A DNA stretch of 64,000 bases from Paeniglutamicibacter sulfureus. GTDB lineage: Bacteria > Actinomycetota > Actinomycetes > Actinomycetales > Micrococcaceae. This document shows positions 1 to 64,000 of this stretch, one piece after another (position 1 is the stretch's first letter; each line of letters opens with the position of its first letter). The position numbers and the translations under genes are program-made. The notes under the pieces are model-generated. The model was given only the letters and a program-made list of their open reading frames with translations, did no database searches and had not been told where the DNA came from. The DNA lies in assembly GCF_030512175.1 (NCBI RefSeq), contig NZ_JAULBL010000002.1:1238149-1302148 (forward strand). The letters run 5' to 3'.

Positions 1-196
1 ATTCATGGTTCACGCTCTGCCCGTCGGCAAAAAAGACAGCATCCAGGCAACCGCGCTCGGCAATCCGGGCAAGTTCCTCGTAGTAGGAAATGTCGCCGAC
101 GCGGTCGGCGCTGGAGTCGGGGTGGCGCCATCCCATGGTGTGGTGGCCCGCCCCGTAGATGAAGGCGTTCAGGTGCAATTGGCGTGTGGCGTCCAC
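1..196 (-). CDS. NtaA/SnaA/DszA-family flavin-dependent monooxygenase (N-terminal part, cut by window edge)
   Basis: Reading the minus strand from GTG at 196 gives an open frame to the window edge. It begins VDATRQLHLNAFIYGAGHH and continues with WRHPDSSADRVGDISYYEEL and ARIAERGCLDAVFFADGQS. This is the characteristic N-terminus of the nitrilotriacetate-monooxygenase-like LLM flavin oxidoreductases, which use FMNH2 from a separate reductase to oxygenate small substrates. An in-frame TAA lies three codons upstream of the GTG, so this start is nearly forced; only a weak purine run precedes it. It follows the SDR gene by about 17 nt on the same strand, so the two probably share a transcript under the TPP riboswitch. 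The substrate is unknown; the context suggests a thiamin-related compound. About 65 residues are visible out of a usual 430-450. Confidence 0.85.
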   Translation of the reverse strand, partial: MDATRQLHLNAFIYGAGHHTMGWRHPDSSADRVGDISYYEELARIAERGCLDAVFFADGQSVNHE

Positions 197-213
197 GATG
201 CTTTACCGGACCC

Positions 214-978
214 CTAGTTCATCACCAGGCCGCCGTCGACAACCAGGTTCTGCCCGGTCACCGCCCGGGACCACGGTGAAGCGAACAGCAGTGCGGCGTC
301 GGCGAACTCCGCCGGGGAAGTGACCCTGCGCAGTGGCGTGGAGCCGGCGATCAGGTCGAAGACCGCTTCCGGGGTGGCGGCGGAGGCATCGGTGGTGCGA
401 AGCAGGCCGCCGGAGATCATGTTCACGCGGATGTTTTCCGGGCCGAGGTCGGCCGCGAACGTGCGGGTCATGGCCAGCAGGGCAGCCTTGGCCGCGGTGT
501 AGTCGTGGTAGGGGACCACGGGGTTCTGGAAGAGGTTTGTCCCGATGTTGACGATGTTGCCAAAGCCCGCGGTTCTCATGCCGGGCAGGGTTGCCTGGAT
601 CGTGTTCAGCGCACCGCCAACGATGCCGGTGAACTGCTCCCCGAAAGCCATGTAGCCGATTCCATCGGCCTTGGCACGGGCGTCGCCATTGAACGAAAAA
701 TCGGGCAGGGCGTTGTTGACGACAGTGGTGATGGGAGCACCAAAATGTTCGTGCGCCCCGGCCACCAATTGGGAGACTTGATCCGTGTTCGCGACATCGG
801 CTTGGACCGCGATCGCGCGATCGGCCCCGAACTCGGCTGCCAGTTCCCGGGCGGCGGTTTCGCTGGAGCGGTAGTTCAATACGAGCCGTGCGCCCTCGCG
901 CGCAAAGGCCCGGGCCAGGTCTGCCCCGAGTCCGCGTCCGGCCCCGGTGATCAACACGATTTGGTCCTTGATAAGCAT
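214..978 (-). CDS. SDR-family oxidoreductase (FabG-like) under TPP riboswitch control
   Basis: Classical short-chain dehydrogenase of 254 residues. It has the NAD(P)-binding motif TGAGRGLG near residue 13, an NNA-type element (VVNNALPDF), the active-site YxxxK in HDYTAAKAAL, and a C-terminal GQNLVVDGGLVMN typical of 3-oxoacyl reductase-like SDRs. I chose ATG 978 over the longer frame to 1107 because an AAGGGTG ribosome site precedes it and the 43 extra residues resemble no SDR and overlap the riboswitch. It is the first gene of a probable operon with the downstream flavin monooxygenase. Expression should fall when thiamin pyrophosphate is plentiful. That points to salvage or modification of a thiamin precursor rather than fatty-acid synthesis, although the true substrate cannot be read from sequence. 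Confidence 0.9.
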   Translation of the reverse strand: MLIKDQIVLITGAGRGLGADLARAFAREGARLVLNYRSSETAARELAAEFGADRAIAVQADVANTDQVSQLVAGAHEHFGAPITTVVNNALPDFSFNGDARAKADGIGYMAFGEQFTGIVGGALNTIQATLPGMRTAGFGNIVNIGTNLFQNPVVPYHDYTAAKAALLAMTRTFAADLGPENIRVNMISGGLLRTTDASAATPEAVFDLIAGSTPLRRVTSPAEFADAALLFASPWSRAVTGQNLVVDGGLVMN

Positions 979-983
979 TTCTT

Positions 984-1011
984 GCACCCTTCTGTTGGGC
1001 GAAGGGATGCC
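984..1011 (-). promoter_or_regulatory. Expression platform: Shine-Dalgarno sequestering hairpin
   Basis: On the minus strand GCATCCCTTC (1010-1001) can pair with GAAGGGTGC (992-984), which contains the SDR ribosome site; a single-base bulge is needed. The anti-SD arm GGCATCCCTTCGC (1011-999) is also an exact 13-nt complement of the aptamer 3' end (1083-1071). The two pairings exclude each other. This is the expected design of a translational OFF switch: ligand holds the aptamer together and frees the anti-SD arm to cover the ribosome site. Confidence 0.75.
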
Positions 1012-1070
1012 ATGGAACCAGCCGACGGGCGTCCAGGAATTTGGGGTACGAGGGCAGTTCAAGCCGGACC

Positions 1071-1146
1071 GGCATCCCTTCGCTCGGATTATCGAGATCA
1101 GGTTCAACGGGTCTATCTCTCAGCCGCCAGGCGGCACCCCGTGTCG
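1071..1146 (-). promoter_or_regulatory. TPP riboswitch (THI element) aptamer
   Basis: The minus strand carries the conserved THI-box order. GGGGTGCC comes first, then GGCTGAGA (CTGAGA at 1123-1118), then CCGTTGAACCTGATCTCG (TTGAACCTGAT at 1107-1097), then the GATAATCCGAGCGAAGGGA end. These are the pyrimidine- and pyrophosphate-sensor segments of the thiamin pyrophosphate aptamer. The element starts about 165 nt upstream of the SDR start and lies in the 306-nt gap between the SDR gene and divergent tex. I see no intrinsic terminator between aptamer and start codon, so control is probably translational. Confidence 0.95.
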
Positions 1147-1284
1147 AGTCCTGTGGCCAACGTAGCACCGGTACGGGGCAATCCCCGAATCAAGGGCAAG
1201 GACGGAGGCGACACACGCCAGGCGTCGCCGGTCGGTGTCCGCGGGCAGTGCTACGGATGCGGCAAACTAGTGTGGGTGAGCCAG

Positions 1285-3663
1285 ATGCGAATAATCCAGA
1301 CCATTGCCGCCGAGTTAACTTCCGGGGGTGCTTCGGTTGCCGACTGGCAGGTGAAGGCCGCCGTCGAATTGCTCGATGCCGGATCGACCGTCCCCTTCAT
1401 TGCCCGATACCGCAAGGAAGCCACCGGAACCCTGGACGACACCCAGCTGCGCCTGCTTGAGGAGCGGCTGCGCTACCTGCGTGAATTGGAGGACCGCCGG
1501 GAAGCGATCCTGAAGGCCATCGAGGAGCAGGGGAAACTCACCGACGAGCTGCGGGCCGCCATCATGGCCGCCGGCACCAAGGCCGAATTGGAGGACCTGT
1601 ATCTGCCTTACAAGTCCAAGCGCCGCACCCGCGCCCAGATCGCCCGCGAGGCCGGACTCGAGCCGCTGGCCGACTCGCTGATCCGCGATCCCGCCCAGGA
1701 TCCCGAAGCGTTGGCAGCCACCTTCCTAAACCCCGAGCACGAGGTCAATGCGGCATCCGATGCCCTGGCCGGTGCCCGGGCCATTCTCACCGAACGTGCC
1801 TCGCAGGACGCGGTGCTTGTGTCCGAATTGCGCGAACGGCTGTGGACACGAGGGAAGATCTCGTCCAAGATCGCATCCGGCGCCCCTGCCGCGGATGCCT
1901 CGAAGTTCTCCGACTACGAAGACTTCGTGCAGCCCGTTGCCACCCAGCCCTCGCACCGCATCCTCGCGCTGCTGCGCGGGGAACGCGAGGGTGCGCTGAG
2001 CCTGGAGCTGGCCGAGGCCGACCCGCGCGACGAGGCGGCGCTCACCGAGGCGCGGGCCGGATATGAGGCCGCCGTCGCCCGTTCGCTGGGCATCAAGGCC
2101 GCTGCCGATGCGCCGGCCGGCAAGTGGCTGGCACAAACCGTTCGCCTGGCCTGGCGCGGACGCCTGTTGGCACGGTTGGAGGCGGATCTGCGCACGCGGC
2201 TCTTCGAGGCCGCGGAGGAAGCCAGTGTCAAGGTCTTCGCCGCCAACCTGCGCGACGTGCTGCTGGCCGCCCCTGCCGGAAACCGGGCCGTGCTGGGGCT
2301 GGACCCCGGGTTGCGCACCGGGGTGAAGGTTGCCGTCGTCGACGCCACCGGCAAAGTGGTCGACATTGCCACCATCTACCCGCACGCCCCGGCCAACAAA
2401 TGGGATGCCTCCGTGGCGACCCTGGTGGCACTGGCGACCAAGCACGGCACCGAACTGATTGCCGTGGGCAACGGGACCGCAAGCCGCGAGACCGACAAGC
2501 TGGCCGGCGAGGTCATCGCCAAGCTGACCAACAAGCCTGCCAAGGTCATCGTCTCCGAGGCCGGGGCATCGGTGTATTCGGCGTCGGCGCTGGCAAGCGC
2601 CGAGTTGCCGGACCTGGATGTCTCCATCCGAGGTGCGGTGTCCATTGCCCGCCGACTGCAGGATCCGCTGGCCGAACTGGTGAAGATCGAACCCAAGTCA
2701 ATCGGCGTGGGCCAGTATCAGCACGATTTGACCCCGGCCAAGCTTGACCGCTCCCTGGATGCCGTGGTCGAGGACTGCGTCAACGCCGTCGGCGTGGATG
2801 TGAACACCGCATCCCCGGCGCTGCTGGCCCGGGTGGCCGGAGTCGGTTCGTTGCTGAGCCGCAACATCGTCGAACACCGCAATGCGAACGGCCCTTTCAC
2901 CACCCGCCGGTCCCTGTTGAAGGTTCCGCGCCTGGGAGCCAAGGCCTTTGAGCAATGTGCCGGATTCCTGCGCATCACCGGCGGCAAGCAGCCGCTGGAT
3001 GCCTCCGCCGTGCACCCCGAGGCGTACGGGCTGGCCGAAACCCTGCTGGCAGCCGCCGACGCCGGCAACCAGTCGGTGGCCACCCTGAATGCCGCAGACT
3101 TTGTCACCGAGCAATTCGGCCTGCCCACGGTCAAGGACGTGATCGCCGAACTGGTGCGGCCTGCCCGTGACCCGCGCCCGGACTTCAAGACCGCTAACCT
3201 CAAGGAAGGCGTGGAAAAGATCGGCGACCTGCAAGTCGGCATGATCCTGGAAGGCACCGTTTCCAATGTGGCAGCCTTCGGTGCTTTCGTTGACGTGGGA
3301 GTCCACCAAGACGGACTGGTCCATGTCTCGGCGATGAGCAACAAGTTTATTTCCGATCCACGCGAAGTCGTCACATCGGGCCAGGTTGTCAAGGTCAAGG
3401 TGCTGGAGGTCGACCCGGAACGCAAGCGCATCTCGCTTACCCTGCGCCTGGATGACGAGCCCGGGGCCAAAGCCGAGCGGACGGACCGGGCACCGCGAGG
3501 CAACGGGCAGCGCAACGAACAGCGGGGCCAACGCCCGGCACGCGGCGGCGAGGGAAACCAGCGCGGCGGCAAACCGCAACAGCACCGGCCGGCCAGCGCC
3601 CCCGGGTCGAACGCAAACACCGCCATGGCCGAGGCCCTGCGCCGCGCCGGCTTGAGCAGCTAG
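1285..3663 (+). CDS. tex: Tex-family RNA-binding transcription accessory protein
   Basis: A 792-residue Tex/S1 RNA-binding protein. In order it shows: the N-terminal Tex helical region (WQVKAAVELL, then STVPFIARYRKEATG, highly conserved); a YqgF/RNase H-like domain starting VLGLDPGLRTGVKVAV near residue 340; helix-hairpin-helix motifs around VGVDVNTASPALLARVAGVG; and an S1 domain (GMILEGTVSNVAAFGAFVDV) near residue 650. A low-complexity Arg/Gly/Gln tail follows. Tex proteins bind nucleic acid and RNA polymerase and affect transcription and stress tolerance; the exact mechanism is unsettled. ATG 1285 is preferred; an in-frame GTG at 1276 is a close alternative. The open frame extends further upstream but that part is antisense to the SDR and the riboswitch. 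A hairpin terminator follows. Confidence 0.95.
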   Translation: MRIIQTIAAELTSGGASVADWQVKAAVELLDAGSTVPFIARYRKEATGTLDDTQLRLLEERLRYLRELEDRREAILKAIEEQGKLTDELRAAIMAAGTKAELEDLYLPYKSKRRTRAQIAREAGLEPLADSLIRDPAQDPEALAATFLNPEHEVNAASDALAGARAILTERASQDAVLVSELRERLWTRGKISSKIASGAPAADASKFSDYEDFVQPVATQPSHRILALLRGEREGALSLELAEADPRDEAALTEARAGYEAAVARSLGIKAAADAPAGKWLAQTVRLAWRGRLLARLEADLRTRLFEAAEEASVKVFAANLRDVLLAAPAGNRAVLGLDPGLRTGVKVAVVDATGKVVDIATIYPHAPANKWDASVATLVALATKHGTELIAVGNGTASRETDKLAGEVIAKLTNKPAKVIVSEAGASVYSASALASAELPDLDVSIRGAVSIARRLQDPLAELVKIEPKSIGVGQYQHDLTPAKLDRSLDAVVEDCVNAVGVDVNTASPALLARVAGVGSLLSRNIVEHRNANGPFTTRRSLLKVPRLGAKAFEQCAGFLRITGGKQPLDASAVHPEAYGLAETLLAAADAGNQSVATLNAADFVTEQFGLPTVKDVIAELVRPARDPRPDFKTANLKEGVEKIGDLQVGMILEGTVSNVAAFGAFVDVGVHQDGLVHVSAMSNKFISDPREVVTSGQVVKVKVLEVDPERKRISLTLRLDDEPGAKAERTDRAPRGNGQRNEQRGQRPARGGEGNQRGGKPQQHRPASAPGSNANTAMAEALRRAGLSS

Positions 3664-3686
3664 CACCGGCCCACCGCGCCACGGCA

Positions 3687-3719
3687 TCCGGTGGCGGCCC
3701 CGAATGGTCCGCCACCGGA
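3687..3719 (+). terminator. Hairpin terminator after tex
   Basis: An 11-bp perfect stem (TCCGGTGGCGG with its complement) around an 11-nt loop starts 23 nt after the tex stop. No U-tract follows, as is common in actinobacteria. Confidence 0.6.
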
Positions 3720-3835
3720 AACCCGGCGCGTTGCCACGGATATCGGGCCACGCGAAAGGTGGCGTACCGTTGTCTGCGATGCCCCACGCTCCGGAGGGGC
3801 ATTCCGGCCGCGAAACACACTGAGAGAAGCCCGCA

Positions 3836-4231
3836 ATGGATGGCGAAACACTGAGCGAATTGATCATGACGGTATTCATGGTGCTGCTCATGGTTGCCAT
3901 GGCCTACATGATCAAAGCCGCGGCCACCGGACAAATCAGGCGTAATGCCTGGATCGGGATCCGCACCGCAGCCCTGACCCACTGCGACAAGTGCTGGCTG
4001 CTGGGCCATCACGCGGCGGCGAACAAGAGCACCATAGGCTGTTGGCTGGCCGCAGTGATCATGGCAGCCGGAGGCCTCCTCTCAACATTGGTGACGCTAC
4101 CTGGCTTTGTCCATCCCGCAGCCCTGATGGCGGGGCTGGCCGTCATGCTGGTCGGCCTGTTTCTTGGGGTGCGCGACGGCCACCGGGCGGCTGCCAAGAT
4201 CCATGCCGGGCAGCGCATCGTTTCCTCTTAA
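3836..4231 (+). CDS. SdpI/YhfL-family small membrane protein
   Basis: 131 residues with three predicted membrane segments: about 9-29 (VFMVLLMVAMAYMIKAA), 69-90 and 96-115. The loop after helix 1 carries the SdpI signature NAWIGIRTAA followed by a conserved Trp and a His pair (CWLLGHHAA). In Bacillus SdpI is an immunity and signalling protein for the SdpC toxin. Most actinobacterial homologues, like this one, have no toxin gene nearby, so their role is unknown. It is a stand-alone gene between two hairpins, 172 nt after tex. Confidence 0.8.
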   Translation: MDGETLSELIMTVFMVLLMVAMAYMIKAAATGQIRRNAWIGIRTAALTHCDKCWLLGHHAAANKSTIGCWLAAVIMAAGGLLSTLVTLPGFVHPAALMAGLAVMLVGLFLGVRDGHRAAAKIHAGQRIVSS

Positions 4232-4255
4232 ACCCGTCGAGACCAAGGCATGCGA

Positions 4256-4278
4256 ACCAAGGTGAGCATCACCTTGGT
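4256..4278 (+). terminator. Perfect 10-bp hairpin after the SdpI-like gene
   Basis: ACCAAGGTGA, loop GCA, then TCACCTTGGT: a perfect 10-bp stem 24 nt past the stop codon. No U-run follows. Confidence 0.6.
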
Positions 4279-4322
4279 AGCCCTTCGCCGGTACGAAATG
4301 CATGACATATTTAGCCCGAGGT

Positions 4323-4338
4323 AAGTACGGCCATACTT
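4323..4338. promoter_or_regulatory. 16-bp imperfect palindrome upstream of ferritin
   Basis: AAGTACGGCCATACTT is symmetric except for the two central mismatched pairs and lies 39 bp before the ferritin start. Position and symmetry suit a repressor or activator site, possibly iron- or redox-responsive, but it does not match the AGG-N4-CCT iron boxes seen at 40.7 and 41.9 kb. Confidence 0.35.
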
Positions 4339-4376
4339 CGGTGACAAGCCCCCGCGGAGCGCGTAGCGTGTGTGCC

Positions 4377-4865
4377 ATGGAACTTACAGGAAAGCTTGCC
4401 GACGCATTCAACGACCAGATCACCCTGGAACTCCAGGCCTCAACGGTGTACCGCCAGTTGGCCATCGAAATGGATGTCCTGAGCCTGCCCGGCATCGCCG
4501 CATGGTTCCGTGCACAGTCCGCCGAGGAACTGGTACACGCGGAGAAGTTCATCGCCCACATGACCAACCGTGGAGCACACCCGGCGATCGGCGCCATCGG
4601 TGCCCCCGGGCTGAACGTGGTAACGGTTGACGGTGCTTTCCAGGCCTCCCTTGACCACGAGAAGAAGGTCTCCGAATCCATCCGGGACCTCTACCGCCTG
4701 GCCCACAACGAGGGCGACATCGACTCGGTGCCGATGCTGACCTGGTTCATCGAGGAACAGGTCGAAGAGGAAGCCACCGTCGGTGAAATCCTGGACCGCG
4801 TGAAGATGATCAACAACGATGGCAACGGCCTGCTTCGCCTGGACAGCGAACTGGCTGCACGCTAG
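4377..4865 (+). CDS. ftn: Ferritin (non-haem iron storage)
   Basis: A 162-residue ferritin of normal bacterial length with a complete four-helix ferroxidase pattern: QITLELQASTVYRQL (helix A Glu/Tyr), SAEELVHAEKFIAHM (helix B Glu and His), and WFIEEQVEEEATVGEIL (helix D). It should oxidise Fe(II) and store it as a ferric core in a 24-mer in the cytoplasm. ATG 4377 gives the canonical MELTGKLADAFNDQI N-terminus; the frame is open to 4302 but those residues do not belong to the family. The gene is monocistronic, preceded by a 16-bp palindrome and followed by a strong hairpin. Storage here complements the two siderophore importers at 37-48 kb. Confidence 0.95.
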   Translation: MELTGKLADAFNDQITLELQASTVYRQLAIEMDVLSLPGIAAWFRAQSAEELVHAEKFIAHMTNRGAHPAIGAIGAPGLNVVTVDGAFQASLDHEKKVSESIRDLYRLAHNEGDIDSVPMLTWFIEEQVEEEATVGEILDRVKMINNDGNGLLRLDSELAAR

Positions 4866-4903
4866 AAACCATCGTCGCGGAGTTGCCCGTGGCGAAGATG
4901 TGA

Positions 4904-4936
4904 TCAAGGCCCCCGGTCCGCGACTGGGGGCCTTGA
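4904..4936 (+). terminator. 11-bp hairpin terminator after ferritin
   Basis: TCAAGGCCCCC pairs perfectly with GGGGGCCTTGA around an 11-nt loop. The rest of the gap to 5162 holds no gene I can support and probably contains the promoter of the SH3 protein. Confidence 0.75.
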
Positions 4937-5162
4937 CCGTGTGTGCAATAACATGGGGTAAGGCATGTCCAGGTGCCGCGCCTCGATACGTGGTTGTTCG
5001 TGAACGATCCTGGCGAACCGTGACGCCGTGCAAGACGTTGCTCCATGCATTCCATTCCCAGGTCAACCACTTGTTCAGTGAGGTCATAACCGTGTTTCAC
5101 GTCCGTGCACGTATGGCATTGACCAACCCCGGATCGGGCGCTTTCGGGTGGAGACTGTCCGC

Positions 5163-6113
5163 ATGAAGAAACTCGACTTCGCACGCACCGAGCCGATTTC
5201 CGCCCCGGTGGAAGCCTCGGGACCCACGCACCGGACCTCCGCGGAACTCAAGCTGCGCAAAGGGGCTGGCCGGCATTACGCGGTCCAGTACCTGATTCCC
5301 CAGAGCACCCCGGTCTACCTGCTTCGAGTCAGCGGGCTATGGGCCAGCGTGCAGCACGGACAGACCTTTGGCTGGCTCCCGGCCCAATGTCTCGAACGAC
5401 TCGAAGCGCCCCGGCAGCCCCCGCAGGTTCCCGTACGTCCGGTCGCCGGCCAGCTGCCGGAAAATCCCGCATCGGTGGGCGGAGCCCCCAGCGCGCCGGA
5501 AGTGCCGGACGAAGACTTCATACCCACCCACCGCAGCACTGCCGACCTGAACCTGCGCAAGGGCTCTGGCACCAACTATCCGGTGCTGCGCGTGCTGGCG
5601 GCAAACATCCAGGTCCGGAAGGTTGACGAACTTGGCACCTGGGCCAAGATCTCCACCGGCAAGGACGTCGGCTGGGTTCCCAGCGCCTACCTGGCTCGCA
5701 TCAACGTGAGCCGCCCCGCCACCGGCATACAGGCCATGGCACCAACCGAGTTCACGACCACCGTGCGCTTGAACGTCCGCAAGGACGCCGGCGACCGCTT
5801 CCCGATCCTGCGCATCATGCAGGCCGGAACCTTGGTGAAGGTCAACGGGAAACTAGGACCATGGCGAAGGATCATGCTGGATCAGGAAACCGGCTGGGTC
5901 CCGGCGAGCCAGCTCCAGTTGCGCTACGTGGTCTCGAAGACCCCCGTCACCATCACCGAGACCACGCTCTACCGGGGTGCCTCGGCAAACTACCGCGCCA
6001 TCGCGCAGCTGGCTGTCGGCGAGCAACTGGAAGTCATTGCCAGCCGCGGACAATGGACCAAAGTCCGCGCTGGGCGGCTTGAAGGCTGGGTCCACAGTTC
6101 CCACTTGGGATGA
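5163..6113 (+). CDS. Four-repeat bacterial SH3 (SH3b) protein without a signal peptide
   Basis: 316 residues made almost entirely of four SH3b repeats of about 60-65 residues. Each has a TxxLNLRKGxG-type opening (ELKLRKGAG, DLNLRKGSG, RLNVRKDAG and a divergent TTLYRGASA) and ends in a GWVP or GWLP turn. SH3b modules usually bind peptidoglycan cross-bridges in exported hydrolases. This protein has no hydrophobic N-terminus (MKKLDFARTEPISAPVEASG), so it is either cytoplasmic, exported by another route or mis-started. ATG 5163 is supported by GGTGGAG nine nt upstream; a GTG at 5148 lies in the same frame but has no ribosome site. It is the first of three SH3b genes in 6.5 kb. Confidence 0.8.
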   Translation: MKKLDFARTEPISAPVEASGPTHRTSAELKLRKGAGRHYAVQYLIPQSTPVYLLRVSGLWASVQHGQTFGWLPAQCLERLEAPRQPPQVPVRPVAGQLPENPASVGGAPSAPEVPDEDFIPTHRSTADLNLRKGSGTNYPVLRVLAANIQVRKVDELGTWAKISTGKDVGWVPSAYLARINVSRPATGIQAMAPTEFTTTVRLNVRKDAGDRFPILRIMQAGTLVKVNGKLGPWRRIMLDQETGWVPASQLQLRYVVSKTPVTITETTLYRGASANYRAIAQLAVGEQLEVIASRGQWTKVRAGRLEGWVHSSHLG

Positions 6114-6261
6114 CACGGCCAATTTGCCGCGGCAGCTTCCTGCCACTTGGTGTCCTTATTGCCTAAAGTAAGGCTCTGGGGGTAGAAGAACTTGGTAATG
6201 TCCCCGCACACGCAACTATTGTGGATTCCTTGCGGGGCCACAACCGTTCAAAGGACGCGCC

Positions 6262-8181
6262 TTGACGATGGCCACACCGAAATACATTCGTGCCCTTTTC
6301 GCGGGGGTGTTGGCGGCAGGAATGGTTTTCACCGCGCTGCCGGCAACCTCCCAGGTCCGTGTCAACGCCGATTCCGGCAGCAAGGTCCGCGTCGGCAATT
6401 TCGCTTTGCCGCTTGACCCCGACACGTACCGAATGACCTCCCCGATGGGGCCGCGTTGCATGCCGGTGGTGGGAGGGTCGACCCACCACCTGGGTCAGGA
6501 CATGGGCACAAGGGACAACGCCCCGATCTATGCGGTGGCCGCAGGCACCGTGCGCAAAGTCGTCAACGGCACCGGATCGACCTCAGGGCAAGTGGTGGTT
6601 ACCCACCGCATCGACGGGGGAACCTACGAGTCGGCCTACATGCACATGTGGCCCAACGACGTCTTGGTCAAAACGGGCCAAAAGGTCGCGGCAGGACAAA
6701 AGATTGCCCTGGTGGGCTCCTCGGGGCCATCCACCGGCCCACACCTGCACCTGGAAATCTGGAAGGATCGCTTCTACTCCAGCGATTCGAACGTTCGCAA
6801 CCCCCGTGCCTTCCTCAAGGACCGCGGGCTGGACCTGAACTCCCATGCCACCGCCACTTACGCAGAGTCGCTGAAGACTTGCACCTATTATGCGCGAGGC
6901 AAGGCCGAGCTCTTTGCCTCGGCTTCCGCCGACTCGAAGGTCCTGGCCAGGCCGAACCGCAACGCCCCTGTCAGCAGCAAACCCGGTGCCATCAACGGAC
7001 TTCGTAACGGGTCCTTTGTCAAGGTCAAGTACGGCTCGGTTACCGGTTGGATGAACCGATTTGCCGTCACGCCCTATGAATTGGGGGCAGCACCCGAGGG
7101 GTCGATGACATCCACGGGAACCGTCACCAACGGTGTCCGGGTGCCCTTTGCCAAATACAGCAACCCCTATGGCTTGAACATGCGCTCCGGCGCGGCCACC
7201 TGGTACTCGAAGCTCCTGATGATTCCCGCCGGCACCACTTTCGAAGCCTATGAAAGCTCCGCTGGCTGGTTGCGCGTGAAGTACAAGGGAACCGAAGGCT
7301 GGGTATCGGCAAGCTTGGCGCGCAAGACCGCGTCCATCGACCAGACTAAACTACCCGCAACCCACGAAGTCCTTCGTGACCTCAAGCTGCGTTCCGGGGC
7401 CGGGACCACGTATCAGGAAACCCATCCTCTCAAGCGAGGCGCAAAAGTTGCGGTGCGCCAGGTACGGGGCGGCTGGTCCCAGATTCAATCCGGGAAGCAC
7501 TCCGGATGGGTCAGCTCGGCGGACATGAAGAAAATCGGATCAGCGACGCCCCAGACGGCAAAGCCACCGGTAGCCAAGCCCACGCCAACCAAGGCAACGC
7601 ATGAGACCACCGCGAATCTGAACATGCGCGCGGGGGCCGGCACCAACACCAAGATCGTCAAGGTCCTGCGCAGCGGAACCGACGTCATCGAACTCCGTCG
7701 CCAAGGCACCTGGAGCAATATCAAGGCCGGGAACGCCGCCGGATGGGTCAGCAACAAGTACCTGCGCGTCATCAAGCCTGCCGCAACGAAGCCGCCGGTG
7801 GTCCAGTCGGTGAAGAAGGCGACCTACACGTCCAAGGCGAAGGTCGTTGCGCGCAAGAGCGCGAGTGCGAAGGCCGCGGCGGTCGTGAGCATTCCTGCCA
7901 AGACGAACGTGACGGTGGATGCTAGGAGCGGTTCGTGGCTGCGTGTGAAGTATGCGGGCAAGACCGGGTGGGTTCCGGCGAACCAATTGTCCGCCTACAA
8001 GGCACCGGCCAAGCCGAGGCCGCCGGTGGTCCAGTCGGTGAAGAAGGCGACCTACACGTCCAAGGTGAAGGTCGTTGCGCGCAAGAGCGCGAGTGCGAAG
8101 GCCGCGGCGGTCGTGAGCATTCCTGCCAAGAAGAACGTGACGGTGGATGCGAAGAGCGGTTCGTGGCTGCGTGTGAAGTAA
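6262..8181 (+). CDS. Secreted M23 metallopeptidase with SH3b repeats, prematurely terminated
   Basis: Signal peptide at about 1-31, with a hydrophobic stretch ALFAGVLAAGMVFTALPA. An M23 (LytM-type) peptidase domain covers about 50-180 with all zinc ligands: His76 and Asp80 in HHLGQD, and His161/His163 in GPHLHLEIW. SH3b repeats continue to the end. It should cut peptidoglycan cross-bridges outside the cell. The TTG start at 6262 has AAAGGA six nt upstream; an ATG at 6268 is the alternative. Translation stops at TAA 8179-8181, inside the second of three near-identical 228-bp repeats where the sister repeats read TAT (Tyr). The frame stays open beyond it to 8643, so the intact protein would have about 793 residues. 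The 639-residue product keeps the enzyme but loses the last SH3b units. Confidence 0.85.
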   Translation: MTMATPKYIRALFAGVLAAGMVFTALPATSQVRVNADSGSKVRVGNFALPLDPDTYRMTSPMGPRCMPVVGGSTHHLGQDMGTRDNAPIYAVAAGTVRKVVNGTGSTSGQVVVTHRIDGGTYESAYMHMWPNDVLVKTGQKVAAGQKIALVGSSGPSTGPHLHLEIWKDRFYSSDSNVRNPRAFLKDRGLDLNSHATATYAESLKTCTYYARGKAELFASASADSKVLARPNRNAPVSSKPGAINGLRNGSFVKVKYGSVTGWMNRFAVTPYELGAAPEGSMTSTGTVTNGVRVPFAKYSNPYGLNMRSGAATWYSKLLMIPAGTTFEAYESSAGWLRVKYKGTEGWVSASLARKTASIDQTKLPATHEVLRDLKLRSGAGTTYQETHPLKRGAKVAVRQVRGGWSQIQSGKHSGWVSSADMKKIGSATPQTAKPPVAKPTPTKATHETTANLNMRAGAGTNTKIVKVLRSGTDVIELRRQGTWSNIKAGNAAGWVSNKYLRVIKPAATKPPVVQSVKKATYTSKAKVVARKSASAKAAAVVSIPAKTNVTVDARSGSWLRVKYAGKTGWVPANQLSAYKAPAKPRPPVVQSVKKATYTSKVKVVARKSASAKAAAVVSIPAKKNVTVDAKSGSWLRVK

Positions 8182-8475
8182 GCGGGCAAGACCGGGTGGG
8201 TTCCGGCGAACCAAGTGTCCGCCTACAAGGCACCGGCCAAGCCGAAGCCGCCGGTGGTCCAGTCGGTGAAGAAGACGACCTACACGTCCAAGGTGAAGGT
8301 CGTTGCGCGCAAGAGCGCGAGTGCGAAGGCCGCGGCGGTCGTGAGCATTCCTGCCAAGAAGAACGTGACGGTGGATGCTAAGAGCGGTTCGTGGCTGCGC
8401 GTGAAGTATGCGGGCAAGACCGGGTGGGTCCCGGCGAACCAATTGTCCGCCTACAAGGCACCGGCCAAGAGCAGG
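7792..8475 (+). repeat. Three tandem 228-bp repeats encoding 76-residue SH3b units
   Basis: Units at 7792-8019, 8020-8247 and 8248-8475 differ at only a few bases, including the linker (CCGCCGGTGGTCCAGTCGG at each unit start). The near identity, including silent positions, points to recent duplication or gene conversion. The middle unit alone carries the TAA codon and a TTG-to-GTG change. Confidence 0.95.
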
Positions 8476-8643
8476 ACAACCACCGTCCGGCTGAACCTGC
8501 GAACCGGAACAAACACATCAACACGATCGCTGTTGGTGATTCCGAAGGGCAAGAAGATCACGGTCAAGGCGACACGAGGAAGCTGGACACAGACCAGCTA
8601 TTCAGGGAAAACGGGCTGGGTTAGCTCCAGGTACCTTCGCTAA
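8182..8643 (+). pseudogene. In-frame 3' remnant of the M23/SH3b gene beyond the nonsense codon
   Basis: The frame downstream of TAA 8179-8181 is the same as that of the upstream gene and encodes the end of repeat 2, all of repeat 3 and a diverged final SH3b unit (TTVRLNLRTGTN to GKTGWVSSRYLR). The only local start is a GTG at 8215 with no ribosome site. The remnant has no signal peptide, so it is unlikely to make a useful protein on its own unless the stop is read through. An assembly or sequencing error in near-identical repeats is the main alternative. Confidence 0.75.
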
Positions 8644-8674
8644 GCCAGGCGCGACGCGTCGAATCCGGAAGAAG

Positions 8675-8715
8675 AATGGTCCGTGCAACCAGTCAGGACG
8701 GTTGCACGGACCATT
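8675..8715. terminator. 16-bp perfect hairpin between convergent genes
   Basis: AATGGTCCGTGCAACC and its exact complement flank a 9-nt loop. It sits between the M23/SH3b gene and the convergent AI-2E transporter gene, so it probably terminates both. Confidence 0.8.
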
Positions 8716-8721
8716 GCCGTT

Positions 8722-10032
8722 TCAGCTACGGTTGTCGCTATTTTTCGGATTTTTCAGGGGGGACTGGGAACCTGCTGCGTGCATGGCATCCGCTTCGTGC
8801 GCCGATGCCGATACGTTTGATTCTGCATGCGCCAAGACCTGAGCTGCCGTGGGTTCCCCTGCGGATGCTTCCTTCTCCGGGTCGGCCCCGGGGTCAAGCT
8901 CCGGCAAATCCCGGTCGGCCCAGATTTTTACGATGCCCCAGGCAACAGCGGTCAGGGGTACGGCCAGCACTGCGCCCACCAATCCGCCCAACACCGTGCC
9001 TGCGGCCAATGACAGCAAGATCACCAACGCGTGCAGGTTCAGCGCGTGGGCCATGACCACAGGCTGCAGGAAGTTACCCTCCAGCTGGTTCACGACGATC
9101 ACCGCTCCCAGAACAATCAGGGCAATCACGGGGCCGTTTGTCACCAAGGCAATCAAGGTGGCCAGGATTCCGGCGAAGGTGGCACCTATCAATGGAATGA
9201 AGGAGCTCATGAACACTACTACGCCCAGGGGAATGGCCAACGGAACCCGCAGGATGAGCAAGACAACGGTGATGGCGATGGCATCCACGGCTGCAACGGT
9301 GGCGGTTCCGCGCATGTAGCCGCCCAGCGTCTCTACGGTGCGCCCACCGGTGGACAGCCAACGGTGCATCTGGTGGTCTGGCATCCAAGAGAGGAAGAAC
9401 GCCCAGATCCTGTCTCCGTCTTTCAGGAAGAAGAACAAGATCACCAGCAAGAGCGCCAGACCGGTGACGAAATTCCCGGCTGCAGAAAGGCCGCTCAGGG
9501 CACCAGCGCCAAATTGGGAACTCGTCAGGAAGCCCGTGACTTGGCTGACGGCTTGGTCAATCTGGTCCTCCGAGATGTTCCACGGCAACCGATTCAACAT
9601 GCCCTGGAGCTTGTTGAATCCTTCGACGCCCCTGTCAACCAAGGTTTGCCACTCGGCAAGCACGGAATATACCAGGGCCGTACCGATGCCGCCGATCACG
9701 AGCAGTGAACCGAGGAACACGGTCCACGCTGCCAGTAGTGGGGACATGAACTTGCGCAATAGGCGCACCAATGGCCACAGTGCGCAGGAAAGAATTAGGG
9801 CAATCAGGATCGGCAGAGCGATAACGCTCAACCTGAGGAGGGTGTAGACGACTGCCCCGGCCAGGATCACCACCACCAGTAATTGGACCGAGCGCGTGGC
9901 AATACGGCCGAGCGGATCGATCCACATTCCAGACACGGTGTGCATCGGGGGCCTGGCGCTGGATACCTCGGCTTTTGAAGTCGCGGGTGGATCCTGTCGC
10001 GACTTTTTCTTGAAACCTAACTTCGCTGACAT
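8722..10032 (-). CDS. AI-2E-family (PerM/TqsA-like) membrane transporter
   Basis: 436 residues. After a charged N-terminus come eight or so hydrophobic segments in the paired pattern of the AI-2E transporter family: LLVVVILAGAVVYTLLRLSV, LPILIALILSCALWPLV, then after a soluble loop the FVTGLALLLVILFFFLKDGD segment with its conserved DGD, and GVVVFMSSFIPLIGATFAGI. Family members export autoinducer-2 or act as Na+/H+ antiporters; the substrate here is unknown. ATG 10032 has GAGGAG seven nt upstream; the frame is open to 10074. The tail is acidic and Ala-rich. It is convergent with the M23 gene and divergent from the M15 peptidase gene. Confidence 0.88.
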   Translation of the reverse strand: MSAKLGFKKKSRQDPPATSKAEVSSARPPMHTVSGMWIDPLGRIATRSVQLLVVVILAGAVVYTLLRLSVIALPILIALILSCALWPLVRLLRKFMSPLLAAWTVFLGSLLVIGGIGTALVYSVLAEWQTLVDRGVEGFNKLQGMLNRLPWNISEDQIDQAVSQVTGFLTSSQFGAGALSGLSAAGNFVTGLALLLVILFFFLKDGDRIWAFFLSWMPDHQMHRWLSTGGRTVETLGGYMRGTATVAAVDAIAITVVLLILRVPLAIPLGVVVFMSSFIPLIGATFAGILATLIALVTNGPVIALIVLGAVIVVNQLEGNFLQPVVMAHALNLHALVILLSLAAGTVLGGLVGAVLAVPLTAVAWGIVKIWADRDLPELDPGADPEKEASAGEPTAAQVLAHAESNVSASAHEADAMHAAGSQSPLKNPKNSDNRS

Positions 10033-10115
10033 CCAGTGACTCCTCGCAATTGGCAACAGGTCCACTCTATGCAATGGCGCAGGGCGGATACCCGAAATAA
10101 CCTCTTAGCAAAAAG

Positions 10116-10126
10116 GTTAGTCTAAC
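10116..10126. promoter_or_regulatory. Small palindrome in the divergent AI-2E / M15 promoter region
   Basis: GTTAGTCTAAC is a perfect 5-1-5 inverted repeat in an AT-rich patch about 84 bp from one start and 66 bp from the other. It could be an operator or part of a promoter; no regulator is assigned. Confidence 0.3.
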
Positions 10127-10191
10127 AATGTACTAGTGGGCTTGGAGTGCCACTCATTCAACTCGCAAGAAATTAATTCCCCGGGGGATCA

Positions 10192-11508
10192 ATGAAGCAC
10201 ATGACCACTACAGACGGTGCAATGCCCGTCAATCGCGCAGGGACGGCACTGCTGCTGGGCACGGCGATTGCCCTTGCTCTCGCCGCCCTGAACCCGGTGC
10301 AGGCACAGGCGGCCCCGCAGGCGGTGCCGCATGTCGCGGCGGCGCAGACCGGTCCATCCGCATACATCGCGCAACCCGAAAGCATGTTTCGCGCAGGAGT
10401 CGCGAGGGTATTGCAAACCACCGCGAACCTGAACCTGCGCGCACCGCCTTCCACATCGGGCAAGAAGCTGAAGGTCGTGCCCAAGGGCACGCGGTTGACG
10501 GTGACGGCAACCAGATCCGGATGGAGCCAGGTACGCCATGCCGGACAGACAGGTTGGGTTTCCAGCACCTACCTACGCTCCATTCCCAAGGCCGTGAAAC
10601 AAGGCGACCTCGGCAAGACCACTGCCCGGCTGACGTTGCGGCAAAAGGCAAGCACCGCATCCAAAGCGCTGGCCACTGTGCCCAAGGGCGGCATCTACGC
10701 CGTCAAGAAGGTCTCCGGCGGACATGCCCAGATCACCAGCCGGGGAAAATCAGGGTGGATCCAAGGAAAACACCTCAAGATCGTCGCCAAAAAACCCGGT
10801 CGGGAAATCTACATCGACCAGAAGTACACGTCCAACCGTGCGGGTCTCACCGACAGGTATTGGACAAAGGTCTCCGGTGGCGACCTCTATGAAAGCGTGA
10901 ACGGGAAAAAGCGCATCGGTGACATCCCCCGGAATTCCGTGGTGTACCGGGACATGAAGATGGAAAAAACCGCCGGATCGGTCAAGGGCTGGATCTTCGT
11001 GCGGACGCAGGGGATGAGCGGATGGATGAAAACCAGCCAGCTTGCCCGCACCTCGACCGCCTCTACGAAACCAAAGAAGTATTCGGCTAGGCAAGTCCTG
11101 GCGCAGAAGAACGGCAGGGTCCCCGAGAAGATGCTCGTGGCGATCCCGTGGGACAAGGAAAAGACGCTCATTGCCGCGCCGGCCCTCAAGGACCTGAACC
11201 GACTCAACGCAGCGTTCAAGAAAAAGTTCGGACGCAATCTCGATGTCGACCTGGCATACCGGACTCGTGCCACGCAGGACGCGTACTGGGTGGAGTTGGG
11301 TCCGTACGTCGCGGCACGTCCGGGAACCTCCAACCACGGTTGGGGGACGGCCATCGATGTGCCCGAAACCTATGACTATTCCTTCCGAGGCAAGTACTAC
11401 AAATGGCTGAAGGCGAACTCCAAGAAGTACAACTGGGTGCACCGAAAGATCCTGGAGGAGGGATCGCCCTACGCCGAGGCCTGGCACTTCGACTACGTGG
11501 GGCGCTGA
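10192..11508 (+). CDS. Secreted SH3b-containing M15B (VanY-type) D-Ala-D-Ala carboxypeptidase
   Basis: 438 residues. A signal peptide (TALLLGTAIALALAALNPVQAQA) ends near residue 40. Two SH3b repeats cover about 75-200 (TTANLNLRAPPSTSG and TTARLTLRQKAST), followed by two more degenerate SH3-like units. The C-terminal VanY domain has the zinc ligands His382 and Asp389 in SNHGWGTAIDV and His432 in EAWHFDYVG. It should trim the terminal D-Ala of peptidoglycan stem peptides outside the cell. ATG 10192 is preceded by GGGGGATCA. The shared SH3b architecture with the two genes at 5-8.6 kb suggests a local family that grew by domain shuffling. Confidence 0.9.
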   Translation: MKHMTTTDGAMPVNRAGTALLLGTAIALALAALNPVQAQAAPQAVPHVAAAQTGPSAYIAQPESMFRAGVARVLQTTANLNLRAPPSTSGKKLKVVPKGTRLTVTATRSGWSQVRHAGQTGWVSSTYLRSIPKAVKQGDLGKTTARLTLRQKASTASKALATVPKGGIYAVKKVSGGHAQITSRGKSGWIQGKHLKIVAKKPGREIYIDQKYTSNRAGLTDRYWTKVSGGDLYESVNGKKRIGDIPRNSVVYRDMKMEKTAGSVKGWIFVRTQGMSGWMKTSQLARTSTASTKPKKYSARQVLAQKNGRVPEKMLVAIPWDKEKTLIAAPALKDLNRLNAAFKKKFGRNLDVDLAYRTRATQDAYWVELGPYVAARPGTSNHGWGTAIDVPETYDYSFRGKYYKWLKANSKKYNWVHRKILEEGSPYAEAWHFDYVGR

Positions 11509-11554
11509 CCACCACGGGGGAGTGCTCCACGGGGCCGACCCCGGGTTAATTGAG

Positions 11555-11603
11555 AAGGCCGCAGTCCGCATCCATCGTCACGATGAATGCGGACTGCGGC
11601 CTT
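11555..11603. terminator. 17-bp hairpin between convergent genes
   Basis: A 17-bp perfect outer stem (AAGGCCGCAGTCCGCAT and its complement) encloses a smaller CATCG-TCA-CGATG hairpin. It lies between the M15 peptidase and the convergent aldehyde dehydrogenase and probably serves both. Confidence 0.8.
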
Positions 11604-11625
11604 GGCGTTTAAGCGAGCGTGGAAG

Positions 11626-13035
11626 TCAGTCGGCCACGTAGAACAGGCGCTTGTTGACGAACTCTTCCATGCCCAGCGGTCCCAGTTCCCGGCCGAAGCC
11701 CGAACGCTTCACTCCGCCAAAGGGCATCTCGGCTCCCTCGGCGCTCGGCGCATTCACGTTGGCCATTCCCGAGTTCAGACCGGCGGCTACCTTGGCCGCG
11801 CGAGCCGGATCGGTGGAGAACACCGCGCCGCCCAGACCGTACTGGGTGTCATTGGCCATGGCAAGTGCTTCCTCGTCGGAGGAGACCTTGTAGACAACGG
11901 CCACCGGGCCGAACAGCTCCTCGTAGTAGGCACGCATCTCCTTGGTGATTCCCGAGAGCACGGTCGGGGCCAGGTAGGCGCCTGGGCCCTCGTGCAGCGT
12001 GCCGCCGGCATGCAGGGTTGCGCCCTTGTCGATGGCGTCCTTCACCTGCTCGGCCAGGGCCTCGGCGGCACCCCGGGTGGAAAGGGGACCGAAGGTGCCC
12101 TCGAGCTCGGCCGCCGGATCGCCCGGGGCCAGGCCGTCGGCCAGCTTGGTCAGCTCACCCACGAAGTCGTCGAAGATATCCTCCATGACGATCATGCGCT
12201 TGTTGGAGTTGCAGGCCTGGCCGGTGTTCTCCATGCGGGTGGCCCAGGCAGTGGCGGCGTCGCCCGCGACATCGTTCGAATCGAGGATGACGTACGGGTC
12301 CGAGCCGCCAAGTTCCAGCACTGCCTTCTTCAGGTTGCGTCCGGCCTGCTCACCGATGATGGCACCGGCACGCTCGGAACCGGTCAGCGAAACGCCCTGG
12401 ATGCGCGGGTCTTCGATGATCGTGGAGATCTGCCCGTGGGAGGCGAAGACGTTGTTGTACACGCCTGCAGGAACGCCCGCGTCATCCATGATCTGCGCGA
12501 TGGCCAGTGCCGAACGCGGGCAGGTCTCGGCGTGCTTGAGCACGATGGTGTTCCCCAGCATCAGGTTGGGAGCGGCAAAGCGGGCGACCTGGTAGTACGG
12601 GTAGTTCCACGGCATGATGCCCAGCAGGGGGCCGACCGGGAGGCGCTGGATGACGGCCTTGCCGCCGCCGATGTTCTTGATTTCCGTATCCGCGGCGAGC
12701 GTGGGCCCCTCGGTGGCGAAGTACTCGAAGATGTCCTTGCAGAACTCGGCCTCGCCCTTGGACTCGGAGAGGGGCTTGCCCATTTCCTGCGTGATGATCG
12801 CAGCGAGCTCGTCGGCGCGTTCGGCGAAGAGCTCGCCCACGCGTGCAACGATCTTGGCGCGTTCATTGATGTCGACGTTCTTCCACTGCTGGTAACCGGA
12901 ATCGGCCGCCGCGATGGCGTCCTGGATCTCGGCGTCGGTGGCCGTGGGGAATTCCTCGACCACCTCGCCGGTGGCGGGGTTGAGGACTCGGTAGCCGGTG
13001 GAGGTCGACGTCTGGGCGTTGGCGGTCACAGCCAT
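11626..13035 (-). CDS. NAD(P)-dependent aldehyde dehydrogenase (succinate-semialdehyde dehydrogenase-like)
   Basis: About 469 residues, full-length ALDH. The catalytic Cys lies in ENTGQACNSNKR, the general-base Glu in VLELGGSDPYV, the cofactor loop in MPWNYPYYQVARFAAPNLM, and the family end in MPFGGVKRSGFGRELG. The MPWNYP version and the short length fit the succinate-semialdehyde dehydrogenase (GabD/Sad) subgroup. The start deserves care. ATG 13035 is only one base from the AAGGAG site, whereas GTG 13029 two codons later is seven bases away and may be the real start. It sits downstream of the aldo/keto reductase gene on the same strand but is separated from it by a strong hairpin, so it is transcribed separately. 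Confidence 0.9.
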   Translation of the reverse strand: MAVTANAQTSTSTGYRVLNPATGEVVEEFPTATDAEIQDAIAAADSGYQQWKNVDINERAKIVARVGELFAERADELAAIITQEMGKPLSESKGEAEFCKDIFEYFATEGPTLAADTEIKNIGGGKAVIQRLPVGPLLGIMPWNYPYYQVARFAAPNLMLGNTIVLKHAETCPRSALAIAQIMDDAGVPAGVYNNVFASHGQISTIIEDPRIQGVSLTGSERAGAIIGEQAGRNLKKAVLELGGSDPYVILDSNDVAGDAATAWATRMENTGQACNSNKRMIVMEDIFDDFVGELTKLADGLAPGDPAAELEGTFGPLSTRGAAEALAEQVKDAIDKGATLHAGGTLHEGPGAYLAPTVLSGITKEMRAYYEELFGPVAVVYKVSSDEEALAMANDTQYGLGGAVFSTDPARAAKVAAGLNSGMANVNAPSAEGAEMPFGGVKRSGFGRELGPLGMEEFVNKRLFYVAD

Positions 13036-13188
13036 GCTCCTTCTGGTAGTCACTGGGCGGCGGGGATCTTCATCGCGCCACGTACCTGTCCATCATGTCC
13101 CGAAAACGACGATTTGTGAAGCCCGTCACGCATGGTTGGCGACCATATCCGCCGTGAGTGAACTAGCTGACTTCGGTATTCGTCGTTA

Positions 13189-13236
13189 ACGGAGCAAAAC
13201 CCTGCGAAATTCGAATATCGCAGGGTTTTGCTCCGT
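13189..13236 (-). terminator. 19-bp hairpin downstream of the aldo/keto reductase
   Basis: ACGGAGCAAAACCCTGCGA pairs perfectly with its complement across a 10-nt loop, 15 nt past the reductase stop. The AAAA/TTTT tract lies inside the stem. Confidence 0.8.
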
Positions 13237-13250
13237 GTGCTCCGGCTGGC

Positions 13251-14315
13251 TTAGCTGGTGGCCGCCGTGCGCCAGCGGTCTATGTCGGCATCGCCAGCGG
13301 CGATCTTGTCGATCAGGTCCAGTTCCCCGGTGCTGAAGGTGGTGTTGCCCAGGGCGCCGAGGTTTTCATCAAGCTGCGCAGTCGAGGAGGCGCCGAGCAG
13401 CACTGAGCTCACTCCGCCGTCGCGCAACAACCAGGCGATGGCCAGCTGGGCCAGGGACTGGCCGCGGGACTCGGCGACCCGGGCCAGATCGCGGGCCTTC
13501 CCGAGATTTTCCTCGGTCAGGTGCCCGTCCAGCGTTGTCCGTCCACCGGACGGAATCGCCGAATCATTCTTGAGGTACTTGCCGGTCAGCAGGCCCTGGG
13601 CCAGCGGGGTGAAGGCGATGGACCCCATGCCGTGTTCGGCCAAGGTCTCGAGCAGGCCGTCCTCGACCCAGCGATTGAGCATCGAATAGGACGGCTGGTG
13701 GATCACCAGCGGTGTGCCCATCTCCTTGGCGACGCGCGCCGCCTCCGCGGTGCGTTCGGGGGAGTAAGAGGAGATCCCGACGTATAGCGCCTTCCCCTGG
13801 CGCACCAAGGTGTCAAGCGCGCCGATGGTTTCCTCGATGGGGGTGTCGGGGTCAGGGCGGTGCGAGTAGAAGATGTCCACATAGTCCAGGCCCATGCGCT
13901 TGAGCGACTCGTCGGCCGAGGCCATGATGTACTTGCGCGAGCCCAGGGTGCCGTACGGACCCGGCCACATGTCCCAGCCGGCCTTCGAGGAAATGATCAG
14001 CTCGTTGCGATAGGCCTTGAAGTCGGTGCGCAACATGCGGCCGAAGTTCTCCTCTGCCGAGCCGTAGGGCGGACCGTAGTTGTTGGCCAGGTCGAAGTGC
14101 GTGATTCCTCGGTCAAGGGCATGGCGAAGCACTTCGCGCTGGGTGTCGTAGGGGCGGTTGTCGCCAAAGTTCCACCACAGGCCCAGGGAAATCGGGGGGA
14201 GAACCAACCCCGAGTTCCCCACCCGGCGGTAGCCGGTCGATTCGTAGCGGTCCGGGGCGGCAACGTAGGGTGCGTGCGTTTCAGGGACGGGGGCGTACCG
14301 GAGCTCTTCGGCCAT
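13251..14315 (-). CDS. Aldo/keto reductase (YghZ / L-glyceraldehyde 3-phosphate reductase type)
   Basis: 354 residues, matching the 346-350 of the YghZ group. The catalytic tetrad is visible: Asp in THFDLANNYG, Tyr in the same segment, Lys in IISSKAGWDMWPGPYG and His in DIFYSHRPDPDTPIEET. The WDMWPGPYG segment is diagnostic of YghZ-like proteins, which reduce methylglyoxal and glyceraldehyde 3-phosphate with NADPH. ATG 14315 gives the family start with AGGAG 12 nt upstream; the frame is open to 14405, and an ATG at 14366 is a possible longer start. About 180 nt upstream is leader element A, which could control it. Confidence 0.9.
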   Translation of the reverse strand: MAEELRYAPVPETHAPYVAAPDRYESTGYRRVGNSGLVLPPISLGLWWNFGDNRPYDTQREVLRHALDRGITHFDLANNYGPPYGSAEENFGRMLRTDFKAYRNELIISSKAGWDMWPGPYGTLGSRKYIMASADESLKRMGLDYVDIFYSHRPDPDTPIEETIGALDTLVRQGKALYVGISSYSPERTAEAARVAKEMGTPLVIHQPSYSMLNRWVEDGLLETLAEHGMGSIAFTPLAQGLLTGKYLKNDSAIPSGGRTTLDGHLTEENLGKARDLARVAESRGQSLAQLAIAWLLRDGGVSSVLLGASSTAQLDENLGALGNTTFSTGELDLIDKIAAGDADIDRWRTAATS

Positions 14316-14493
14316 GGTGGTGATGTTCTCCTGGAAATTGGGGATGAAATCTCGCGGAAGCTGCATCGGCTCCCTCTTATCCATTCTTGTCGCAAGGTGC
14401 CGCAAACGTCCACGGCATCGGGAGCTGGGCGCGGCGCGGTTCGGGGGGAATCTGGCAGTGCAATGCGTTCCCGTGTGCCCGGCAGTTAAAAGC

Positions 14494-14571
14494 GAAGAAC
14501 CGGCCGTGACGGCTAAGGAGGTGAAACTCCGCCGCGACCGGTTCTTCTGATCACTCGCACCTTGAGAAGGT
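14494..14571 (-). ncRNA. Leader element A: two-hairpin structured element of unknown class
   Basis: On the minus strand a short hairpin (ACCTT-CTC-AAGGT, 14571-14559) is followed by GCGAGTGAT. A long hairpin comes next, whose ends GAAGAACCGG (14547-14538) and CCGGTTCTTC (14503-14494) pair over 10 bp, followed by GCTTTTAA. A second copy (element B) lies 430 bp away with the same order and a shared 13-mer AGGTGCGAGTGAT. A 13-codon frame from GTG (14554) to TAG (14513) starts in the linker and runs inside the long hairpin. It lies 180 nt upstream of the aldo/keto reductase. The transcribed strand is inferred from the neighbouring genes. Confidence 0.55.
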
Positions 14572-14633
14572 AGCTTCAGCGTATTTGGAGTAACTGGGTG
14601 ATTGCTGGTGATTTGTCGATAGTCGGCCGTGAG

Positions 14634-14780
14634 TCAGTAGTTGGAGGGTGGATCCGAGGCCGGAAACGATTCGTCTTCCCATTCCTCGACCAGCGCTTCG
14701 TCGTGCGCGCTGGCCACATGCTCTGGTTCTGCGGCAGTTTCTTCTTCTACCTCTTCGTCGCCGGTTGGTTGTTCAGTCAT
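14634..14780 (-). CDS. 48-residue acidic protein with SFPASDPPS motif
   Basis: A short gene read on the minus strand from ATG 14780 to TGA 14634, with a good AAGGAG site eight nt upstream. The product begins MTEQPTGDEEVEEETAAEP and ends EEWEDESFPASDPPSNY. Nearly 40% of residues are acidic and there is no membrane segment or signal peptide. The C-terminal E-x-S/T-FPASDPP-S/A motif recurs in very small proteins of unknown function across several bacterial phyla (from memory; not checked here), which argues that this is a real gene. It lies alone between thiolase and the aldo/keto reductase, flanked by the two leader elements; element B is 141 nt upstream. Function unknown. Confidence 0.8.
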   Translation of the reverse strand: MTEQPTGDEEVEEETAAEPEHVASAHDEALVEEWEDESFPASDPPSNY

Positions 14781-14920
14781 CTCGCGTACTCCTTGATCCG
14801 TAGAACGTGTCTCCCCGAACTTGCGGCGCCCGGTACCTTCAGTTTGGTCCGAAGTGCCGGAGTTGTCGAGGGCGGTGGCTTCCAGGGGTCGTGGTTGCGG
14901 ACATCCTGCATTAAATGGTT

Positions 14921-14997
14921 GAGCACCGATCGGAAGGCTAGGGGGAATTTGCCTTGTGCCCGACCGGTGCTCTCATCACTCGCACCTCCATGAGGTG
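14921..14997 (-). ncRNA. Leader element B: second copy of the two-hairpin element
   Basis: On the minus strand: a short hairpin CACCTC-ATG-GAGGTG (14997-14983), then GCGAGTGAT, then a long hairpin closed by GAGCACCG (14972-14965) with CGGTGCTC (14928-14921). A 13-codon frame GTG (14979) to TAG (14938) has the same length and position as in element A. Its ribosome site GGAGGT lies in the 3' arm of the short hairpin. The element is 141 nt upstream of the 48-residue gene and 64 nt past the thiolase stop. Part of the long hairpin differs from A, so the shape rather than the sequence is kept. Confidence 0.55.
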
Positions 14998-15060
14998 ATT
15001 AAGACTCTAGGGAAGCAACCTTTGCACCAGCTGTATACCGCCGGGTAACAACATGTGAAA

Positions 15061-16248
15061 TCAGCGTCGCAGGATCAGGGCATCACCCTGGCCGCCGCCT
15101 CCACACAGGGATACCACCCCCGTGCCGGAACCGCGCCGCGCCAGTTCCATGGCCTGGTGCAGGACCAGTCGCGCGCCGGAAGCACCCACGGGATGCCCCA
15201 GCGCAATGGCCCCGCCTTCCAGGTTGATCTTGGCGGGATCCACGCCGAGGTCTTTCGCCGATTGCAGGACAACCGACGCGAAGGCCTCATTGATTTCAAT
15301 CAGGTCCAGCTCCGCGACTCCCATTCCCTCCTTGGCCAGGGCGGCGAGAATCGATGTGCTGGGCTGGGAATGCAATTGTCCGTCCGGGCCGGCCGTCTGT
15401 CCGTGGGCGCCGATCTCGCAGTGCCATGTCAGGCCTGCCCGACGGGCGGCGCCCTTGGAGGCAACCACCACGGCTGCGGCACCGTCCGAAAGCGGCGAGG
15501 AAGAACCCGCCGTAATGGTGGCGGCGGGGTCGGTGGAGAAAGCCGGACGCAGTGCGGCAAGCTGTTCTTCCGTGGTGTCAGCGCGAACGCCCTCGTCGGT
15601 GGAAACGATGATCTCGCCCCCGCGCCGCTGCGGGATGGCCACTGGCGCGATCTCGGCATCGAGGTGCGCGCGCGCAGCCGCAGCGCGCTGGTGCGACCTG
15701 GCGGCAAAGGCGTCTTGGGCGGCGCGCGAAATCCCCAGCTTGGCAGTGCCGCTCTCGGTGGCCGAGCCCATCAGCTCGCCGCTGAACGGATCGGCCAACG
15801 CGTCGTGGTTCAGGGAATCCTCCAACGGCCGGTCGCCGATGGCCAACGGTGTGCGCATGCCGCGGACCAGGTGCGGGGCATTGGACATCGACTCCTGTCC
15901 GGCGGCGACGATGAAATCGGCCTCGCCGGCGCGGATCATGCGGGCTGCGTCGATGACGGCGGTGAGCCCCGACAGGCAGAGCTTGTTGATCGTCACCGTG
16001 GGGACCTCCCAGCCGATGCCGGCCTTCAGCGCGGCCTGGCGGGCCGGGCCCTGGCCGGTGCCCGCCAGGATGACCTGGCCCATGATGACGTGGTTGACCT
16101 GGGCGGCCTGCACCCCGCTGCGCTCCAGTGCCGAGGAAATTGCGTGGGCGCCTAGCTCGGTGGCTGACAACGCGGAGACGGCCCCGCGGAACTTTCCAAA
16201 GGGCGTACGTGCACCCCCGACAATCACGGGAGTCAGGTCGTCATTCAT
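15061..16248 (-). CDS. Acetyl-CoA C-acetyltransferase (thiolase)
   Basis: 395 residues, a complete degradative/biosynthetic thiolase. The nucleophile Cys is in TINKLCLSGLTAVIDA, the catalytic His in GHPVGASGAR and the second Cys near the end in SLCGGGGQGDA. It condenses two acetyl-CoA to acetoacetyl-CoA or cleaves beta-ketoacyl-CoA in the cytoplasm. ATG 16248 has AAAGGAA upstream and gives the family start (DDLTPVIVGGARTPFGKFRG). It is divergent from the alpha/beta hydrolase gene with only 52 bp between the starts, so their promoters must be close or overlapping. Confidence 0.95.
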   Translation of the reverse strand: MNDDLTPVIVGGARTPFGKFRGAVSALSATELGAHAISSALERSGVQAAQVNHVIMGQVILAGTGQGPARQAALKAGIGWEVPTVTINKLCLSGLTAVIDAARMIRAGEADFIVAAGQESMSNAPHLVRGMRTPLAIGDRPLEDSLNHDALADPFSGELMGSATESGTAKLGISRAAQDAFAARSHQRAAAARAHLDAEIAPVAIPQRRGGEIIVSTDEGVRADTTEEQLAALRPAFSTDPAATITAGSSSPLSDGAAAVVVASKGAARRAGLTWHCEIGAHGQTAGPDGQLHSQPSTSILAALAKEGMGVAELDLIEINEAFASVVLQSAKDLGVDPAKINLEGGAIALGHPVGASGARLVLHQAMELARRGSGTGVVSLCGGGGQGDALILRR

Positions 16249-16300
16249 GGTGTTTCCTTTGCTTGGGAAAAGACCGGTCCGGTGCCATAAGCTCAGTATC

Positions 16301-17092
16301 ATGCCCCATGCAGTGAACCCGGTTGATGCCCAGACTATCTACTTTGACGCCAGCGACACAGGGGCCCCACCGGTCCTGCTGCTGCACGGCTCCGCACTTT
16401 CCCGCTCCATCTGGCGCGGCCTGGGATACGTGAAGGCGCTGGAACCCGAGTTCGACACCATCCGCATGGACCTGCGCGGCCACGGACGATCGGGAAAACC
16501 CCACGACCCGGCCGCCTACGCCATGGACCTGGTGCTGGAGGACGTCAAGGCGGTGCTGGCTGCGACCGGACACGAGTCAATCCACCTCGTGGGATATTCA
16601 TTCGGATCGCGCGTTGGCCTGTCGCTGGCCATCAAGCATCCATCCATGGTCCGCTCCCTGACCATGCTCGGCGGCACCCACGCCATTGAGGCACAGCACA
16701 TCAGCACGCTCTTCTTCGACGGCTACCTCGAGGCACTGAAAACAGGTGACATGGACGCCTTCATTGACGGCATGGAAGCCGGCGGCGGGAAACTGGACCC
16801 CGCGACCCGTTATGCCTTTGCCTCGAATGACGCACTGGCACTGGCCGCGTACTTCGAGGCCACCGAGTCCGGCAGCGCGGTCAGCGAAACCCTGCTCCAC
16901 CAACTGGCGACGCCGACCCTGCTGATGACCGGTACCCGGGATGTGCCACGCATTGATCATTCCCGGGTCATGGCCTCGGTCATGCCCCATGCCCGGCTGG
17001 TGGCGCTGGAGGGACGCAGCCACGGCGGAACACTCTATCCGCCACAGCCGATCCTGGAGCAGTTGCTGCCGTTCCTGCGCTCACATTCCTGA
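16301..17092 (+). CDS. Alpha/beta hydrolase
   Basis: 263 residues with the full hydrolase triad: the oxyanion LLLHGSALSRSIW, nucleophile Ser in LVGYSFGSRVG, acid Asp in TLLMTGTRDVPRIDH and His in LEGRSHGGTLYPP. The substrate is not predictable; the fold covers esterases, lactonases and C-C hydrolases. Start at ATG 16301 has no clear ribosome site. The frame is open far upstream, but that sequence is antisense to the thiolase gene. Confidence 0.85.
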   Translation: MPHAVNPVDAQTIYFDASDTGAPPVLLLHGSALSRSIWRGLGYVKALEPEFDTIRMDLRGHGRSGKPHDPAAYAMDLVLEDVKAVLAATGHESIHLVGYSFGSRVGLSLAIKHPSMVRSLTMLGGTHAIEAQHISTLFFDGYLEALKTGDMDAFIDGMEAGGGKLDPATRYAFASNDALALAAYFEATESGSAVSETLLHQLATPTLLMTGTRDVPRIDHSRVMASVMPHARLVALEGRSHGGTLYPPQPILEQLLPFLRSHS

Positions 17093-17153
17093 AGGGTGTG
17101 ATTCCCCGGGCTGACAACCCGGAACCTGCCGCTCCCGGTGGCCGGATGCCCGA

Positions 17154-17681
17154 TCACGGTAGATAAGGGGTGGCCGGCGGGTCAGGCACGATCGATGGCG
17201 GAACCACCAACACCGGAAGCTGCCGACGCGACAGAACCCGGGCAAGCGTTGAGGCACTGAACCTCGAACCGGAGAACGCGCGGCGCTTTCCACGGGGCGA
17301 GCCGACCACCAGATATGACGAACCCAGCTCCACGGCGAAGTCGCCAAGTGCGCCGGCCGCCTCGCCCACCAGGATGCGCAGGGTCCAAGGCATGGGGTAG
17401 GAGGCCAGGGTCTCGCCGAGCCGTTGTTGCAGGTCCTCGATCACTTCCGCCCCGAGTTCCTCTCGCTCATCCCGGTGCAGGGCATCAAAGTCGATGCTCG
17501 CCTTGACGTTCCATTCGGTCATGTCCAGGCCGGTGAGTGCATAGGCACACACCAGATCCTGACGGAGGACCGAAGCGAGGCGGGCCGCGGTTTCCAAGAC
17601 CTCGGGATGCTGCCCCGGGAACACGCCCACGAGCACCGGCGAGTCAGAACGAAGGGGACGGGACCCCTCTGGATCGCGCAT
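17154..17681 (-). CDS. Universal stress protein (UspA family)
   Basis: 175 residues with the UspA fold. The N-terminal strand SPVLVGVFPGQHPEVLETAA is followed by a C-terminal nucleotide-binding segment with YLVVGSPRGKRRAFSGSRFS, close to the G-x2-G-x9-G-S/T ATP-binding motif, and LPVLVVPP at the last strand. It is a single-domain protein, probably cytoplasmic and stress-induced. ATG 17681 has AGGAG six nt upstream. It is convergent with the hydrolase gene. Confidence 0.85.
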   Translation of the reverse strand: MRDPEGSRPLRSDSPVLVGVFPGQHPEVLETAARLASVLRQDLVCAYALTGLDMTEWNVKASIDFDALHRDEREELGAEVIEDLQQRLGETLASYPMPWTLRILVGEAAGALGDFAVELGSSYLVVGSPRGKRRAFSGSRFSASTLARVLSRRQLPVLVVPPSIVPDPPATPYLP

Positions 17682-17839
17682 GGTGCACTCCTGTGGGTCC
17701 TAGCTGGGATCGGGTCGGGTGCCTGTCTTGCTTCAAGTATGCCCGGGGCGCTTCACCTTTCGATAGGGGGCTGGTGCCGCCACCGGCATCTGGCCCCGGC
17801 CCCTTGACCGAAAATGACACAGGGACAAGACTCGGGAAT

Positions 17840-18622
17840 ATGGAGGAACAGGCGGCGGCTATCTCGATCACCGGATTGAAAGTCATGCGCGGGAAGAACC
17901 TCGTCTTGCCCGGCCTTGACCTGCTGGTCCCGCGCGGCGAGGTGGTCGGGCTGCTAGGTCCCAGCGGCTGCGGGAAGTCCACCTTAATGCGCTCGATCGT
18001 GGGCACCCAGATCATTTCCGGCGGAGTGGTGAGGGTGCTCGGGGACACCGCCGGGTCCGAAAAGCTGCGCCATCGCGTCGGCTACATGACGCAGGAATCC
18101 AGCATCTACGACGACCTGCCGGTGGGCGCGAACCTGTCCTACTTCGCCAAGATCGTCGGTGCCCCGCCCGCCCAGGTTGCCGAAGTCATCGAGCGCACCG
18201 ACCTGGGATCGGTGGTCAAGTCCATGGCGGCCGACCTCTCCGGCGGACAACGCAGCCGCCTCTCCCTGGCCATCGCCCTTTTGGGAACGCCCGAATTGCT
18301 GGTCCTGGACGAGCCCACCGTCGGGCTGGACCCGGTGCTTCGCGTGGCATTGTGGGAACTGTTTGCAGAACTTGCGGCCGAGGGTGTCACGCTGTTGGTC
18401 TCCAGCCACGTGATGGACGAAGCCACCCGGTGTGACCGCCTGATCCTGATGCGCGAGGGCGGGATCATCGCCCAGGAAACGCCCGCTGGCCTGCTGGCGC
18501 GCACCGGAACCACCAACGCCGAGGACGCCTTCCTGGCGCTGATCCGCGACACACGGGAATCAGGGGCACCAGGCTCCGAACCCCATGCTCCCAAGCACCG
18601 CGCCACGGGAGGGACCCCATGA
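17840..18622 (+). CDS. ABC-2 type exporter ATP-binding protein
   Basis: 260 residues with Walker A GPSGCGKST, signature LSGGQRSR, Walker B LLVLDEPT and H-loop SSHVMDEA. It resembles the ATPases of daunorubicin/nodulation-type (DrrA/NodI) exporters, which pair with a separate ABC-2 permease. The stop overlaps the permease start by four bases (ATGA at 18619-18622), so translation is coupled. ATG 17840 is chosen because the family start (ISITGLKVMRGKNLVLPG) follows directly. The substrate is unknown. Confidence 0.92.
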   Translation: MEEQAAAISITGLKVMRGKNLVLPGLDLLVPRGEVVGLLGPSGCGKSTLMRSIVGTQIISGGVVRVLGDTAGSEKLRHRVGYMTQESSIYDDLPVGANLSYFAKIVGAPPAQVAEVIERTDLGSVVKSMAADLSGGQRSRLSLAIALLGTPELLVLDEPTVGLDPVLRVALWELFAELAAEGVTLLVSSHVMDEATRCDRLILMREGGIIAQETPAGLLARTGTTNAEDAFLALIRDTRESGAPGSEPHAPKHRATGGTP

Positions 18623-19353
18623 GCATCCCGCGCATCCTGGCCACCACCGCTCGCGTGCTGAACCAGGTGCGCCACGACCACCGCACCCTGGCACTTTTGC
18701 TGTTGGTCCCCGCACTGTTGGTCGGCCTGGTCGCCTGGATCTTCACCGACACCCCGGTCTTCGGGAGGATCGGCCCGGCGATGATCGCGCTCTTCCCCTT
18801 CATCGTGATGTTCCTGGTCACCTCCATCGCCACGCTCCGGGAGCGGCGCAGTGGCACCCTGGAACGCCTGCTGTCCCTGCCGCTGGGCAAGGCCGACTTC
18901 ATCCTGGGCTACGCGCTGGCCTTCGGGCTGCTGGCTATCGTGCAGACGGGGATCGCCGTGGGCTTTGCCGTGTGGGTCTGCGGTCTGGAGGTTGCCGGCA
19001 GCCTGGGGCTGCTCTTCGCCGTGGCCATCGCCGACGCGTTGCTGGGGACCTCGCTGGGGCTTCTTGCCAGCGCCTTTGCCCGCAGCGAATTCCAGGTCGT
19101 GCAGTTCATGCCGGCCTTCGTCTTCCCGCAGGTCCTGCTGGGCGGGATATTCCTGCCGCGTGGCGAACTGCCCGAGGTCCTGGAGGGCATCGGGGACTGG
19201 CTGCCGCTGAGCCACGCCATCGATGCGCTGAACGCGGTGGCCAGGGACGACCAGGACGCCGGCTACATCTGGCTGCGGATCGGGTTCGTTGCCGCGTGGA
19301 TCCTGGCCGCCATCGTGGTGGGGTCGATGACGCTGCGCCGCCGCACCGCCTGA
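18619..19353 (+). CDS. ABC-2 type exporter permease
   Basis: 244 residues and six predicted membrane helices (for example TLALLLLVPALLVGLVAWIF, IALFPFIVMFLVTSIATL, FGLLAIVQTGIAVGFAVWV). The conserved ABC-2 coupling segment RERRSGTLERLLSLPLGKAD follows helix 2. It starts inside the ATPase stop codon and completes a two-gene exporter. HrpB follows 31 nt later and may be cotranscribed. Confidence 0.92.
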   Translation: MSIPRILATTARVLNQVRHDHRTLALLLLVPALLVGLVAWIFTDTPVFGRIGPAMIALFPFIVMFLVTSIATLRERRSGTLERLLSLPLGKADFILGYALAFGLLAIVQTGIAVGFAVWVCGLEVAGSLGLLFAVAIADALLGTSLGLLASAFARSEFQVVQFMPAFVFPQVLLGGIFLPRGELPEVLEGIGDWLPLSHAIDALNAVARDDQDAGYIWLRIGFVAAWILAAIVVGSMTLRRRTA

Positions 19354-19384
19354 GAGCGGCAAGGGGGGACGGCAACACTGGATA

Positions 19385-22045
19385 ATGAGGCGGGTGAGTA
19401 CGCAGCGGAACGGCCGGGACAAGCCCCGGCAGGACAATGACTTCGACCTGGCTGCCATCGGGCGGGGGCTGGTCTTTGCCCAATCCCTGCCGGAGCTTGC
19501 CAGTACAATCGAGGCCGGCGGGGCATCCGGAACCGCCGTCATCCAGGCCCCGCCCGGCACCGGCAAGACCACGCTTGTCCCGCCCCTGGTGGCCAACCTG
19601 GTTCGGGCCCGCAACGGGGGAGAAGCACGCATCCTGGTCACCCAGCCGCGCCGGGTCGCTGCCCGCTCCGCGGCCCGGCGCTTGGCATCCCTCGACGGCA
19701 GCTCACTGGGCGGCCGCGTGGGATTCACCGTGCGCGGGGAAAACCACGCCGGCCCGGACACCCTGATCGAGTTCGTGACCCCGGGAATCCTGCTGCGCCG
19801 GCTGCTGGCCGACCCGGGGCTGGAATCCATTGACGCGGTCGTCATCGACGAGGTGCACGAGCGCGGGCTGGAAACCGACTTGCTGCTGGGCATGTTGCGC
19901 GAGGTCCACGAACTGCGCGGGGACCTGGTGCTCGTGGCCATGTCCGCGACCCTCGATGCCCCGCGCTTTGCCCAATTGCTGGGTGATGCCTCGGGTGCGG
20001 GCAGTGCCCCGGTCATCGACTGCCCTGCGGCGCTGCACGAGCTGGAAACCCGGTGGGTGCCGGCCGCCGCTCCCCGGCTGACCGACCGCGGGGTCTCGCG
20101 CACCTTCCTCACCCACGTGGCAACAACCGCCGCTGCCGCCCATGCCGAGGCGCTGACGCGGGACAAGTCCCTCGACGCGCTGGTGTTTGTTCCCGGTGCC
20201 TGGGAAGTGGCCGATGTCGCCGCGCAGCTCCGCACCCGCGCGCCGGGCACCGAGGTGCTGGAGTTGCATGGGCAGGTCGTTCCCGCCCTGCAGGACCGTG
20301 CCGTCTCGGGGCGCGAACCCGGGGGAGGGCCCCGCATCATCGTCTCCACCTCGCTGGCCGAGTCCTCGCTCACGGTTCCCGGGGTCCGGCTGGTCATCGA
20401 CTCGGGCCTGGCCCGGGAGCCGCGCCGGGATGCGGCCCGGGGGATGAGCGGACTTGTCACGGTCTCCGCCTCGCGGGCCGCCGGCATCCAGCGGGCCGGC
20501 CGCGCCGCACGCCAGGGGCCGGGCACCGTGGTGCGCTGCTTTGCCGAAAAGAGCTTTGCGGCGGCCCCTGCACATCCGCGGGCCGAGATCACCGTTGCCG
20601 ACCTCACCTCCGCGGCCCTGGTGCTGGCCTGCTGGGGCGCGCCGGGCGGTGCCGGGATGCACCTGCCCGAGCCCCCGCCTGCATCAAGCCTTGAGGCCGC
20701 AACCACGGTGCTGTCCCAGCTCGGCGCGATCGACGAGGCCGGGCACGCCACCGCACTGGGCCGCCGCCTGGCCCTGATTCCGGCCGACCCCCGGCTGGGC
20801 CGTGCCTTGCTCGACGGCGCCCCGCGGCTCGGGGCCGGAAACGTCGCACACATCGTTGCCTTGCTGGCCGGGGACTACCGCGCCCAGGCCGCCGACCTCG
20901 GCGCGCTGCTGGCGGCCCTGCGCAACGGCAGACACCCGCAGTCCGCCACCTGGAAGCGCGAATGCTCGCGCCTGGAACGGATCGCCGGCCGGGAAGCCCA
21001 GGCGCAGCGGCCGCCAGGCACAGCGACGATGCCTTCCTCCGGCACCGAGCTTGGCCTGGTAACAGCCCTTGCCTATCCGGGACAGGTTGCCCGTCGCGTG
21101 GACAACGCCACCGGCACCACCTACCTGCTGGCCTCCGGCACCCGCGCGGGCCTGCCCGCCGGAAGCCCTTTGTCACACCACCAGTGGCTGGCGGTCGCCG
21201 AGGTGGCACGGGCCGCCGGCCGCGACGCGGCAGGCACCGGCGCGTTGATCCGCGCCGCAGCGCCACTCGACGAGGGCACCGCACTGCTCGCTGCGGCCCA
21301 CCTGGAAACCGAGACCGTCAACACGGTCTTTGCCAGCGGCAAGCTCTCCGCCCGCAAGGAGCACCGACTCGGGGCCATCGTCCTTTCCAGCACCCCCATG
21401 ACCCCCACTCGTGCCCAGGGCCGCGCCGCGGTGCTGGACGCCTTGCGCGAGCGCGGGCTCGGCATGCTGAAATTCTCCCCCGCGGCGCAACTGCTGCGCA
21501 GTCGGCTGGGAATGTTGCACCGTGAACTCGGGGACCCCTGGCCGGCCATGGACGAGGACTCCCTGCTGGCGGCCGCCGAGAACTGGCTGGCCCCGGAACT
21601 CGAGGCGCTCGCCGGAGGGAAGTCCCCGGGTTCCCTGGACCTGGTGGATCCGCTGCGTCGCCTGCTGCCTTGGCCCGAGGCCACCGCCATGGATGAGTTG
21701 GTCCCCGAACGCCTCACGGTGCCCAGCGGATCCAGGATCCGCATTGACTACCCGGGAATCGACGAGCCGGAAGCCCCTCCGGTGGTGGCGGTGAAGTTGC
21801 AGGAATGCTTCGGACTTGCCACCTCCCCGGCGCTGGTGCGCGGCCGGGTCCTGGTGCTCTTCCACCTGCTCTCCCCGGCTGGTCGACCGCTGGCGGTCAC
21901 CGACGACCTGGCATCGTTCTGGTCAGGCCCCTACGCCCAGGTGCGCGCGGAAAACCGGGGCCGCTACCCCAAACACCCGTGGCCCGAGGACCCCTGGACC
22001 GCACCTGCCACCAAGCACGTCAAAAAGCGGATGGCCGGCGCTTAG
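19385..22045 (+). CDS. hrpB: ATP-dependent helicase HrpB (DEAH superfamily 2)
   Basis: 886 residues. Motif I is APPGTGKTTLVPP, motif Ia TQPRRVAARSAARRLA, motif II DEVHERGLETDLLLG (DEVH), motif III SATLDAPRF and motif VI QRAGRAARQGPG. A helicase-associated region and the HrpB-type C-terminal domain follow (LEALAGGKSPGSLDLVDPLR to the FWSGPYAQVRAENRGRYPKH end, the most conserved HrpB block). The cellular role in bacteria is poorly defined; RNA remodelling is presumed. ATG 19385 and GTG 19394 are both possible starts. Confidence 0.93.
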   Translation: MRRVSTQRNGRDKPRQDNDFDLAAIGRGLVFAQSLPELASTIEAGGASGTAVIQAPPGTGKTTLVPPLVANLVRARNGGEARILVTQPRRVAARSAARRLASLDGSSLGGRVGFTVRGENHAGPDTLIEFVTPGILLRRLLADPGLESIDAVVIDEVHERGLETDLLLGMLREVHELRGDLVLVAMSATLDAPRFAQLLGDASGAGSAPVIDCPAALHELETRWVPAAAPRLTDRGVSRTFLTHVATTAAAAHAEALTRDKSLDALVFVPGAWEVADVAAQLRTRAPGTEVLELHGQVVPALQDRAVSGREPGGGPRIIVSTSLAESSLTVPGVRLVIDSGLAREPRRDAARGMSGLVTVSASRAAGIQRAGRAARQGPGTVVRCFAEKSFAAAPAHPRAEITVADLTSAALVLACWGAPGGAGMHLPEPPPASSLEAATTVLSQLGAIDEAGHATALGRRLALIPADPRLGRALLDGAPRLGAGNVAHIVALLAGDYRAQAADLGALLAALRNGRHPQSATWKRECSRLERIAGREAQAQRPPGTATMPSSGTELGLVTALAYPGQVARRVDNATGTTYLLASGTRAGLPAGSPLSHHQWLAVAEVARAAGRDAAGTGALIRAAAPLDEGTALLAAAHLETETVNTVFASGKLSARKEHRLGAIVLSSTPMTPTRAQGRAAVLDALRERGLGMLKFSPAAQLLRSRLGMLHRELGDPWPAMDEDSLLAAAENWLAPELEALAGGKSPGSLDLVDPLRRLLPWPEATAMDELVPERLTVPSGSRIRIDYPGIDEPEAPPVVAVKLQECFGLATSPALVRGRVLVLFHLLSPAGRPLAVTDDLASFWSGPYAQVRAENRGRYPKHPWPEDPWTAPATKHVKKRMAGA

Positions 22046-22135
22046 GACAAGCGGTTCCGGCGTGGGGGCCGCCGGCGATAGGTTGCCCGTCGGGACGTTC
22101 CCGAAAAACCGCGATCGGCGCGGATGCCTGCGGTG

Positions 22136-22966
22136 TCACGCGATCCCCAGTAGTTTCCCGGACTGGTTCCACAGCGTCTCGGAAAGCGCATCGTCCTTGG
22201 CCTGGGGATTGGTCCGGGCCACCTTGCGACGGGAGAAGTATTCGCCCGAAGGCCACGTCCCGCCGCTGCCCTCGTCGGCCAGCCAGATGAGCGTGTCGGC
22301 ACCCTTCCTGGGCGTTGCGAGTAACTTGGAGATCAGCCTGTTGCCGTAGATGCCCTCCATGGACGTGCCGGGGGAACGGGAGAATCCGGTGCTGACAATC
22401 CCGGGGTGGAACGACGCGGAGGCCAGGCCCTTGGAACCGAAACGGCGATGCAGTTCGCGGGTGAACATGATCTGTTCGAGTTTGGCGTTCCCGTAGGCTC
22501 TCTTGGGATCGTAGTATCGCTCGGCGTTCAGGTCGGAGAGGTCAACCCTGCCGTACAACCTATTCGCCACGCTGGAGGTGTTGATGACTGCTGCCCGCGA
22601 GGCAATGAGCCGGTCAAGAAGCAGCCGGGTCAGTAGAAATGGGGCAAGGTAGTTGACCTGGAAGGTCATTTCGAACCCGTCGCCGGTCGACTGGCGGGCC
22701 GGGGTAAAGATGCCGCCGGCGTTGTTCGCCAGTACGTCAATCCGCGGGTACTTCTGAAGCAGTTGCACCGCGAGACCCCGGACTTCATCGAGATCGGAGA
22801 AGTCGACGAGGAAGTGATCGGCCTGGATTTCCCGGGCAATGGCTGCGGTCCTTTCCCGGTTCCGGCCCACCACGACCATTTCGTGTCCCAGGCGGCTGAG
22901 CGCGCGTGCGGCTTCGGCACCGATCCCGTCGCTTGCGCCGGTGATGACGATCGTTTGACGACGCAT
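22136..22966 (-). CDS. SDR-family oxidoreductase (retinol dehydrogenase-like)
   Basis: 276 residues. The cofactor motif is TGASDGIGAEAARAL with VVVGRNRERT after strand 2 (the Arg suggests NADPH). NNAGG and the catalytic Ser/Tyr/Lys (INTSSVANRLYG and YGNAKLEQIMF) are present. The C-terminal part with an extended substrate loop resembles retinol dehydrogenase/WW-domain oxidoreductase-like SDRs, whose bacterial substrates are mostly unknown. ATG 22966 is preceded by AAAGG; the open frame to 23053 adds residues unlike SDRs. Confidence 0.88.
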   Translation of the reverse strand: MRRQTIVITGASDGIGAEAARALSRLGHEMVVVGRNRERTAAIAREIQADHFLVDFSDLDEVRGLAVQLLQKYPRIDVLANNAGGIFTPARQSTGDGFEMTFQVNYLAPFLLTRLLLDRLIASRAAVINTSSVANRLYGRVDLSDLNAERYYDPKRAYGNAKLEQIMFTRELHRRFGSKGLASASFHPGIVSTGFSRSPGTSMEGIYGNRLISKLLATPRKGADTLIWLADEGSGGTWPSGEYFSRRKVARTNPQAKDDALSETLWNQSGKLLGIA

Positions 22967-23235
22967 GCGGATGCCTTTCGAAACAGCTGGCGGGACAACT
23001 CCTCCGTGAAGCCTACGCGGGCCGGGTCGGCGCAGATCGACCTCAACACGCAATACATGTGATGCGCAACGTGGGGCGGGCGGCTACGAGGCTCCCGGTG
23101 GAGGCGCAATGGTTTCCCCGGCGTGGCCGCACATGGGCCGGCCATGGCTTCGCCACAGCAGCGCCATGGGGTGGAGGCCTACCGTAGGAATCCAAGGCAC
23201 CAACCAGGAATCACGAGCGAGCGAGGAACGACGCC

Positions 23236-24150
23236 ATGGAACAGCACCAGCAGCACCAGAGGCCGGGCGCCGGCCACCCGGCCTACAAGGGCCGGAGTCT
23301 TCCGCGGCCCCACCAGGATCTCGAGGACCAGGGACTCGGGTTCGATGTGCAGACGCTCATCGGGCGCCGCGGTGCGCTCAAGGCCTTCGGCGTTGGCGCC
23401 CTGGCACTGGGCCTGGCCGCGTGCACCGCCACCACCAACGACGCATCCACCGGCACCTCTGCGGGAGAGATCCCCGACGAGACGGCCGGGCCCTACCCGG
23501 GGGACGGATCAAACGGGCCGGACGTGCTGGAACAAAGTGGCATCGTGCGCCGCGACATCCGCTCGAGTTTCGGGGACGCCAACGGAACCGCGGAAGGCGT
23601 TGCCCTGGACCTGGAACTGAACATCAAGGACCTGGCCAACGGCGGCGCGGCATTTGCCGGCGTTGCCGTCTACGTCTGGCAATGCGACAGGGACGGGAAC
23701 TACTCGATGTACACCCCGGCAGCCGAGCAGGAAAACTACCTGCGCGGGGTGCAGGTAGCCGATGCGGAGGGCACAGTGCGCTTCACCAGCATCTTCCCTG
23801 CCTGCTACCCCGGACGCTGGCCCCACATCCACTTCGAGGTCTACCCGGATGCCGCATCGATCACCGACTCCGCCCAGGCGATCGCCATCTCCCAGGTGGC
23901 GTTGCCCCAGGACGTTTCGGACGCCGTGTACGCGACTGACGGCTACGCGAATTCGGTGCGGACCTTGGCACGGTTGTCGCTGGAAAGCGACAACGTCTTC
24001 GGTGACGACGGCGGAGCCAGCCAATTGGCGACTGTCACGGGGGAGACCGTCGCCGGCTACAAGGCAGTGCTGGACGTGGGCGTTGATACCAGCACCGCAC
24101 CCGCCGCCGGGGCGATGCCTCGCGGCACCCCGCACGGAGGCAACGGCTAG
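23236..24150 (+). CDS. Exported intradiol ring-cleavage dioxygenase-like lipoprotein
   Basis: 304 residues. Residues about 43-62 (RRGALKAFGVGALALGLAAC) form a twin-Arg signal ending in a lipobox with Cys62, so the protein is probably exported folded and lipid-anchored. The C-terminal domain is the protocatechuate 3,4-dioxygenase beta-sandwich. EIPDETAGPYPGDG is the typical opening, Tyr ligands lie in YVWQCDRDGNYSMY and the CYPGRWPHIHFEVY motif carries Tyr, His and His. Cytoplasmic relatives open catechols. Extracytoplasmic versions are common in actinobacteria and fungi but seldom have a proven substrate. ATG 23236 has GAGGAA upstream. The 42 polar residues before the twin-Arg are unusually long. 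Confidence 0.88.
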   Translation: MEQHQQHQRPGAGHPAYKGRSLPRPHQDLEDQGLGFDVQTLIGRRGALKAFGVGALALGLAACTATTNDASTGTSAGEIPDETAGPYPGDGSNGPDVLEQSGIVRRDIRSSFGDANGTAEGVALDLELNIKDLANGGAAFAGVAVYVWQCDRDGNYSMYTPAAEQENYLRGVQVADAEGTVRFTSIFPACYPGRWPHIHFEVYPDAASITDSAQAIAISQVALPQDVSDAVYATDGYANSVRTLARLSLESDNVFGDDGGASQLATVTGETVAGYKAVLDVGVDTSTAPAAGAMPRGTPHGGNG

Positions 24151-24178
24151 GAAACAGGGGAGAGACCTGCGCCGCGGC

Positions 24179-25411
24179 CTAGGCGAAGGCCGAGATCCCG
24201 GTGATCGAGCGCCCGATGATCAACGCCTGGACGGTCTCGGTGCCCTCATAGGTGTGGATGGCCTCGATGTCGGCAATGTGCCGCGCCACCCGGTTCTTGA
24301 GCAGGATGCCGTTGCCGCCGAGCAGGTCGCGGGCGTTGGACGCGATGCCGCGGGCCAGCCGCGTGCAGGTGAACTTCGCCAGCGATGCCTGCACCGGGGT
24401 CAGGGTTCCCGCCTCCTCGCGTCGGGTGGCCTGCATGACGGTGAGCTGCATGGTGGCAAGCTCGGAATGCATGCGGGCCAGGCGTTCCTGCACGATCTGG
24501 CTGGCCGCAAGCGGCCGGCCGAATTGGATGCGCTGGGCCGCGTACTGCACGGCCGTCTCGTAGCAGGCGGTGGCGTGGCCCACGGCGGACCATGCGACGC
24601 CCAGGCGCGTGGCGAAGAGGACCTTGGAGGTGTCCTTGAAGCTGTTGGCACCGGGCAGCACATGCGAGTCCGGGACAAAGACGTTCTCCATGCGGATGTG
24701 CGCCTGCCAGATGGCGCGCAGGGACAGCTTGCCCTCGATGGTGGTGCCTGTGTAGCCCTCCCACTCCTGCTGCACGATGAAGCCGCGGACCTTGTTCTCT
24801 TCGTCGCGCGCCCAGACGATGGTGATTCCGCCGGTGGAGCCGTTGCCGATCCATTTCTTTTCGCCGCTGATCCGGTAGCCGCCCGCAACGCGCACGGCGC
24901 GGGTCTCCAGCGACACCGAGTCCGAGCCGTGGGTGGGTTCGGTGAGCGCGAAGGCACCGAGCACTTCGGCATTGGCAAGCTTCGGGCCCCAGTGGGCGAT
25001 CTGCCCGGGGGAGCCGCACTCGGTGATCGAGCGCAGGGCCAGCCCGGCCTGCACCGCGGCAATGGTGCCCACCGATCCATCGGCGCGGGAGAGCTCCATG
25101 TTCACCAGGCCGGCAGCCAGCACGCTCATTTGCGGGTAGCCCTCAAGCTCCAGACCATCGCGCAGCAGGTCCAGCTCGCCCAGGCGCTTGGCCAGATCCA
25201 GCGGGTAGTCGGACTTGTCCCAGAACTCGTCGATGACGGGGCGCACCTCGTCCAGGCCGAACTTCCGTGCCCTGTCCCAGTAAACGCGGTCCTCCGCATT
25301 GACATCCTCGAAGAGGCCTGCCGGATCGACATCCACCTCGCCCCAGAGCTCGTACTCCGGTTCAACGACACCGGAAGGAAAATCGGTGTTCAGGCTGGCT
25401 TCAATGCTCAT
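24179..25411 (-). CDS. Acyl-CoA dehydrogenase (glutaryl-CoA dehydrogenase-like)
   Basis: 410 residues. FAD-binding segments are FALTEPTHGSDSVSLETRA and WIGNGSTGGITIVWAR, and the catalytic Glu lies in EAIHTYEGTETVQALIIGR. The YEGT and IGR ends and the sequence RIQFGRPLAASQIVQERLA place it nearest the glutaryl-CoA dehydrogenase / short-chain group. The exact acyl substrate is open. The ribosome site is weak. It is downstream of, and on the same strand as, the GNAT and TetR genes, so that TetR may regulate it. Confidence 0.93.
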   Translation of the reverse strand: MSIEASLNTDFPSGVVEPEYELWGEVDVDPAGLFEDVNAEDRVYWDRARKFGLDEVRPVIDEFWDKSDYPLDLAKRLGELDLLRDGLELEGYPQMSVLAAGLVNMELSRADGSVGTIAAVQAGLALRSITECGSPGQIAHWGPKLANAEVLGAFALTEPTHGSDSVSLETRAVRVAGGYRISGEKKWIGNGSTGGITIVWARDEENKVRGFIVQQEWEGYTGTTIEGKLSLRAIWQAHIRMENVFVPDSHVLPGANSFKDTSKVLFATRLGVAWSAVGHATACYETAVQYAAQRIQFGRPLAASQIVQERLARMHSELATMQLTVMQATRREEAGTLTPVQASLAKFTCTRLARGIASNARDLLGGNGILLKNRVARHIADIEAIHTYEGTETVQALIIGRSITGISAFA

Positions 25412-25498
25412 GGCGGAGTGGTGCCCTTTCGTCGGCAGCGGGAATGTCGCTAAGGCACCAGCATACTGGAACTCAGTTTCAGGTCAAGAAACTCCGGT

Positions 25499-26092
25499 TC
25501 AGGCATTTTGTGTGGCGCGCCACTGGTCCGCAAGCAGCGCGTAGGCGTATCCGTCCTTCCAGGTGCCGTCGCGGTGCAGGGCGCCGGCTACCAGGTGGCT
25601 TTCGCGGCGCATCCCTACGCGTTCCATGAGCCGCCACGAGGGCTCGTTGGCGGCAAAGCAGCGGGCATGGACCCGGCGCAGGCCCAGGTCGGCGAAGCAA
25701 AGGCGCAACAGGAAGGACACCGCCTCGGTGGCAAGCCCGCGCCCGCCGGCCGCCGGGTCCAAGGACCACCCGAGCTCCGCCTCGGTCCCCGCTGCCAGGT
25801 GCGCGACCTCTCGCTGGGACCACGCGTCCCCGAGGCGAACCACCGCTTCCCCGACGACGGTGCCGCCGGATTCCATGACGAGTCTGTCTCGCAGGTGCGC
25901 CGGGTCGGTAAAGGAGCGGCGGTAGTCCGGAAGGTCGTTCCAGGCAGAGGTGACCCAGCGGGAGGACTCCGGAAGCCGGCGGTAGGCCCAAGTGGCCTCG
26001 GCATCCGATGCGGCGGCGGGGCGCAGCACGAGCCGTTCGGTCGCCCGCGGCCAGCCGGGGAGGGAATGTAGCCTCGAGTGTGGGGGTTCCAC
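25499..26092 (-). CDS. GNAT acetyltransferase (RimJ/RimL type)
   Basis: 197 residues. RATERLVLRPAAASDAEATW is the typical RimJ/RimL opening; the acetyl-CoA loop is GWSLDPAAGGRGLATEAV and the C-terminal block is HARCFAANEPSWRLMERVGM. It acetylates a protein N-terminus or small amine; the target is unknown. It starts 22 nt downstream of the TetR stop and is probably in the same operon. Confidence 0.9.
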   Translation of the reverse strand: MEPPHSRLHSLPGWPRATERLVLRPAAASDAEATWAYRRLPESSRWVTSAWNDLPDYRRSFTDPAHLRDRLVMESGGTVVGEAVVRLGDAWSQREVAHLAAGTEAELGWSLDPAAGGRGLATEAVSFLLRLCFADLGLRRVHARCFAANEPSWRLMERVGMRRESHLVAGALHRDGTWKDGYAYALLADQWRATQNA

Positions 26093-26114
26093 CGCAGGGT
26101 GCCTCGCGTCCGGC

Positions 26115-26798
26115 CTAGCCGTTCGCGCGGTTCAGGGCATCGCGGACCTGGGACAGCACCGACTCGGTGTCCGGGGTGCCGCCGGCAATGGTGATGACCA
26201 CCGTCGTCGGCTCGGGTGCGGGTGTCGATTCCTGCGGCTCGAGCACCGGGGTGAACACCGATCCCAGGGCCAGCAGCTCGCGCTCCAGGTCGGGACGGCG
26301 GGTGTCTTCCGGGTGGCGCAGCCAGCGGCGCAGGTGGTCGTTGTGGACCGAGACCACCCCGGAGGCAAACGCGATGGACATGGCCCGCCCGTTGGGCAGC
26401 GAGTACAACCCGCGGTCACGCAGGTGGTTGCGGAACACCCGCTCGTAGCGGTGGATCGAGACCAGCTCGCGGTCGCGCAGGGAGGGCACGTCAAGCAACA
26501 GCCGGTGGCGCAAGCCAGCGGCCTCGGGCCTGGCGGTGTGCTGGTCGAAGACGGTCAACCCCGCGTGCACCAGCGAGGCCACGGGGCCGGCCGAGGAGGT
26601 GGCAAGCACCGTTTCAAGGTGGTGGATGATGGTTTCCATGTCCGCGAAGACCATTTCCTCCTTCGAGCCGAAGCGCCGGAAGAAGGTGGAACGAGAGATG
26701 CCCGCAGCCTGTGCCAGCGAGTCGACGCTGGTGGCGTCGAAGCCCTTTTCCACGAGCAGGCGCAGCGCGGCATCGGGAACCGCGGAGGAGGTGATCAT
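26115..26798 (-). CDS. TetR-family transcriptional regulator
   Basis: 227 residues. The N-terminal helix-turn-helix (DAALRLLVEKGFDATSVDSL then AAGISRSTFFRRFGSKEEMV) is canonical TetR, followed by an all-helical ligand domain. ATG 26798 gives the family start; the open frame to 26852 is not needed. It leads a minus-strand group TetR-GNAT-acyl-CoA dehydrogenase. Regulation of the acyl-CoA dehydrogenase by an acyl-CoA is a reasonable guess from context only. No clear operator was found in the 201-bp gap to the DoxX-like gene. Confidence 0.9.
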   Translation of the reverse strand: MITSSAVPDAALRLLVEKGFDATSVDSLAQAAGISRSTFFRRFGSKEEMVFADMETIIHHLETVLATSSAGPVASLVHAGLTVFDQHTARPEAAGLRHRLLLDVPSLRDRELVSIHRYERVFRNHLRDRGLYSLPNGRAMSIAFASGVVSVHNDHLRRWLRHPEDTRRPDLERELLALGSVFTPVLEPQESTPAPEPTTVVITIAGGTPDTESVLSQVRDALNRANG

Positions 26799-26999
26799 GC
26801 ACGCGAATCTAGCATGCCGCCGGTTTCTCCCGCCCCCGATTGGACTCCGCATTGCGCGAATGTGTCACAGCCCATAGAGCATGCGGTCCCCGGACCTTGT
26901 CCCGCGCCACACCGGGGAAGCTATAGCCGTGGCGGAGCGCCAAACCATAGGGTGGGTTAACGAATACCACCACAGCGACCCACGACCAGGAGAAAAACC

Positions 27000-27446
27000 A
27001 TGGGCTTCAGCATTGCCAACACCGCACTACGACTCGTCTCGGGCGCCTACATCCTCAACAGCGGCATCGGCAAGCTGCGCATGGACGCCGAATCCGCCGA
27101 GGGCCTGCAGTCCATGGCCTCCAATGCCATCCCGCAGGTCGAAAAGGTCGAACCAGCCGTCTTCGGCAAGGCGCTGGCCTTCGGGGAGATCGCCGTGGGC
27201 TCAGCCCTGCTGACCCCGTTCATCCCCTCGCGACTGGCCGGCCTTGGACTGGGTGCCTTCGCGGCCGGACTGGTCGCCACTTACCTGAAGACCCCGGGAC
27301 TGACCGAGTCCGACGGCATCCGCCCCACGCCCAACGGCGTCCCGATGGCCAAGGACCTCTGGCTGGCCGGCATCGCCGCGGCCCTGGTCTTCGGCCGCGG
27401 CAAGGCGAAGACCAAGATCAAGGAAGTCACCGCGAAAAAGAAGTAG
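27000..27446 (+). CDS. DoxX-like small membrane protein
   Basis: 148 residues. An N-terminal segment (NTALRLVSGAYILNSGIGKL) is followed by two membrane helices near 57-95 (AFGEIAVGSALLTPFI, LAGLGLGAFAAGLVATYLKT), one near 118-132 and a very basic tail (GRGKAKTKIKEVTAKKK). The RLxxGxxxxxxGxxKL pattern and small size fit the DoxX-like superfamily. Function unknown. ATG 27000 has AGGAG seven nt upstream. Confidence 0.75.
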   Translation: MGFSIANTALRLVSGAYILNSGIGKLRMDAESAEGLQSMASNAIPQVEKVEPAVFGKALAFGEIAVGSALLTPFIPSRLAGLGLGAFAAGLVATYLKTPGLTESDGIRPTPNGVPMAKDLWLAGIAAALVFGRGKAKTKIKEVTAKKK

Positions 27447-27454
27447 CGCCACGC

Positions 27455-27496
27455 CCGCAAGGGCGCGCGGATCAGTTGCTGCGCGCGCCCTTGCGG
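27455..27496. terminator. 15-bp hairpin overlapping the 3' end of the MFS gene
   Basis: CCGCAAGGGCGCGCG pairs with its exact complement at 27482-27496. One arm lies inside the last codons of the MFS gene (stop at 27472), so the hairpin terminates the DoxX-like gene while also encoding the end of its convergent neighbour. Confidence 0.65.
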
Positions 27497-28986
27497 AACA
27501 ACGCCGCCAGCAGGGCAGCTGCCATGGCCACGATGCCCGGCAGCAACAGCGCCTGGCCCAGCGCCAGCGAGAAGGCCTGATGCAGGAATTCGGGCACCGC
27601 TGCCCCGGTTCCCGGCTCGGCCAGGGAACCGCTCACCACGGAGGCAGGTCCGTCGGCAGCCAGTGCGGCAACGGCCTTTTCCGACTCCACGGCAATGCGC
27701 GATTCCATCATCAGCGCGATCAATGCCGAACCCAGCACCGCGCCGACCTGCCGGGTGGTGTTGTACACCCCGGATCCGGCCCCGGCGTCAGCCTGGCCCA
27801 GGTCGCGGGTGGCGGTCAGCGAAACCGCGGGCCAGATCATGGCCGAGCCCAGCCCCATGAACACCGGTGGAAGCAACAGCAGCCAGAACGGGGTGTCGGC
27901 CCGCAGCATCAGCCCGTAGACCGTGATCGAGGCGCCAAAGAGGAAGAAGCCGGGGATCGCGAAGTACTTGGCCTCGATTTTGCCGACGTTCTTGCCGACC
28001 ACCGGGGCCAGCGCGCCTGCCACCACGGCCATGGGCGCGAGCATGAGCGCGGAAAGCGTCGGGGTGAGTCCGCGCACCGACTGCAGGTAGAGGATCATCG
28101 GGAAGCTCATGGCGGTGATGGACAGCCCCATGAAGGCGATGGCGATGTTGGCCAGCGAGAAGTTCCTGTCCCTGAACAGGACCAGTGGTACCAGCGGCTC
28201 GGCCCGGTTGGCGCCCTGCCACCAGATGAACAGCCCCAGCAGCACGGCCCCGCCGATGATCAGTTGCCACGAGCCGATGGGCCCGATGAACGGTCCCCAA
28301 TCGTGCGTGTTGCCTTCCTGGATTCCGAAGACCAGCGCGAACATCGCCACGGCGCTCAATCCCACGCCCAGCCAGTCGAAGGAGTGGGAGTGGCGCGGAA
28401 GTTCGGGCACCTTGGCCAACACGCGCCAGATGGCGATGATGCCCACCGGCACGTTCACGAAGAAGATCCATTCCCAGCCCAGCGTGTCGACGAACACGCC
28501 GCCGGCGATCGGGCCGACCAGCGTGGCAAGGCCTGCCACCGCGCCCCACACGCCCATGGCGGCGCCGCGGCGGGCGTAGGGGAACATGCGGGTAATGAAC
28601 GTCATCGTCTGCGGGCTCATCATCGAGGCGCCCAGGCCCTGGACCACGCGTGCAACGATCAGCGTGGTGATGTCGGGAGCCAGCCCGCACCACAGCGAGG
28701 CCGCGGTGAAGACGATGAGGCCGATGAGGTAGATGGTGCGCGGGCCGAACCTGTCCCCGAGGCGCCCGGTGATCAGCAGCGGCACCGCGAACGCCAGCAG
28801 GTAGGCGCTGTTGACCCAGATGACCCCGTTGATGTCGGTGTCCAGCCCCTTCATGATGGCAGGCATCGCGGTGGAGACGATGGTCGAGTCAAGCAGGATC
28901 ATGAAGAAGCCGATGACCAGCGCCCACAGGGCACCCCAGGCAAGTTTGTCCTGCTGGGTTTCCGTCACGCGTTGGTTCACATTCAC
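27472..28986 (-). CDS. MFS drug exporter, DHA2 (EmrB/QacA) family
   Basis: 504 residues with 14 predicted helices. Helix 1 carries LLDSTIVSTAMPAIMKGL (motif D1 of DHA2), motif A is GRLGDRFGPRTIY, and motif C is GAVAGLATLVGPIAGGVFVD with the next helix GWEWIFFVNVPVGI. It exports hydrophobic cations or antibiotics in exchange for protons. There is no dedicated regulator next to it; a small palindrome lies 30 bp upstream. Confidence 0.93.
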   Translation of the reverse strand: MNVNQRVTETQQDKLAWGALWALVIGFFMILLDSTIVSTAMPAIMKGLDTDINGVIWVNSAYLLAFAVPLLITGRLGDRFGPRTIYLIGLIVFTAASLWCGLAPDITTLIVARVVQGLGASMMSPQTMTFITRMFPYARRGAAMGVWGAVAGLATLVGPIAGGVFVDTLGWEWIFFVNVPVGIIAIWRVLAKVPELPRHSHSFDWLGVGLSAVAMFALVFGIQEGNTHDWGPFIGPIGSWQLIIGGAVLLGLFIWWQGANRAEPLVPLVLFRDRNFSLANIAIAFMGLSITAMSFPMILYLQSVRGLTPTLSALMLAPMAVVAGALAPVVGKNVGKIEAKYFAIPGFFLFGASITVYGLMLRADTPFWLLLLPPVFMGLGSAMIWPAVSLTATRDLGQADAGAGSGVYNTTRQVGAVLGSALIALMMESRIAVESEKAVAALAADGPASVVSGSLAEPGTGAAVPEFLHQAFSLALGQALLLPGIVAMAAALLAALFRKGARSN

Positions 28987-29015
28987 CGCCCGAGCCTACT
29001 CCGGGTCGCCAAGGT

Positions 29016-29028
29016 AATACAGGGTATT
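29016..29028. promoter_or_regulatory. Small palindrome upstream of the MFS gene
   Basis: AATACAGGGTATT is a 5-3-5 inverted repeat beginning 30 bp before the MFS start, in a place suited to repressor binding. No regulator gene is adjacent. Confidence 0.25.
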
Positions 29029-29061
29029 GAGCCCCACCTCACACTGCACTGTTTTTTGCGT

Positions 29062-30057
29062 CTAGGGGAGGTTGACGACGCCGTCGATGCAAGTCACCGA
29101 GTGCCCGGCAATCCATACGCCTGCAGCGTCGGATTCCACGTGCAGGATCGCCGAGCGGCCCAGGCGGGTTCCCTGGCGCACGGTGTAGGAGGCCGGGGCC
29201 AGCCCGGACCCGGTGAGCCACACGCCGAAGCCGGCATTCAGGGAACCGGTCGCAGGGTCTTCCTGAAGGCCCTCGCCGGGGCAGAAGGCCCGCACCTCGT
29301 AGTCGGCCGGCGCGCCGGTGACCACGTTGCGGAAGCGCTGGGCGCCGCGGCGCTCGTCGGCCGCCGATACCGGGCTCAATTCCTCCCGCGCCCCGGCCGG
29401 CCGGGCCTCGGGTACATTCGGGTCGTAGGAACGGGCGGGAACGCCGCCGACGGTGTGCGGGGCGATGACCCCGATCTCCAGCCCGGCCAGGGCCGTGTAG
29501 TCGGGCTCCAGCGAAAGCACCAGGTCCGCATCGCGCAGCAGCAATCCCGCCCAGTTGGGCCCGTTGGCCACCCACTGGTGCGCCAGCACGTCCTCGCGTG
29601 CCAGGCCGAGTCCGCCCAGCGCCCATTCCAGCACGTCGTCCTCGAGCTCGCCGGTGCGGACCATGGGCGGGGCCTTGAACGCCAGGGACTCGGGGTCCTC
29701 GGGGTGCTCGCCGGGGACGCGGCGGACCTCGATGAGCCCGGCCCCGCATTCCTGGACCAGCCCGGCGGGGTTCTTGGGCTCCCCTCCGGCCTCCAGCCAG
29801 GCGTGCGCCGCACCCAGGGTGGGGTGCCCGGCAAAGGGCAGTTCCGTGGTGGTCGTGAAGATCCGCGCCCGGTAGTCGGCATCCGGATGCGTGGCCGGCA
29901 GCAGGAACACCGTCTCGGCGAGGTTGGTCCAATTGGCGAAGCCCAGCATCTGGGCATCGCTGAGTCCCTCGCCGTCAAGCACCACGGCCAGGCCGTTGCC
30001 GGTGTAGGGGGAGGATGCGAAGACATCTACTTGCTTGTATGGGCGGGCAATACTCAT
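29062..30057 (-). CDS. PhzF-family isomerase/epimerase
   Basis: 331 residues. The catalytic Glu lies in NWTNLAETVFLLPAT, the substrate loop is TELPFAGHPTLGAAHAW and the second-half motif is EDPATGSLNAGFGVWL. PhzF itself isomerises a chorismate-derived intermediate in phenazine synthesis. No phenazine genes are present, so this is one of the many PhzF-like proteins without a known substrate. It is monocistronic and upstream of the MFS gene on the same strand (75 bp gap). Confidence 0.92.
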   Translation of the reverse strand: MSIARPYKQVDVFASSPYTGNGLAVVLDGEGLSDAQMLGFANWTNLAETVFLLPATHPDADYRARIFTTTTELPFAGHPTLGAAHAWLEAGGEPKNPAGLVQECGAGLIEVRRVPGEHPEDPESLAFKAPPMVRTGELEDDVLEWALGGLGLAREDVLAHQWVANGPNWAGLLLRDADLVLSLEPDYTALAGLEIGVIAPHTVGGVPARSYDPNVPEARPAGAREELSPVSAADERRGAQRFRNVVTGAPADYEVRAFCPGEGLQEDPATGSLNAGFGVWLTGSGLAPASYTVRQGTRLGRSAILHVESDAAGVWIAGHSVTCIDGVVNLP

Positions 30058-30195
30058 GCATGAATCGTGTCATATCCGCCGGTGCGGCGTCCCGGATGAC
30101 GTTGTTTTGTCATCCAACACCGCTCTCGCGTGGGCCTTGCGTCCCTTGTTGGGGTGCCGGTCCGGCTCCGGGCCGTGGCAACGCGGGCAGGGAAA

Positions 30196-30241
30196 GGGCA
30201 CCGGTCCCGCGCCACGAAGCCGTGGTGCCGAACCGGTGCCC
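30196..30241 (-). terminator. Hairpin downstream of the AMIN-like gene
   Basis: GGGCACCGGT/ACCGGTGCCC form a 10-bp stem enclosing a second CCACG-AAGC-CGTGG hairpin, 20 nt beyond the minus-strand stop at 30262. Confidence 0.6.
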
Positions 30242-30261
30242 GCAGGTGTTCCCGCGCTCCG

Positions 30262-30828
30262 CTACCAGCGATGGGCCACGTCGATCACCAGGCGGCTGGT
30301 TCTCCCGTCGGCGGCGGTGAGGACGAAGGTGCGGAACGGAAGCCGGGCGCGGACGCCCAGGCCGAAGGAGGTCTGCCCCTCCAAACTGCCCAGGTAGGCG
30401 ACTTGGCGGAAGGTGGTGTAGCCGGAAACGTTCTTGGCGTTGGTCCGGTTGGCCGGGTTGTAGGTGGGGGTGCCGGAGCTCGTGTAGGCGGGTGCCTTCA
30501 CGATGATGCGCAGGTCGGCGGCGCCTGCAAGCGGGACATGCTTGCCCTGGCCCTCGGTGAAGACGGCGTTGACGTAGCGCACGTCGTAGCCCTTGACCTT
30601 GCCCTTGAGGTCGATGACCATCCGGTCATAGCAGGTGTGGCGGCCGGTGCGGACGTTGGTGATGGTGGCGGACGAGTATGCGGCGACGGAGTCGGCGAGT
30701 GAGCCCCAGGTGATGCCGCAATAGGGGGCGGTGGCCGCCGTGGCGGTCGCCGCAGGGGAAACGGGGGAGATGCCGAGTCCCGCGATGAGTAGTGCACCGG
30801 CGATGCCGGCGGTGATCCTGGATTTCAT
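30262..30828 (-). CDS. Secreted AMIN-like domain protein
   Basis: 188 residues. A signal peptide (SRITAGIAGALLIAGLGI, then ATATA) is followed by a single beta-rich domain that opens CGITWGSLADSVAAYSSATI and contains YDRMVIDLKG and TFVLTAADGRTSRLVIDVAH. This arrangement, with two Cys in the N-terminal half, is typical of actinobacterial AMIN-like extracellular proteins thought to bind the cell wall. No catalytic residues are visible. It may act with the wall hydrolases at 5-11.5 kb, but no link is shown. Confidence 0.8.
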   Translation of the reverse strand: MKSRITAGIAGALLIAGLGISPVSPAATATAATAPYCGITWGSLADSVAAYSSATITNVRTGRHTCYDRMVIDLKGKVKGYDVRYVNAVFTEGQGKHVPLAGAADLRIIVKAPAYTSSGTPTYNPANRTNAKNVSGYTTFRQVAYLGSLEGQTSFGLGVRARLPFRTFVLTAADGRTSRLVIDVAHRW

Positions 30829-31011
30829 GGTGTGCCTCGCTAAGGGCGGAAAATGCGGGTGGAGGGGGTGGTGAGATCAGCTTGCGCGCCGGGAAACCGC
30901 CTCGCAAGGGGGTTTACGCACAATCCATGGCATTGCAACCCAGAGGAGATATGACCGACGTGGTGGGGCGATATCCAGCCGACACCCAAGGGCGTGTGAC
31001 AACCTTGTGAG

Positions 31012-32106
31012 ATGCAGATCTTTGCCACCGGAACATTGGACGACGCCCTGAACGAGGCCGTGCAGAACACGAACGCATTACCCGATGCCATTCGGCCCTG
31101 GGTTGTGGTTGCGATCGGGTTACTGTCCGCGATCGTTATCACCGTGGTCCTGTCCTTCATTCTCAAGCGCCTGCTGCGCCGGATCCAGGGACTTCCTCCC
31201 GAACGCACCCTACGACGCGCGCCGTTGCTGTTCACCCTGGCCTTTGCCTTCACCAAGGTCGCGGTGGGAGTGGGCTTTGCACCGAGCCAATGGGTCACCA
31301 TCTGGCAGTTCCTGCTCTTGCTGGGGCTGATCAGCTCCATCGCGTGGTTGCTGATCGTCGTGATAGGCGTCTTCGAGGACATCGTCCTGGCCAGGTACCG
31401 CGAGGACGACGGGAATCCCCGGCGTCTGGCCAAGATCCAGACGCAAGTCGGATTGCTGCGCCGGGTGGTCACCGCGTTGATCATCACCCTGGCGGTGGCA
31501 GGGGCCCTGCTCACGATTCCCGAGGTCAGGGCGCTGGGAGCCGGCCTGTTGGCCTCCGCCGGCCTGATTTCCGTGGTCGCGGCGCTCGCCGTGCAGTCCT
31601 CCCTGGCCAACGTCTTTGCGGGGCTGCAGATCGCCTTCACGGACGCGATTCGGGTCAACGACACCGTGGTGGTGGAGACCCAGCGCGGAACCATCGAGGA
31701 GATCACGCTGACCTACGTGGTGGTGCTGCTGCTGGACGGACGACGGATGATCATCCCCTCGACCCACTTCACCACGACCCCGTTTGAGAACTGGTCGCGC
31801 CGCAGCACCGAGATCAGCGGCTTCGTTCTGCTGGATTTGAACTGGAACGCACCCATCGAGCACCTGCGCACCCGCACCCAGCAATTGCTTGCCTCGACGG
31901 ATTTGTGGGACGGACGCATCGGGGACCTGAACGTGACAGATGCCATCGGAGGAATCCTTAAAGTCACGATTGGTGTCAGCGCAAGGAACCCCGGGGACCT
32001 GTACGACCTGCGCAACTACGTCCGCGAGCACCTGATTGCCGAGCTCGGCAAGGACTACCCCGACGCACTGCCCAAGCCAGTGATGCCCGGTGCCGCCCCG
32101 GCCTGA
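31012..32106 (+). CDS. MscS-family mechanosensitive ion channel
   Basis: 364 residues. Four to five membrane helices end in a pore helix (LGAGLLASAGLISVVAALAV, then QSSLANVFAGLQIAFTDAIR), the hallmark of MscS TM3 and the start of its beta domain (VNDTVVVETQRGTIEEITLT). A cytosolic alpha/beta domain follows. It should open under membrane tension and release solutes on osmotic downshift. ATG 31012 has only a weak ribosome site. Confidence 0.92.
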   Translation: MQIFATGTLDDALNEAVQNTNALPDAIRPWVVVAIGLLSAIVITVVLSFILKRLLRRIQGLPPERTLRRAPLLFTLAFAFTKVAVGVGFAPSQWVTIWQFLLLLGLISSIAWLLIVVIGVFEDIVLARYREDDGNPRRLAKIQTQVGLLRRVVTALIITLAVAGALLTIPEVRALGAGLLASAGLISVVAALAVQSSLANVFAGLQIAFTDAIRVNDTVVVETQRGTIEEITLTYVVVLLLDGRRMIIPSTHFTTTPFENWSRRSTEISGFVLLDLNWNAPIEHLRTRTQQLLASTDLWDGRIGDLNVTDAIGGILKVTIGVSARNPGDLYDLRNYVREHLIAELGKDYPDALPKPVMPGAAPA

Positions 32107-32142
32107 CCCGCAGCCCCATCATCAGGGGCCGGGGAACAATGC

Positions 32143-32808
32143 TCAGAGGTACAGCGCGGCGGGCCCATAGTCGGCGCGCGCGCGGGCCGCGGCGGTGCGT
32201 TCGCGCAGGACCGCCACCATCTCGTCGGCCTTGGCAATCAGGTCCCTGATCGCCGCGTCGTCCCGGTCGACCCAGCGGGTCAGCGGTTCGGCATGCGTCG
32301 GGACGAAGTCCTTGTGCGGCTCCCACACGAAAAGCGTGCGTTCGGCGCCGAGCACGTATTGCTGCCAGAACACCTGGCGCAGGTAGTTGCGCGGAATCGT
32401 CTTGAACGGCTTGTTGGTGGTCTTGATTTCCGCAAGCTCCACCCGGCCTGTCTCGCGGATGCCCAACCCGTCGGGCGTGGCGAGGTGGATGTGGTTCTCC
32501 GCCGCGTGGAAGAGCTGGCTGGAGGGAACGATCCCGAAGTTCTCCTGCACCCAAGCGGCGATCACCGGTTCGCGGGCCCGGCCGTGGTCGGTGTAGGGGT
32601 TCCCGCCAAAGCCCGAGCCGTGCAGCTTGTCCCAGGCCGCCGACTGGATGGACTTCGGGGTGGAAAGCTTGGCCACGTCGGTGGCGGTGATGCCCTGCGA
32701 ACGGGCCCGCAGCCATGCGATCCGGTCCGAGGAATCGGCGACGATCCGTTGCAGGCAGGCGGCGGGGGCGGGTTCAACAGGCGAGGGGATCACCGACCCA
32801 TTCTTCAC
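32143..32808 (-). CDS. YqaJ-type PD-(D/E)XK nuclease, chromosomal and solitary
   Basis: About 221 residues. The YqaJ/lambda-exonuclease-like pattern is visible: QGITATDVAKL near the N-terminus, GRAREPVIAAWVQENFG (conserved Glu), ATPDGLG (Asp), then VELAEIKTTNKPFK, the D/ExK catalytic strand, and a Gln-rich helix RQVFWQQYVLGAERTLFVWE. Phage relatives digest DNA 5'-3' with a recombinase partner. No phage or recombinase gene is nearby, so its role may be repair. The start is uncertain: GTG 32808 (GGGG seven nt before) or GTG 32793; no ATG fits. Confidence 0.8.
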   Translation of the reverse strand: MKNGSVIPSPVEPAPAACLQRIVADSSDRIAWLRARSQGITATDVAKLSTPKSIQSAAWDKLHGSGFGGNPYTDHGRAREPVIAAWVQENFGIVPSSQLFHAAENHIHLATPDGLGIRETGRVELAEIKTTNKPFKTIPRNYLRQVFWQQYVLGAERTLFVWEPHKDFVPTHAEPLTRWVDRDDAAIRDLIAKADEMVAVLRERTAAARARADYGPAALYL

Positions 32809-32994
32809 AATAAAACCCCGCACCGCGAACCGGCGGCGCGCCGCGTATCGGCGGGCGGGGTCCCGGGCGATGTGCACCGCCCCGCACTGGCAGGGGCAAC
32901 CGGCCGGACGTAGCATGGGCACCAAGGGCTTCGGCGCACGTTCCGCGCGCCCGGGGCAATCGATACGCAGGCCAACGGCAGGGGAGCAGGAACC

Positions 32995-33843
32995 ATGGAA
33001 CGCACGTTGGGCGTGAGCACCCGGTTGTGGACCCGGCGGCTGGACGACGCCTCCCTCGCGGAACTGGCCGCCCATGCAGCGGCCCTGGGCTTCGGGGCCA
33101 TCGAGTTGCCGCTGGAAAACCCCGGCGACTGGGACCCGGCCGCCGCCCGGGAGGTGCTCGCCGGCCACGGGCTGGCCCCGGTGGTGATCGGGGTGATGAC
33201 CCCGTTGCGCAACCTGGTCTCCGCCCCGGCAGCGGAAATCGCCGCCACCGGGCATTACCTGGCACAGTGCATCGACGTGGCCGCGGAGCTCGGCGCCGAC
33301 ACCGTGGCCGGGCCGCTCCACGCCTCCACCGGGCGCACCTGGACGATGACCGGGGCCGAGCGCGAGCACGCCTACCTCCAGCTGCGCACCAACCTCGCCC
33401 CGTTGGTCGACCGTGCGGTGGCGCGCGGAGTCACCCTGGGCATCGAGCCGCTGAACCGCTACGAAACCAGTTTCATCAACACCGTCGACCAGGCCTTCGA
33501 CGCCCTCGAACCGCTGCTGGGACCGGGCCTCGGCATGCTCCTTGACACCTACCACCTGAACATCGAGGAAGGGAACATCGCCGCCTCGGTGGCCCGCGCC
33601 ATGGGCCACATCGCCCATGTGCAGGTCAGCGGCAACAACCGGGGAGCCGTCGGGGCCGACCACTTCGACTTCAACGCCTTCATCCACGCCCTGGACCTGG
33701 CCGTCTACACCGGGCCGCTGTGCGTGGAGTCCTTCGCGCCGGGCAGCGCGCACACCTGGCGCCCGCTGGCCAGCAGCCAGGATGCGCTAGCCTCGGACTC
33801 CCTCGGATACCTGCGCAACCTTCAGCTTGGCGGGCTGCGCTAG
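32995..33843 (+). CDS. Sugar phosphate isomerase/epimerase-like TIM barrel
   Basis: 282 residues of the xylose isomerase-like TIM-barrel superfamily. Metal and substrate residues of the D-tagatose/D-psicose 3-epimerase group are present: Glu in LGIEPLNRYETSFINT, Asp/His in LLDTYHLNIEEGN, His in HIAHVQVSGNNRG and the last Glu in GPLCVESF. It probably epimerises a keto-sugar. The ribosome site CAGGAACC precedes ATG 32995. No sugar transporter lies beside it. Confidence 0.87.
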   Translation: MERTLGVSTRLWTRRLDDASLAELAAHAAALGFGAIELPLENPGDWDPAAAREVLAGHGLAPVVIGVMTPLRNLVSAPAAEIAATGHYLAQCIDVAAELGADTVAGPLHASTGRTWTMTGAEREHAYLQLRTNLAPLVDRAVARGVTLGIEPLNRYETSFINTVDQAFDALEPLLGPGLGMLLDTYHLNIEEGNIAASVARAMGHIAHVQVSGNNRGAVGADHFDFNAFIHALDLAVYTGPLCVESFAPGSAHTWRPLASSQDALASDSLGYLRNLQLGGLR

Positions 33844-33904
33844 CGCCCTTCGACCGCCTCCGGGTGCGGGAGGAGCCGACCCGGGCCCCGGCGCGGAGCC
33901 GGTG

Positions 33905-34165
33905 CTAGTCCAGGGCCAGCGCGGCGGCGGCCAGCACCTGCTGCACGCTGGGCACCCCGGAGGCCCGGAACACCTCGGTGCCCTCGCGAAGCACCACCAG
34001 CGTGGGGGTCGAGACGATGCCGGAGGACTCGGACTCCCCGAGGTTCGAGGGCACGTCGACTTCCCGGAAGCGGGCCTGAGGCAGCAGTTTTTCGGCGTTC
34101 CCGAGGACGGAACGGGCACGCACGCAGGGTGCGCAGAAGGCGGAGGTGTAGAGCACGAGTTCCAT
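33905..34165 (-). CDS. Thioredoxin/glutaredoxin-like small protein
   Basis: 86 residues with a redox motif in LYTSAFCAPCVRARSVL (CAPC), a cis-Pro in VSTPTLVVLREGTEV and a compact thioredoxin fold. It lacks the first strand and helix of a full thioredoxin, so it is closer to glutaredoxin-like or NrdH-like thioredoxins of actinobacteria. ATG 34165 gives the natural start; the open frame continues upstream to 34249 without similarity. Confidence 0.8.
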   Translation of the reverse strand: MELVLYTSAFCAPCVRARSVLGNAEKLLPQARFREVDVPSNLGESESSGIVSTPTLVVLREGTEVFRASGVPSVQQVLAAAALALD

Positions 34166-34260
34166 TACCGGGGTACAACCCACGCCGGGCGAGTTCGATT
34201 CCCGTCCATGCCCATGGGGCGGCCCGGTCATTGTGCCCGAGGCCGCCACGGAGGATCATC

Positions 34261-34881
34261 GTGGCCACCATCAATGGAACAGGGCGAGGACCGATGCGAA
34301 GCATAATCCTGGGAGCAGCAGCCGGACTGGCGTGGTCGGCGACGATGCGCATGTACATGGGGAACCTCGTCGGGGACGCCTCGCGCGTCAATCCCCGGAA
34401 CACCATCGTCGGGATCATGCTTCCCGGGGCCATCACGGGCGCGATGCTGGCGCACAGCGCCGACCTGCGGGCGGGGGACCCCGAACGAAATCTGGACCGG
34501 TTCTCGGCCAGCCCGCTGGTCTTCGCAGCTTGCACGCTGCCGCTTCCCGGGCTCATGCGCAAACTTCTTGAAACGGGCGAGGGATCCAACGCCATCGCCA
34601 CACCCCTGTTTGGCATGGCCGGAGGAATGGTGCTGGCCGGCCGCGGCCCGCTCTGGGGGCGTATAGCGGCGGGCACGATCGTTGCGGGGCACATTCCGCT
34701 GCTGGCCGCGATGGGTCCGAAGTTTTTCATGACGTCCCCGCCCACCGGGCGCGACCGCGTGGGGTTCGCCGTGAACACCCTCATCTACGGCGCCTGCATG
34801 GCGGCCTTGGCCGCTGCCTGCTCCATACCGTTGCGCCGTGGCCGTCCGGTCCCGGGCGGTCCGGTCCAGCCGATGCCCTAA
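34261..34881 (+). CDS. Membrane protein of unknown function
   Basis: About 206 residues from GTG 34261, which has a textbook GGAGG six nt upstream; ATG 34294 with GAGGA is the alternative and gives 195 residues. Four to five hydrophobic segments are visible (SIILGAAAGLAWSATMRMYM, TIVGIMLPGAITGAMLAH, ASPLVFAACTLPLPGLM, GTIVAGHIPLLAAMG, TLIYGACMAALAAACSIP). I recognise no family motif and the neighbours give no hint. Confidence 0.65.
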   Translation: MATINGTGRGPMRSIILGAAAGLAWSATMRMYMGNLVGDASRVNPRNTIVGIMLPGAITGAMLAHSADLRAGDPERNLDRFSASPLVFAACTLPLPGLMRKLLETGEGSNAIATPLFGMAGGMVLAGRGPLWGRIAAGTIVAGHIPLLAAMGPKFFMTSPPTGRDRVGFAVNTLIYGACMAALAAACSIPLRRGRPVPGGPVQPMP

Positions 34882-34994
34882 GCCCCCGCCACGGATCTCC
34901 GGCCCTGGCAGGAGATGGGCGTTGAACCCGTCACCATCGGCTCCGATGCCCGGTTGCGTGGTTCTGGAAAGCTCCTGGCGCGACCTGCACAAGT

Positions 34995-35028
34995 CCGCCA
35001 CACCGCTGCCCAGGCAGCGGTGTGGCGG
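34995..35028 (-). terminator. 16-bp hairpin downstream of the amino acid permease
   Basis: CCGCCACACCGCTGCC and its exact complement separated by only CA, 10 nt beyond the permease stop. It may also stop the convergent membrane-protein gene. Confidence 0.8.
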
Positions 35029-35038
35029 GGTGAGTCAC

Positions 35039-36508
35039 CTAGTTTTTCCGGAGCATGTCCCAGTTGGCGGCAAGCTTCGAGTTTCGGCGCCCGTAGCCGA
35101 GGTAGATCGCGGCGCCGATGACCATCCACATCGCGAAGACCACCCAGGTGCCCACCCCGAGGTTGAGCATCAGGTAACCGCAGAAGAGGATCGCGAGGAT
35201 CGGGGTCAGGGGGTAGAGCGGAACCTTGAAGGTGCGCGGCAGCTGAGGCTGCGTACGGCGCAGGAAGATCACCGCAAGGGAGACCAACGAGAACGCGAAG
35301 AGTGTGCCGATGGACGTGGCATCGGCCAGCTGGCCCAGCGGCACCAATCCGGCCACCAGGGCCACCACGCCGCCGGTGATCCAGGTCCCCGCCACCGGGG
35401 CCCCGTTGCGCGGGGAGATGCGGCCGAAGACCTTCGGGACCATGCCGTCGCGGCTCATCGCCACCAGGATGCGGGTCTGCCCGTAGAGCACCGTGATCAC
35501 GATGGAGACGATGGCCAGCACGGCGCCGGCGGCAAAGAGCAGCGCCACCCAGCCCTGGCCGGTGACTTCCTCGAGCAGCTGCACCAGCGCCGCTTCCTTG
35601 CCTTCGAACCAGGTCCACTGGCGGGCGCCGATCGCGGCGATGGCCACCAGGATGTACAGGGAGGTGATGATGACCATGGACAGCACGATGGCCCGCGGCA
35701 GGTCGCGTTGCGGGTTTTTTGCTTCCTCGCCGGCCGTGGAGGCGGCATCGAAGCCGATGTAGGAGAAGAACAGGCGGGCTGCGGCCGCTGAGACCCCGGC
35801 GGTGCCCATCGGCAGCAGCGGGTCGAAGTTCCCGGAGGTGAAGGCGCTGAAGGCGATGACGATGAAGAAGAGCAGCACCGCGATCTTGATGAACACCAGC
35901 ACGGTGTTGACCATTGCGGATTCCTTGGTGCCGCGCACCAGCAGCACCGTGGCGAACAGAACGATCAGCAGGGCCGGGATGTTGAACACGCCGCCATCGG
36001 ACCCCGGGGGATTGGTCAGTGCCGCGGGCAGGCCCACGCCCAGCGAACGGGCCATCTCATTCAGGTATTCGCCGGCTCCCACCGCAATCGCCGCGACGGA
36101 GACAGCGTACTCGAGCACCAGGCACCACCCGCAGATCCAGGCCAGGCCTTCGCCCATGGTCGCGTAGGTGTAGGTGTAGCTCGACCCGGAAACGGGGACC
36201 GCGCCGGCCATTTCCGCGTAGGAGAGCGCCGCGAAGAGTGCGGCGAGCCCGGCGATGGCGAAGGAGATCCACACCGCAGGCCCGGCCATCGGCACCGAGG
36301 AGGAGAGCACCACGAAGATGCCGGTGCCCAGGGTGGCGCCGACGCTGATCATGGTCAGGTGCAGCAGCCCGAGCGTGCGGCGCAGCTTGGGTCCGTCGCC
36401 GGTTCCGTTGCCTGCCTCGGCGATGAAGGACTCGATGGGCTTGCGGGCTCCCAGTTGCTGGCGAAGCGTCGGACGCGTCGTGCCCGGTGCGATGTTGTGC
36501 GTGGTCAT
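35039..36508 (-). CDS. APC-family amino acid permease (cationic amino acid transporter type)
   Basis: 489 residues and 12 or more predicted helices. The first helix has the APC signature MISVGATLGTGIFVVLSSSV; helix 6 to 7 carries FFSYIGFDAASTAGEEAKNP, a segment diagnostic of the CAT/YfnA group with its GFD and EEAKNPQRDLP. It imports an amino acid, probably cationic or polyamine-like, with protons. ATG 36508 lacks a good ribosome site. The 269-bp gap to the next gene shows no ORF. Confidence 0.92.
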   Translation of the reverse strand: MTTHNIAPGTTRPTLRQQLGARKPIESFIAEAGNGTGDGPKLRRTLGLLHLTMISVGATLGTGIFVVLSSSVPMAGPAVWISFAIAGLAALFAALSYAEMAGAVPVSGSSYTYTYATMGEGLAWICGWCLVLEYAVSVAAIAVGAGEYLNEMARSLGVGLPAALTNPPGSDGGVFNIPALLIVLFATVLLVRGTKESAMVNTVLVFIKIAVLLFFIVIAFSAFTSGNFDPLLPMGTAGVSAAAARLFFSYIGFDAASTAGEEAKNPQRDLPRAIVLSMVIITSLYILVAIAAIGARQWTWFEGKEAALVQLLEEVTGQGWVALLFAAGAVLAIVSIVITVLYGQTRILVAMSRDGMVPKVFGRISPRNGAPVAGTWITGGVVALVAGLVPLGQLADATSIGTLFAFSLVSLAVIFLRRTQPQLPRTFKVPLYPLTPILAILFCGYLMLNLGVGTWVVFAMWMVIGAAIYLGYGRRNSKLAANWDMLRKN

Positions 36509-36755
36509 GTAGGCAATTTTTGCATTTTTCCAAAGCTGCGGATTTTGCGGCAAGGGGCGGCCGACCGCGCAAAAACCGCGCAATATGCAGGTCAATGAAT
36601 AGTTATTAGTGTCGGGTGGCGTCTCGCATTGTGGGCAAACTTACCCGAATTCCACCCAAATCCTGTAAATGCACCAGCCCAGGGGGCGCCATTGAGGCAT
36701 CCGCGGTTCCCCAAGCCTCGCGCAAAACCATTCATCCACCCCTGACGAGTTACCC

Positions 36756-36770
36756 CGCCGCATAGCGGCG
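36756..36770 (-). terminator. Short hairpin downstream of siderophore system 1
   Basis: CGCCGC-ATA-GCGGCG, 7 nt past the ATPase stop on the minus strand. A weak candidate because the stem is only 6 bp. Confidence 0.35.
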
Positions 36771-36777
36771 CAGGTGA

Positions 36778-37536
36778 TCAGGCGAAGTACACGCCGATCC
36801 GGTTTCCGTCGATCTCCTCGATGCGGATGTCGATGTCGTACACGTCGCGCAACACGTCCCCGGTCATGATCTCCGCCGGGGTCCCCTGGTGCACCAGCAC
36901 GCCCTCGCGCATCGCCAGAATGGTGTCCGAGTAGCAGGAGGCGAAGTTGATGTCGTGGATGACGATGACCACCGTCTTGCCCAGCTCGTCGGCCAGCCGG
37001 CGGATCATGCGCATCATCTCCACCGAGTGCTTCATGTCCAGGTTGTTCAGCGGCTCGTCGAGCAGCAGGTAGTCGGTGTCCTGGGCCAGCACCATGGCGA
37101 TGTAGGCGCGCTGGCGCTGCCCGCCGGAGAGCTCGTCCAGGAACCTGTCGGCCAGCGGAGTCAGGTCCAACTGCTCCATGGCCTCGAGGATGTGCTTTTC
37201 GTCCTGCGCGGTGGGGTGGCCCCCGGAGTGCGGGAAACGGCCGAAGCCCACCAGGTCCCGCACGCGCAGGCGCATGGTGATGTGGTTTTCCTGGCGCAGG
37301 ATCGCCATCGACTTGGCCAATTGCTTGCTGGGCGTGCGCCCGATGTCCAGGCCGGCGATGGACACCGATCCGTTGTCCATCGGGATCAGCCGCGAAATCA
37401 GCGAGAGCAGCGTGGATTTTCCCGCTCCGTTGGGCCCGATGATGGAGGTGACCCCGCCGGCGGGGATGGTGGTGCTCACCGCGTCCACCACGGTGGTCCC
37501 GGAATAGGACTTGGTCACCGAATCAATGCAAATCAC
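36778..37536 (-). CDS. Ferric-siderophore ABC transporter ATPase (system 1)
   Basis: 252 residues of the FecE/FepC family: Walker A GPNGAGKST, signature [17 protein letters not shown], Walker B YLLLDEPLNNLD and His switch VIVIHDIN. The GTG start at 37536 overlaps the permease stop by four bases (GTGA), which supports it over any longer frame. It powers uptake through the two permeases just upstream. The binding protein is FatB/CeuE-like, so the closest known systems import catecholate or petrobactin-type siderophores. Confidence 0.93.
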   Translation of the reverse strand: MICIDSVTKSYSGTTVVDAVSTTIPAGGVTSIIGPNGAGKSTLLSLISRLIPMDNGSVSIAGLDIGRTPSKQLAKSMAILRQENHITMRLRVRDLVGFGRFPHSGGHPTAQDEKHILEAMEQLDLTPLADRFLDELSGGQRQRAYIAMVLAQDTDYLLLDEPLNNLDMKHSVEMMRMIRRLADELGKTVVIVIHDINFASCYSDTILAMREGVLVHQGTPAEIMTGDVLRDVYDIDIRIEEIDGNRIGVYFA

Positions 37537-38588
37537 TTCAGGGAACCCTTCAGGAGCAGGTAGAGGAACAGCAGGCCGCCGGCGAACTCGATGATCACGC
37601 TCAGGGCCGTGGCGAAGCCGAAGACGCGCTCCAGCACCAGCTGGCCGCCGATTAGCGTGATGCCACCGAGCAGACAGACGATGGGAATCAGGGCGGCGTG
37701 GGAAAACTTGCGCACCACCTGGTAGGCGAGGGAGACCACCAGCAGCCCGAAGAAGGTCACCGGACCCACCAGCGCGGTGGAGACCGCGACCAGGATCGAA
37801 CAGAGCACCAGCACCAGGGTGACGATGCGCCGGTGGTCCACGCCCAGGTTGACGGCCGTGTCGCGTCCCAGCGCCAGCACGTCGAAGGTCTTGCGAAGCT
37901 TCCACACCACCGCGGCGACCAGCACCACGACGACGGCGGAGATTCCCAGCAGCAGCGGCTCGACCTGGTTGAAGGAGGCGAAGAACAGGTCCTGCAGCAC
38001 GATGTATTCGCTCGGTTCCATCAACCGCTGCAGCAGCGAGGAGAATCCGCGGAAGAGCGTGCCGATGACGATGCCCACCAGCAGCATCAGGTGCAGCGAG
38101 CCGGTGCCGCCGGTGAAGAGCCAACGGTAGAGCAGCGCGGAGAAGACAACCATCAGCGCCACCTCGACCCCGAACTTCAGCGACGGGGCGGCGGTGAGCA
38201 GCGTGGAGGAGCCCAAGGCGAAGACCAGCCCGGTCTGGATCAGGATGTACAGCGCGTCGAAGCCCATGATCGAGGGGGTCAGGATGCGGTTGGCCGTCAC
38301 GGTCTGGAACATCAGCGTTGACAGGCCCACCGCGACCGCGACCACCAGCATGGCCCCGACGCGGATGCCCCGGCGGGTCAACGCGTAGGAGAGGTTCCCG
38401 CGCAGGTCGATGGTCATGAACGCGGCGATGCAGCCCAGGGTGATGACAGCCAGCACGATGACCAGCGTTCGCGGGGACATGCCTCTGGGGGACAGCGCAC
38501 CGAGCGTGAAGCCGGTGCGGCCGCGGCGCGGGGATGGATTCGGGCCCCCGGAGGCGGGAGCCGGTGCGGCGGAAAGGGTCTTAGGCAT
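37533..38588 (-). CDS. Ferric-siderophore ABC transporter permease (system 1, second)
   Basis: 351 residues of the FecCD family with about nine helices and the conserved coupling region around ALGRDTAVNLGVDHRRIV. The N-terminal 40 residues are basic and Pro-rich. It overlaps the ATPase start by four bases and the upstream permease stop by eight, so the three genes are translated as a unit. Confidence 0.93.
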   Translation of the reverse strand: MPKTLSAAPAPASGGPNPSPRRGRTGFTLGALSPRGMSPRTLVIVLAVITLGCIAAFMTIDLRGNLSYALTRRGIRVGAMLVVAVAVGLSTLMFQTVTANRILTPSIMGFDALYILIQTGLVFALGSSTLLTAAPSLKFGVEVALMVVFSALLYRWLFTGGTGSLHLMLLVGIVIGTLFRGFSSLLQRLMEPSEYIVLQDLFFASFNQVEPLLLGISAVVVVLVAAVVWKLRKTFDVLALGRDTAVNLGVDHRRIVTLVLVLCSILVAVSTALVGPVTFFGLLVVSLAYQVVRKFSHAALIPIVCLLGGITLIGGQLVLERVFGFATALSVIIEFAGGLLFLYLLLKGSLK

Positions 38589-39621
38589 TGCGTTTCCTGG
38601 TTCTCAGCAGCAGGGTCAGGAAGATGGTGGCGCCGAGCACGCTCATCACCATGCCCACGGGGACCTCGTAGGGGAAGCGGATGGTGCGGCCGATGATGTC
38701 GCACACCAGCACGAAGCCCGCGCCGAAAAGCGCGGTCCAGGGCACTGCCCGGCGCAGGTTGTCGCCGAAGAGCAGTGAGACGATGTTCGGCACGATCAGC
38801 CCGAGGAACGGGACGGCGCCCACGGTGGTGACCACCACGGCGGAGATCAGCGAGACCAGCACCATCCCCAGGCGCATGACCGCTTTGTAGTTCATCCCCA
38901 GGTTGGTGGTGAAGTCGGCGCCCAGGCCAGCGACGGTAAACCTGTCCGCGGCCAGGTAGCCGGCAAGGGTGAGCGCCGCTACGAGCCACAAGAGCTCGTA
39001 GCGGCCGCGCAGCACCCCGGAGAAGTCCCCGATCATCCAGTTGCTCAACGTCTGGAGCAGGTCGTACTTGTAGGCGAAGAAAGTTGTCACGGAGCCGATG
39101 ACCCCGCCGAGCATGATGCCGACGATGGGCACCAGCAGGGTGTTGCGGGCCGGCAGCCGGCCCAGCACCGCCAGGAAGAGCGCGGTGCCGCCGAGGGCAA
39201 ACACGCCTGCCACGCCCATCTTCAACATGATGGGGGCGGCGGGCAGCACGACGGTAACCACCAGGATGCCCAAGGTCGCCGATTCCACGGTGCCCACCGT
39301 GGAGGGCTCGACGAACCGGTTGCGCACCATCAGCTGCATAATCAGGCCAGCCACCGCCACCGCGGTTCCGGCCAGCACAACGGCCAGGGTGCGCGGCACG
39401 CGGGAGATCCACAACAGGTCCCAGGCTTCCGCGTTCCCGGCCAGCAGCTGCGGCAGGGAGACTTCGGAGACCCCGACGAACAAGCTCACGACCGCCAGCA
39501 GCAGGACAGCGACGGTGCCCAGAACCAGCCACGCTGTTTCAGAGGGTTTTTTGGAACGCCGAACGGCCACCGCGGGAACTTGCTCCGCGGCGGCCGTTCG
39601 GCTCAATACTGGTGCGCTCAT
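38581..39621 (-). CDS. Ferric-siderophore ABC transporter permease (system 1, first)
   Basis: 346 residues, FecCD family. The characteristic RVPRTLAVVLAGTAVAVAGL and VPFLGLIVPNIVSLLFGDN segments are present; the second is the best conserved block in this family. With the second permease it forms the membrane channel. It lies 28 nt downstream of the binding-protein gene and is part of a four-gene minus-strand operon. Confidence 0.93.
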   Translation of the reverse strand: MSAPVLSRTAAAEQVPAVAVRRSKKPSETAWLVLGTVAVLLLAVVSLFVGVSEVSLPQLLAGNAEAWDLLWISRVPRTLAVVLAGTAVAVAGLIMQLMVRNRFVEPSTVGTVESATLGILVVTVVLPAAPIMLKMGVAGVFALGGTALFLAVLGRLPARNTLLVPIVGIMLGGVIGSVTTFFAYKYDLLQTLSNWMIGDFSGVLRGRYELLWLVAALTLAGYLAADRFTVAGLGADFTTNLGMNYKAVMRLGMVLVSLISAVVVTTVGAVPFLGLIVPNIVSLLFGDNLRRAVPWTALFGAGFVLVCDIIGRTIRFPYEVPVGMVMSVLGATIFLTLLLRTRKRNA

Positions 39622-39649
39622 GATGTGGAAGGCGTCGTCGAGGCGGTGC

Positions 39650-40594
39650 CTACAGGGCCGAAGCGACCTCGTCGATCATCTTCGCGGTGTTGTCCAGGCC
39701 GTAGCCAATCATGTACCAGGCGTTGGAGTCCAGGCCCACGATCTTGTCGTTCTTGGCGGCGTTGGTCGAGGCGACCAGCTCGTTGTCCAGCACGGCCTTG
39801 GCGGCCTCGCCCGAGGTTCCCATGGCCGAATCGCGGTCAATCACGTAAAGGGTGTCGGGGTTGTTGGTCTTCAGGAACTCGAAGGAGATCGACTCGCCGT
39901 GTGAGCCCTCCGACTTGATGTCGGCAACCGTGGACACGCCCAGGACGTCGTGGATCAGGCCGAAGCGCGAGCCGGCTCCGTAGGCGGTCAGTTCGCCGCC
40001 GGAAGTCATGATGATCAGGCCCTTGCCCGCGTTGGCGCTCTTGGCCTTGGTGTCGGCGATCTTGGTGTCGAGCGCCGCGAGCTTCTCATCGACCTTGGTT
40101 TCGACGTCGAAGATCGTCCCGATCTTTCCGGCCTGCTCCTTGAAGGAATCCAGCGGCTTGGTGGCGTCCACGGTCAGGTCGACGGTGGGGGCAATCTTGG
40201 AAAGTTCCTCGTAGGAGGCGGCGGTGCGGCCGGTGATGATGATCAGGTCCGGGTTGCCGTTGGAGATGGCCTCGAAGTCGGGTTCCTTCATGGAACCGAT
40301 CTTGGTGACGGCGGCGTCGTTGTACTTGGCCAGCGATTCCGGGTACTTGGTTTCCGGGACACCGTCGGCCTCGAGGCCGAGCGCCGTCATGGAGTCAAGT
40401 ACGCCCAGGTCGAAGGTGTAAACGGTTTCCGGGTTGACCGGAACTTCCGTGGTGCCCTGTGCATGGGTGATGCTGACGGTCTTGCCGTCGGCGGCCGCGG
40501 CATCGGCCTCGGTGGATCCGCCGCAAGCGGTCAGTGCAAGCAGGGATGCGCCGGCGGCGAGCGCGCCGAGAACGACGCGAACAGGGGTCTTCAC
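39650..40594 (-). CDS. Ferric-siderophore substrate-binding lipoprotein (system 1, FatB/CeuE-like)
   Basis: 314 residues. The lipoprotein signal ends LLALTACGGS (lipobox Cys24). The periplasmic-binding fold contains VYTFDLGVLDSMTALGL, NPDLIIITGRTAASYEEL and a C-terminal VGLDSNAWYMIGYGLDN. The closest groups are FatB/CeuE/YclQ-type proteins, which bind catecholate siderophores or petrobactin; ligand assignment is tentative. It is the first gene of the operon. A palindrome of iron-box spacing lies about 95 bp upstream. Confidence 0.92.
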   Translation of the reverse strand: MKTPVRVVLGALAAGASLLALTACGGSTEADAAAADGKTVSITHAQGTTEVPVNPETVYTFDLGVLDSMTALGLEADGVPETKYPESLAKYNDAAVTKIGSMKEPDFEAISNGNPDLIIITGRTAASYEELSKIAPTVDLTVDATKPLDSFKEQAGKIGTIFDVETKVDEKLAALDTKIADTKAKSANAGKGLIIMTSGGELTAYGAGSRFGLIHDVLGVSTVADIKSEGSHGESISFEFLKTNNPDTLYVIDRDSAMGTSGEAAKAVLDNELVASTNAAKNDKIVGLDSNAWYMIGYGLDNTAKMIDEVASAL

Positions 40595-40688
40595 GATGTT
40601 TAACTCCGATGGTGGGGCTGCTGATCGAGGCGCCCGGCAATTAGCGAACTACCTCGTTGCGTAAATGAACTTGGTTGAAACGCTATAG

Positions 40689-40703
40689 ATAAGGCATGCC
40701 TAT
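40689..40703. promoter_or_regulatory. Candidate DtxR/IdeR iron box upstream of system 1
   Basis: ATAAGGCATGCCTAT, with a perfect AGGCATGCCT core. AGG and CCT are separated by four bases, as in the box upstream of system 2 and in the actinobacterial DtxR consensus. It is 95 bp from the SBP start. Confidence 0.5.
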
Positions 40704-40749
40704 GAGCAAACCGGACAACCGCCATGGGTTGTTGTCGCGGGCCGTCCGG

Positions 40750-40813
40750 AAGGCAAGGGTTGCCTAATGTCCACCGCGAAGACGGGAAAAATGCGCACTT
40801 TTCGGTACCGAAA
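40750..40813. promoter_or_regulatory. Two further palindromes in the 357-bp gap upstream of system 1
   Basis: AAGGCAAGGGTTGCCTAAT (40750-40768) holds a 6-3-6 inverted repeat, and TTTCGGTACCGAAA (40800-40813) is a perfect 14-bp palindrome. Neither has an obvious owner. The gap (40595-40951) separates the SBP gene from an SDR gene on the same strand and contains no ORF I can support. Confidence 0.4.
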
Positions 40814-40951
40814 GTAATCTCCGTCATATTGCGTTATACGTCTCGAAAGTGACGTGGGCATGGACCGAGTGCCGGGCGCAATGGCGCGCCGGAAGTCGTA
40901 TTGCTCCGATTCGCGGGATGTGTGGCCGGCGGGCCCGAATGACAGTCCTCG

Positions 40952-41752
40952 TCAGCGTCCGCGCCGGGCCATGCGCTCCACCAAGGCGTCGGGCGCGATC
41001 CGTGCCAAGCCGGCGGCGATCTTGTAGCGCTTTGAGGGGATCGATATCGATTTTCCTGCTTCGCTGTCGCCCAGGGCCCGGCGCACCACGTCCGGTGCGT
41101 TCAGCCAGCCCCATGCCGGAATCCTGGACTTGTCGACACCCATGCGGTCGTGGAATTCAGTGCGCACGAAGCCGGGGCACGAGGCGGTGACGGAGATGCC
41201 GCGCTCGGCATAGAAGACGTTGGCCCACCTGCTGAAGTTCACCATCATGGCCTTCGCTGCCGAGTAGCTCCCGCGCGGAGTGAAGGCAGCAACCGAGGCA
41301 ACATTGATGATCCGGCCGCCGCCGCGGGTGCCCATGGCGTCGATCGCCGCATGAATCAGGACCAGCGGCGTCTGGGTGTGGATGCGCAGGTGAGCTAGTT
41401 CTTCGCCGAGGTCGTTGTTGGCAAAGTTCCCGCGCAATCCGAACCCTGCGTTGTTGACCAGTAGTGACACGGGGCTTGATTCCAATGCGAGGCGGGCGGC
41501 AACCGCCGCAGTCCCCTCGTCCGTCACCAGGTCCGCGGCCAGTACTTCCACGTGAACGGCAAACTGTGCGTGCAGTCGTGCTGCCACCTCATCCAGACGG
41601 GCTTTGTCGCGCGCCACGATGACCAGGTCGTGGCCTTGCGCGGCGAGCTGCGTGCAGAACTCGGCACCGAGTCCCGCCGTAGCCCCGGTGACCAAGGCCG
41701 TGCCCCGGCTGCGATGAGGATTCCTGGGTTCCGGCGGCGATATTTCATTCAT
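40952..41752 (-). CDS. SDR-family oxidoreductase (DltE/YqjQ-type)
   Basis: 266 residues. TGATAGLGAEFCTQLAAQG is the cofactor loop, VARDKARLDEVAARL follows strand 2, LVNNAGFGLRGNF and the active site VASVAAFTPRGSYSAAKAMM (Ser, Tyr, Lys) are complete. The tail SISIPSKRYKIAAGLARIAP is typical of the DltE-like subfamily of unknown substrate. The gene lies between the two siderophore systems but shows no direct link to iron. It is divergent from the system 2 SBP gene. Confidence 0.9.
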   Translation of the reverse strand: MNEISPPEPRNPHRSRGTALVTGATAGLGAEFCTQLAAQGHDLVIVARDKARLDEVAARLHAQFAVHVEVLAADLVTDEGTAAVAARLALESSPVSLLVNNAGFGLRGNFANNDLGEELAHLRIHTQTPLVLIHAAIDAMGTRGGGRIINVASVAAFTPRGSYSAAKAMMVNFSRWANVFYAERGISVTASCPGFVRTEFHDRMGVDKSRIPAWGWLNAPDVVRRALGDSEAGKSISIPSKRYKIAAGLARIAPDALVERMARRGR

Positions 41753-41868
41753 AAAGTGAGCCTAGTCACCAAAGGTTGGGTTGACGTGCGAAATGACGGG
41801 AAATTGTCCCCCTGCGTCGTGACCCGTTATGACCAATTAGGGCCGAGTCGTGTTGCGTATTAGGTTTT

Positions 41869-41886
41869 AGTGAGGTTAGCCTTACT
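41869..41886. promoter_or_regulatory. Candidate DtxR/IdeR iron box upstream of system 2
   Basis: AGTGAGGTTAGCCTTACT is an 18-bp imperfect palindrome (two mismatched pairs) whose core AGGTTAGCCT fits the DtxR family operator well. It lies 97 bp before the SBP gene, in the likely promoter. Iron-loaded DtxR/IdeR would shut the gene off. Confidence 0.7.
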
Positions 41887-41982
41887 CGGCGGGCCATTGT
41901 GAATTGGCTCATCACCGGACCTGCCAATCAAGCTCTGACTCCCTCGTTTTCACCGCTGAATCGCAAAGGATTCCACACTCAC

Positions 41983-43029
41983 ATGAAGTTCACTCGACGC
42001 GCCGGCCTCATCGCCGCAGCCACAACCGCCCTTGCCTTGACCCTCAGTGCCTGCGGCGGGTCCGCCGACAGCGCCCCGGCGAGCAGCACCGCTGCTGCAA
42101 GCGACGCATTCCCGGTCAGCATCAAGCACATCTACGGCACCACCGAAATCACCGAGAAGCCCGAACGCGTGGCCACGGTTTCCTGGGTCAATGCCGATGC
42201 GGTGCTGGCATTGGGTGTTGTTCCGGTGGCAATGGCCGAGGACACCTGGGGCAACAACAAGCAGGGCTCGACCGACTGGAAGGATGCCAAGCTCGCCGAG
42301 CTCGGCGCCTCCATCGGAAGCGAGAAGGCGCCTGTGCAGTACTCGGAGGCCGACGGCGTGAACTTCACGGCCCTGGCCGAGGCGCAGCCCGACCTGATTG
42401 TGGCCGGCTACTCGGGTCTGACGAAGGACGAGTACGAGAAGCTTTCGAAGATCGCGCCGGTCATCGGTCCGGTTGCACCGAACTACACCGCCGGCTGGCA
42501 GGACGTGACCACCGCAGTTGGCCAGGCCCTGGGCAAGGACGCCGAGGCCAAGGACGTCATCACCGGCGTCGAGGGCAAGATCACCGCGGCCGCCGAGGCG
42601 AACCCGGTCTTCAAGGACACCACGTTCATCGCCGGAAACCTGGAACCTTCCGACAACACCATCAGCCTCTACGCCACGGGGGATTCCCGCCCGCGATTCC
42701 TGACCGCACTGGGCATGACCCAGGCCGAGATCGTCGACGAGAACGTCAAGGACGGCGAGTTCTTCCTGCCGTGGGCCGCCGAGCGCGCCAACGAGCTCGA
42801 GGCCGATCTGTTCTTCACCTGGGCCGACGAGGCCACGGGCACCGACGCCATCGTCAAGAACAAGCTCTTCTCCCAGATCCCCGCCGTGGACAAGGGCGGA
42901 CTGGTGGCCGCGGCCAACGACATGGAGGTGCTCGCCATCTCGGCAGCATCCCCGCTGTCGGTGCCATACGCCATCGACAAGGTCGTCCCGGTGTTCGCCG
43001 CGGGCGCCCAGGCAGCCGCAGGCAAGTAG
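41983..43029 (+). CDS. Ferric-siderophore substrate-binding lipoprotein (system 2)
   Basis: 348 residues. A Tat-like basic start (KFTRRAGLIAAATTALAL) leads into the lipobox LTLSACGGS. The mature FhuD/FecB-type fold has IKHIYGTTEITEKPERVATV, which is characteristic of siderophore-binding proteins, and AQPDLIVAGYSGLTKDEYEK. It is expected to deliver a hydroxamate- or mixed-type ferric siderophore to the permeases at 43.9-46.2 kb. A metallo-beta-lactamase gene on the other strand separates it from them. AAGGA is present 13 nt upstream, longer than usual. Confidence 0.93.
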   Translation: MKFTRRAGLIAAATTALALTLSACGGSADSAPASSTAAASDAFPVSIKHIYGTTEITEKPERVATVSWVNADAVLALGVVPVAMAEDTWGNNKQGSTDWKDAKLAELGASIGSEKAPVQYSEADGVNFTALAEAQPDLIVAGYSGLTKDEYEKLSKIAPVIGPVAPNYTAGWQDVTTAVGQALGKDAEAKDVITGVEGKITAAAEANPVFKDTTFIAGNLEPSDNTISLYATGDSRPRFLTALGMTQAEIVDENVKDGEFFLPWAAERANELEADLFFTWADEATGTDAIVKNKLFSQIPAVDKGGLVAAANDMEVLAISAASPLSVPYAIDKVVPVFAAGAQAAAGK

Positions 43030-43086
43030 CCTGCACACCCCCCACCCACGCACCGGCACCGAACAGGCGGGAACCCACACTCAATG

Positions 43087-43881
43087 TCAGGAAGCTTCGG
43101 ACTCCTTGAGGTAGTGCAATTGCGCTGCCACCGAGATCTCGGCCGCCCGGCGCACCAGGGGATCCACGTCCGCGTAGACCGCCTCGGTGACCTGGGCGAT
43201 GGTGGGCTCCTGGCCGGAACGGCTCCGGATCTGCGCCAGCGCGGCGCGGATCTGGGCCAGTCGTTCGTGCCGGTGCGCGCGGTACTCGCGCACGATCCCG
43301 TGCAGCGACTCCAGCACCGGGCCGTGCGCGGGCAGCACCAACGCATCGGGTCCCGCCTCCAGCTTGTCCAGCGAGGACAGGTAGTCGCCCAGCGTGCCGT
43401 CGGGAGCATCGAGGACGGTGGTGCCGCGGCCCAGGATGGTGTCGCCGGTGAGCATCGAGCCGTTGGCCCCGTCGTCGGGCAACAGGAAGCACAGAGAGTC
43501 GGAGGTGTGTCCCGGGGTTTCCAGGACCCGCAGCCGCAGGCCGGCCGCATGGATTTCCTCCCCGTCCAAAAGCACCTCGCCCCCGCGGCAATGCTCGGGC
43601 AGGGCGGCGCGCACGGGAGCGCCGGTGAGCCGGTGCAGCGTGTCGATGCCCTCGGTGTGGTCAGGGTGCCGGTGCGTGATGAGGATCAGTTCGACGGATT
43701 CGGCGGCCAGCGCCGCCAGGTGCCCGGCGTCGTCGGGACCCGGGTCCACGATCACCGCGTGTTCGGATCCCTCCGCGCGCAACACATAGGAATTGGTGCC
43801 TTCCAGCGACATGGGGCCGGGATTCGGCGCCAGGCGGAAGGCTGCCTGGCCGGAGGCCACGGTGGGTTGCTGCATGCTCAT
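43087..43881 (-). CDS. Metallo-beta-lactamase-fold hydrolase (glyoxalase II / LACTB2-like)
   Basis: 264 residues. Metal ligands are in ILITHRHPDHTEGID (HxHxDH), LETPGHTSDSLCF (His), LTGDTILGRGTTV (Asp) and LVLPAHGPVLE (His). A C-terminal helical segment follows, as in LACTB2/RNase-like hydrolases. The substrate is unknown. ATG 43881 or ATG 43875 are both possible; GGGGG is better spaced for the second. It lies antisense between the system 2 SBP and permease genes and starts 57 bp from the permease start. Confidence 0.9.
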   Translation of the reverse strand: MSMQQPTVASGQAAFRLAPNPGPMSLEGTNSYVLRAEGSEHAVIVDPGPDDAGHLAALAAESVELILITHRHPDHTEGIDTLHRLTGAPVRAALPEHCRGGEVLLDGEEIHAAGLRLRVLETPGHTSDSLCFLLPDDGANGSMLTGDTILGRGTTVLDAPDGTLGDYLSSLDKLEAGPDALVLPAHGPVLESLHGIVREYRAHRHERLAQIRAALAQIRSRSGQEPTIAQVTEAVYADVDPLVRRAAEISVAAQLHYLKESEAS

Positions 43882-43937
43882 GGCCCCCAGTCTAGGGCCA
43901 CCGCGCTTCGCCCCGTCCGAGCTCTGGCGGCAAAGCG

Positions 43938-44996
43938 ATGAGTGCATCCGTTGACACCGCGAACCCCTCGGCAGCTTCCACCCGGACCGGGCGCGGGGAA
44001 TCGCCCCTGCGCGCCCCGGCGATCGGCCTGGGGTTGCTGGCGGTCCTGGTGCTGGCTGTCTTCCTCTCCCTGCTCATCGGCGCACGCCCCCTCGCCCCCT
44101 CCACCGTCTTCGATGCCCTGGCCAACCTGGATCCCGCCAACGGGGACCACGCGGTCATCGCCTCGCGCATCCCGCGCACCGTCGCCGGGCTGCTGATCGG
44201 CGCCGCACTGGGGCTGGCCGGGGCCGGGATGCAGGGCATCACCCGCAACCCGCTGGCCGACCCCGGCATCCTGGGCGTCAACGCCGGTGCCGCGCTGGCA
44301 GTGGTGCTGGGCATCCACTTCTTCGCCGTGTCCACATTGCACGGCTACATTCTTTTCGCGTTCGTCGGTGCCGCGGGTGCCTCGCTGTTGGTGTACCTGG
44401 TGGCCTCGCTGGGTCGCGACGGCGCCACGGGGCTGAAGCTCGCCCTGGCCGGTGCGGCCATGGCGGCCGGCCTCGGATCCTTGACCAACGCCGTGCTGAT
44501 GGTCGGCCAGGAGGCCCTGGACCGCTTCAGGTTCTGGCAGGTCGGCACGCTCGGTGCCAGGGAAGTGCCCGAGATGCTGTCGGTCGCGCCGTTCCTGGCG
44601 CTCGGCGCCGTCGCGGTGCTGACCGGTGCCAGGCTGTTCAATGCGCTGGCCCTGGGCGACGACTCCGCGGTGGGGCTCGGGTTCCGCGTGGGCCGCGGCC
44701 GCGCCCTTTCCGCCGCGGGGGTGGTGCTGCTGTGCGGCGCCGCCACCGCACTGGCCGGGCCCATAGGCTTCGTCGGGCTGATCGTGCCCCATGCCGTCCG
44801 CGTGCTGGCCGGCGGGGACTACCGCTGGCTGCTGCCGCTGTCCATGATTGCCGGCCCGGTGCTGTTGCTGCTTGCCGACGTGGTGGGCCGGGTCATCGCC
44901 CCGCCGGCGGAAATCCAGGTCGGGGTCATGACAGCGGTGCTGGGTGCGCCGCTCTTCCTCTGGTTGCTGCGCCGCGGAAAGAAGGTCACGCTGTGA
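43938..44996 (+). CDS. Ferric-siderophore ABC transporter permease (system 2, first)
   Basis: 352 residues, FecCD family, with IASRIPRTVAGLLIGAALGL, GMQGITRNPLADPGILGVNA and GPIGFVGLIVPHAVRVLAGG, three of the best conserved blocks of this family. About nine to ten helices. Its stop overlaps the GTG start of the next permease (GTGA at 44993-44996). Confidence 0.94.
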   Translation: MSASVDTANPSAASTRTGRGESPLRAPAIGLGLLAVLVLAVFLSLLIGARPLAPSTVFDALANLDPANGDHAVIASRIPRTVAGLLIGAALGLAGAGMQGITRNPLADPGILGVNAGAALAVVLGIHFFAVSTLHGYILFAFVGAAGASLLVYLVASLGRDGATGLKLALAGAAMAAGLGSLTNAVLMVGQEALDRFRFWQVGTLGAREVPEMLSVAPFLALGAVAVLTGARLFNALALGDDSAVGLGFRVGRGRALSAAGVVLLCGAATALAGPIGFVGLIVPHAVRVLAGGDYRWLLPLSMIAGPVLLLLADVVGRVIAPPAEIQVGVMTAVLGAPLFLWLLRRGKKVTL

Positions 44997-46177
44997 GTCG
45001 CCAGATGATCGCCGGAACCGGCCGCACCGCCGGCCCCGCGCCTGCGCCGGACCCCGCGGTGGAACCCGACGAGGTTGCGCCCGCAGCTGCCGTTCCCGCT
45101 CCCGCGCCCGTCTCCGGAGCGATCCCGAAGCCCCGGCGAGGGCCCCGCTTCCCGCCGGAAACCGGTGGTGTGCGCCGGCCGCGCGGCAAGCGCCGCCCGG
45201 GACCGATGGCACGCGTGAACCTGCTGGCCTCGGCCGGCATCTTGGTGGCCGTCGTGCTGAACCTGGTGGCAGGGCGCCACCCCTTCGCCGTGGCCGAGCT
45301 GTTGTCCGCACTGTCCGGGGAACGGGTCCCCGGGGTCTCGTTCATGCTCTGGGAGGACCGGTTGCCACAGGCAGCCGTCGGGATCCTGGCCGGGGCCGCG
45401 TTTGGCGCCTCCGGAGCCATCTTCCAGCGCATGTTGCGGAACCCGCTGGCCAGTCCCGATGTCATCGGTGTCGGCTACGGGGCGTCCGCCGCCGCGGTGG
45501 CGGGGATGTTGTTCTTCGGCGCCCAGGGAATCGGGCTTTCGCTCATTGCCTGTGCCGGCGCCTTGGCCGTCGCCCTGCTGATCTACGCCATCGCCGACTC
45601 CGGCAAGCACACCGGGGCGCGGCTGATCCTGGCAGGGATCGCGGTGGCCGCGATGCTGCAGGGAATCATCCAGTACCTGCTCACCCGCACCGACGTGCGC
45701 ACGGCGGGCGACGCACTGCGCTGGCTGACCGGCTCGCTGTCGGCCAGCACCTGGGAGCGGGCGGGAATGCTGGCCGCCGCGCTGGCGATCCTGTTGCCGC
45801 TGCTGGTGCCCGCCGCCGCGAAGCTGCGGATCCTTGAATTGGGCGACGACACCGCCGCCGGGCTGGGACTTCACGTGCGGGGCACCCGGCTGGGGCTGAT
45901 CCTGCTCGGGGTCGGACTCACGGCGGTGGCCACCGCCGTGACCGGCCCGCTGGCCTTCGTCTCCTTCCTGGCCGGGCCGCTGGCCCTGCGCCTGTGCAAA
46001 GGTCGCAGCCACCTGGGGTCCGCCGCGCTCGTGGGAGCGCTGCTGGTCACGGCCGCCACGTTCATCGCCACCAATATCCTGCACGACATACAATTGCCAG
46101 TCGGCGTCGTCACCGGCGCACTGGGAGCACCATTCCTGATCTGGGTCTTGGTGCGCGCCAACAAGGAAGGAAGCTGA
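44993..46177 (+). CDS. Ferric-siderophore ABC transporter permease (system 2, second)
   Basis: 394 residues, FecCD family. A Pro/Ala-rich, basic cytoplasmic extension of about 75 residues precedes the first helix; the family core then shows [40 protein letters not shown] and [20 protein letters not shown]. The GTG start overlaps the upstream stop, so translation is coupled. The extension is longer than usual and its function is unclear. Confidence 0.92.
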
Positions 46178-46185
46178 GAGCACGC

Positions 46186-48153
46186 ATGGCACTTCTCGAA
46201 GCACAGGACCTCACACTCGCCTACGATTCGGTGAGCATCGTCGACGAGCTCTCGTTGGAGCTGCCCAAGGGCGAGGTGACGATCATCGTGGGCGCCAACG
46301 GCTGCGGAAAATCCACGCTGCTGCGCGGGCTCTCCCGGCTGCTGAAGCCCGCCGGGGGACAGGTGCTGCTGGACGGGGAGGACATCCACTCCCGCCCGGC
46401 CCGCGAGGTTGCCAAGATGCTGGGGCTGCTGCCCCAAACCCCCACGGCACCCGACGGGATCACGGTGCGCGAGCTGATCGGCCGCGGCCGCTACCCGCAC
46501 CAGGGCTGGTTCAAGCGCTTCTCCGCCCAGGACGAGGCGGCGGTGGACCGCGCCATGAACCTCACCGGCACCACGGACCTGGCCGAACGCCCCATCGACG
46601 AGCTCTCCGGCGGGCAGCGCCAGCGCGTCTGGATCGCCATGGCCCTGGCCCAGGAAACCGAGCTGCTGCTGCTTGACGAGCCGACCACCTACCTGGACGT
46701 GGCGCACCAGCTGGAGGTGCTCGATGTCATCTCCGAGCTCAACCGTTCCCGCGGCACCACCGTGGTGATCGTGCTGCACGACCTGAACCTGGCCGCCCGC
46801 TACGCCGACCACCTGGTGGCGCTGAAGCACGGCAAGATCGTCGCTGCCGGGCACCCGGCGGCGGTGGTCACCGAGGACATGGTCAAGAACGTCTTCGGCA
46901 TGCCGTGCCGGGTCATCCCGGACCCGGTGGCCGGAACCCCGCTGGTGCTGCCGATCGGCCGGCACCGGGTGCTGCGCGCCGAGTCGGTGCTGGCCTCCAA
47001 GGGCATCTACCGCACGCAGAATCCCGATGCCGGGCTCGAGGCGGGTTCCGTGGCCTCCGTTCCCGCACTTGACCCGTCACCGGCAACCGGCATCGACGAT
47101 CCGGCAGGGTCGGGGACCGAGGCATCTCAGGCGGCACGCGCCGACGGGCTGCAGCGCGCCGAGGAAATCAGCGAAATGCTGGCCTTCTCCACCCGGGTCC
47201 TGGCCACCCACGAGCTCAGCGACAACTACCGCCGGATCACCCTCTCCGGCGCCGACCTTGCGCACTTCGGTGCCGGGGACGTCCCGCTGGATCTGCGCAT
47301 CAAGCTCATGATCCCGCCGACGCCCCAGCCGGGTGCCGCGGCCCCGGAAACGGCCGGCCACTTCGATTCCCTGCGCCCGGGTGCCTGGCTCAACGCCGAG
47401 GACGCCGGCGGCTGGTACCGCCGCTGGCTGGCGCTGCCGGCCGAAACGCGGGGCGACATGCGCACCTACACCGTGCGGGCGCTTCGCGCCGCGGGGCATC
47501 GGGACAACCGCGGGGAGCATGCGGAAATCGACATCGACTTCGTGCTGCACCTGCGCACCGAGGGCGGCAAGCTGGTCGGCGGACCCGCCACCGTGTGGGC
47601 CGCCCAGGCTCAGGTCGGCGACGGCATGCTCCTGCTGGGCCCCAACGCGGGGTTGTGCGACGAAAACTACGGCGGCATAGAATTCCGCCGCGGGGCAGCC
47701 AAGCGCATTCTGCTGGCAGGGGACGAGACCGCGGCCCCGGCCATCTGCTCCATCCTCGAGGCGCTGCCGGCCGGCGTCACCGGACATGCGCTGATCGAGG
47801 TCCCCGATACCGGCGACATCCAGGGATCCTCGACCCGTTCGGGCGTGTCCGTGCAGTGGCTGCCGCGCGGATCCCACCCGCACGGCGAGCTGCTGGCCGC
47901 CGCGGTGCGCGACATCGTGGCGATTCCCGCCGCGGGTGCCGTGATGACCGGGGCCGACCCCGAGGACGTCGACGTGGACGAGCAGATCCTGTGGGAGACC
48001 GCCACGGTTTCCACCCAGCCGTTCTATGCCTGGCTGGCCGGGGAGGCGGGCGTGATCAAGGAGATGCGCCGCTACCTGGTGCGCGATGCCGGCATGGACC
48101 GCAAGCAGGTGGCCTTCATGGGCTACTGGCGCCGCGGCAAGTCCGAGGGCTAG
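46186..48153 (+). CDS. Fusion of siderophore ABC ATPase and siderophore-interacting (ViuB-type) reductase
   Basis: 655 residues in two parts. Residues about 1-265 are a FecE-type ATPase: Walker [10 protein letters not shown], signature [15 protein letters not shown], Walker [13 protein letters not shown], His switch VIVLHDLN. After a Pro/Ala/Ser linker (about 290-330), residues about 335-655 are a siderophore-interacting protein: an FAD-binding barrel ([19 protein letters not shown] and MRTYTVRAL) and an NAD(P)H-like domain ending [14 protein letters not shown], the conserved SIP tail. The single frame is continuous with no internal start. It would couple import to reductive iron release on the inner face of the membrane. 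It starts 9 nt after the permease stop. Confidence 0.93.
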
Positions 48154-48175
48154 CCGCGGCGTCGGGTCCCGGTTC

Positions 48176-48643
48176 CTAACGCCCTGGGGTGCCGGAGAGC
48201 TTCTCCAGGATCCGGGCGAGCTCCGCGCGTTCCTGGGCATCGAGGCGACCGAAATACTCCTCGGTGTGCAGGCGCCTTGCTGCCCGCACGCGCTCGCTCA
48301 GTCCCATCCCTTCCTCGGTCAGGCTCACCAGCGTGGCACGGCGGTCCAGCGGGTCCGGGCGCCGGATCACCAGCTGCTTGGCCTCCAACTGGTCGATGAC
48401 CTCGGTGGCCGAACGCGGGGCGATGCGCAGGCGCTCGGCGATCTCCTTCAGCCGCATGCCCGCCCCGGAGGCAGGGTCGGAGGAATTGCCGTGCTGGGCC
48501 AGGGACCGCATGGCGCGGGACTGGTGCGGGGTCAGCTCGAACGGGGCCAGCCTGGCCGACCAGGTCTGGCGCAGTGAGCGCCAGGCGCGGTGGAAAAGCT
48601 CGGACAGGTCCCCGGGAGGTGCGGAATTGCTGCTGAATGGCAT
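48176..48643 (-). CDS. MarR-family transcriptional regulator
   Basis: 155 residues with a winged helix: RLKEIAERLRIAPRSATEVI, then DQLEAKQLVIRRPDPLDRRA, the wing with its DxRxx motif. It is divergent from the ABC exporter gene at 48751 and very likely controls it and itself through the palindrome between them. Ligand unknown. Confidence 0.92.
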   Translation of the reverse strand: MPFSSNSAPPGDLSELFHRAWRSLRQTWSARLAPFELTPHQSRAMRSLAQHGNSSDPASGAGMRLKEIAERLRIAPRSATEVIDQLEAKQLVIRRPDPLDRRATLVSLTEEGMGLSERVRAARRLHTEEYFGRLDAQERAELARILEKLSGTPGR

Positions 48644-48682
48644 GCCCCCAGACTACAACAAATTTGACCTGTAACCACATAG

Positions 48683-48695
48683 TGAGGTAACCTCA
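48683..48695. promoter_or_regulatory. Operator between marR and the ABC exporter
   Basis: TGAGGTAACCTCA is a perfect 6-1-6 palindrome, 40 bp from the MarR start and 56 bp from the exporter start. A TTGACC -35-like hexamer lies at 48664-48669, so the palindrome would cover the exporter -10 region. Its left half equals that of the iron box at 41869 (AGTGAGGT). Confidence 0.6.
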
Positions 48696-48750
48696 ACGAT
48701 GACGGGGTGCCAATCACGCACCCCCACGACCACCACGAAAGGTGGTGCAC

Positions 48751-50679
48751 ATGTCGGAATCGAGACCCTCTTCCGGCGCGGCCCGTTCGGGCCCCTCCGC
48801 CAACAAGCAGCATGGCTCGTCCGACCCCGGCCGCGGGGGAGGACCCGGCGGCCCCGTCGCCCGCCTGAACCCGGCCGACCTCAAGCAGGTCAGGCTCCAT
48901 CCGGTGAAGCCCTCCCGGATCGCCGCCCTGTTCGCCCCGCACAAGCTCGCCATCGCCATCGTGGTGCTGCTGATCTCGGCGGCCTCGGTCATTGGGCTGG
49001 CCCAGCCGTTCCTGATCCGCGCCATCATCGACGACGCGCTGCCGCAGCAAAACACCGTGCTGCTCGCCTGGCTTGCCGGCGGGCTGGTGGCCGTCGCCGC
49101 GGCGACCGCGGCCATCGGCGTGGTGCAGACCTGGATGGCCACCAAGATGGGCCAGAAGGTCATGCACACCCTGAGGACCAGGCTCTTCACGCACCTGCAG
49201 GCCCAGTCGCTGGGATTCTTCACCCGCACCCGCGGCGGGGAGGTGCAGTCGCGGCTGGCCAACGACATTGCCGGAATGCAGTCGGTCGTCACCTCCACTG
49301 CCACCTCGGTGGCCTCCAACCTGACCACGGCGGTGGCCACCGCCATCGCGATGGCGGCTCTCTCCTGGCGGATGAGCCTGCTCTCGCTCATCGTGCTGCC
49401 CCCGGCCATCTGGCTTTCGCGCAAGGTGGCGCTGATGCGACGGGACATCACCACCGCGCGCCAGCAGGAACTGGCGGGCATGTACACGCAGATCGAGGAG
49501 GGGCTCTCGGTCTCCGGCATCCGGCTGGCCAAGACCCTGGGCACCACTGGGCGCGACGTGGCCCGCTTCTCCGCTTCCTCGCACCGCCTGGTCGACTTGG
49601 AGCTGCGCAGCCAGCTTGCCGGTCGCTGGCGCATGGCCACCATGGGCATCGTCTTCGCGGCGATTCCCGCGCTCATCTACCTTGCGGCCGGATTCCCTGC
49701 GACCAGTGGAGGGATGACCATCGGCACGCTGGTCGCGTTCACGGCGCTTCAGGGCGCGATTTTCAGGCCCATCATGGGGCTGCTGAACGTCGGGGTCCAG
49801 TGGGTCACCGCGATGGCGCTGTTCAGCCGCATCTTCGAATACCTGGACATGGACCCGGAGCTCAAGGCGCCGAAAAACCCCGCGCGGGTCGATCCGGACC
49901 AGGCGGCAGGGCGGGTGCGCTTCGAGGGCGTCGGCTTTGCCTACGGGGACGGACCCGCGGTACTGCGCGGGATCGATCTGGAATTGGCCCCCGGCACCGC
50001 CACCGCGATCGTCGGACCCACCGGTTCGGGCAAATCCACGCTCGGTGCCCTGCTGCCACGGCTGCATGACCCCGGCAGCGGGAGGATCACCATCGACGGC
50101 GTCGACGTGCGCGAGATGGCCCCGGAGACGCTGGCGCGCATCGTGGGCGTGGTCTCCCAGGAGACCTACCTCATCCATGCCTCGATCCGCGAGAACCTGT
50201 TGTTGGCCGACCCGGACGCCGACGACGCGACACTGTGGAAGGCGCTGGCCGGCGCGCAGATCGCCGACCTCGTTGCCGGGTTGCCGGAGGGCCTTGGCAC
50301 GCTGGTCGGCGCGCGCGGCCACCGCTTCTCCGGTGGCGAGCAGCAGCGCCTGGCCATCGCCCGCACCATCCTGCGCAATCCGCGGGTATTGGTGCTCGAC
50401 GAGGCCACCAGCGCGCTGGACAACAACACCGAGGCGCTGGTGCAGGAGGCCCTTGACCGGCTGGCCGCCGGGCGCACCACGCTGATGATCGCCCACCGCC
50501 TCTCGACCGTGGAGAACGCCGACCAGCTGGCGGTGCTCGATGCCGGGGAGATCACCGAGCGCGGACGTCCGGCGGAATTGCGGGCATCGGGCGGCGCCTT
50601 TGCCCGGCTGCTGGCCGCGTCGGCCGCCTCGGCCACGTCGGCTGAGGCCGAGACAAGGGTGGCCGGCGCGAGCGTCTAG
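48751..50679 (+). CDS. ABC multidrug-type exporter (fused membrane and ATPase half-transporter)
   Basis: 642 residues. A Gly/Pro-rich basic N-terminus is followed by a six-helix exporter domain (about 60-345; TRTRGGEVQSRLANDIAGMQ is typical) and an ATPase domain: Walker A GPTGSGKST, signature FSGGEQQRLAIARTIL, Walker B VLVLDEATSALD, H-loop IAHRLSTV. It acts as a dimer. ATG 48751 has AAAGGTGG just upstream; GTG codons at 48742 and 48745 are less likely. Divergent MarR control suggests drug or metabolite efflux; siderophore export is possible given the location. Confidence 0.93.
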   Translation: MSESRPSSGAARSGPSANKQHGSSDPGRGGGPGGPVARLNPADLKQVRLHPVKPSRIAALFAPHKLAIAIVVLLISAASVIGLAQPFLIRAIIDDALPQQNTVLLAWLAGGLVAVAAATAAIGVVQTWMATKMGQKVMHTLRTRLFTHLQAQSLGFFTRTRGGEVQSRLANDIAGMQSVVTSTATSVASNLTTAVATAIAMAALSWRMSLLSLIVLPPAIWLSRKVALMRRDITTARQQELAGMYTQIEEGLSVSGIRLAKTLGTTGRDVARFSASSHRLVDLELRSQLAGRWRMATMGIVFAAIPALIYLAAGFPATSGGMTIGTLVAFTALQGAIFRPIMGLLNVGVQWVTAMALFSRIFEYLDMDPELKAPKNPARVDPDQAAGRVRFEGVGFAYGDGPAVLRGIDLELAPGTATAIVGPTGSGKSTLGALLPRLHDPGSGRITIDGVDVREMAPETLARIVGVVSQETYLIHASIRENLLLADPDADDATLWKALAGAQIADLVAGLPEGLGTLVGARGHRFSGGEQQRLAIARTILRNPRVLVLDEATSALDNNTEALVQEALDRLAAGRTTLMIAHRLSTVENADQLAVLDAGEITERGRPAELRASGGAFARLLAASAASATSAEAETRVAGASV

Positions 50680-50706
50680 GAAGCGCGGGCAGGCGACAGG
50701 ATTAAG

Positions 50707-50756
50707 CGCCGATGGCGTGGAGCGCGGCAATCAATGCGCGTTCCACGCCATCGGCG
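50707..50756. terminator. 15-bp hairpin between convergent exporter and ptsH
   Basis: CGCCGATGGCGTGGA and its complement with an inner GCGC/GCGC pairing. It lies between convergent genes and can serve both. Confidence 0.8.
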
Positions 50757-50780
50757 TTGGTGCTTGGGCGAGGGGGGCGG

Positions 50781-51059
50781 CTAGACGGCGTCCAGGTCCG
50801 TTTCCAGCAGTGCCACCAGGGAATCCAATGCCTCGTCGGCGCCGTCGCCGGTGGCGCGCAGCACCACTTCGTCGCCCTTGGCCGCGCCCAGGGTCATCAG
50901 CGAGAGGATGCTCGAGGCGTCCATGGCCTCGTCCTCCGGAGCGTCCTTGGCCGCGATGGTGACCTCGATGTCGAGGGCTCCGGCGGCCTCGGCGAAGAGG
51001 GCTGCGGGGCGGGCATGCAGGCCGGAGGCGCTGGCGATGGTGGCAAGACGTTCGGACAT
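50781..51059 (-). CDS. ptsH: PTS phosphocarrier protein HPr
   Basis: 92 residues. The phospho-accepting His15 lies in ASGLHARPAALFAEAAG, and the regulatory Ser region is MDASSILSLMTLGAAKGDEV. It takes phosphate from Enzyme I and passes it to IIA domains, here most directly to MtlA. ATG 51059 follows GGAG. Enzyme I lies 80 nt upstream on the same strand. Confidence 0.97.
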   Translation of the reverse strand: MSERLATIASASGLHARPAALFAEAAGALDIEVTIAAKDAPEDEAMDASSILSLMTLGAAKGDEVVLRATGDGADEALDSLVALLETDLDAV

Positions 51060-51139
51060 GTTGGGGGTTCTCCTGTTTTTCGAGGGGGGTGTGAAGCGGG
51101 CGGGGCAGGAATAATCCTACGGTGCGGCAGGGGAGCGGG

Positions 51140-52825
51140 TTACAGGCCCAGCTCGGTGAGCTCCGGCAATTGTTCGCGCACCGCGGCGCGTGCGGCCTCG
51201 GCGCTCGGGGCGGCCAGGGCCAGCTGCGCCAATTCGCCGGCGCGCTGAAGGGTGACGGTCTTGAGCACCGCGGCAACCGAGGCCAGCGACCTGGGGGACA
51301 TTGACAGGGTCGAGACGCCCAGGCCGATGAGCACCACTGCCAGCGCCGGGTCCGCCGCTGCCTCGCCGCAGACGCCGACGGGCTTGTTGTTGCCCTCGGC
51401 CCGGGAGCCGGCGACGGTCACATCGATTAGCCGAAGCACCGCCGGCTGCCACGGGTTGTTCAGTGCGGCGAGCGGGCCCAGCTGCCGGTCCGCTGCCATG
51501 GTGTATTGCGTCAGGTCGTTGGTGCCCAGGGAGGCGAAGGAGACCTTGGAAAGAATGGCCTCGGCGCTGAGCGCGGCCGAGGGAACCTCGACCATCACCC
51601 CGGGGGTTGCCAGCCCCGCGTCGGCGCACATGGCGGCGAAGTCGGCTGCCTCGGAAGGCGTGGAAACCATCGGTGCCATGACCCACACCTCGGCGCCGGA
51701 AGCGGCAGCCGCGGTGGCGACGGCGGAGAGCTGGCGGGCCAGCACGCCCGGGGACGTGGTGTCGGTGCGGTAGCCGCGAACACCCAGTGCGGGGTTGGGC
51801 TCCGAAGCGTCGGTGAGGAACGGCAGCGGCTTGTCGGCCCCGGCGTCCAGCGTGCGCACCACGACCTTCTTGCCCACGAACGCGTCGAAGACGGCCTTGT
51901 ACTCGGCGACCTGTTCCTCGATGGAGGGCTCGGTGTCGCGGCCCAGGAAGCAGAATTCGGTGCGCAGCAGGCCCACGCCCTGGGCGCCGGCAGCAGCTGC
52001 CTTCACGGCGTCCTTGCCACCGCCGACATTCGCCAGCAACGGGACCAGGTGCCCATCGGCCATCACGCCGTTGCCGTCGAAGACCGAGAGCAGCGCAGCG
52101 TTCTTCAGCCATGTGGCGACCGCCTGGCGTTCGGTATCGCCGGGTTCGGTGGAAATCGTTCCGGCGGCACCGTCGACGAAGACCTCGGTTCCCGTTTCCA
52201 GGGCATCGAGTCCCGGGGCTGCAACCACCGCGGTCAGGCCCAAGTCCCGGGCGATGATGGCGGTGTGCGACTGCGGTCCTCCGCCGGTGGTCAGCAGGGC
52301 GATGACCTTCGCCGGGTCCAGGGTGGCGGTGTCGGCGGGGGCCAGGTCCTCGGCGACGAGGATGAAGGGGGTTGCGGAGTCCGGGATGCCCGGGGCGGGC
52401 ACCCCGCGCAATTCGGCGACGATGCGGGCGCGCACGTCCAGCACGTCGGTGGCGCGTTCGGCCATGTAGCCGCCGAGGGTGATGAGCATCTGGGCGACGG
52501 TTTCGCCGGATTCCCAGATGCTGCGTTCGGCGGAAAGCCCGCCGTTGATCATCTTGTTGGCACCCTTGAGCAGCATCGAGTCGGTGGCCATCAAGGCGGT
52601 GGCCTCGAGCACGGCCTTGGCCTCGGGGCTGGCGCCGGTTGCGCGGGCGCGCAATTCAGCCTGGACGCGGACGGCGGCTTCCTTGAGCGCTGCGACTGCC
52701 TGTTCCGCGGACATCGAGCCGTTCAGCTTTTCCCCTGCAGGCGGTTCGGTCAGCGCCGGGGGCATATGCCTGATGGCTCCGATGACGCGTCCGGGCGTGA
52801 CGCCCACTCCTGAGAAGTTCAGCAC
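51140..52825 (-). CDS. ptsI: PTS Enzyme I (phosphoenolpyruvate-protein phosphotransferase)
   Basis: 561 residues. The active His lies in LTTGGGPQSHTAIIARDLGL near residue 190; the PEP-binding barrel shows GVGLLRTEFCFLGRDTEPS, and FASLGTNDLTQYTMAADRQ and the catalytic Cys region GVCGEAAADPALAV follow. It starts the phosphate relay of sugar transport. GTG 52825 has GAGGAACATAA before it. It is divergent from tetR-mtlA-mtlD and shares a 145-bp promoter region with them. Confidence 0.96.
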   Translation of the reverse strand: MLNFSGVGVTPGRVIGAIRHMPPALTEPPAGEKLNGSMSAEQAVAALKEAAVRVQAELRARATGASPEAKAVLEATALMATDSMLLKGANKMINGGLSAERSIWESGETVAQMLITLGGYMAERATDVLDVRARIVAELRGVPAPGIPDSATPFILVAEDLAPADTATLDPAKVIALLTTGGGPQSHTAIIARDLGLTAVVAAPGLDALETGTEVFVDGAAGTISTEPGDTERQAVATWLKNAALLSVFDGNGVMADGHLVPLLANVGGGKDAVKAAAAGAQGVGLLRTEFCFLGRDTEPSIEEQVAEYKAVFDAFVGKKVVVRTLDAGADKPLPFLTDASEPNPALGVRGYRTDTTSPGVLARQLSAVATAAAASGAEVWVMAPMVSTPSEAADFAAMCADAGLATPGVMVEVPSAALSAEAILSKVSFASLGTNDLTQYTMAADRQLGPLAALNNPWQPAVLRLIDVTVAGSRAEGNNKPVGVCGEAAADPALAVVLIGLGVSTLSMSPRSLASVAAVLKTVTLQRAGELAQLALAAPSAEAARAAVREQLPELTELGL

Positions 52826-52937
52826 TTATGTTCCTCGATCCGCTGGGATGCTCTTGGTTGCTTGGGGTGGCGATTGCGAGATGTAGCCGGGAATCACGCC
52901 TGGACTCGAGCATAATCCCGGTGTGTGATCCTCTTCA

Positions 52938-52952
52938 TATAGCAATGTTATA
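52938..52952. promoter_or_regulatory. Candidate operator between ptsI and tetR/mtl
   Basis: TATAGCAATGTTATA is a 15-bp near-palindrome in an AT-rich patch 19 bp before the TetR start, a good place for autoregulation of the mtl operon and perhaps ptsI. Confidence 0.5.
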
Positions 52953-52970
52953 GGTGCTAGGGTAGCAGTC

Positions 52971-53693
52971 ATGAGTTTAGACTTCCAGCTTCCGCCAAGG
53001 GAAAGGCTGCTTCAGGCCGCCGTCGAACTTTTGGCGAATTCGGACGGGGCTCCTGTCTCGACCCGGAAAATCACCGAGCTGGCGGGGGTCACGGCGCCGA
53101 CGCTGTACCACCACTTCGGGGACAAGGAAGGACTGTTCGACGCGGTTGTTGCCGTGGGTTTCGACCAATACGTCGCCAGTGAAACGGGCCTTGTCGCCAC
53201 CGGAAAACCCCTCGACGACGTGCGGCGCATGTGGGACCAGCACGTGCGCTTCGGCATGGAGCAGCCGCATATGTACCTGGTGATGTTCGGCAACGTGCGC
53301 CCCGGAAACCGGTCCAACCGGCTGGCCGAGGCCGAGGCCTTGCTGCGGGACAAGCTGGATCGGGCAGCGGAGGCGGGCCACCTTAATGTGGCCCCAGCGG
53401 ACGCGGTGCGCAGCATCCTGGCGGCGAACATCGGGGTCACCTTGATGCTCATCGCCGAGCCGGCCGCCGAGCGGAACTTCGAGCTCTCCGACATGACCCG
53501 CGATGCAGTGATCACTGCGGTGTCCTCGGAGGCCGGCATCACCGACTCCGCTTCCCCGGTGGAGACCTCCTCGGTCGTCGTGGCGGCCATTGCGTTGAAC
53601 GCTGCCCTGGAGTCCTCCAACCCACAGCAACTGTCCAACACCGAAATGAAGATGTTCCTCGAGTGGCTGCACCGCATTTCCAAGACGTCGTAA
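52971..53693 (+). CDS. TetR-family regulator of the mannitol module
   Basis: 240 residues. The HTH domain RERLLQAAVELLANSDGAPV, then TAPTLYHHFGDKEGLFDAVV is a clear TetR N-terminus; the ligand domain is helical. Encoded directly upstream of mtlA (60 nt) and probably cotranscribed, it is a likely repressor of the mannitol genes, which is unusual because mannitol operons are more often controlled by MtlR activators or DeoR/SorC types. The role is inferred from location. Confidence 0.88.
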   Translation: MSLDFQLPPRERLLQAAVELLANSDGAPVSTRKITELAGVTAPTLYHHFGDKEGLFDAVVAVGFDQYVASETGLVATGKPLDDVRRMWDQHVRFGMEQPHMYLVMFGNVRPGNRSNRLAEAEALLRDKLDRAAEAGHLNVAPADAVRSILAANIGVTLMLIAEPAAERNFELSDMTRDAVITAVSSEAGITDSASPVETSSVVVAAIALNAALESSNPQQLSNTEMKMFLEWLHRISKTS

Positions 53694-53753
53694 CCGTCCA
53701 GAATTGTCCGCCTATTACCTGCGACGCCGCAGGACAAACGATTAGGAAAAATC

Positions 53754-55751
53754 ATGGCAACACCAACTGAGGCCGCCCCCCGGGCCGGCCTGCGGGTCAG
53801 GGTGCAGAAGTTCGGCACCTTCCTTTCGGGGATGATCATGCCCAACATCGGGGCGTTCATCGCCTGGGGTTTGATCACCGCGCTGTTCATTCCCGACGGG
53901 TTCTTCCCCAACGAGCAACTTGGCTCGCTGGTGGGCCCGATGATCACCTACCTCTTGCCGCTGCTGATCGGCTACACCGGCGGCAAGATGATCCACGGGG
54001 TGCGCGGCGGCGTCATCGGCGCGATCGCGACCATGGGCGTCATCGTCGGCGCCGACATCCCGATGTTCATCGGCGCGATGATCATGGGTCCGCTCTCCGC
54101 ACTCGTCATGAAGAAGCTCGACGGCGTGTGGGAGGGACGGGTCAAGCCCGGCTTCGAGATGCTCATCGACAACTTCTCCTCCGGCATCGTCGGGGCGATC
54201 ATGGCGATCTTCGGCATGCTGCTGATCAATCCGCTGGTCATTGCCTTCTCCAACGGCGCCGGCGCCGTCGTGCAGTTCCTGGTCAACAACGGCCTGCTGC
54301 CGCTGACCAGCATCTTCATCGAACCGGCCAAGGTCCTGTTCCTGAACAACGCCATCAACCACGGCATCCTCACCCCGCTGGGGACCGAGCAGGCCCTCGA
54401 GCAGGGCAAGTCCCTGCTCTTCCTGCTCGAGGCCAACCCCGGCCCGGGCTTCGGCATCCTGTTGGCGTACTCGATCTTCGGCAAGGGGCTGGCCAAGGCC
54501 TCGGCCCCCGGCGCCGCACTGATCCAGTTTGTCGGCGGCATCCACGAGATCTACTTCCCGTACATCCTCATGAAGCCCATCATGATCCTCGCCGCGATCG
54601 GCGGCGGCATGAGCGGGATCTTCATGCTGGTGCTCACCGGCGGCGGACTGCGTGCCCCGGCGGCCCCGGGCAGCATCTTTGCCGTCTTCGCGATGACGGC
54701 GTCCGACAGCTACCTGGGCGTCACCCTCGCGGTGGTGGCCGCCACCGTCGTCTCGTTCCTGATCGGTTCCTTCCTGCTGAAGATCTCCAAGGCCCCCGAG
54801 GGCGACGGACTCGGCGAGGCCGCAGCCAAGATGGAAGCCATGAAGGGCAAGAAGAGCTCGGTTGGTTTCGCGTTTGCCGGCGAGACGGGCAACGGTCCGG
54901 TCCGCAGCGTTGTCTTCGCCTGCGACGCCGGCATGGGATCGAGCGCCATGGGCGCCTCGGTGCTGCGCAACATGTTCAAGAAGGAGGGGCTGGCCGAGGT
55001 AAAGGTCACCAACTCCGCCATCTCAAACCTTTCCGACACCTACGACATCGTGGTGACCCATCAGGACCTGGCCGCCCGTGCAGCACCCGTGACGGCCAGC
55101 GCCGTGCACGTCTCGGTGGACAACTTCATGAACAGCCCTCGCTACGAGGAGATCCTCGAACTCGTCAAGTCCCGCAACGCGGAGCCCCAGGACGCCGTGA
55201 GCGTGGGTGCGCCGGCGGCAACCGAGGGTGCGCAAGCCGGCGAGGCACCGGCGGCCACCGCCCGGCACACGGCGAAACCGGCTGCTACCGAGCAGGACGC
55301 CCCGGCCCCGGCACGTCCCGAGGTCCTGGCGAGTGAAAGCATCATCTTGTCCGGCAGCGCCGCAACGCGCGACACGGCCATCGACGAGGCCGGCGCGCTT
55401 TTGCTGGCCCGCGGGGCGGTGAACCAGGAATATGTGGCTTCGATGCACACCCGCGAGGCCACCGTGTCCACCTACATGGGCAACTTCCTGGCCATCCCGC
55501 ACGGCACGAACGAGGCCAAGGGAAACATCGCCAGCTCCGCGGTGTCCATCATCCGCTACCCGGAGGGCATCGACTGGAACGGCAAGGAGGTCAAGTTCGT
55601 GGTCGGCATCGCCGGGGTGAACAACGAGCACCTGGCGATCCTGGCCTCGATCGCCCGGGTCTTCACCGACAAGGCACAGGTGGCGCGGCTGGAAGCTGCC
55701 ACCACGCGTGAGGAAATCCTCGATATCTTCGGAAAGGTCAACGCATCGTGA
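53754..55751 (+). CDS. mtlA: Mannitol-specific PTS enzyme IICBA
   Basis: 665 residues. The IIC membrane domain (about 1-350) contains SGMIMPNIGAFIAWGLITAL and FVGGIHEIYFPYILMKP. The IIB domain has its phospho-Cys in VVFACDAGMGSSAMGASVL (about 390). An Ala/Pro linker leads to the IIA domain with the phospho-His in NFLAIPHGTNEAKGNI (about 585). It imports and phosphorylates mannitol to mannitol 1-phosphate. The stop overlaps the GTG start of mtlD by four bases. Confidence 0.96.
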   Translation: MATPTEAAPRAGLRVRVQKFGTFLSGMIMPNIGAFIAWGLITALFIPDGFFPNEQLGSLVGPMITYLLPLLIGYTGGKMIHGVRGGVIGAIATMGVIVGADIPMFIGAMIMGPLSALVMKKLDGVWEGRVKPGFEMLIDNFSSGIVGAIMAIFGMLLINPLVIAFSNGAGAVVQFLVNNGLLPLTSIFIEPAKVLFLNNAINHGILTPLGTEQALEQGKSLLFLLEANPGPGFGILLAYSIFGKGLAKASAPGAALIQFVGGIHEIYFPYILMKPIMILAAIGGGMSGIFMLVLTGGGLRAPAAPGSIFAVFAMTASDSYLGVTLAVVAATVVSFLIGSFLLKISKAPEGDGLGEAAAKMEAMKGKKSSVGFAFAGETGNGPVRSVVFACDAGMGSSAMGASVLRNMFKKEGLAEVKVTNSAISNLSDTYDIVVTHQDLAARAAPVTASAVHVSVDNFMNSPRYEEILELVKSRNAEPQDAVSVGAPAATEGAQAGEAPAATARHTAKPAATEQDAPAPARPEVLASESIILSGSAATRDTAIDEAGALLLARGAVNQEYVASMHTREATVSTYMGNFLAIPHGTNEAKGNIASSAVSIIRYPEGIDWNGKEVKFVVGIAGVNNEHLAILASIARVFTDKAQVARLEAATTREEILDIFGKVNAS

Positions 55752-56893
55752 AGGTAGTACATTTTGGGGCCGGGAACATCGGCCGCGGATTCGTCGGACT
55801 GCTGCTGCACCAGGCAGGCTACGAGATCGTGTTTGCCGATGTGGCAGACGCGCTGATCACCGCGCTGGATGCGGCCGAGAGCTATGACGTGCACGAGGTG
55901 GGGCAGGAACCGCAGGTGCGCCGGGTCGACAACTTCCGCGCGCTGAACTCCTCCACCCAAACCGGTCGGGTCATCGCGGAGATAGCGACGGCGGACATGG
56001 TCACCACCGCCGTGGGGCCGCACATCCTGAAGTTCGTGGCACCGCTGGTTTCCGCCGGAATCGCCAAGCGCGACGGCGCACTGGCTCCACTGCAGGTGAT
56101 GGCATGCGAGAACGCCATCAACGCCACCGACATCCTTGAAGCCGCGGTGCTGGCTGACGGCGCCTCCGACGCGCCGGCCGTGGGAGCCAAGGCCATCTTC
56201 GCGAACACCGCGGTGGATCGCATCGTCCCGAACCAGGCACCAGGCCAGGGCCTGGACGTCACGGTGGAAACCTTCTTCGAGTGGGTCATCGACAAGACCC
56301 CGTTCGGGGACGCTGTTCCGCAGATCGCCGGGGCGACGTTTGTGGAGGACCTGGGCCCGTACATCGAACGCAAGCTGTTCACGGTCAACACGGGTCACGC
56401 TTCGACGGCATACCTGGGGCATGCCGCGGGGTTGGAGAAGATCTCCGAGGCCATGGCCGACCCGCGGGTCTTTGCCAAGGTTGCCGCGGTGCTGGCCGAA
56501 ACCAAGTCGCTGTTGGTGTCCAAGCACGGCTTTGCCGAGGCCGACCAAGAGGCCTACGTGCAGAAGATCCTGGCCAGGTTCTCCAACGAGTACCTGCCGG
56601 ACACCGTGGTGCGCGTGGGCCGGGCGCCGCTGCGCAAGCTCAGCCGGCACGAGCGGTTCATCGGCCCGGCCGCCGAGCTGGCTGAAAACGGCATCAAGCC
56701 GGTGGCGTTGCTCGAGGCGATGGGTGCTGCGCTGCGGTTCAACGACCCGGAAGACACCGAGGCCGCCGAAATGGCCGGCATCCTCGCAGCGAATTCCAGT
56801 GAAGAGGCCACCGCGAAGATCACCGGCCTTGGAGCCGACCACCCGCTCTTCGGAGCGGTGGAATTACTGGTAAAGGACGTCCAAGCCGGCTAA
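55748..56893 (+). CDS. mtlD: Mannitol-1-phosphate 5-dehydrogenase
   Basis: 381 residues, the standard length. The NAD-binding start KVVHFGAGNIGRGFVGLLLH, CENAINATDILE, and the catalytic Lys region ERKLFTVNTGHASTAYLGH are all present. It oxidises mannitol 1-phosphate to fructose 6-phosphate. GTG 55748 overlaps the mtlA stop (GTGA), so the two are translationally coupled. A strong hairpin follows. Confidence 0.96.
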   Translation: MKVVHFGAGNIGRGFVGLLLHQAGYEIVFADVADALITALDAAESYDVHEVGQEPQVRRVDNFRALNSSTQTGRVIAEIATADMVTTAVGPHILKFVAPLVSAGIAKRDGALAPLQVMACENAINATDILEAAVLADGASDAPAVGAKAIFANTAVDRIVPNQAPGQGLDVTVETFFEWVIDKTPFGDAVPQIAGATFVEDLGPYIERKLFTVNTGHASTAYLGHAAGLEKISEAMADPRVFAKVAAVLAETKSLLVSKHGFAEADQEAYVQKILARFSNEYLPDTVVRVGRAPLRKLSRHERFIGPAAELAENGIKPVALLEAMGAALRFNDPEDTEAAEMAGILAANSSEEATAKITGLGADHPLFGAVELLVKDVQAG

Positions 56894-56932
56894 CACCGGG
56901 CTTTCGGTCCGTGAACTGGTCGAGGCGTGAAG

Positions 56933-56983
56933 TAGGGTGCAGGGGTTCTTCCGCAGATGGTGCGGTAGAACCCCTGCACCCTA
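56933..56983. terminator. 17-bp hairpin after mtlD with T-rich tail
   Basis: TAGGGTGCAGGGGTTCT pairs with its complement, with an inner CCGCA/TGCGG stem, and TTGTTTT follows. It lies between the convergent mtlD and HNH nuclease genes and looks bidirectional. Confidence 0.85.
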
Positions 56984-57031
56984 TTGTTTTGTGGAGTCGG
57001 GGGGTCCTGTGCGCTGGCAGGTCCCGGATTC

Positions 57032-58729
57032 CTAGAAGAGAGCGGCCTGGTTCTGCGGCCAGTAGGTGTTGCGACGCGGTAGCTGTTCGGGGTCGAGGTG
57101 CTTGGGCAATACGACGTGCGGGATGCCGTTGTGGATGACTAGTTCGAGCAGTCCGTTGTCGGCCATGTGGTGGTGGCTTGTGCAGCCGGGGGTGAATTTG
57201 TGGACGCTGGTGTGCCCGCCTTGGGCAAAACCGTCGATGTGGCACATTTCCAGGTGTTCGGGCGGGACGGTGCAGCCGGGGTAGAAGCATCCGCCGTCGC
57301 GGGCCAGCACGGCCCGTCTGACGTGGTCCGGGGCGAAGCGCATTTCCTGGCCGACGTCGAGGATTTCTCCTTGGCCGCCCAGGACCAGTGGAATCGTCCC
57401 GTCGGTGGCGAGGCGTCTTCGGACTTCGCTGATCGGGATTTCGAGTCCGTGGGCGCTCCAGCCGTTGCCCGTGGCAAGGCCGAGGAGGGTGTCGAGGCGG
57501 CAGTGGATGATCAGTTGGGCGGTGGGCAGCCCGGTGGCTCCCTTGCCCGGCGGTTTGCTGGGGGCGCGCATGAGGTTGAGCAGGGTCTGCAGGTGGCGTT
57601 GGGGAGGGGTCAGCCCGTCGGTGCCGTCGACGGTGGCGTTGAACGAGTCGATGAGTCCGGGTGCTGGATTGTCCAAGGTGTCGGTCCCGGTGGCTTCGGG
57701 GTGAGTGAACCAGTCCGGGCCGTCCGTGGTGTCGTTTGCACCGGATCCGTTGGTCCCGTTGCCGTCCCCGTTGGCATCGTTGATGTTGGTGCTGGGGTTC
57801 ATGCCGGTGGCGGCCGCGGCCATCGCCTCGCGGTTCCCGGCAAGCGTGCGGGGGTTGTCTGAGGCAGCGAAATGGGAGAGGAAGACCTCGGCGTCGGTGT
57901 TCAGCATGCACACGGACATCCAGGTGTAGTGGCGGGTGCGTTTGGTGATGAAGATGCCGGTTTTCGCCCGGATGTCCTCCGGGGACGGTTCGGGGGTGGA
58001 AGTGTTGTCGAGTTCGTCGGCCAGGGAAGTGAACAGCCTATTGGTGGCGAGCGGAATGCCGGCAGCGACGGATTCGGCGACTTGTTCCTCGAGACGCGCG
58101 GCAAGGTCCGGGCTCTGGGTGTGAGATGCAATGGAGGGGGCGAGTTTGTCCAGCTTGCGTGCCGCAGCCGTGGCGGCGCCCAGCCGGGCTTTTCCGGCGT
58201 GGACCTGCTCGGCGAGCTTGGGGTAGCGGGGACCGCGGGTGTTGCCGTGGATGTCGACGTGGGGAAGAAGTGCATTGGCGGCGTGGAGCCGGTCGCGGGC
58301 GGCGAAGTGACTCAGGCCCAGGTCTCCCTGCAGGAACGCGGCAGTGTCCTTGAAGGGCATCAGCCCGGTCGGGACTGTAGCAGGGTCCGCGGGAAGTTCC
58401 CTCTCACCGCGGATGAATGCCGCAGGGTCCCGCGCAATCTCGCGGGCCTGATCGAGGTTCGGTGCAGGCAGGTCCTGGACGAGGGTGCGTTGGGCGGTGT
58501 GTGCGGCCCGGATCTGGGCGAGTTCGACCTGCCGATGGGTGCGCTCGATCGTGTGGGCGAACAATGCGGCCTGCGTGGGGGAGGTGATCTCCGCGGTGAG
58601 TTCGGCGGCGACTTCGTCGGTGCATTGGGCCAGGGCGTTGAGCAGGCGCAGCTTCCCGGCCGGTGACACTGGGTGTCCCGGATCGCCACCGTCCCCGGTG
58701 AGTGCCTCGATGAGCTGCTGCGTTTCCAT
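57032..58729 (-). CDS. DUF222 / 13E12-repeat HNH endonuclease
   Basis: 565 residues. A long DUF222 (13E12 repeat) helical region is followed by a low-complexity Asn/Gly/Asp insert near 325-345 and a C-terminal HNH domain: CFYPGCTVPPEHLEMCHIDG, then HKFTPGCTSHHHMADNG. Actinobacterial genomes carry many of these, perhaps mobile or competence-related; the function is not established. ATG 58729 is only one base from the GGGAGG site, so the true start may differ. It is divergent from the cytidine deaminase gene. Confidence 0.9.
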   Translation of the reverse strand: METQQLIEALTGDGGDPGHPVSPAGKLRLLNALAQCTDEVAAELTAEITSPTQAALFAHTIERTHRQVELAQIRAAHTAQRTLVQDLPAPNLDQAREIARDPAAFIRGERELPADPATVPTGLMPFKDTAAFLQGDLGLSHFAARDRLHAANALLPHVDIHGNTRGPRYPKLAEQVHAGKARLGAATAAARKLDKLAPSIASHTQSPDLAARLEEQVAESVAAGIPLATNRLFTSLADELDNTSTPEPSPEDIRAKTGIFITKRTRHYTWMSVCMLNTDAEVFLSHFAASDNPRTLAGNREAMAAAATGMNPSTNINDANGDGNGTNGSGANDTTDGPDWFTHPEATGTDTLDNPAPGLIDSFNATVDGTDGLTPPQRHLQTLLNLMRAPSKPPGKGATGLPTAQLIIHCRLDTLLGLATGNGWSAHGLEIPISEVRRRLATDGTIPLVLGGQGEILDVGQEMRFAPDHVRRAVLARDGGCFYPGCTVPPEHLEMCHIDGFAQGGHTSVHKFTPGCTSHHHMADNGLLELVIHNGIPHVVLPKHLDPEQLPRRNTYWPQNQAALF

Positions 58730-58941
58730 GCCTCCCAGTGTGGAGCCCACGGGTAGGTGCGCGGCAAGAGAGGCGCAGGAAATGTGGATAACCGGGGCAT
58801 GCTGTGGCCGTGATGGAACTCGGCGGACCAGCCCAAGGCACTTGGTGGGCAGGCGCCGGGCAATTGCCTGAGTTTCTGTTTGTCCGGGGTTACCTTCGTC
58901 TTGGAAGGCCATCAACTCGCCCGACGTGGCAGAATTGCCGC

Positions 58942-59391
58942 ATGGACCCGAACCAAAAACTCGTTGAAGCGGCCATCGAACAACTAATGACCAGGTGGCC
59001 GGGGGCGCGGGATTCGGTTGCAGCCGCGGCCATCGTGCTGGACGACGGGCAAATCCTGACCAGCGTCAGTTTCGACAACTTCAATGCTGCGGCAACATTG
59101 TGCGCCGAAACCGGGGCGGTGGCACAGGCCTACACGCTGGGAAAGAAAGTTGTGGCTTCGGCCTGCGTCACCGGCGGAACCGAGGACGGAACTTTCCAGG
59201 TGCTGGCGCCGTGCGGCATCTGCCAGGAGCGACTTGCCGTGTGGGGACCCGAGGTCCTGGCCGCCGTTCCGGGATCGGCAGGTGGCGCCGAGTGGGAAAT
59301 GCGCTCGTTGCGTGAACTGAATCCGTACTACTGGGCCACGTCCTTTACCGCGCAGGGCCAGTGGCCCTCAACGGCCGAACACGGCGAATAA
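58942..59391 (+). CDS. Cytidine deaminase-like protein
   Basis: 149 residues. The zinc site uses Cys in TLCAETGAVAQA (CAE) and PCGIC in VLAPCGICQERLAV, the three-Cys arrangement of tetrameric cytidine deaminases and blasticidin-S deaminases. The C-terminal half (LRELNPYYW) resembles blasticidin-S deaminase-like proteins rather than the nucleoside salvage enzyme. The substrate is therefore uncertain. ATG 58942 lacks an obvious ribosome site. Confidence 0.85.
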   Translation: MDPNQKLVEAAIEQLMTRWPGARDSVAAAAIVLDDGQILTSVSFDNFNAAATLCAETGAVAQAYTLGKKVVASACVTGGTEDGTFQVLAPCGICQERLAVWGPEVLAAVPGSAGGAEWEMRSLRELNPYYWATSFTAQGQWPSTAEHGE

Positions 59392-59438
59392 GTCTGTTAC
59401 CTCGGTCCCCGCAGGCGGCGCGGCGGCGCTCCTCGAGG

Positions 59439-59906
59439 TCACCAGAGTTCGCGCTCAACCGCCGCCGAGCGGATCTTTGAGAGCATCGCGCTGAATTGAT
59501 CCTGCTCGTCTGCCGATAGCGAGTCGAAGAGCGTTTCCCGCACGAATGACACGTGCCCCGGAGCGGCGCTGCGGATGGTGTCCCAGCCGGCGTCGGTCAT
59601 TTTGATGTCCTGGCCGCGGCCATCGCTGCTCGAAGCGCACCGCTCGATCAGGCCCTTGGCCTCCATGCGGCGCAGCAGGTGCGACACCCGTGAGCGATCC
59701 CATTCCAGGGCCGCTGCCAGATCGCCGGGACGCAAGGCCTCGGGAGCTGCCTGCGATACGGCGGCAAGAACTGAGTACTCGCCGCTGGACATGGCTGAAT
59801 CGCGGGCCAGCTGGCGATCCATGGCCCGGGGGTAGCCCCAGAGGAACTCGCGGAACTCCAGCCATAGCTGTTGTTCGTCTTCGTTGAGCCAACGGGGCTC
59901 GGGCAT
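59439..59906 (-). CDS. MarR-family regulator of the FMN reductase
   Basis: 155 residues with a winged helix (RPGDLAAALEWDRSRVSHLL, then RRMEAKGLIERCASSSDGRG). It is divergent from the NADPH-dependent FMN reductase gene with 128 bp between, which holds three copies of an operator-like 15-mer. ATG 59906 has GAGG six nt upstream; a GTG at 59918 is an alternative. Sensing of quinones or electrophiles is a guess from the genes around it. Confidence 0.9.
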   Translation of the reverse strand: MPEPRWLNEDEQQLWLEFREFLWGYPRAMDRQLARDSAMSSGEYSVLAAVSQAAPEALRPGDLAAALEWDRSRVSHLLRRMEAKGLIERCASSSDGRGQDIKMTDAGWDTIRSAAPGHVSFVRETLFDSLSADEQDQFSAMLSKIRSAAVERELW

Positions 59907-59931
59907 GGTGTGCCTCACACTTCGGAAAAAT

Positions 59932-60012
59932 TAGTTGACACGTCAATCGTCTCGCGGCAGGATGGAAATATCAAGTTTTAGTTGATGTGTCAGCAAATAG
60001 TCGACGCGTCTC
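59932..60012. promoter_or_regulatory. Three direct copies of a MarR operator-like 15-mer
   Basis: TAGTTGACACGTCAA (59932-59946), TAGTTGATGTGTCAG (59979-59993) and TAGTCGACGCGTCTC (59998-60012) share TAGT-Y-GAY-R-Y-GTC. The first holds a TTGAC/GTCAA inverted repeat. Together they cover the divergent promoters. Confidence 0.6.
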
Positions 60013-60034
60013 GCCCAGTCCAAGGAGATCAAGC

Positions 60035-60610
60035 ATGACCAAGATTGCCATCGTCACCGGTTCAACCCGTCCCGGCCGCAACAACGCCGGCGTTGCACAG
60101 TGGGTACTGGAACAGGCCCAACTGCGAGGCGACGCCGACTACGAGCTCGTCGACATCGCGGATTTCAACCTGGCGCTCCTGGATGAAGCCTACCCGGCTG
60201 CGTACCAGAACTACCAGAACGATGCCACCAAGGCCTGGGCCGCAAAGATCGCCGAATTCGACGGCTACGTCTTCGTCACTCCCGAATACAACCACTCGGT
60301 TGCCCCTGCCCTGGCCAACGCGCTGTCCTACCTGAACGCCGAGTTCGCCAACAAGGCAGCCGGCATCGTCTCCTACGGCTCCGCCTTCGGCGTGCGCGCC
60401 GTTGAGCACCTGCGCGGCATCCTGTCCGAGCTTCAGGTTGCCCACGTGCAGAAGACCGGCATGTTCTCGCTCTTCACCGACTTCGAGAACTTCTCGGTGT
60501 TCAAGCCGACCGAGCAGCAGGCCGCCTCGCTGGCTCCGGTCCTGGACCAGCTGGTGCCGTGGACCGTTGCGTTGAAGTCGGTCCGCGACTCCGCCATGGT
60601 CTCCGCCTAA
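60035..60610 (+). CDS. NADPH-dependent FMN reductase-family oxidoreductase
   Basis: 191 residues of the flavodoxin-like FMN reductase family: KIAIVTGSTRPGRNNAGVAQ is the FMN phosphate loop and FVTPEYNHSVAPALANAL is the second flavin motif. It reduces FMN, quinones, azo compounds or chromate. ATG 60035 has AAGGAG seven nt upstream; the open frame upstream (to 59987) crosses the operators. Divergent MarR control and the neighbouring Xi-class GST suggest a quinone- or electrophile-defence locus. Confidence 0.93.
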   Translation: MTKIAIVTGSTRPGRNNAGVAQWVLEQAQLRGDADYELVDIADFNLALLDEAYPAAYQNYQNDATKAWAAKIAEFDGYVFVTPEYNHSVAPALANALSYLNAEFANKAAGIVSYGSAFGVRAVEHLRGILSELQVAHVQKTGMFSLFTDFENFSVFKPTEQQAASLAPVLDQLVPWTVALKSVRDSAMVSA

Positions 60611-60637
60611 GGCCTGAATACCTAAGCCTCGAATGGC

Positions 60638-60667
60638 GGGTCCCGCGCACCATGGGGGGCGGGACCC
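60638..60667 (+). terminator. 9-bp hairpin after the FMN reductase gene
   Basis: GGGTCCCGC/GCGGGACCC stem, 28 nt past the stop; weaker than the next hairpin. Confidence 0.45.
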
Positions 60668-60742
60668 GGCCTTCGATCCTCCGTCCGGACCCATCCTTGC
60701 CGCAGGTGCTGACAAGCACGTGTGCGCGGTCCGACGGCAACA

Positions 60743-60778
60743 CGGCCTGCCCGGGATCTTTCCCTCCCGGGCAGGCCG
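60743..60778 (+). terminator. 14-bp intrinsic terminator with U-tract
   Basis: CGGCCTGCCCGGGA pairs perfectly with its complement over an 8-nt loop, then ACTTCTTTTTCC. It is the most classical terminator of the window and isolates the GST gene from the FMN reductase transcript. Confidence 0.85.
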
Positions 60779-60829
60779 ACTTCTTTTTCCGAGATGGTGC
60801 ATCCATGCACACGAAACTAGGGTTGGGTT

Positions 60830-61942
60830 ATGAGCGAAGACAAGCACAGCACCGCCGGTGCATATGTGACGGGCGCGGAATTCACGCGCGACACCAACTA
60901 CATCCAGGACCGGATCGTCGCCGATCCCGACGGGGTGCGCGCCTCCGGAGGGCCGACCGCGGGCAGTATTGGCAATGTACACGCCGGTGTGGCCGAAGGC
61001 GCTGACCTGTGGCCCGTGGAGGCCGGGCGCTACCGGCTGGTGGCGGCACGTGCCTGCCCCTGGGCCAACCGCGCCATCATCGTCCGTCGCCTGTTGGGCC
61101 TGGAGGACGCGATCTCGCTGGGCACCCCCGGACCGGTGCACGATGTGCGCTCCTGGACCTTCGACCTCGATGAGGGCGGGGTGGACCCGGTGCTGGGCAC
61201 CGAGCGCATCCAGGAAAACTACTTCAAGCGCTTCGCCGACTACCCGCGCGGCATCACGGTGCCAGCCATTGTCGATGTGCCCACCGGTGCCGTGGTGACC
61301 AACGACTACCCGCAGATCACCATGGACCTCTCCACCCAGTGGAAGGACTTCCACCGCGAAGGCGCCCCCGACCTGTTGCCGGAAGAGATGATCGAAGAGA
61401 TGATGCCGGTCATCAAGCGCATCTTCACCGAGGTCAACAACGGGGTCTACCGTTGCGGCTTCGCCGGAAGCCAGGAATCCTACGACGAGGCCTATGACCG
61501 GCTCTGGACTGCCATGGATTGGCTTGAGGAACGCCTGTCCACCCGCCGTTTCCTGATGGGGGACTCGATAACGGAGGCCGACGTTCGCCTGTTCACCACG
61601 CTGGTGCGCTTCGACCCGGTGTACCACGGGCACTTCAAGACGAACCGGAACAAGCTCACCGAGATGCCGAACCTCTGGGGCTACGCCCGCGAGCTCTTCC
61701 AGCTGCCCGGATTCGGCGACACCGTCGACTTCGACCAGATCAAGAAGCACTACTACGTGGTTCACGAGGACATCAACCCGACGCAGATCGTTCCGGGCGG
61801 CCCCGACCTGGAAAACTGGCTCGAGCCGCACGGCCGCGAGGCGCTTGGCGGAAACCCCTGGGGCACCGGCACCGCCCCGGATCCGGTCCGCGAATCCGAG
61901 AAGGTCACGGCCGGGCACAACCCCCTCTACCCGCTGGGCTGA
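60830..61942 (+). CDS. Xi-class glutathione S-transferase-like reductase (YqjG/ECM4 family)
   Basis: 370 residues. The redox Cys sits in AARACPWANRAIIVRR (CPWA), and VVTNDYPQITMDLSTQW and VVHEDINPTQIVPGGPDLE are the best conserved Xi-class blocks. Known members reduce S-glutathionyl-hydroquinones. Actinobacteria of this type normally make mycothiol instead of glutathione, so the thiol used here is probably mycothiol; this is an inference. It lies next to a MarR/FMN-reductase pair. The start has only a weak GGGTT ribosome site. Confidence 0.92.
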   Translation: MSEDKHSTAGAYVTGAEFTRDTNYIQDRIVADPDGVRASGGPTAGSIGNVHAGVAEGADLWPVEAGRYRLVAARACPWANRAIIVRRLLGLEDAISLGTPGPVHDVRSWTFDLDEGGVDPVLGTERIQENYFKRFADYPRGITVPAIVDVPTGAVVTNDYPQITMDLSTQWKDFHREGAPDLLPEEMIEEMMPVIKRIFTEVNNGVYRCGFAGSQESYDEAYDRLWTAMDWLEERLSTRRFLMGDSITEADVRLFTTLVRFDPVYHGHFKTNRNKLTEMPNLWGYARELFQLPGFGDTVDFDQIKKHYYVVHEDINPTQIVPGGPDLENWLEPHGREALGGNPWGTGTAPDPVRESEKVTAGHNPLYPLG

Positions 61943-61972
61943 TCGCGCACCGCGTCGCCACGTTCACCAAAC

Positions 61973-61998
61973 ACCCCGTCCGATCCCCCGGGCGGGGT
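61973..61998 (+). terminator. Hairpin after the Xi-class GST gene
   Basis: ACCCCG/CGGGGT stem, 6 bp with a GC-rich loop, followed by CTTTGG, 31 nt past the stop. Confidence 0.45.
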
Positions 61999-62077
61999 CT
62001 TTGGCATATCCAGGGGCCGGAGAATCCATTGCGCCGGACTCTGGCAGTGCCACGTCTGCCGGGGCTAGCGTGGAAAC

Positions 62078-63007
62078 ATGGACGGAGCAATCGACGGAGC
62101 ATTGACGGGGAAGATCGCGCTGGTTGCCGGGGCGACGCGCGGCGCAGGCCGCGGGACCGCCATTGCCCTGGGCGAGGCGGGGGCCACGGTGTATTGCACG
62201 GGCCGCAGCACCCGCGCCGCGCGCAGCGAATACGACCGACCCGAAACCATCGAGGAGACAGCGGAGATGGTCAACGCGGCCGGCGGCCGGGGCATCGCGG
62301 TGGCAGTTGACCACCTGGACTCCCACACGGTGGCGGCGCTGGTGGCACGCATCGATGCCGAGCAGGGCCGGCTGGACGTGTTGGTCAACGACATCTGGGG
62401 CGGCGAAAAGCTCATCGGCTGGGACCAACCGATCTGGGAACACAACCTCGAGGCCGGCCTGCGGATGCTGGAACTCGGTGTGAAGACCCACTTGATTACC
62501 GCCCACCACGCGCTGGGGCTGTTGGCCAGGAATCCCGGAGGCCTGGTCGTTGAGGTGACCGATGGGACCCGGGCGTACAACCGGGAACACTATCGGCTCT
62601 CCACGTTTTACGATCTGGCGAAGAACGCGCCGCTGCGCATGGCCTTCACGTTGGCGCACGAGTTGAAGCAGCATCGCTGCGCGGCCGTGGCCCTGAGCCC
62701 GGGCTGGCTGCGCTCGGAGATGATGCTCGAGGCCTTCGGCGTCACCGAATCGAATTGGCGATCGGCCACGGGCGCGGACGGGCATTTTGCCGCAATCAGC
62801 GAATCCCCGCGTTTTGTGGGCCGTGCCGTTGCGGCGCTGGCTGCGGATCCCGACGTCTTTGCGCGCAGCGGAGGATCGTTCTCTTCCGGCGGGCTGGCCC
62901 GCGAATACGGTTTCACCGACGTGGACGGCTCGGCACCGGATTGCTGGCGGTACATGGTCGAGGTCCAGGACCCCGGGTTGCCCGCGGACGCCTCCGGCTA
63001 TCGGTGA
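62078..63007 (+). CDS. SDR-family oxidoreductase (DHRS1-like)
   Basis: 309 residues. VAGATRGAGRGTAIALGEAG and VYCTGRST are the NADPH-binding segments, VLVNDIWGGEKL is a variant of NNAG, and the YxxxK pair is in STFYDLAKNAPLRM. The position of the catalytic Ser in classical SDRs reads VVEVTDGT, so a Thr may serve. The family (human DHRS1-like) has few known substrates. ATG 62078 has no strong ribosome site. It is convergent with the methyltransferase gene. Confidence 0.9.
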   Translation: MDGAIDGALTGKIALVAGATRGAGRGTAIALGEAGATVYCTGRSTRAARSEYDRPETIEETAEMVNAAGGRGIAVAVDHLDSHTVAALVARIDAEQGRLDVLVNDIWGGEKLIGWDQPIWEHNLEAGLRMLELGVKTHLITAHHALGLLARNPGGLVVEVTDGTRAYNREHYRLSTFYDLAKNAPLRMAFTLAHELKQHRCAAVALSPGWLRSEMMLEAFGVTESNWRSATGADGHFAAISESPRFVGRAVAALAADPDVFARSGGSFSSGGLAREYGFTDVDGSAPDCWRYMVEVQDPGLPADASGYR

Positions 63008-63072
63008 GAGACAGGGGTGGTGTTCCGGCATTAATCGCGCGGGCAGGGTCGCGGCGGAAAGCCAGGTGTCGT

Positions 63073-63807
63073 TCAGCGGTGCGCGAGAACGATGAGTTCG
63101 GCGGCTCCCCGGCCGACGGGTTCGCCGCTCCAGCCGCCCAGCACGGCATCGACATGCAACCCGGCGGCGAGCAGGTCTCCACGCAGCCGCCACTCGCTGC
63201 GGAAGGCAAGCACCGCGTCCTCAAGCTCGCGGGAGCCGTCGGCAAAAAGTCGGTGCTCGGTGATCTTCACCAGTCCGGCCTCGTGCGGCGCCGAATCGAG
63301 CCACAGGTGCAATCTGGTGCCGTCCGGAAGCGTGAACTGGTTTCGCGTGCAGGCCGGCGTCCAGCGTTCCCAGGCCTTCGCCCGGGGGTCGCGGGAGTCG
63401 AAGACCAACCTGCCGCCGGGGACCAGCACCCGCCGGATGTCGGCCAGCGTCCGGCGCCACTGGTCCTCGTCGATGATGGCCTGGGCCACGTGCGCGGTCA
63501 TCAGGACGGTATCGAAGGCGGCGTCGGGCCCGAGCGCGGTGGAGGTGCCCTCGACCCACGTCACCGCGTCGGCACCGGGCTTGGCCCGCGCCGCGGCCAA
63601 CGAGCCGGGATGCGGATCGATGCCCGTCACCTCGTGCCCGGCTCCGGCCAGCGCAAGGGTCAGCCGTCCGGTGCCGCAACCCAGGTCGAGCACGCGGCTT
63701 GCGGGCCGTTCGTTGACAAAGGTGAGGAAGAAATCGTCGTCGGCAGCCCAGCGGTTTTCCGCATCATAGAGATCGGCCCGCTGGGTTGCGCTCAGCAGTG
63801 AGCCCAT
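63073..63807 (-). CDS. Class I SAM-dependent methyltransferase
   Basis: 244 residues. The SAM-binding motif SRVLDLGCGTGRLTLALAGA is followed by an acidic residue after strand 2 (EVTGIDPHPGS) and a late motif LADIRRVLVPGGRLVFDSRD. The substrate is unknown. ATG 63807 gives the family start (Y-D-AENRWAADDDFF); the open frame to 63996 crosses the divergent acetyltransferase gene and is not coding. Confidence 0.9.
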   Translation of the reverse strand: MGSLLSATQRADLYDAENRWAADDDFFLTFVNERPASRVLDLGCGTGRLTLALAGAGHEVTGIDPHPGSLAAARAKPGADAVTWVEGTSTALGPDAAFDTVLMTAHVAQAIIDEDQWRRTLADIRRVLVPGGRLVFDSRDPRAKAWERWTPACTRNQFTLPDGTRLHLWLDSAPHEAGLVKITEHRLFADGSRELEDAVLAFRSEWRLRGDLLAAGLHVDAVLGGWSGEPVGRGAAELIVLAHR

Positions 63808-63930
63808 GGATATGAGCCTATGCCCGCCGTCGCGGTTGTGCGGGCTCGAACACGCCGCATCCGGCTGACGGACGCGGCGTGGCAAGGCAGCGGCGCCGCC
63901 CATCGGGAACGTCGTGGAATGATGTGCTTC

Positions 63931-64000
63931 ATGGAGATTTCCACGAAGCGCCTGGTCCTGCGGGAATTCTGGGAGGGCGACCTGGATGCGGTCCACGCCT
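63931..64000 (+). CDS. GNAT acetyltransferase, N-terminal fragment at window edge
   Basis: The last 70 bases encode MEISTKRLVLREFWEGDLDA and then VHA, a typical RimJ/RimL-type opening (TxRLxLRxFxxxDxxA). In-frame ATGs at 63919 and 63922 are alternative starts. It is divergent from the methyltransferase gene; the rest lies outside the window. Confidence 0.75.
   Translation, partial: MEISTKRLVLREFWEGDLDAVHA

Follow-up and report, generated by a model that had tools for sequence, protein, structure and literature searches.

The actinobacterial 6C RNA (B11, RF01066) is a short RNA defined by two hairpins, each of which carries a C-rich loop. The loops of B11 pair with ribosome-binding sites (PMC10470900). 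In the alphaproteobacterial alpha-r14 (cuckoo) RNAs, e.g., NfeR1, anti-Shine-Dalgarno motifs stand unpaired in hairpins whose stems are highly different in sequence, with CCUCCUCCC in each of three hairpins (PMC10746234). Scr3202 of Streptomyces (RF02833) is another RNA of two hairpins with C-rich loops. Mcr7 of M. tuberculosis is a non-coding RNA that depends on the OmpR-family regulator PhoP (PMC4038636); the present RNAs are likened to it by description, and the regulator considered for them below is a candidate.

The window analysed here, i.e., the whole stretch of 64,000 nucleotides from Paeniglutamicibacter sulfureus, contains on its minus strand two elements, A and B, which by sequence comparison are two copies of an uncatalogued multicopy structured RNA family. 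The family resembles 6C in being short and having C-rich loops. However, 6C has such loops in both hairpins, whereas in A and B the loop of the 5' hairpin is 3 nt long and contains no C run, and the family differs further in its tiny near-invariant 5' hairpin, the conserved linker next to it and the presence of several copies per genome. No 6C match was found at the gathering score in the window and 18 family loci, nor at E ≤ 10 on 14450-15050, and four 601-bp 6C-like stretches lack GGTGCGAGTGA; 6C was rejected as the same family. 6C-like RNAs occur elsewhere in 4 of 41 Micrococcaceae genomes, one of them above the cut-off. At 6C-like loci from four Micrococcaceae genomes of two genera (L213-L216), an extra C run with complementary-looking arms lies just upstream of the matched part, which suggests that the 6C-like RNA there is longer than the Rfam model. 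Compared with the cuckoo RNAs, the family usually has one C-rich loop per RNA, another 5' module and another phylum as its host; A and B have CCUCCUU or a C run in one loop rather than CCUCCUCCC in three hairpins, and membership was rejected as well. Scr3202 aligns to copy A over its full length but below threshold (19.5 bits vs. a gathering score of 52 bits), and its model matches in none of 41 Micrococcaceae genomes, the control genomes giving no match either. If the function proposed below holds, the elements would work like 6C/B11 and the anti-Shine-Dalgarno sRNAs without being members of either.

The first-pass annotation of this DNA recognised no known riboswitch class in the elements. 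This agrees with Rfam 15, which gave no gathering-score match at the elements in the window and the 18 family loci; the matches obtained there are TPP riboswitches elsewhere. One of these lies at 1058-1151 (-) of the window.

Copies A and B and the spread of the family

The same annotation had described a shared order of a small ACCT...AGGT hairpin, an identical 13-mer and a long hairpin on the minus strand, and both sequence matching and folding confirm it for A and B (Table 1). The 13-mer AGGTGCGAGTGAT is found exactly at 14562-14550 (-) and 14987-14975 (-), and these are the only sites in the window at up to two mismatches; 40 of 100 shuffles reach two matches too. The predicted folds have energies of -41 kcal/mol (z -3.58) for A and -40 kcal/mol (z -3.61) for B. 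Both elements begin 63-64 nt downstream of the stop codon of a same-strand gene. Added here to the earlier description are two more genomic copies, a promoter-like sequence before each copy and a C-rich loop region.

Table 1. Predicted parts of copies A and B and the gene between them (positions in the window). Both copies are training sequences of model R1, so their R1 bit scores are self-matches.
Feature	Position	Strand	Basis
Copy B upstream region, aligned to 11-bp comb (TTCACA ... ACAG ... GCAAAG), probable response-regulator box	15010..15061	-	comb and weight matrix
Copy B -10 hexamer TAGAGT	15004..15009	-	TANNNT position in family
Copy B small RNA, predicted transcript, type I	14911..14997	-	model R1, 97.2 bits (self-match), and fold
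Copy B 5' mini-hairpin ACCTCATGGAGGT	14984..14996	-	fold
Copy B conserved linker GCGAGTGAT	14975..14983	-	sequence match
Copy B long hairpin	14921..14972	-	fold and compensatory changes in family
Copy B apical loop AAAUUCCCCCUA, possible seed	14939..14950	-	hairpin survey
48-residue acidic protein gene, between both sRNA genes; conserved neighbour, outside the RNA	14634..14780	-	
Copy A upstream region, aligned to 11-bp comb	14584..14635	-	comb and weight matrix
Copy A -10 hexamer TACGCT	14578..14583	-	TANNNT position in family
Copy A small RNA, predicted transcript, type II	14486..14571	-	model R1, 86.2 bits (self-match), and fold
Copy A 5' mini-hairpin ACCTTCTCAAGGT	14559..14571	-	fold
Copy A conserved linker GCGAGTGAT	14550..14558	-	sequence match
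Copy A long hairpin	14494..14547	-	fold and compensatory changes in family
Copy A decamer UCACCUCCUU in the loop region, identical to a segment of the 16S rRNA 3' tail (anti-Shine-Dalgarno)	14515..14524	-	partly paired in MFE fold

The 4.55-Mb genome contains four exact occurrences of AGGTGCGAGTGAT, with ~0.14 expected from plain base counting. The additional copies, C and D (L001 and L002), lie 0.38-0.39 Mb from A/B and have their parts in identical order; all four copies begin 63-85 nt past the stop codon of a same-strand gene. Copy C is flanked by convergent genes, aldehyde dehydrogenase-like and serine protease-like as named from their reading frames, and therefore cannot be a leader.

A covariance model built on these four copies (R1) gave 69 matches in the genomes of the genus, with 3-6 matches in each of the 15 genomes. 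Searching Micrococcaceae genomes with R1 (stricter filters, E ≤ 0.01) yielded matches in 126 of 245 genomes and 26 of 32 genera; a covariance model, such a search and a test of covariation had been proposed with the first-pass annotation, and they produced both the further copies and the compensatory stem pairs described below. The broader covariance model R2 was run over 396 genomes of the order with stricter filters at E ≤ 0.001, under which weak matches may be lost. It matched in 26 genomes, every one in Micrococcaceae, left nine other Micrococcaceae genomes without a match and had none in the 361 genomes of other families of the order (by subtraction, at the same E-value). A pattern scan of named genomes returned at least 118 stretches. 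Among the matches listed, all but three carry names that we take to belong to Micrococcaceae (Paeniglutamicibacter, Glutamicibacter, Arthrobacter, Nesterenkonia, Zhihengliuella, Micrococcus, Kocuria, Citricoccus, and others), the three odd ones being MAGs labelled Acidobacteria (L095), Anaerolineae (L154) and Saprospiraceae (L196). By arithmetic, ~3.7 chance occurrences of the pattern are expected in a full pass through that collection. L095, in which two copies are preceded by comb-like sequence, may be a wrongly binned Micrococcaceae contig.

In 14 of the 15 genus genomes two copies stand 396-559 bp apart, the exception (G011) having its pair at 334 bp. Tandem arrays of three sRNA copies, with 148-408 nt from start to start, were seen at L067 (2820-3228), L077 (2940-3614) and L139 (48-471); in the L067 and L077 arrays, every copy is preceded by a TAnnnT of its own.

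Of 65 model matches, 58 were kept; six others were echoes on the reverse strand and one was truncated at the end of its locus. The model was also given 80 of the at least 118 loci and, separately, 66 chosen sources. Finally, 219 distinct copies were gathered by the 5' core pattern; the two without TANNNT were removed and the rest were thinned at 75% identity to 128 nonredundant copies. Since the 5' core was the collecting pattern, its invariance among the 219 partly reflects the way they were chosen; the pattern does not extend to promoter, loop, frame or neighbours. Both sets take in related species, L154 being retained among the 128.

Promoter-like layout and a candidate regulator

Each copy carries its own promoter-like sequence, which ends at the small hairpin. 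The hexamer TANNNT begins at -14 to -12 before this hairpin in 217 of 219 copies. Further upstream, 16 control windows each 5 nt wide were compared: 15 of them contain it in 0-8 copies and the remaining one (-30 to -26) in 24. From this layout, transcription would start near 14997 (B) and 14571 (A), ~7 nt past the hexamer, where the hairpin begins. When the 128 nonredundant copies are aligned on the hexamer, CAG occurs 220 times at -46, -35, -24 and -13, as compared with 1-10 hits if this comb is slid by 1-8 bp. All four sites are exact in 4 copies, three in 11, two in 66, one in 39 and none in 8, so that the 7-bp direct repeats with a 4-bp spacer (11-bp phase) exist as a family average, with a mean upstream unit TTCnCAGs and an 11-bp period. 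A weight matrix trained without the copies of the P. sulfureus genome ranks the promoters of B (37.6 bits) and A (20.1 bits) first and second in the window, the best unrelated site scoring 10.1 bits. This site, at 10069 (-), belongs to a region at ~10040-10190, ahead of a 438-residue frame at 10192-11508 (+), which also holds the imperfect palindrome CTAACCT...AGGTTA and, at 10137 (+), a site scoring 7.3 bits.

Boxes of this geometry are known for response regulators. The PhoP box consists of 7-bp direct repeats with a 4-bp spacer, namely TCACAGC-N4-TCACAGC in M. tuberculosis, where three or four repeats are bound tighter than two, and GTTCACC-N4-GTTCACC in S. coelicolor (PMC4832192); 7-bp repeats with a 4-bp spacer are also given for the MtrA box (PMC11215152). 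The comb upstream of the elements is probably an OmpR/PhoB-type response-regulator box.

The PF00486 DNA-binding domain is present in 14 proteins of the genome. A six-frame look at these proteins revealed no exact PhoP NVxESYxxY helix, with 5 of the 14 giving no helix readout. The OmpR-family protein L199 (G000:C1:921962-922189) has the helix VWEYDFNGDASIVESYISYLRRKI, seen as SIVESYISYLRRKI and ending ESYISYLRRKI. Aligned on ESY, it keeps 9 of the 12 PhoP contacts listed in PMC4832192 (W203, F207, E215, S216, Y217, S219, Y220, R222 and R223) and differs at position 204, at 212 (S instead of N) and at 213 (I instead of V); of the six base-contacting residues listed there, two differ. L199 is the best candidate activator in this genome, a lead rather than proof.

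Long hairpin, loops and possible targets

The predicted RNA of ~86 nt consists of the near-invariant 5' hairpin, the GCGAGUGAU linker and a hairpin that often has a C-rich loop. In 95 aligned matches (94 distinct), two-sided changes occur at all 11 modelled pairs of the long stem. They amount to 277 cells as compared with 54.8 ± 8.2 in shuffles, none of 500 shuffles reaching as many, and the number of pairs with such changes is equalled by one shuffle of 500. Paired cells make up 98.8% vs. 33-48% when the partners are slid, with a similar result for a 65-row alignment; these alignments were fitted to the model and hence lean toward it, but the effect is far above any slide. The earlier view that structure may matter more than the peptide is supported by these compensatory changes. 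In the small 5' hairpin three of four pairs are invariant, and with so little variation covariation neither supports nor refutes it. The U runs past the long stem are short, which makes termination there uncertain.

Two kinds of loop can be distinguished. Type I loops contain UUCCCCCA-like runs; type II loop regions contain CCUCC, mostly as CCUCCUU. CCUCC is found in the loop region of all 14 nonredundant copies with an ACCTTC-type 5' hairpin, as compared with 9 of the 114 others. The loop region of copy A shares the 10 nt of UCACCUCCUU with the 16S rRNA 3' tail, which was found twice in the genome as GGATCACCTCCTTTCT.

If a stem of at least 16 bp is required, 90 of 128 copies show a C-rich run in its apical loop vs. 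82 of 512 shuffled sequences, this rule having been chosen after the other counting rules had been seen. With an 8-bp stem, the figures are 100/128 and 245 or 256/512; further counts are 70/128 (one hairpin per copy), 60/128 and, under a bulge-free rule, 52/128 (18% in shuffles). The 28 copies without a C-rich loop by the 8-bp rule belong to mixed genera and include copy A, which fails because part of its anti-Shine-Dalgarno run is paired. Among 26 listed copies whose first hairpin is not C-rich, 11 have an extra hairpin ahead of a C-loop hairpin, and these all come from Arthrobacter-named loci; some others have plain short loops. In a comparison covering 76 of 89 called genes, pairing of the A and B loops is better at start regions than in gene interiors (p 7e-4 and 0.036), yet no better than that of shuffled loops; the loop of D beats shuffled loops but not gene interiors, and that of C shows neither contrast.

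Proposed function of the family

Sequence comparison supports that the copies exist, that they share a promoter-like layout and a long stem, that C-rich loops are enriched among them and that neither the neighbouring gene nor the reading frame is fixed. The likely explanation is that A and B are sibling sRNA genes, controlled by a response regulator, each with its own promoter and a C-rich loop that masks ribosome-binding sites in trans. From the features above we infer that the genes are transcribed, where the transcript starts and ends, which regulator acts, which messages are targeted and repressed, and what the 5' handle does. An OmpR/PhoB-type response regulator, for which L199 is a candidate, would bind the 11-bp-phased TTCnCAG-like units, which would stand in for the -35 box, and activate the TAnnnT promoter. 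Transcription would begin at the small 5' hairpin and run for ~86 nt, with the long hairpin also serving as its 3' end. Pairing of the C-rich loop (type I, UUCCCCCA-like; type II, CCUCCUU) with G-rich ribosome-binding sites would then block initiation; such masking is proposed by analogy with B11/6C and NfeR1. The near-invariant 5' hairpin and the GCGAGUGAU linker may be a handle common to all copies, which would stabilise the RNA or be bound by a shared partner. The finding of L199 weighs in favour of the sRNA reading, and the failure of copy A under the loop rule weighs against it.

A cis-acting leader of the downstream gene (riboswitch or attenuator), as first suggested, is improbable. It is true that A and B both lie ahead of a same-strand gene, A ending ~128 nt before the aldo/keto reductase ATG at 14366 and B 141 nt before the 48-residue gene (the annotated spacing of 140-180 nt is right for B and not for A), and that for one copy alone a promoter plus leader would look identical. 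However, among the 125 copies with a called downstream gene, this gene lies on the same strand in 58 and on the opposite one in 67 (56 and 60 if 10 copies overlapping a called gene are left out; the gene calls come from a codon-usage script and are approximate), three of the 128 copies being without a called gene. Furthermore, 28 of 128 copies, C included, are located between convergent genes, and same-strand downstream distances are scattered from 3 to 958 nt, with one of 4098 nt in the doubtful L154. On the upstream side, a same-strand gene is at least 50 nt away in all 64 copies that have one and 63-98 nt away in 38 of them, about the room a promoter needs. Together with the promoter-like sequence of each copy, these counts speak against the leader: of the proposed cis-regulatory RNA family, the structured RNA family is supported and the cis-regulation is not. 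Still less probable is a small ORF or leader peptide translated from the GTG behind the AGGT site. The observation that GTG follows AGGT by four bases and opens 13 codons up to TAG is correct as a reading of A and B, AGGT-N4-GTG resembles a start region, and in 124 of 128 copies GTGA is followed by T. Yet the frame is not conserved, having 13 codons in 6 of 128 copies, no stop within ~53 codons in 40 and a stop inside the hairpin in 34, and the changes in the stem compensate one another.

That the copies are mostly intergenic, palindromic and repeated within genomes would also fit a dispersed mobile palindrome (REP or MITE-like) devoid of RNA function, an idea hardly credible in view of the small number of copies per genus genome, the regular distance within the pair, the promoter layout preserved across genera and the compensatory stem changes. 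A more serious alternative, to which we give a minor share of the probability, accepts an autonomous sRNA but takes the long hairpin mainly for a terminator, the working part being the 5' module (ACCU hairpin and GCGAGUGAU), which would bind, e.g., a protein or a common target. The 5' module is indeed the most conserved part, and the 3' hairpins vary in number and sequence, as illustrated by the extra hairpin of the Arthrobacter-named copies and the plain short loops of others. Nevertheless, the copies were gathered by that very module, C-rich loops recur on very different stems more often than in shuffles, and the two types of 5' hairpin go together with the two types of loop, all of which speaks against this alternative.

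The 48-residue acidic protein ends ...EEWEDESFPASDPPSNY and has no Pfam or NCBIfam family match. A frame with the FPASDPP tail was found at 9 of 10 genus loci checked (two of which overlap) as well as in L045, L047 and L049, and all of these carry sRNA copies. An RNA family of this kind was not found in the titles or abstract openings returned by searches of open-access papers. Four intergenic sRNAs are reported for Arthrobacter oxidans KQ11 (PMC6696678), one of which could be a member of the family described here. We rate the family as a new one among RNAs of a familiar sort, unusual in its near-invariant 5' module and its promoter layout.

Micrococcaceae are mostly soil bacteria, and to our knowledge sRNA regulation in them seems little described. 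Tentatively, the family may represent a lineage-specific regulon of Micrococcaceae acting post-transcriptionally, in which one regulator would drive sibling sRNAs whose 5' module docks an RNA-binding partner and whose C-rich or anti-Shine-Dalgarno loop is swappable from copy to copy. As far as we know, Hfq is lacking in these bacteria, and if this regulon exists, the 5' module would take the place that an Hfq-binding module has elsewhere. With its several copies, a promoter layout that can be read, two types of loop (one of which copies the 16S tail) and a near-invariant 5' module, the family leads to three testable questions: which regulator drives it, whether ribosome-binding sites are masked by the loops, and what the binding partner of the 5' module is.
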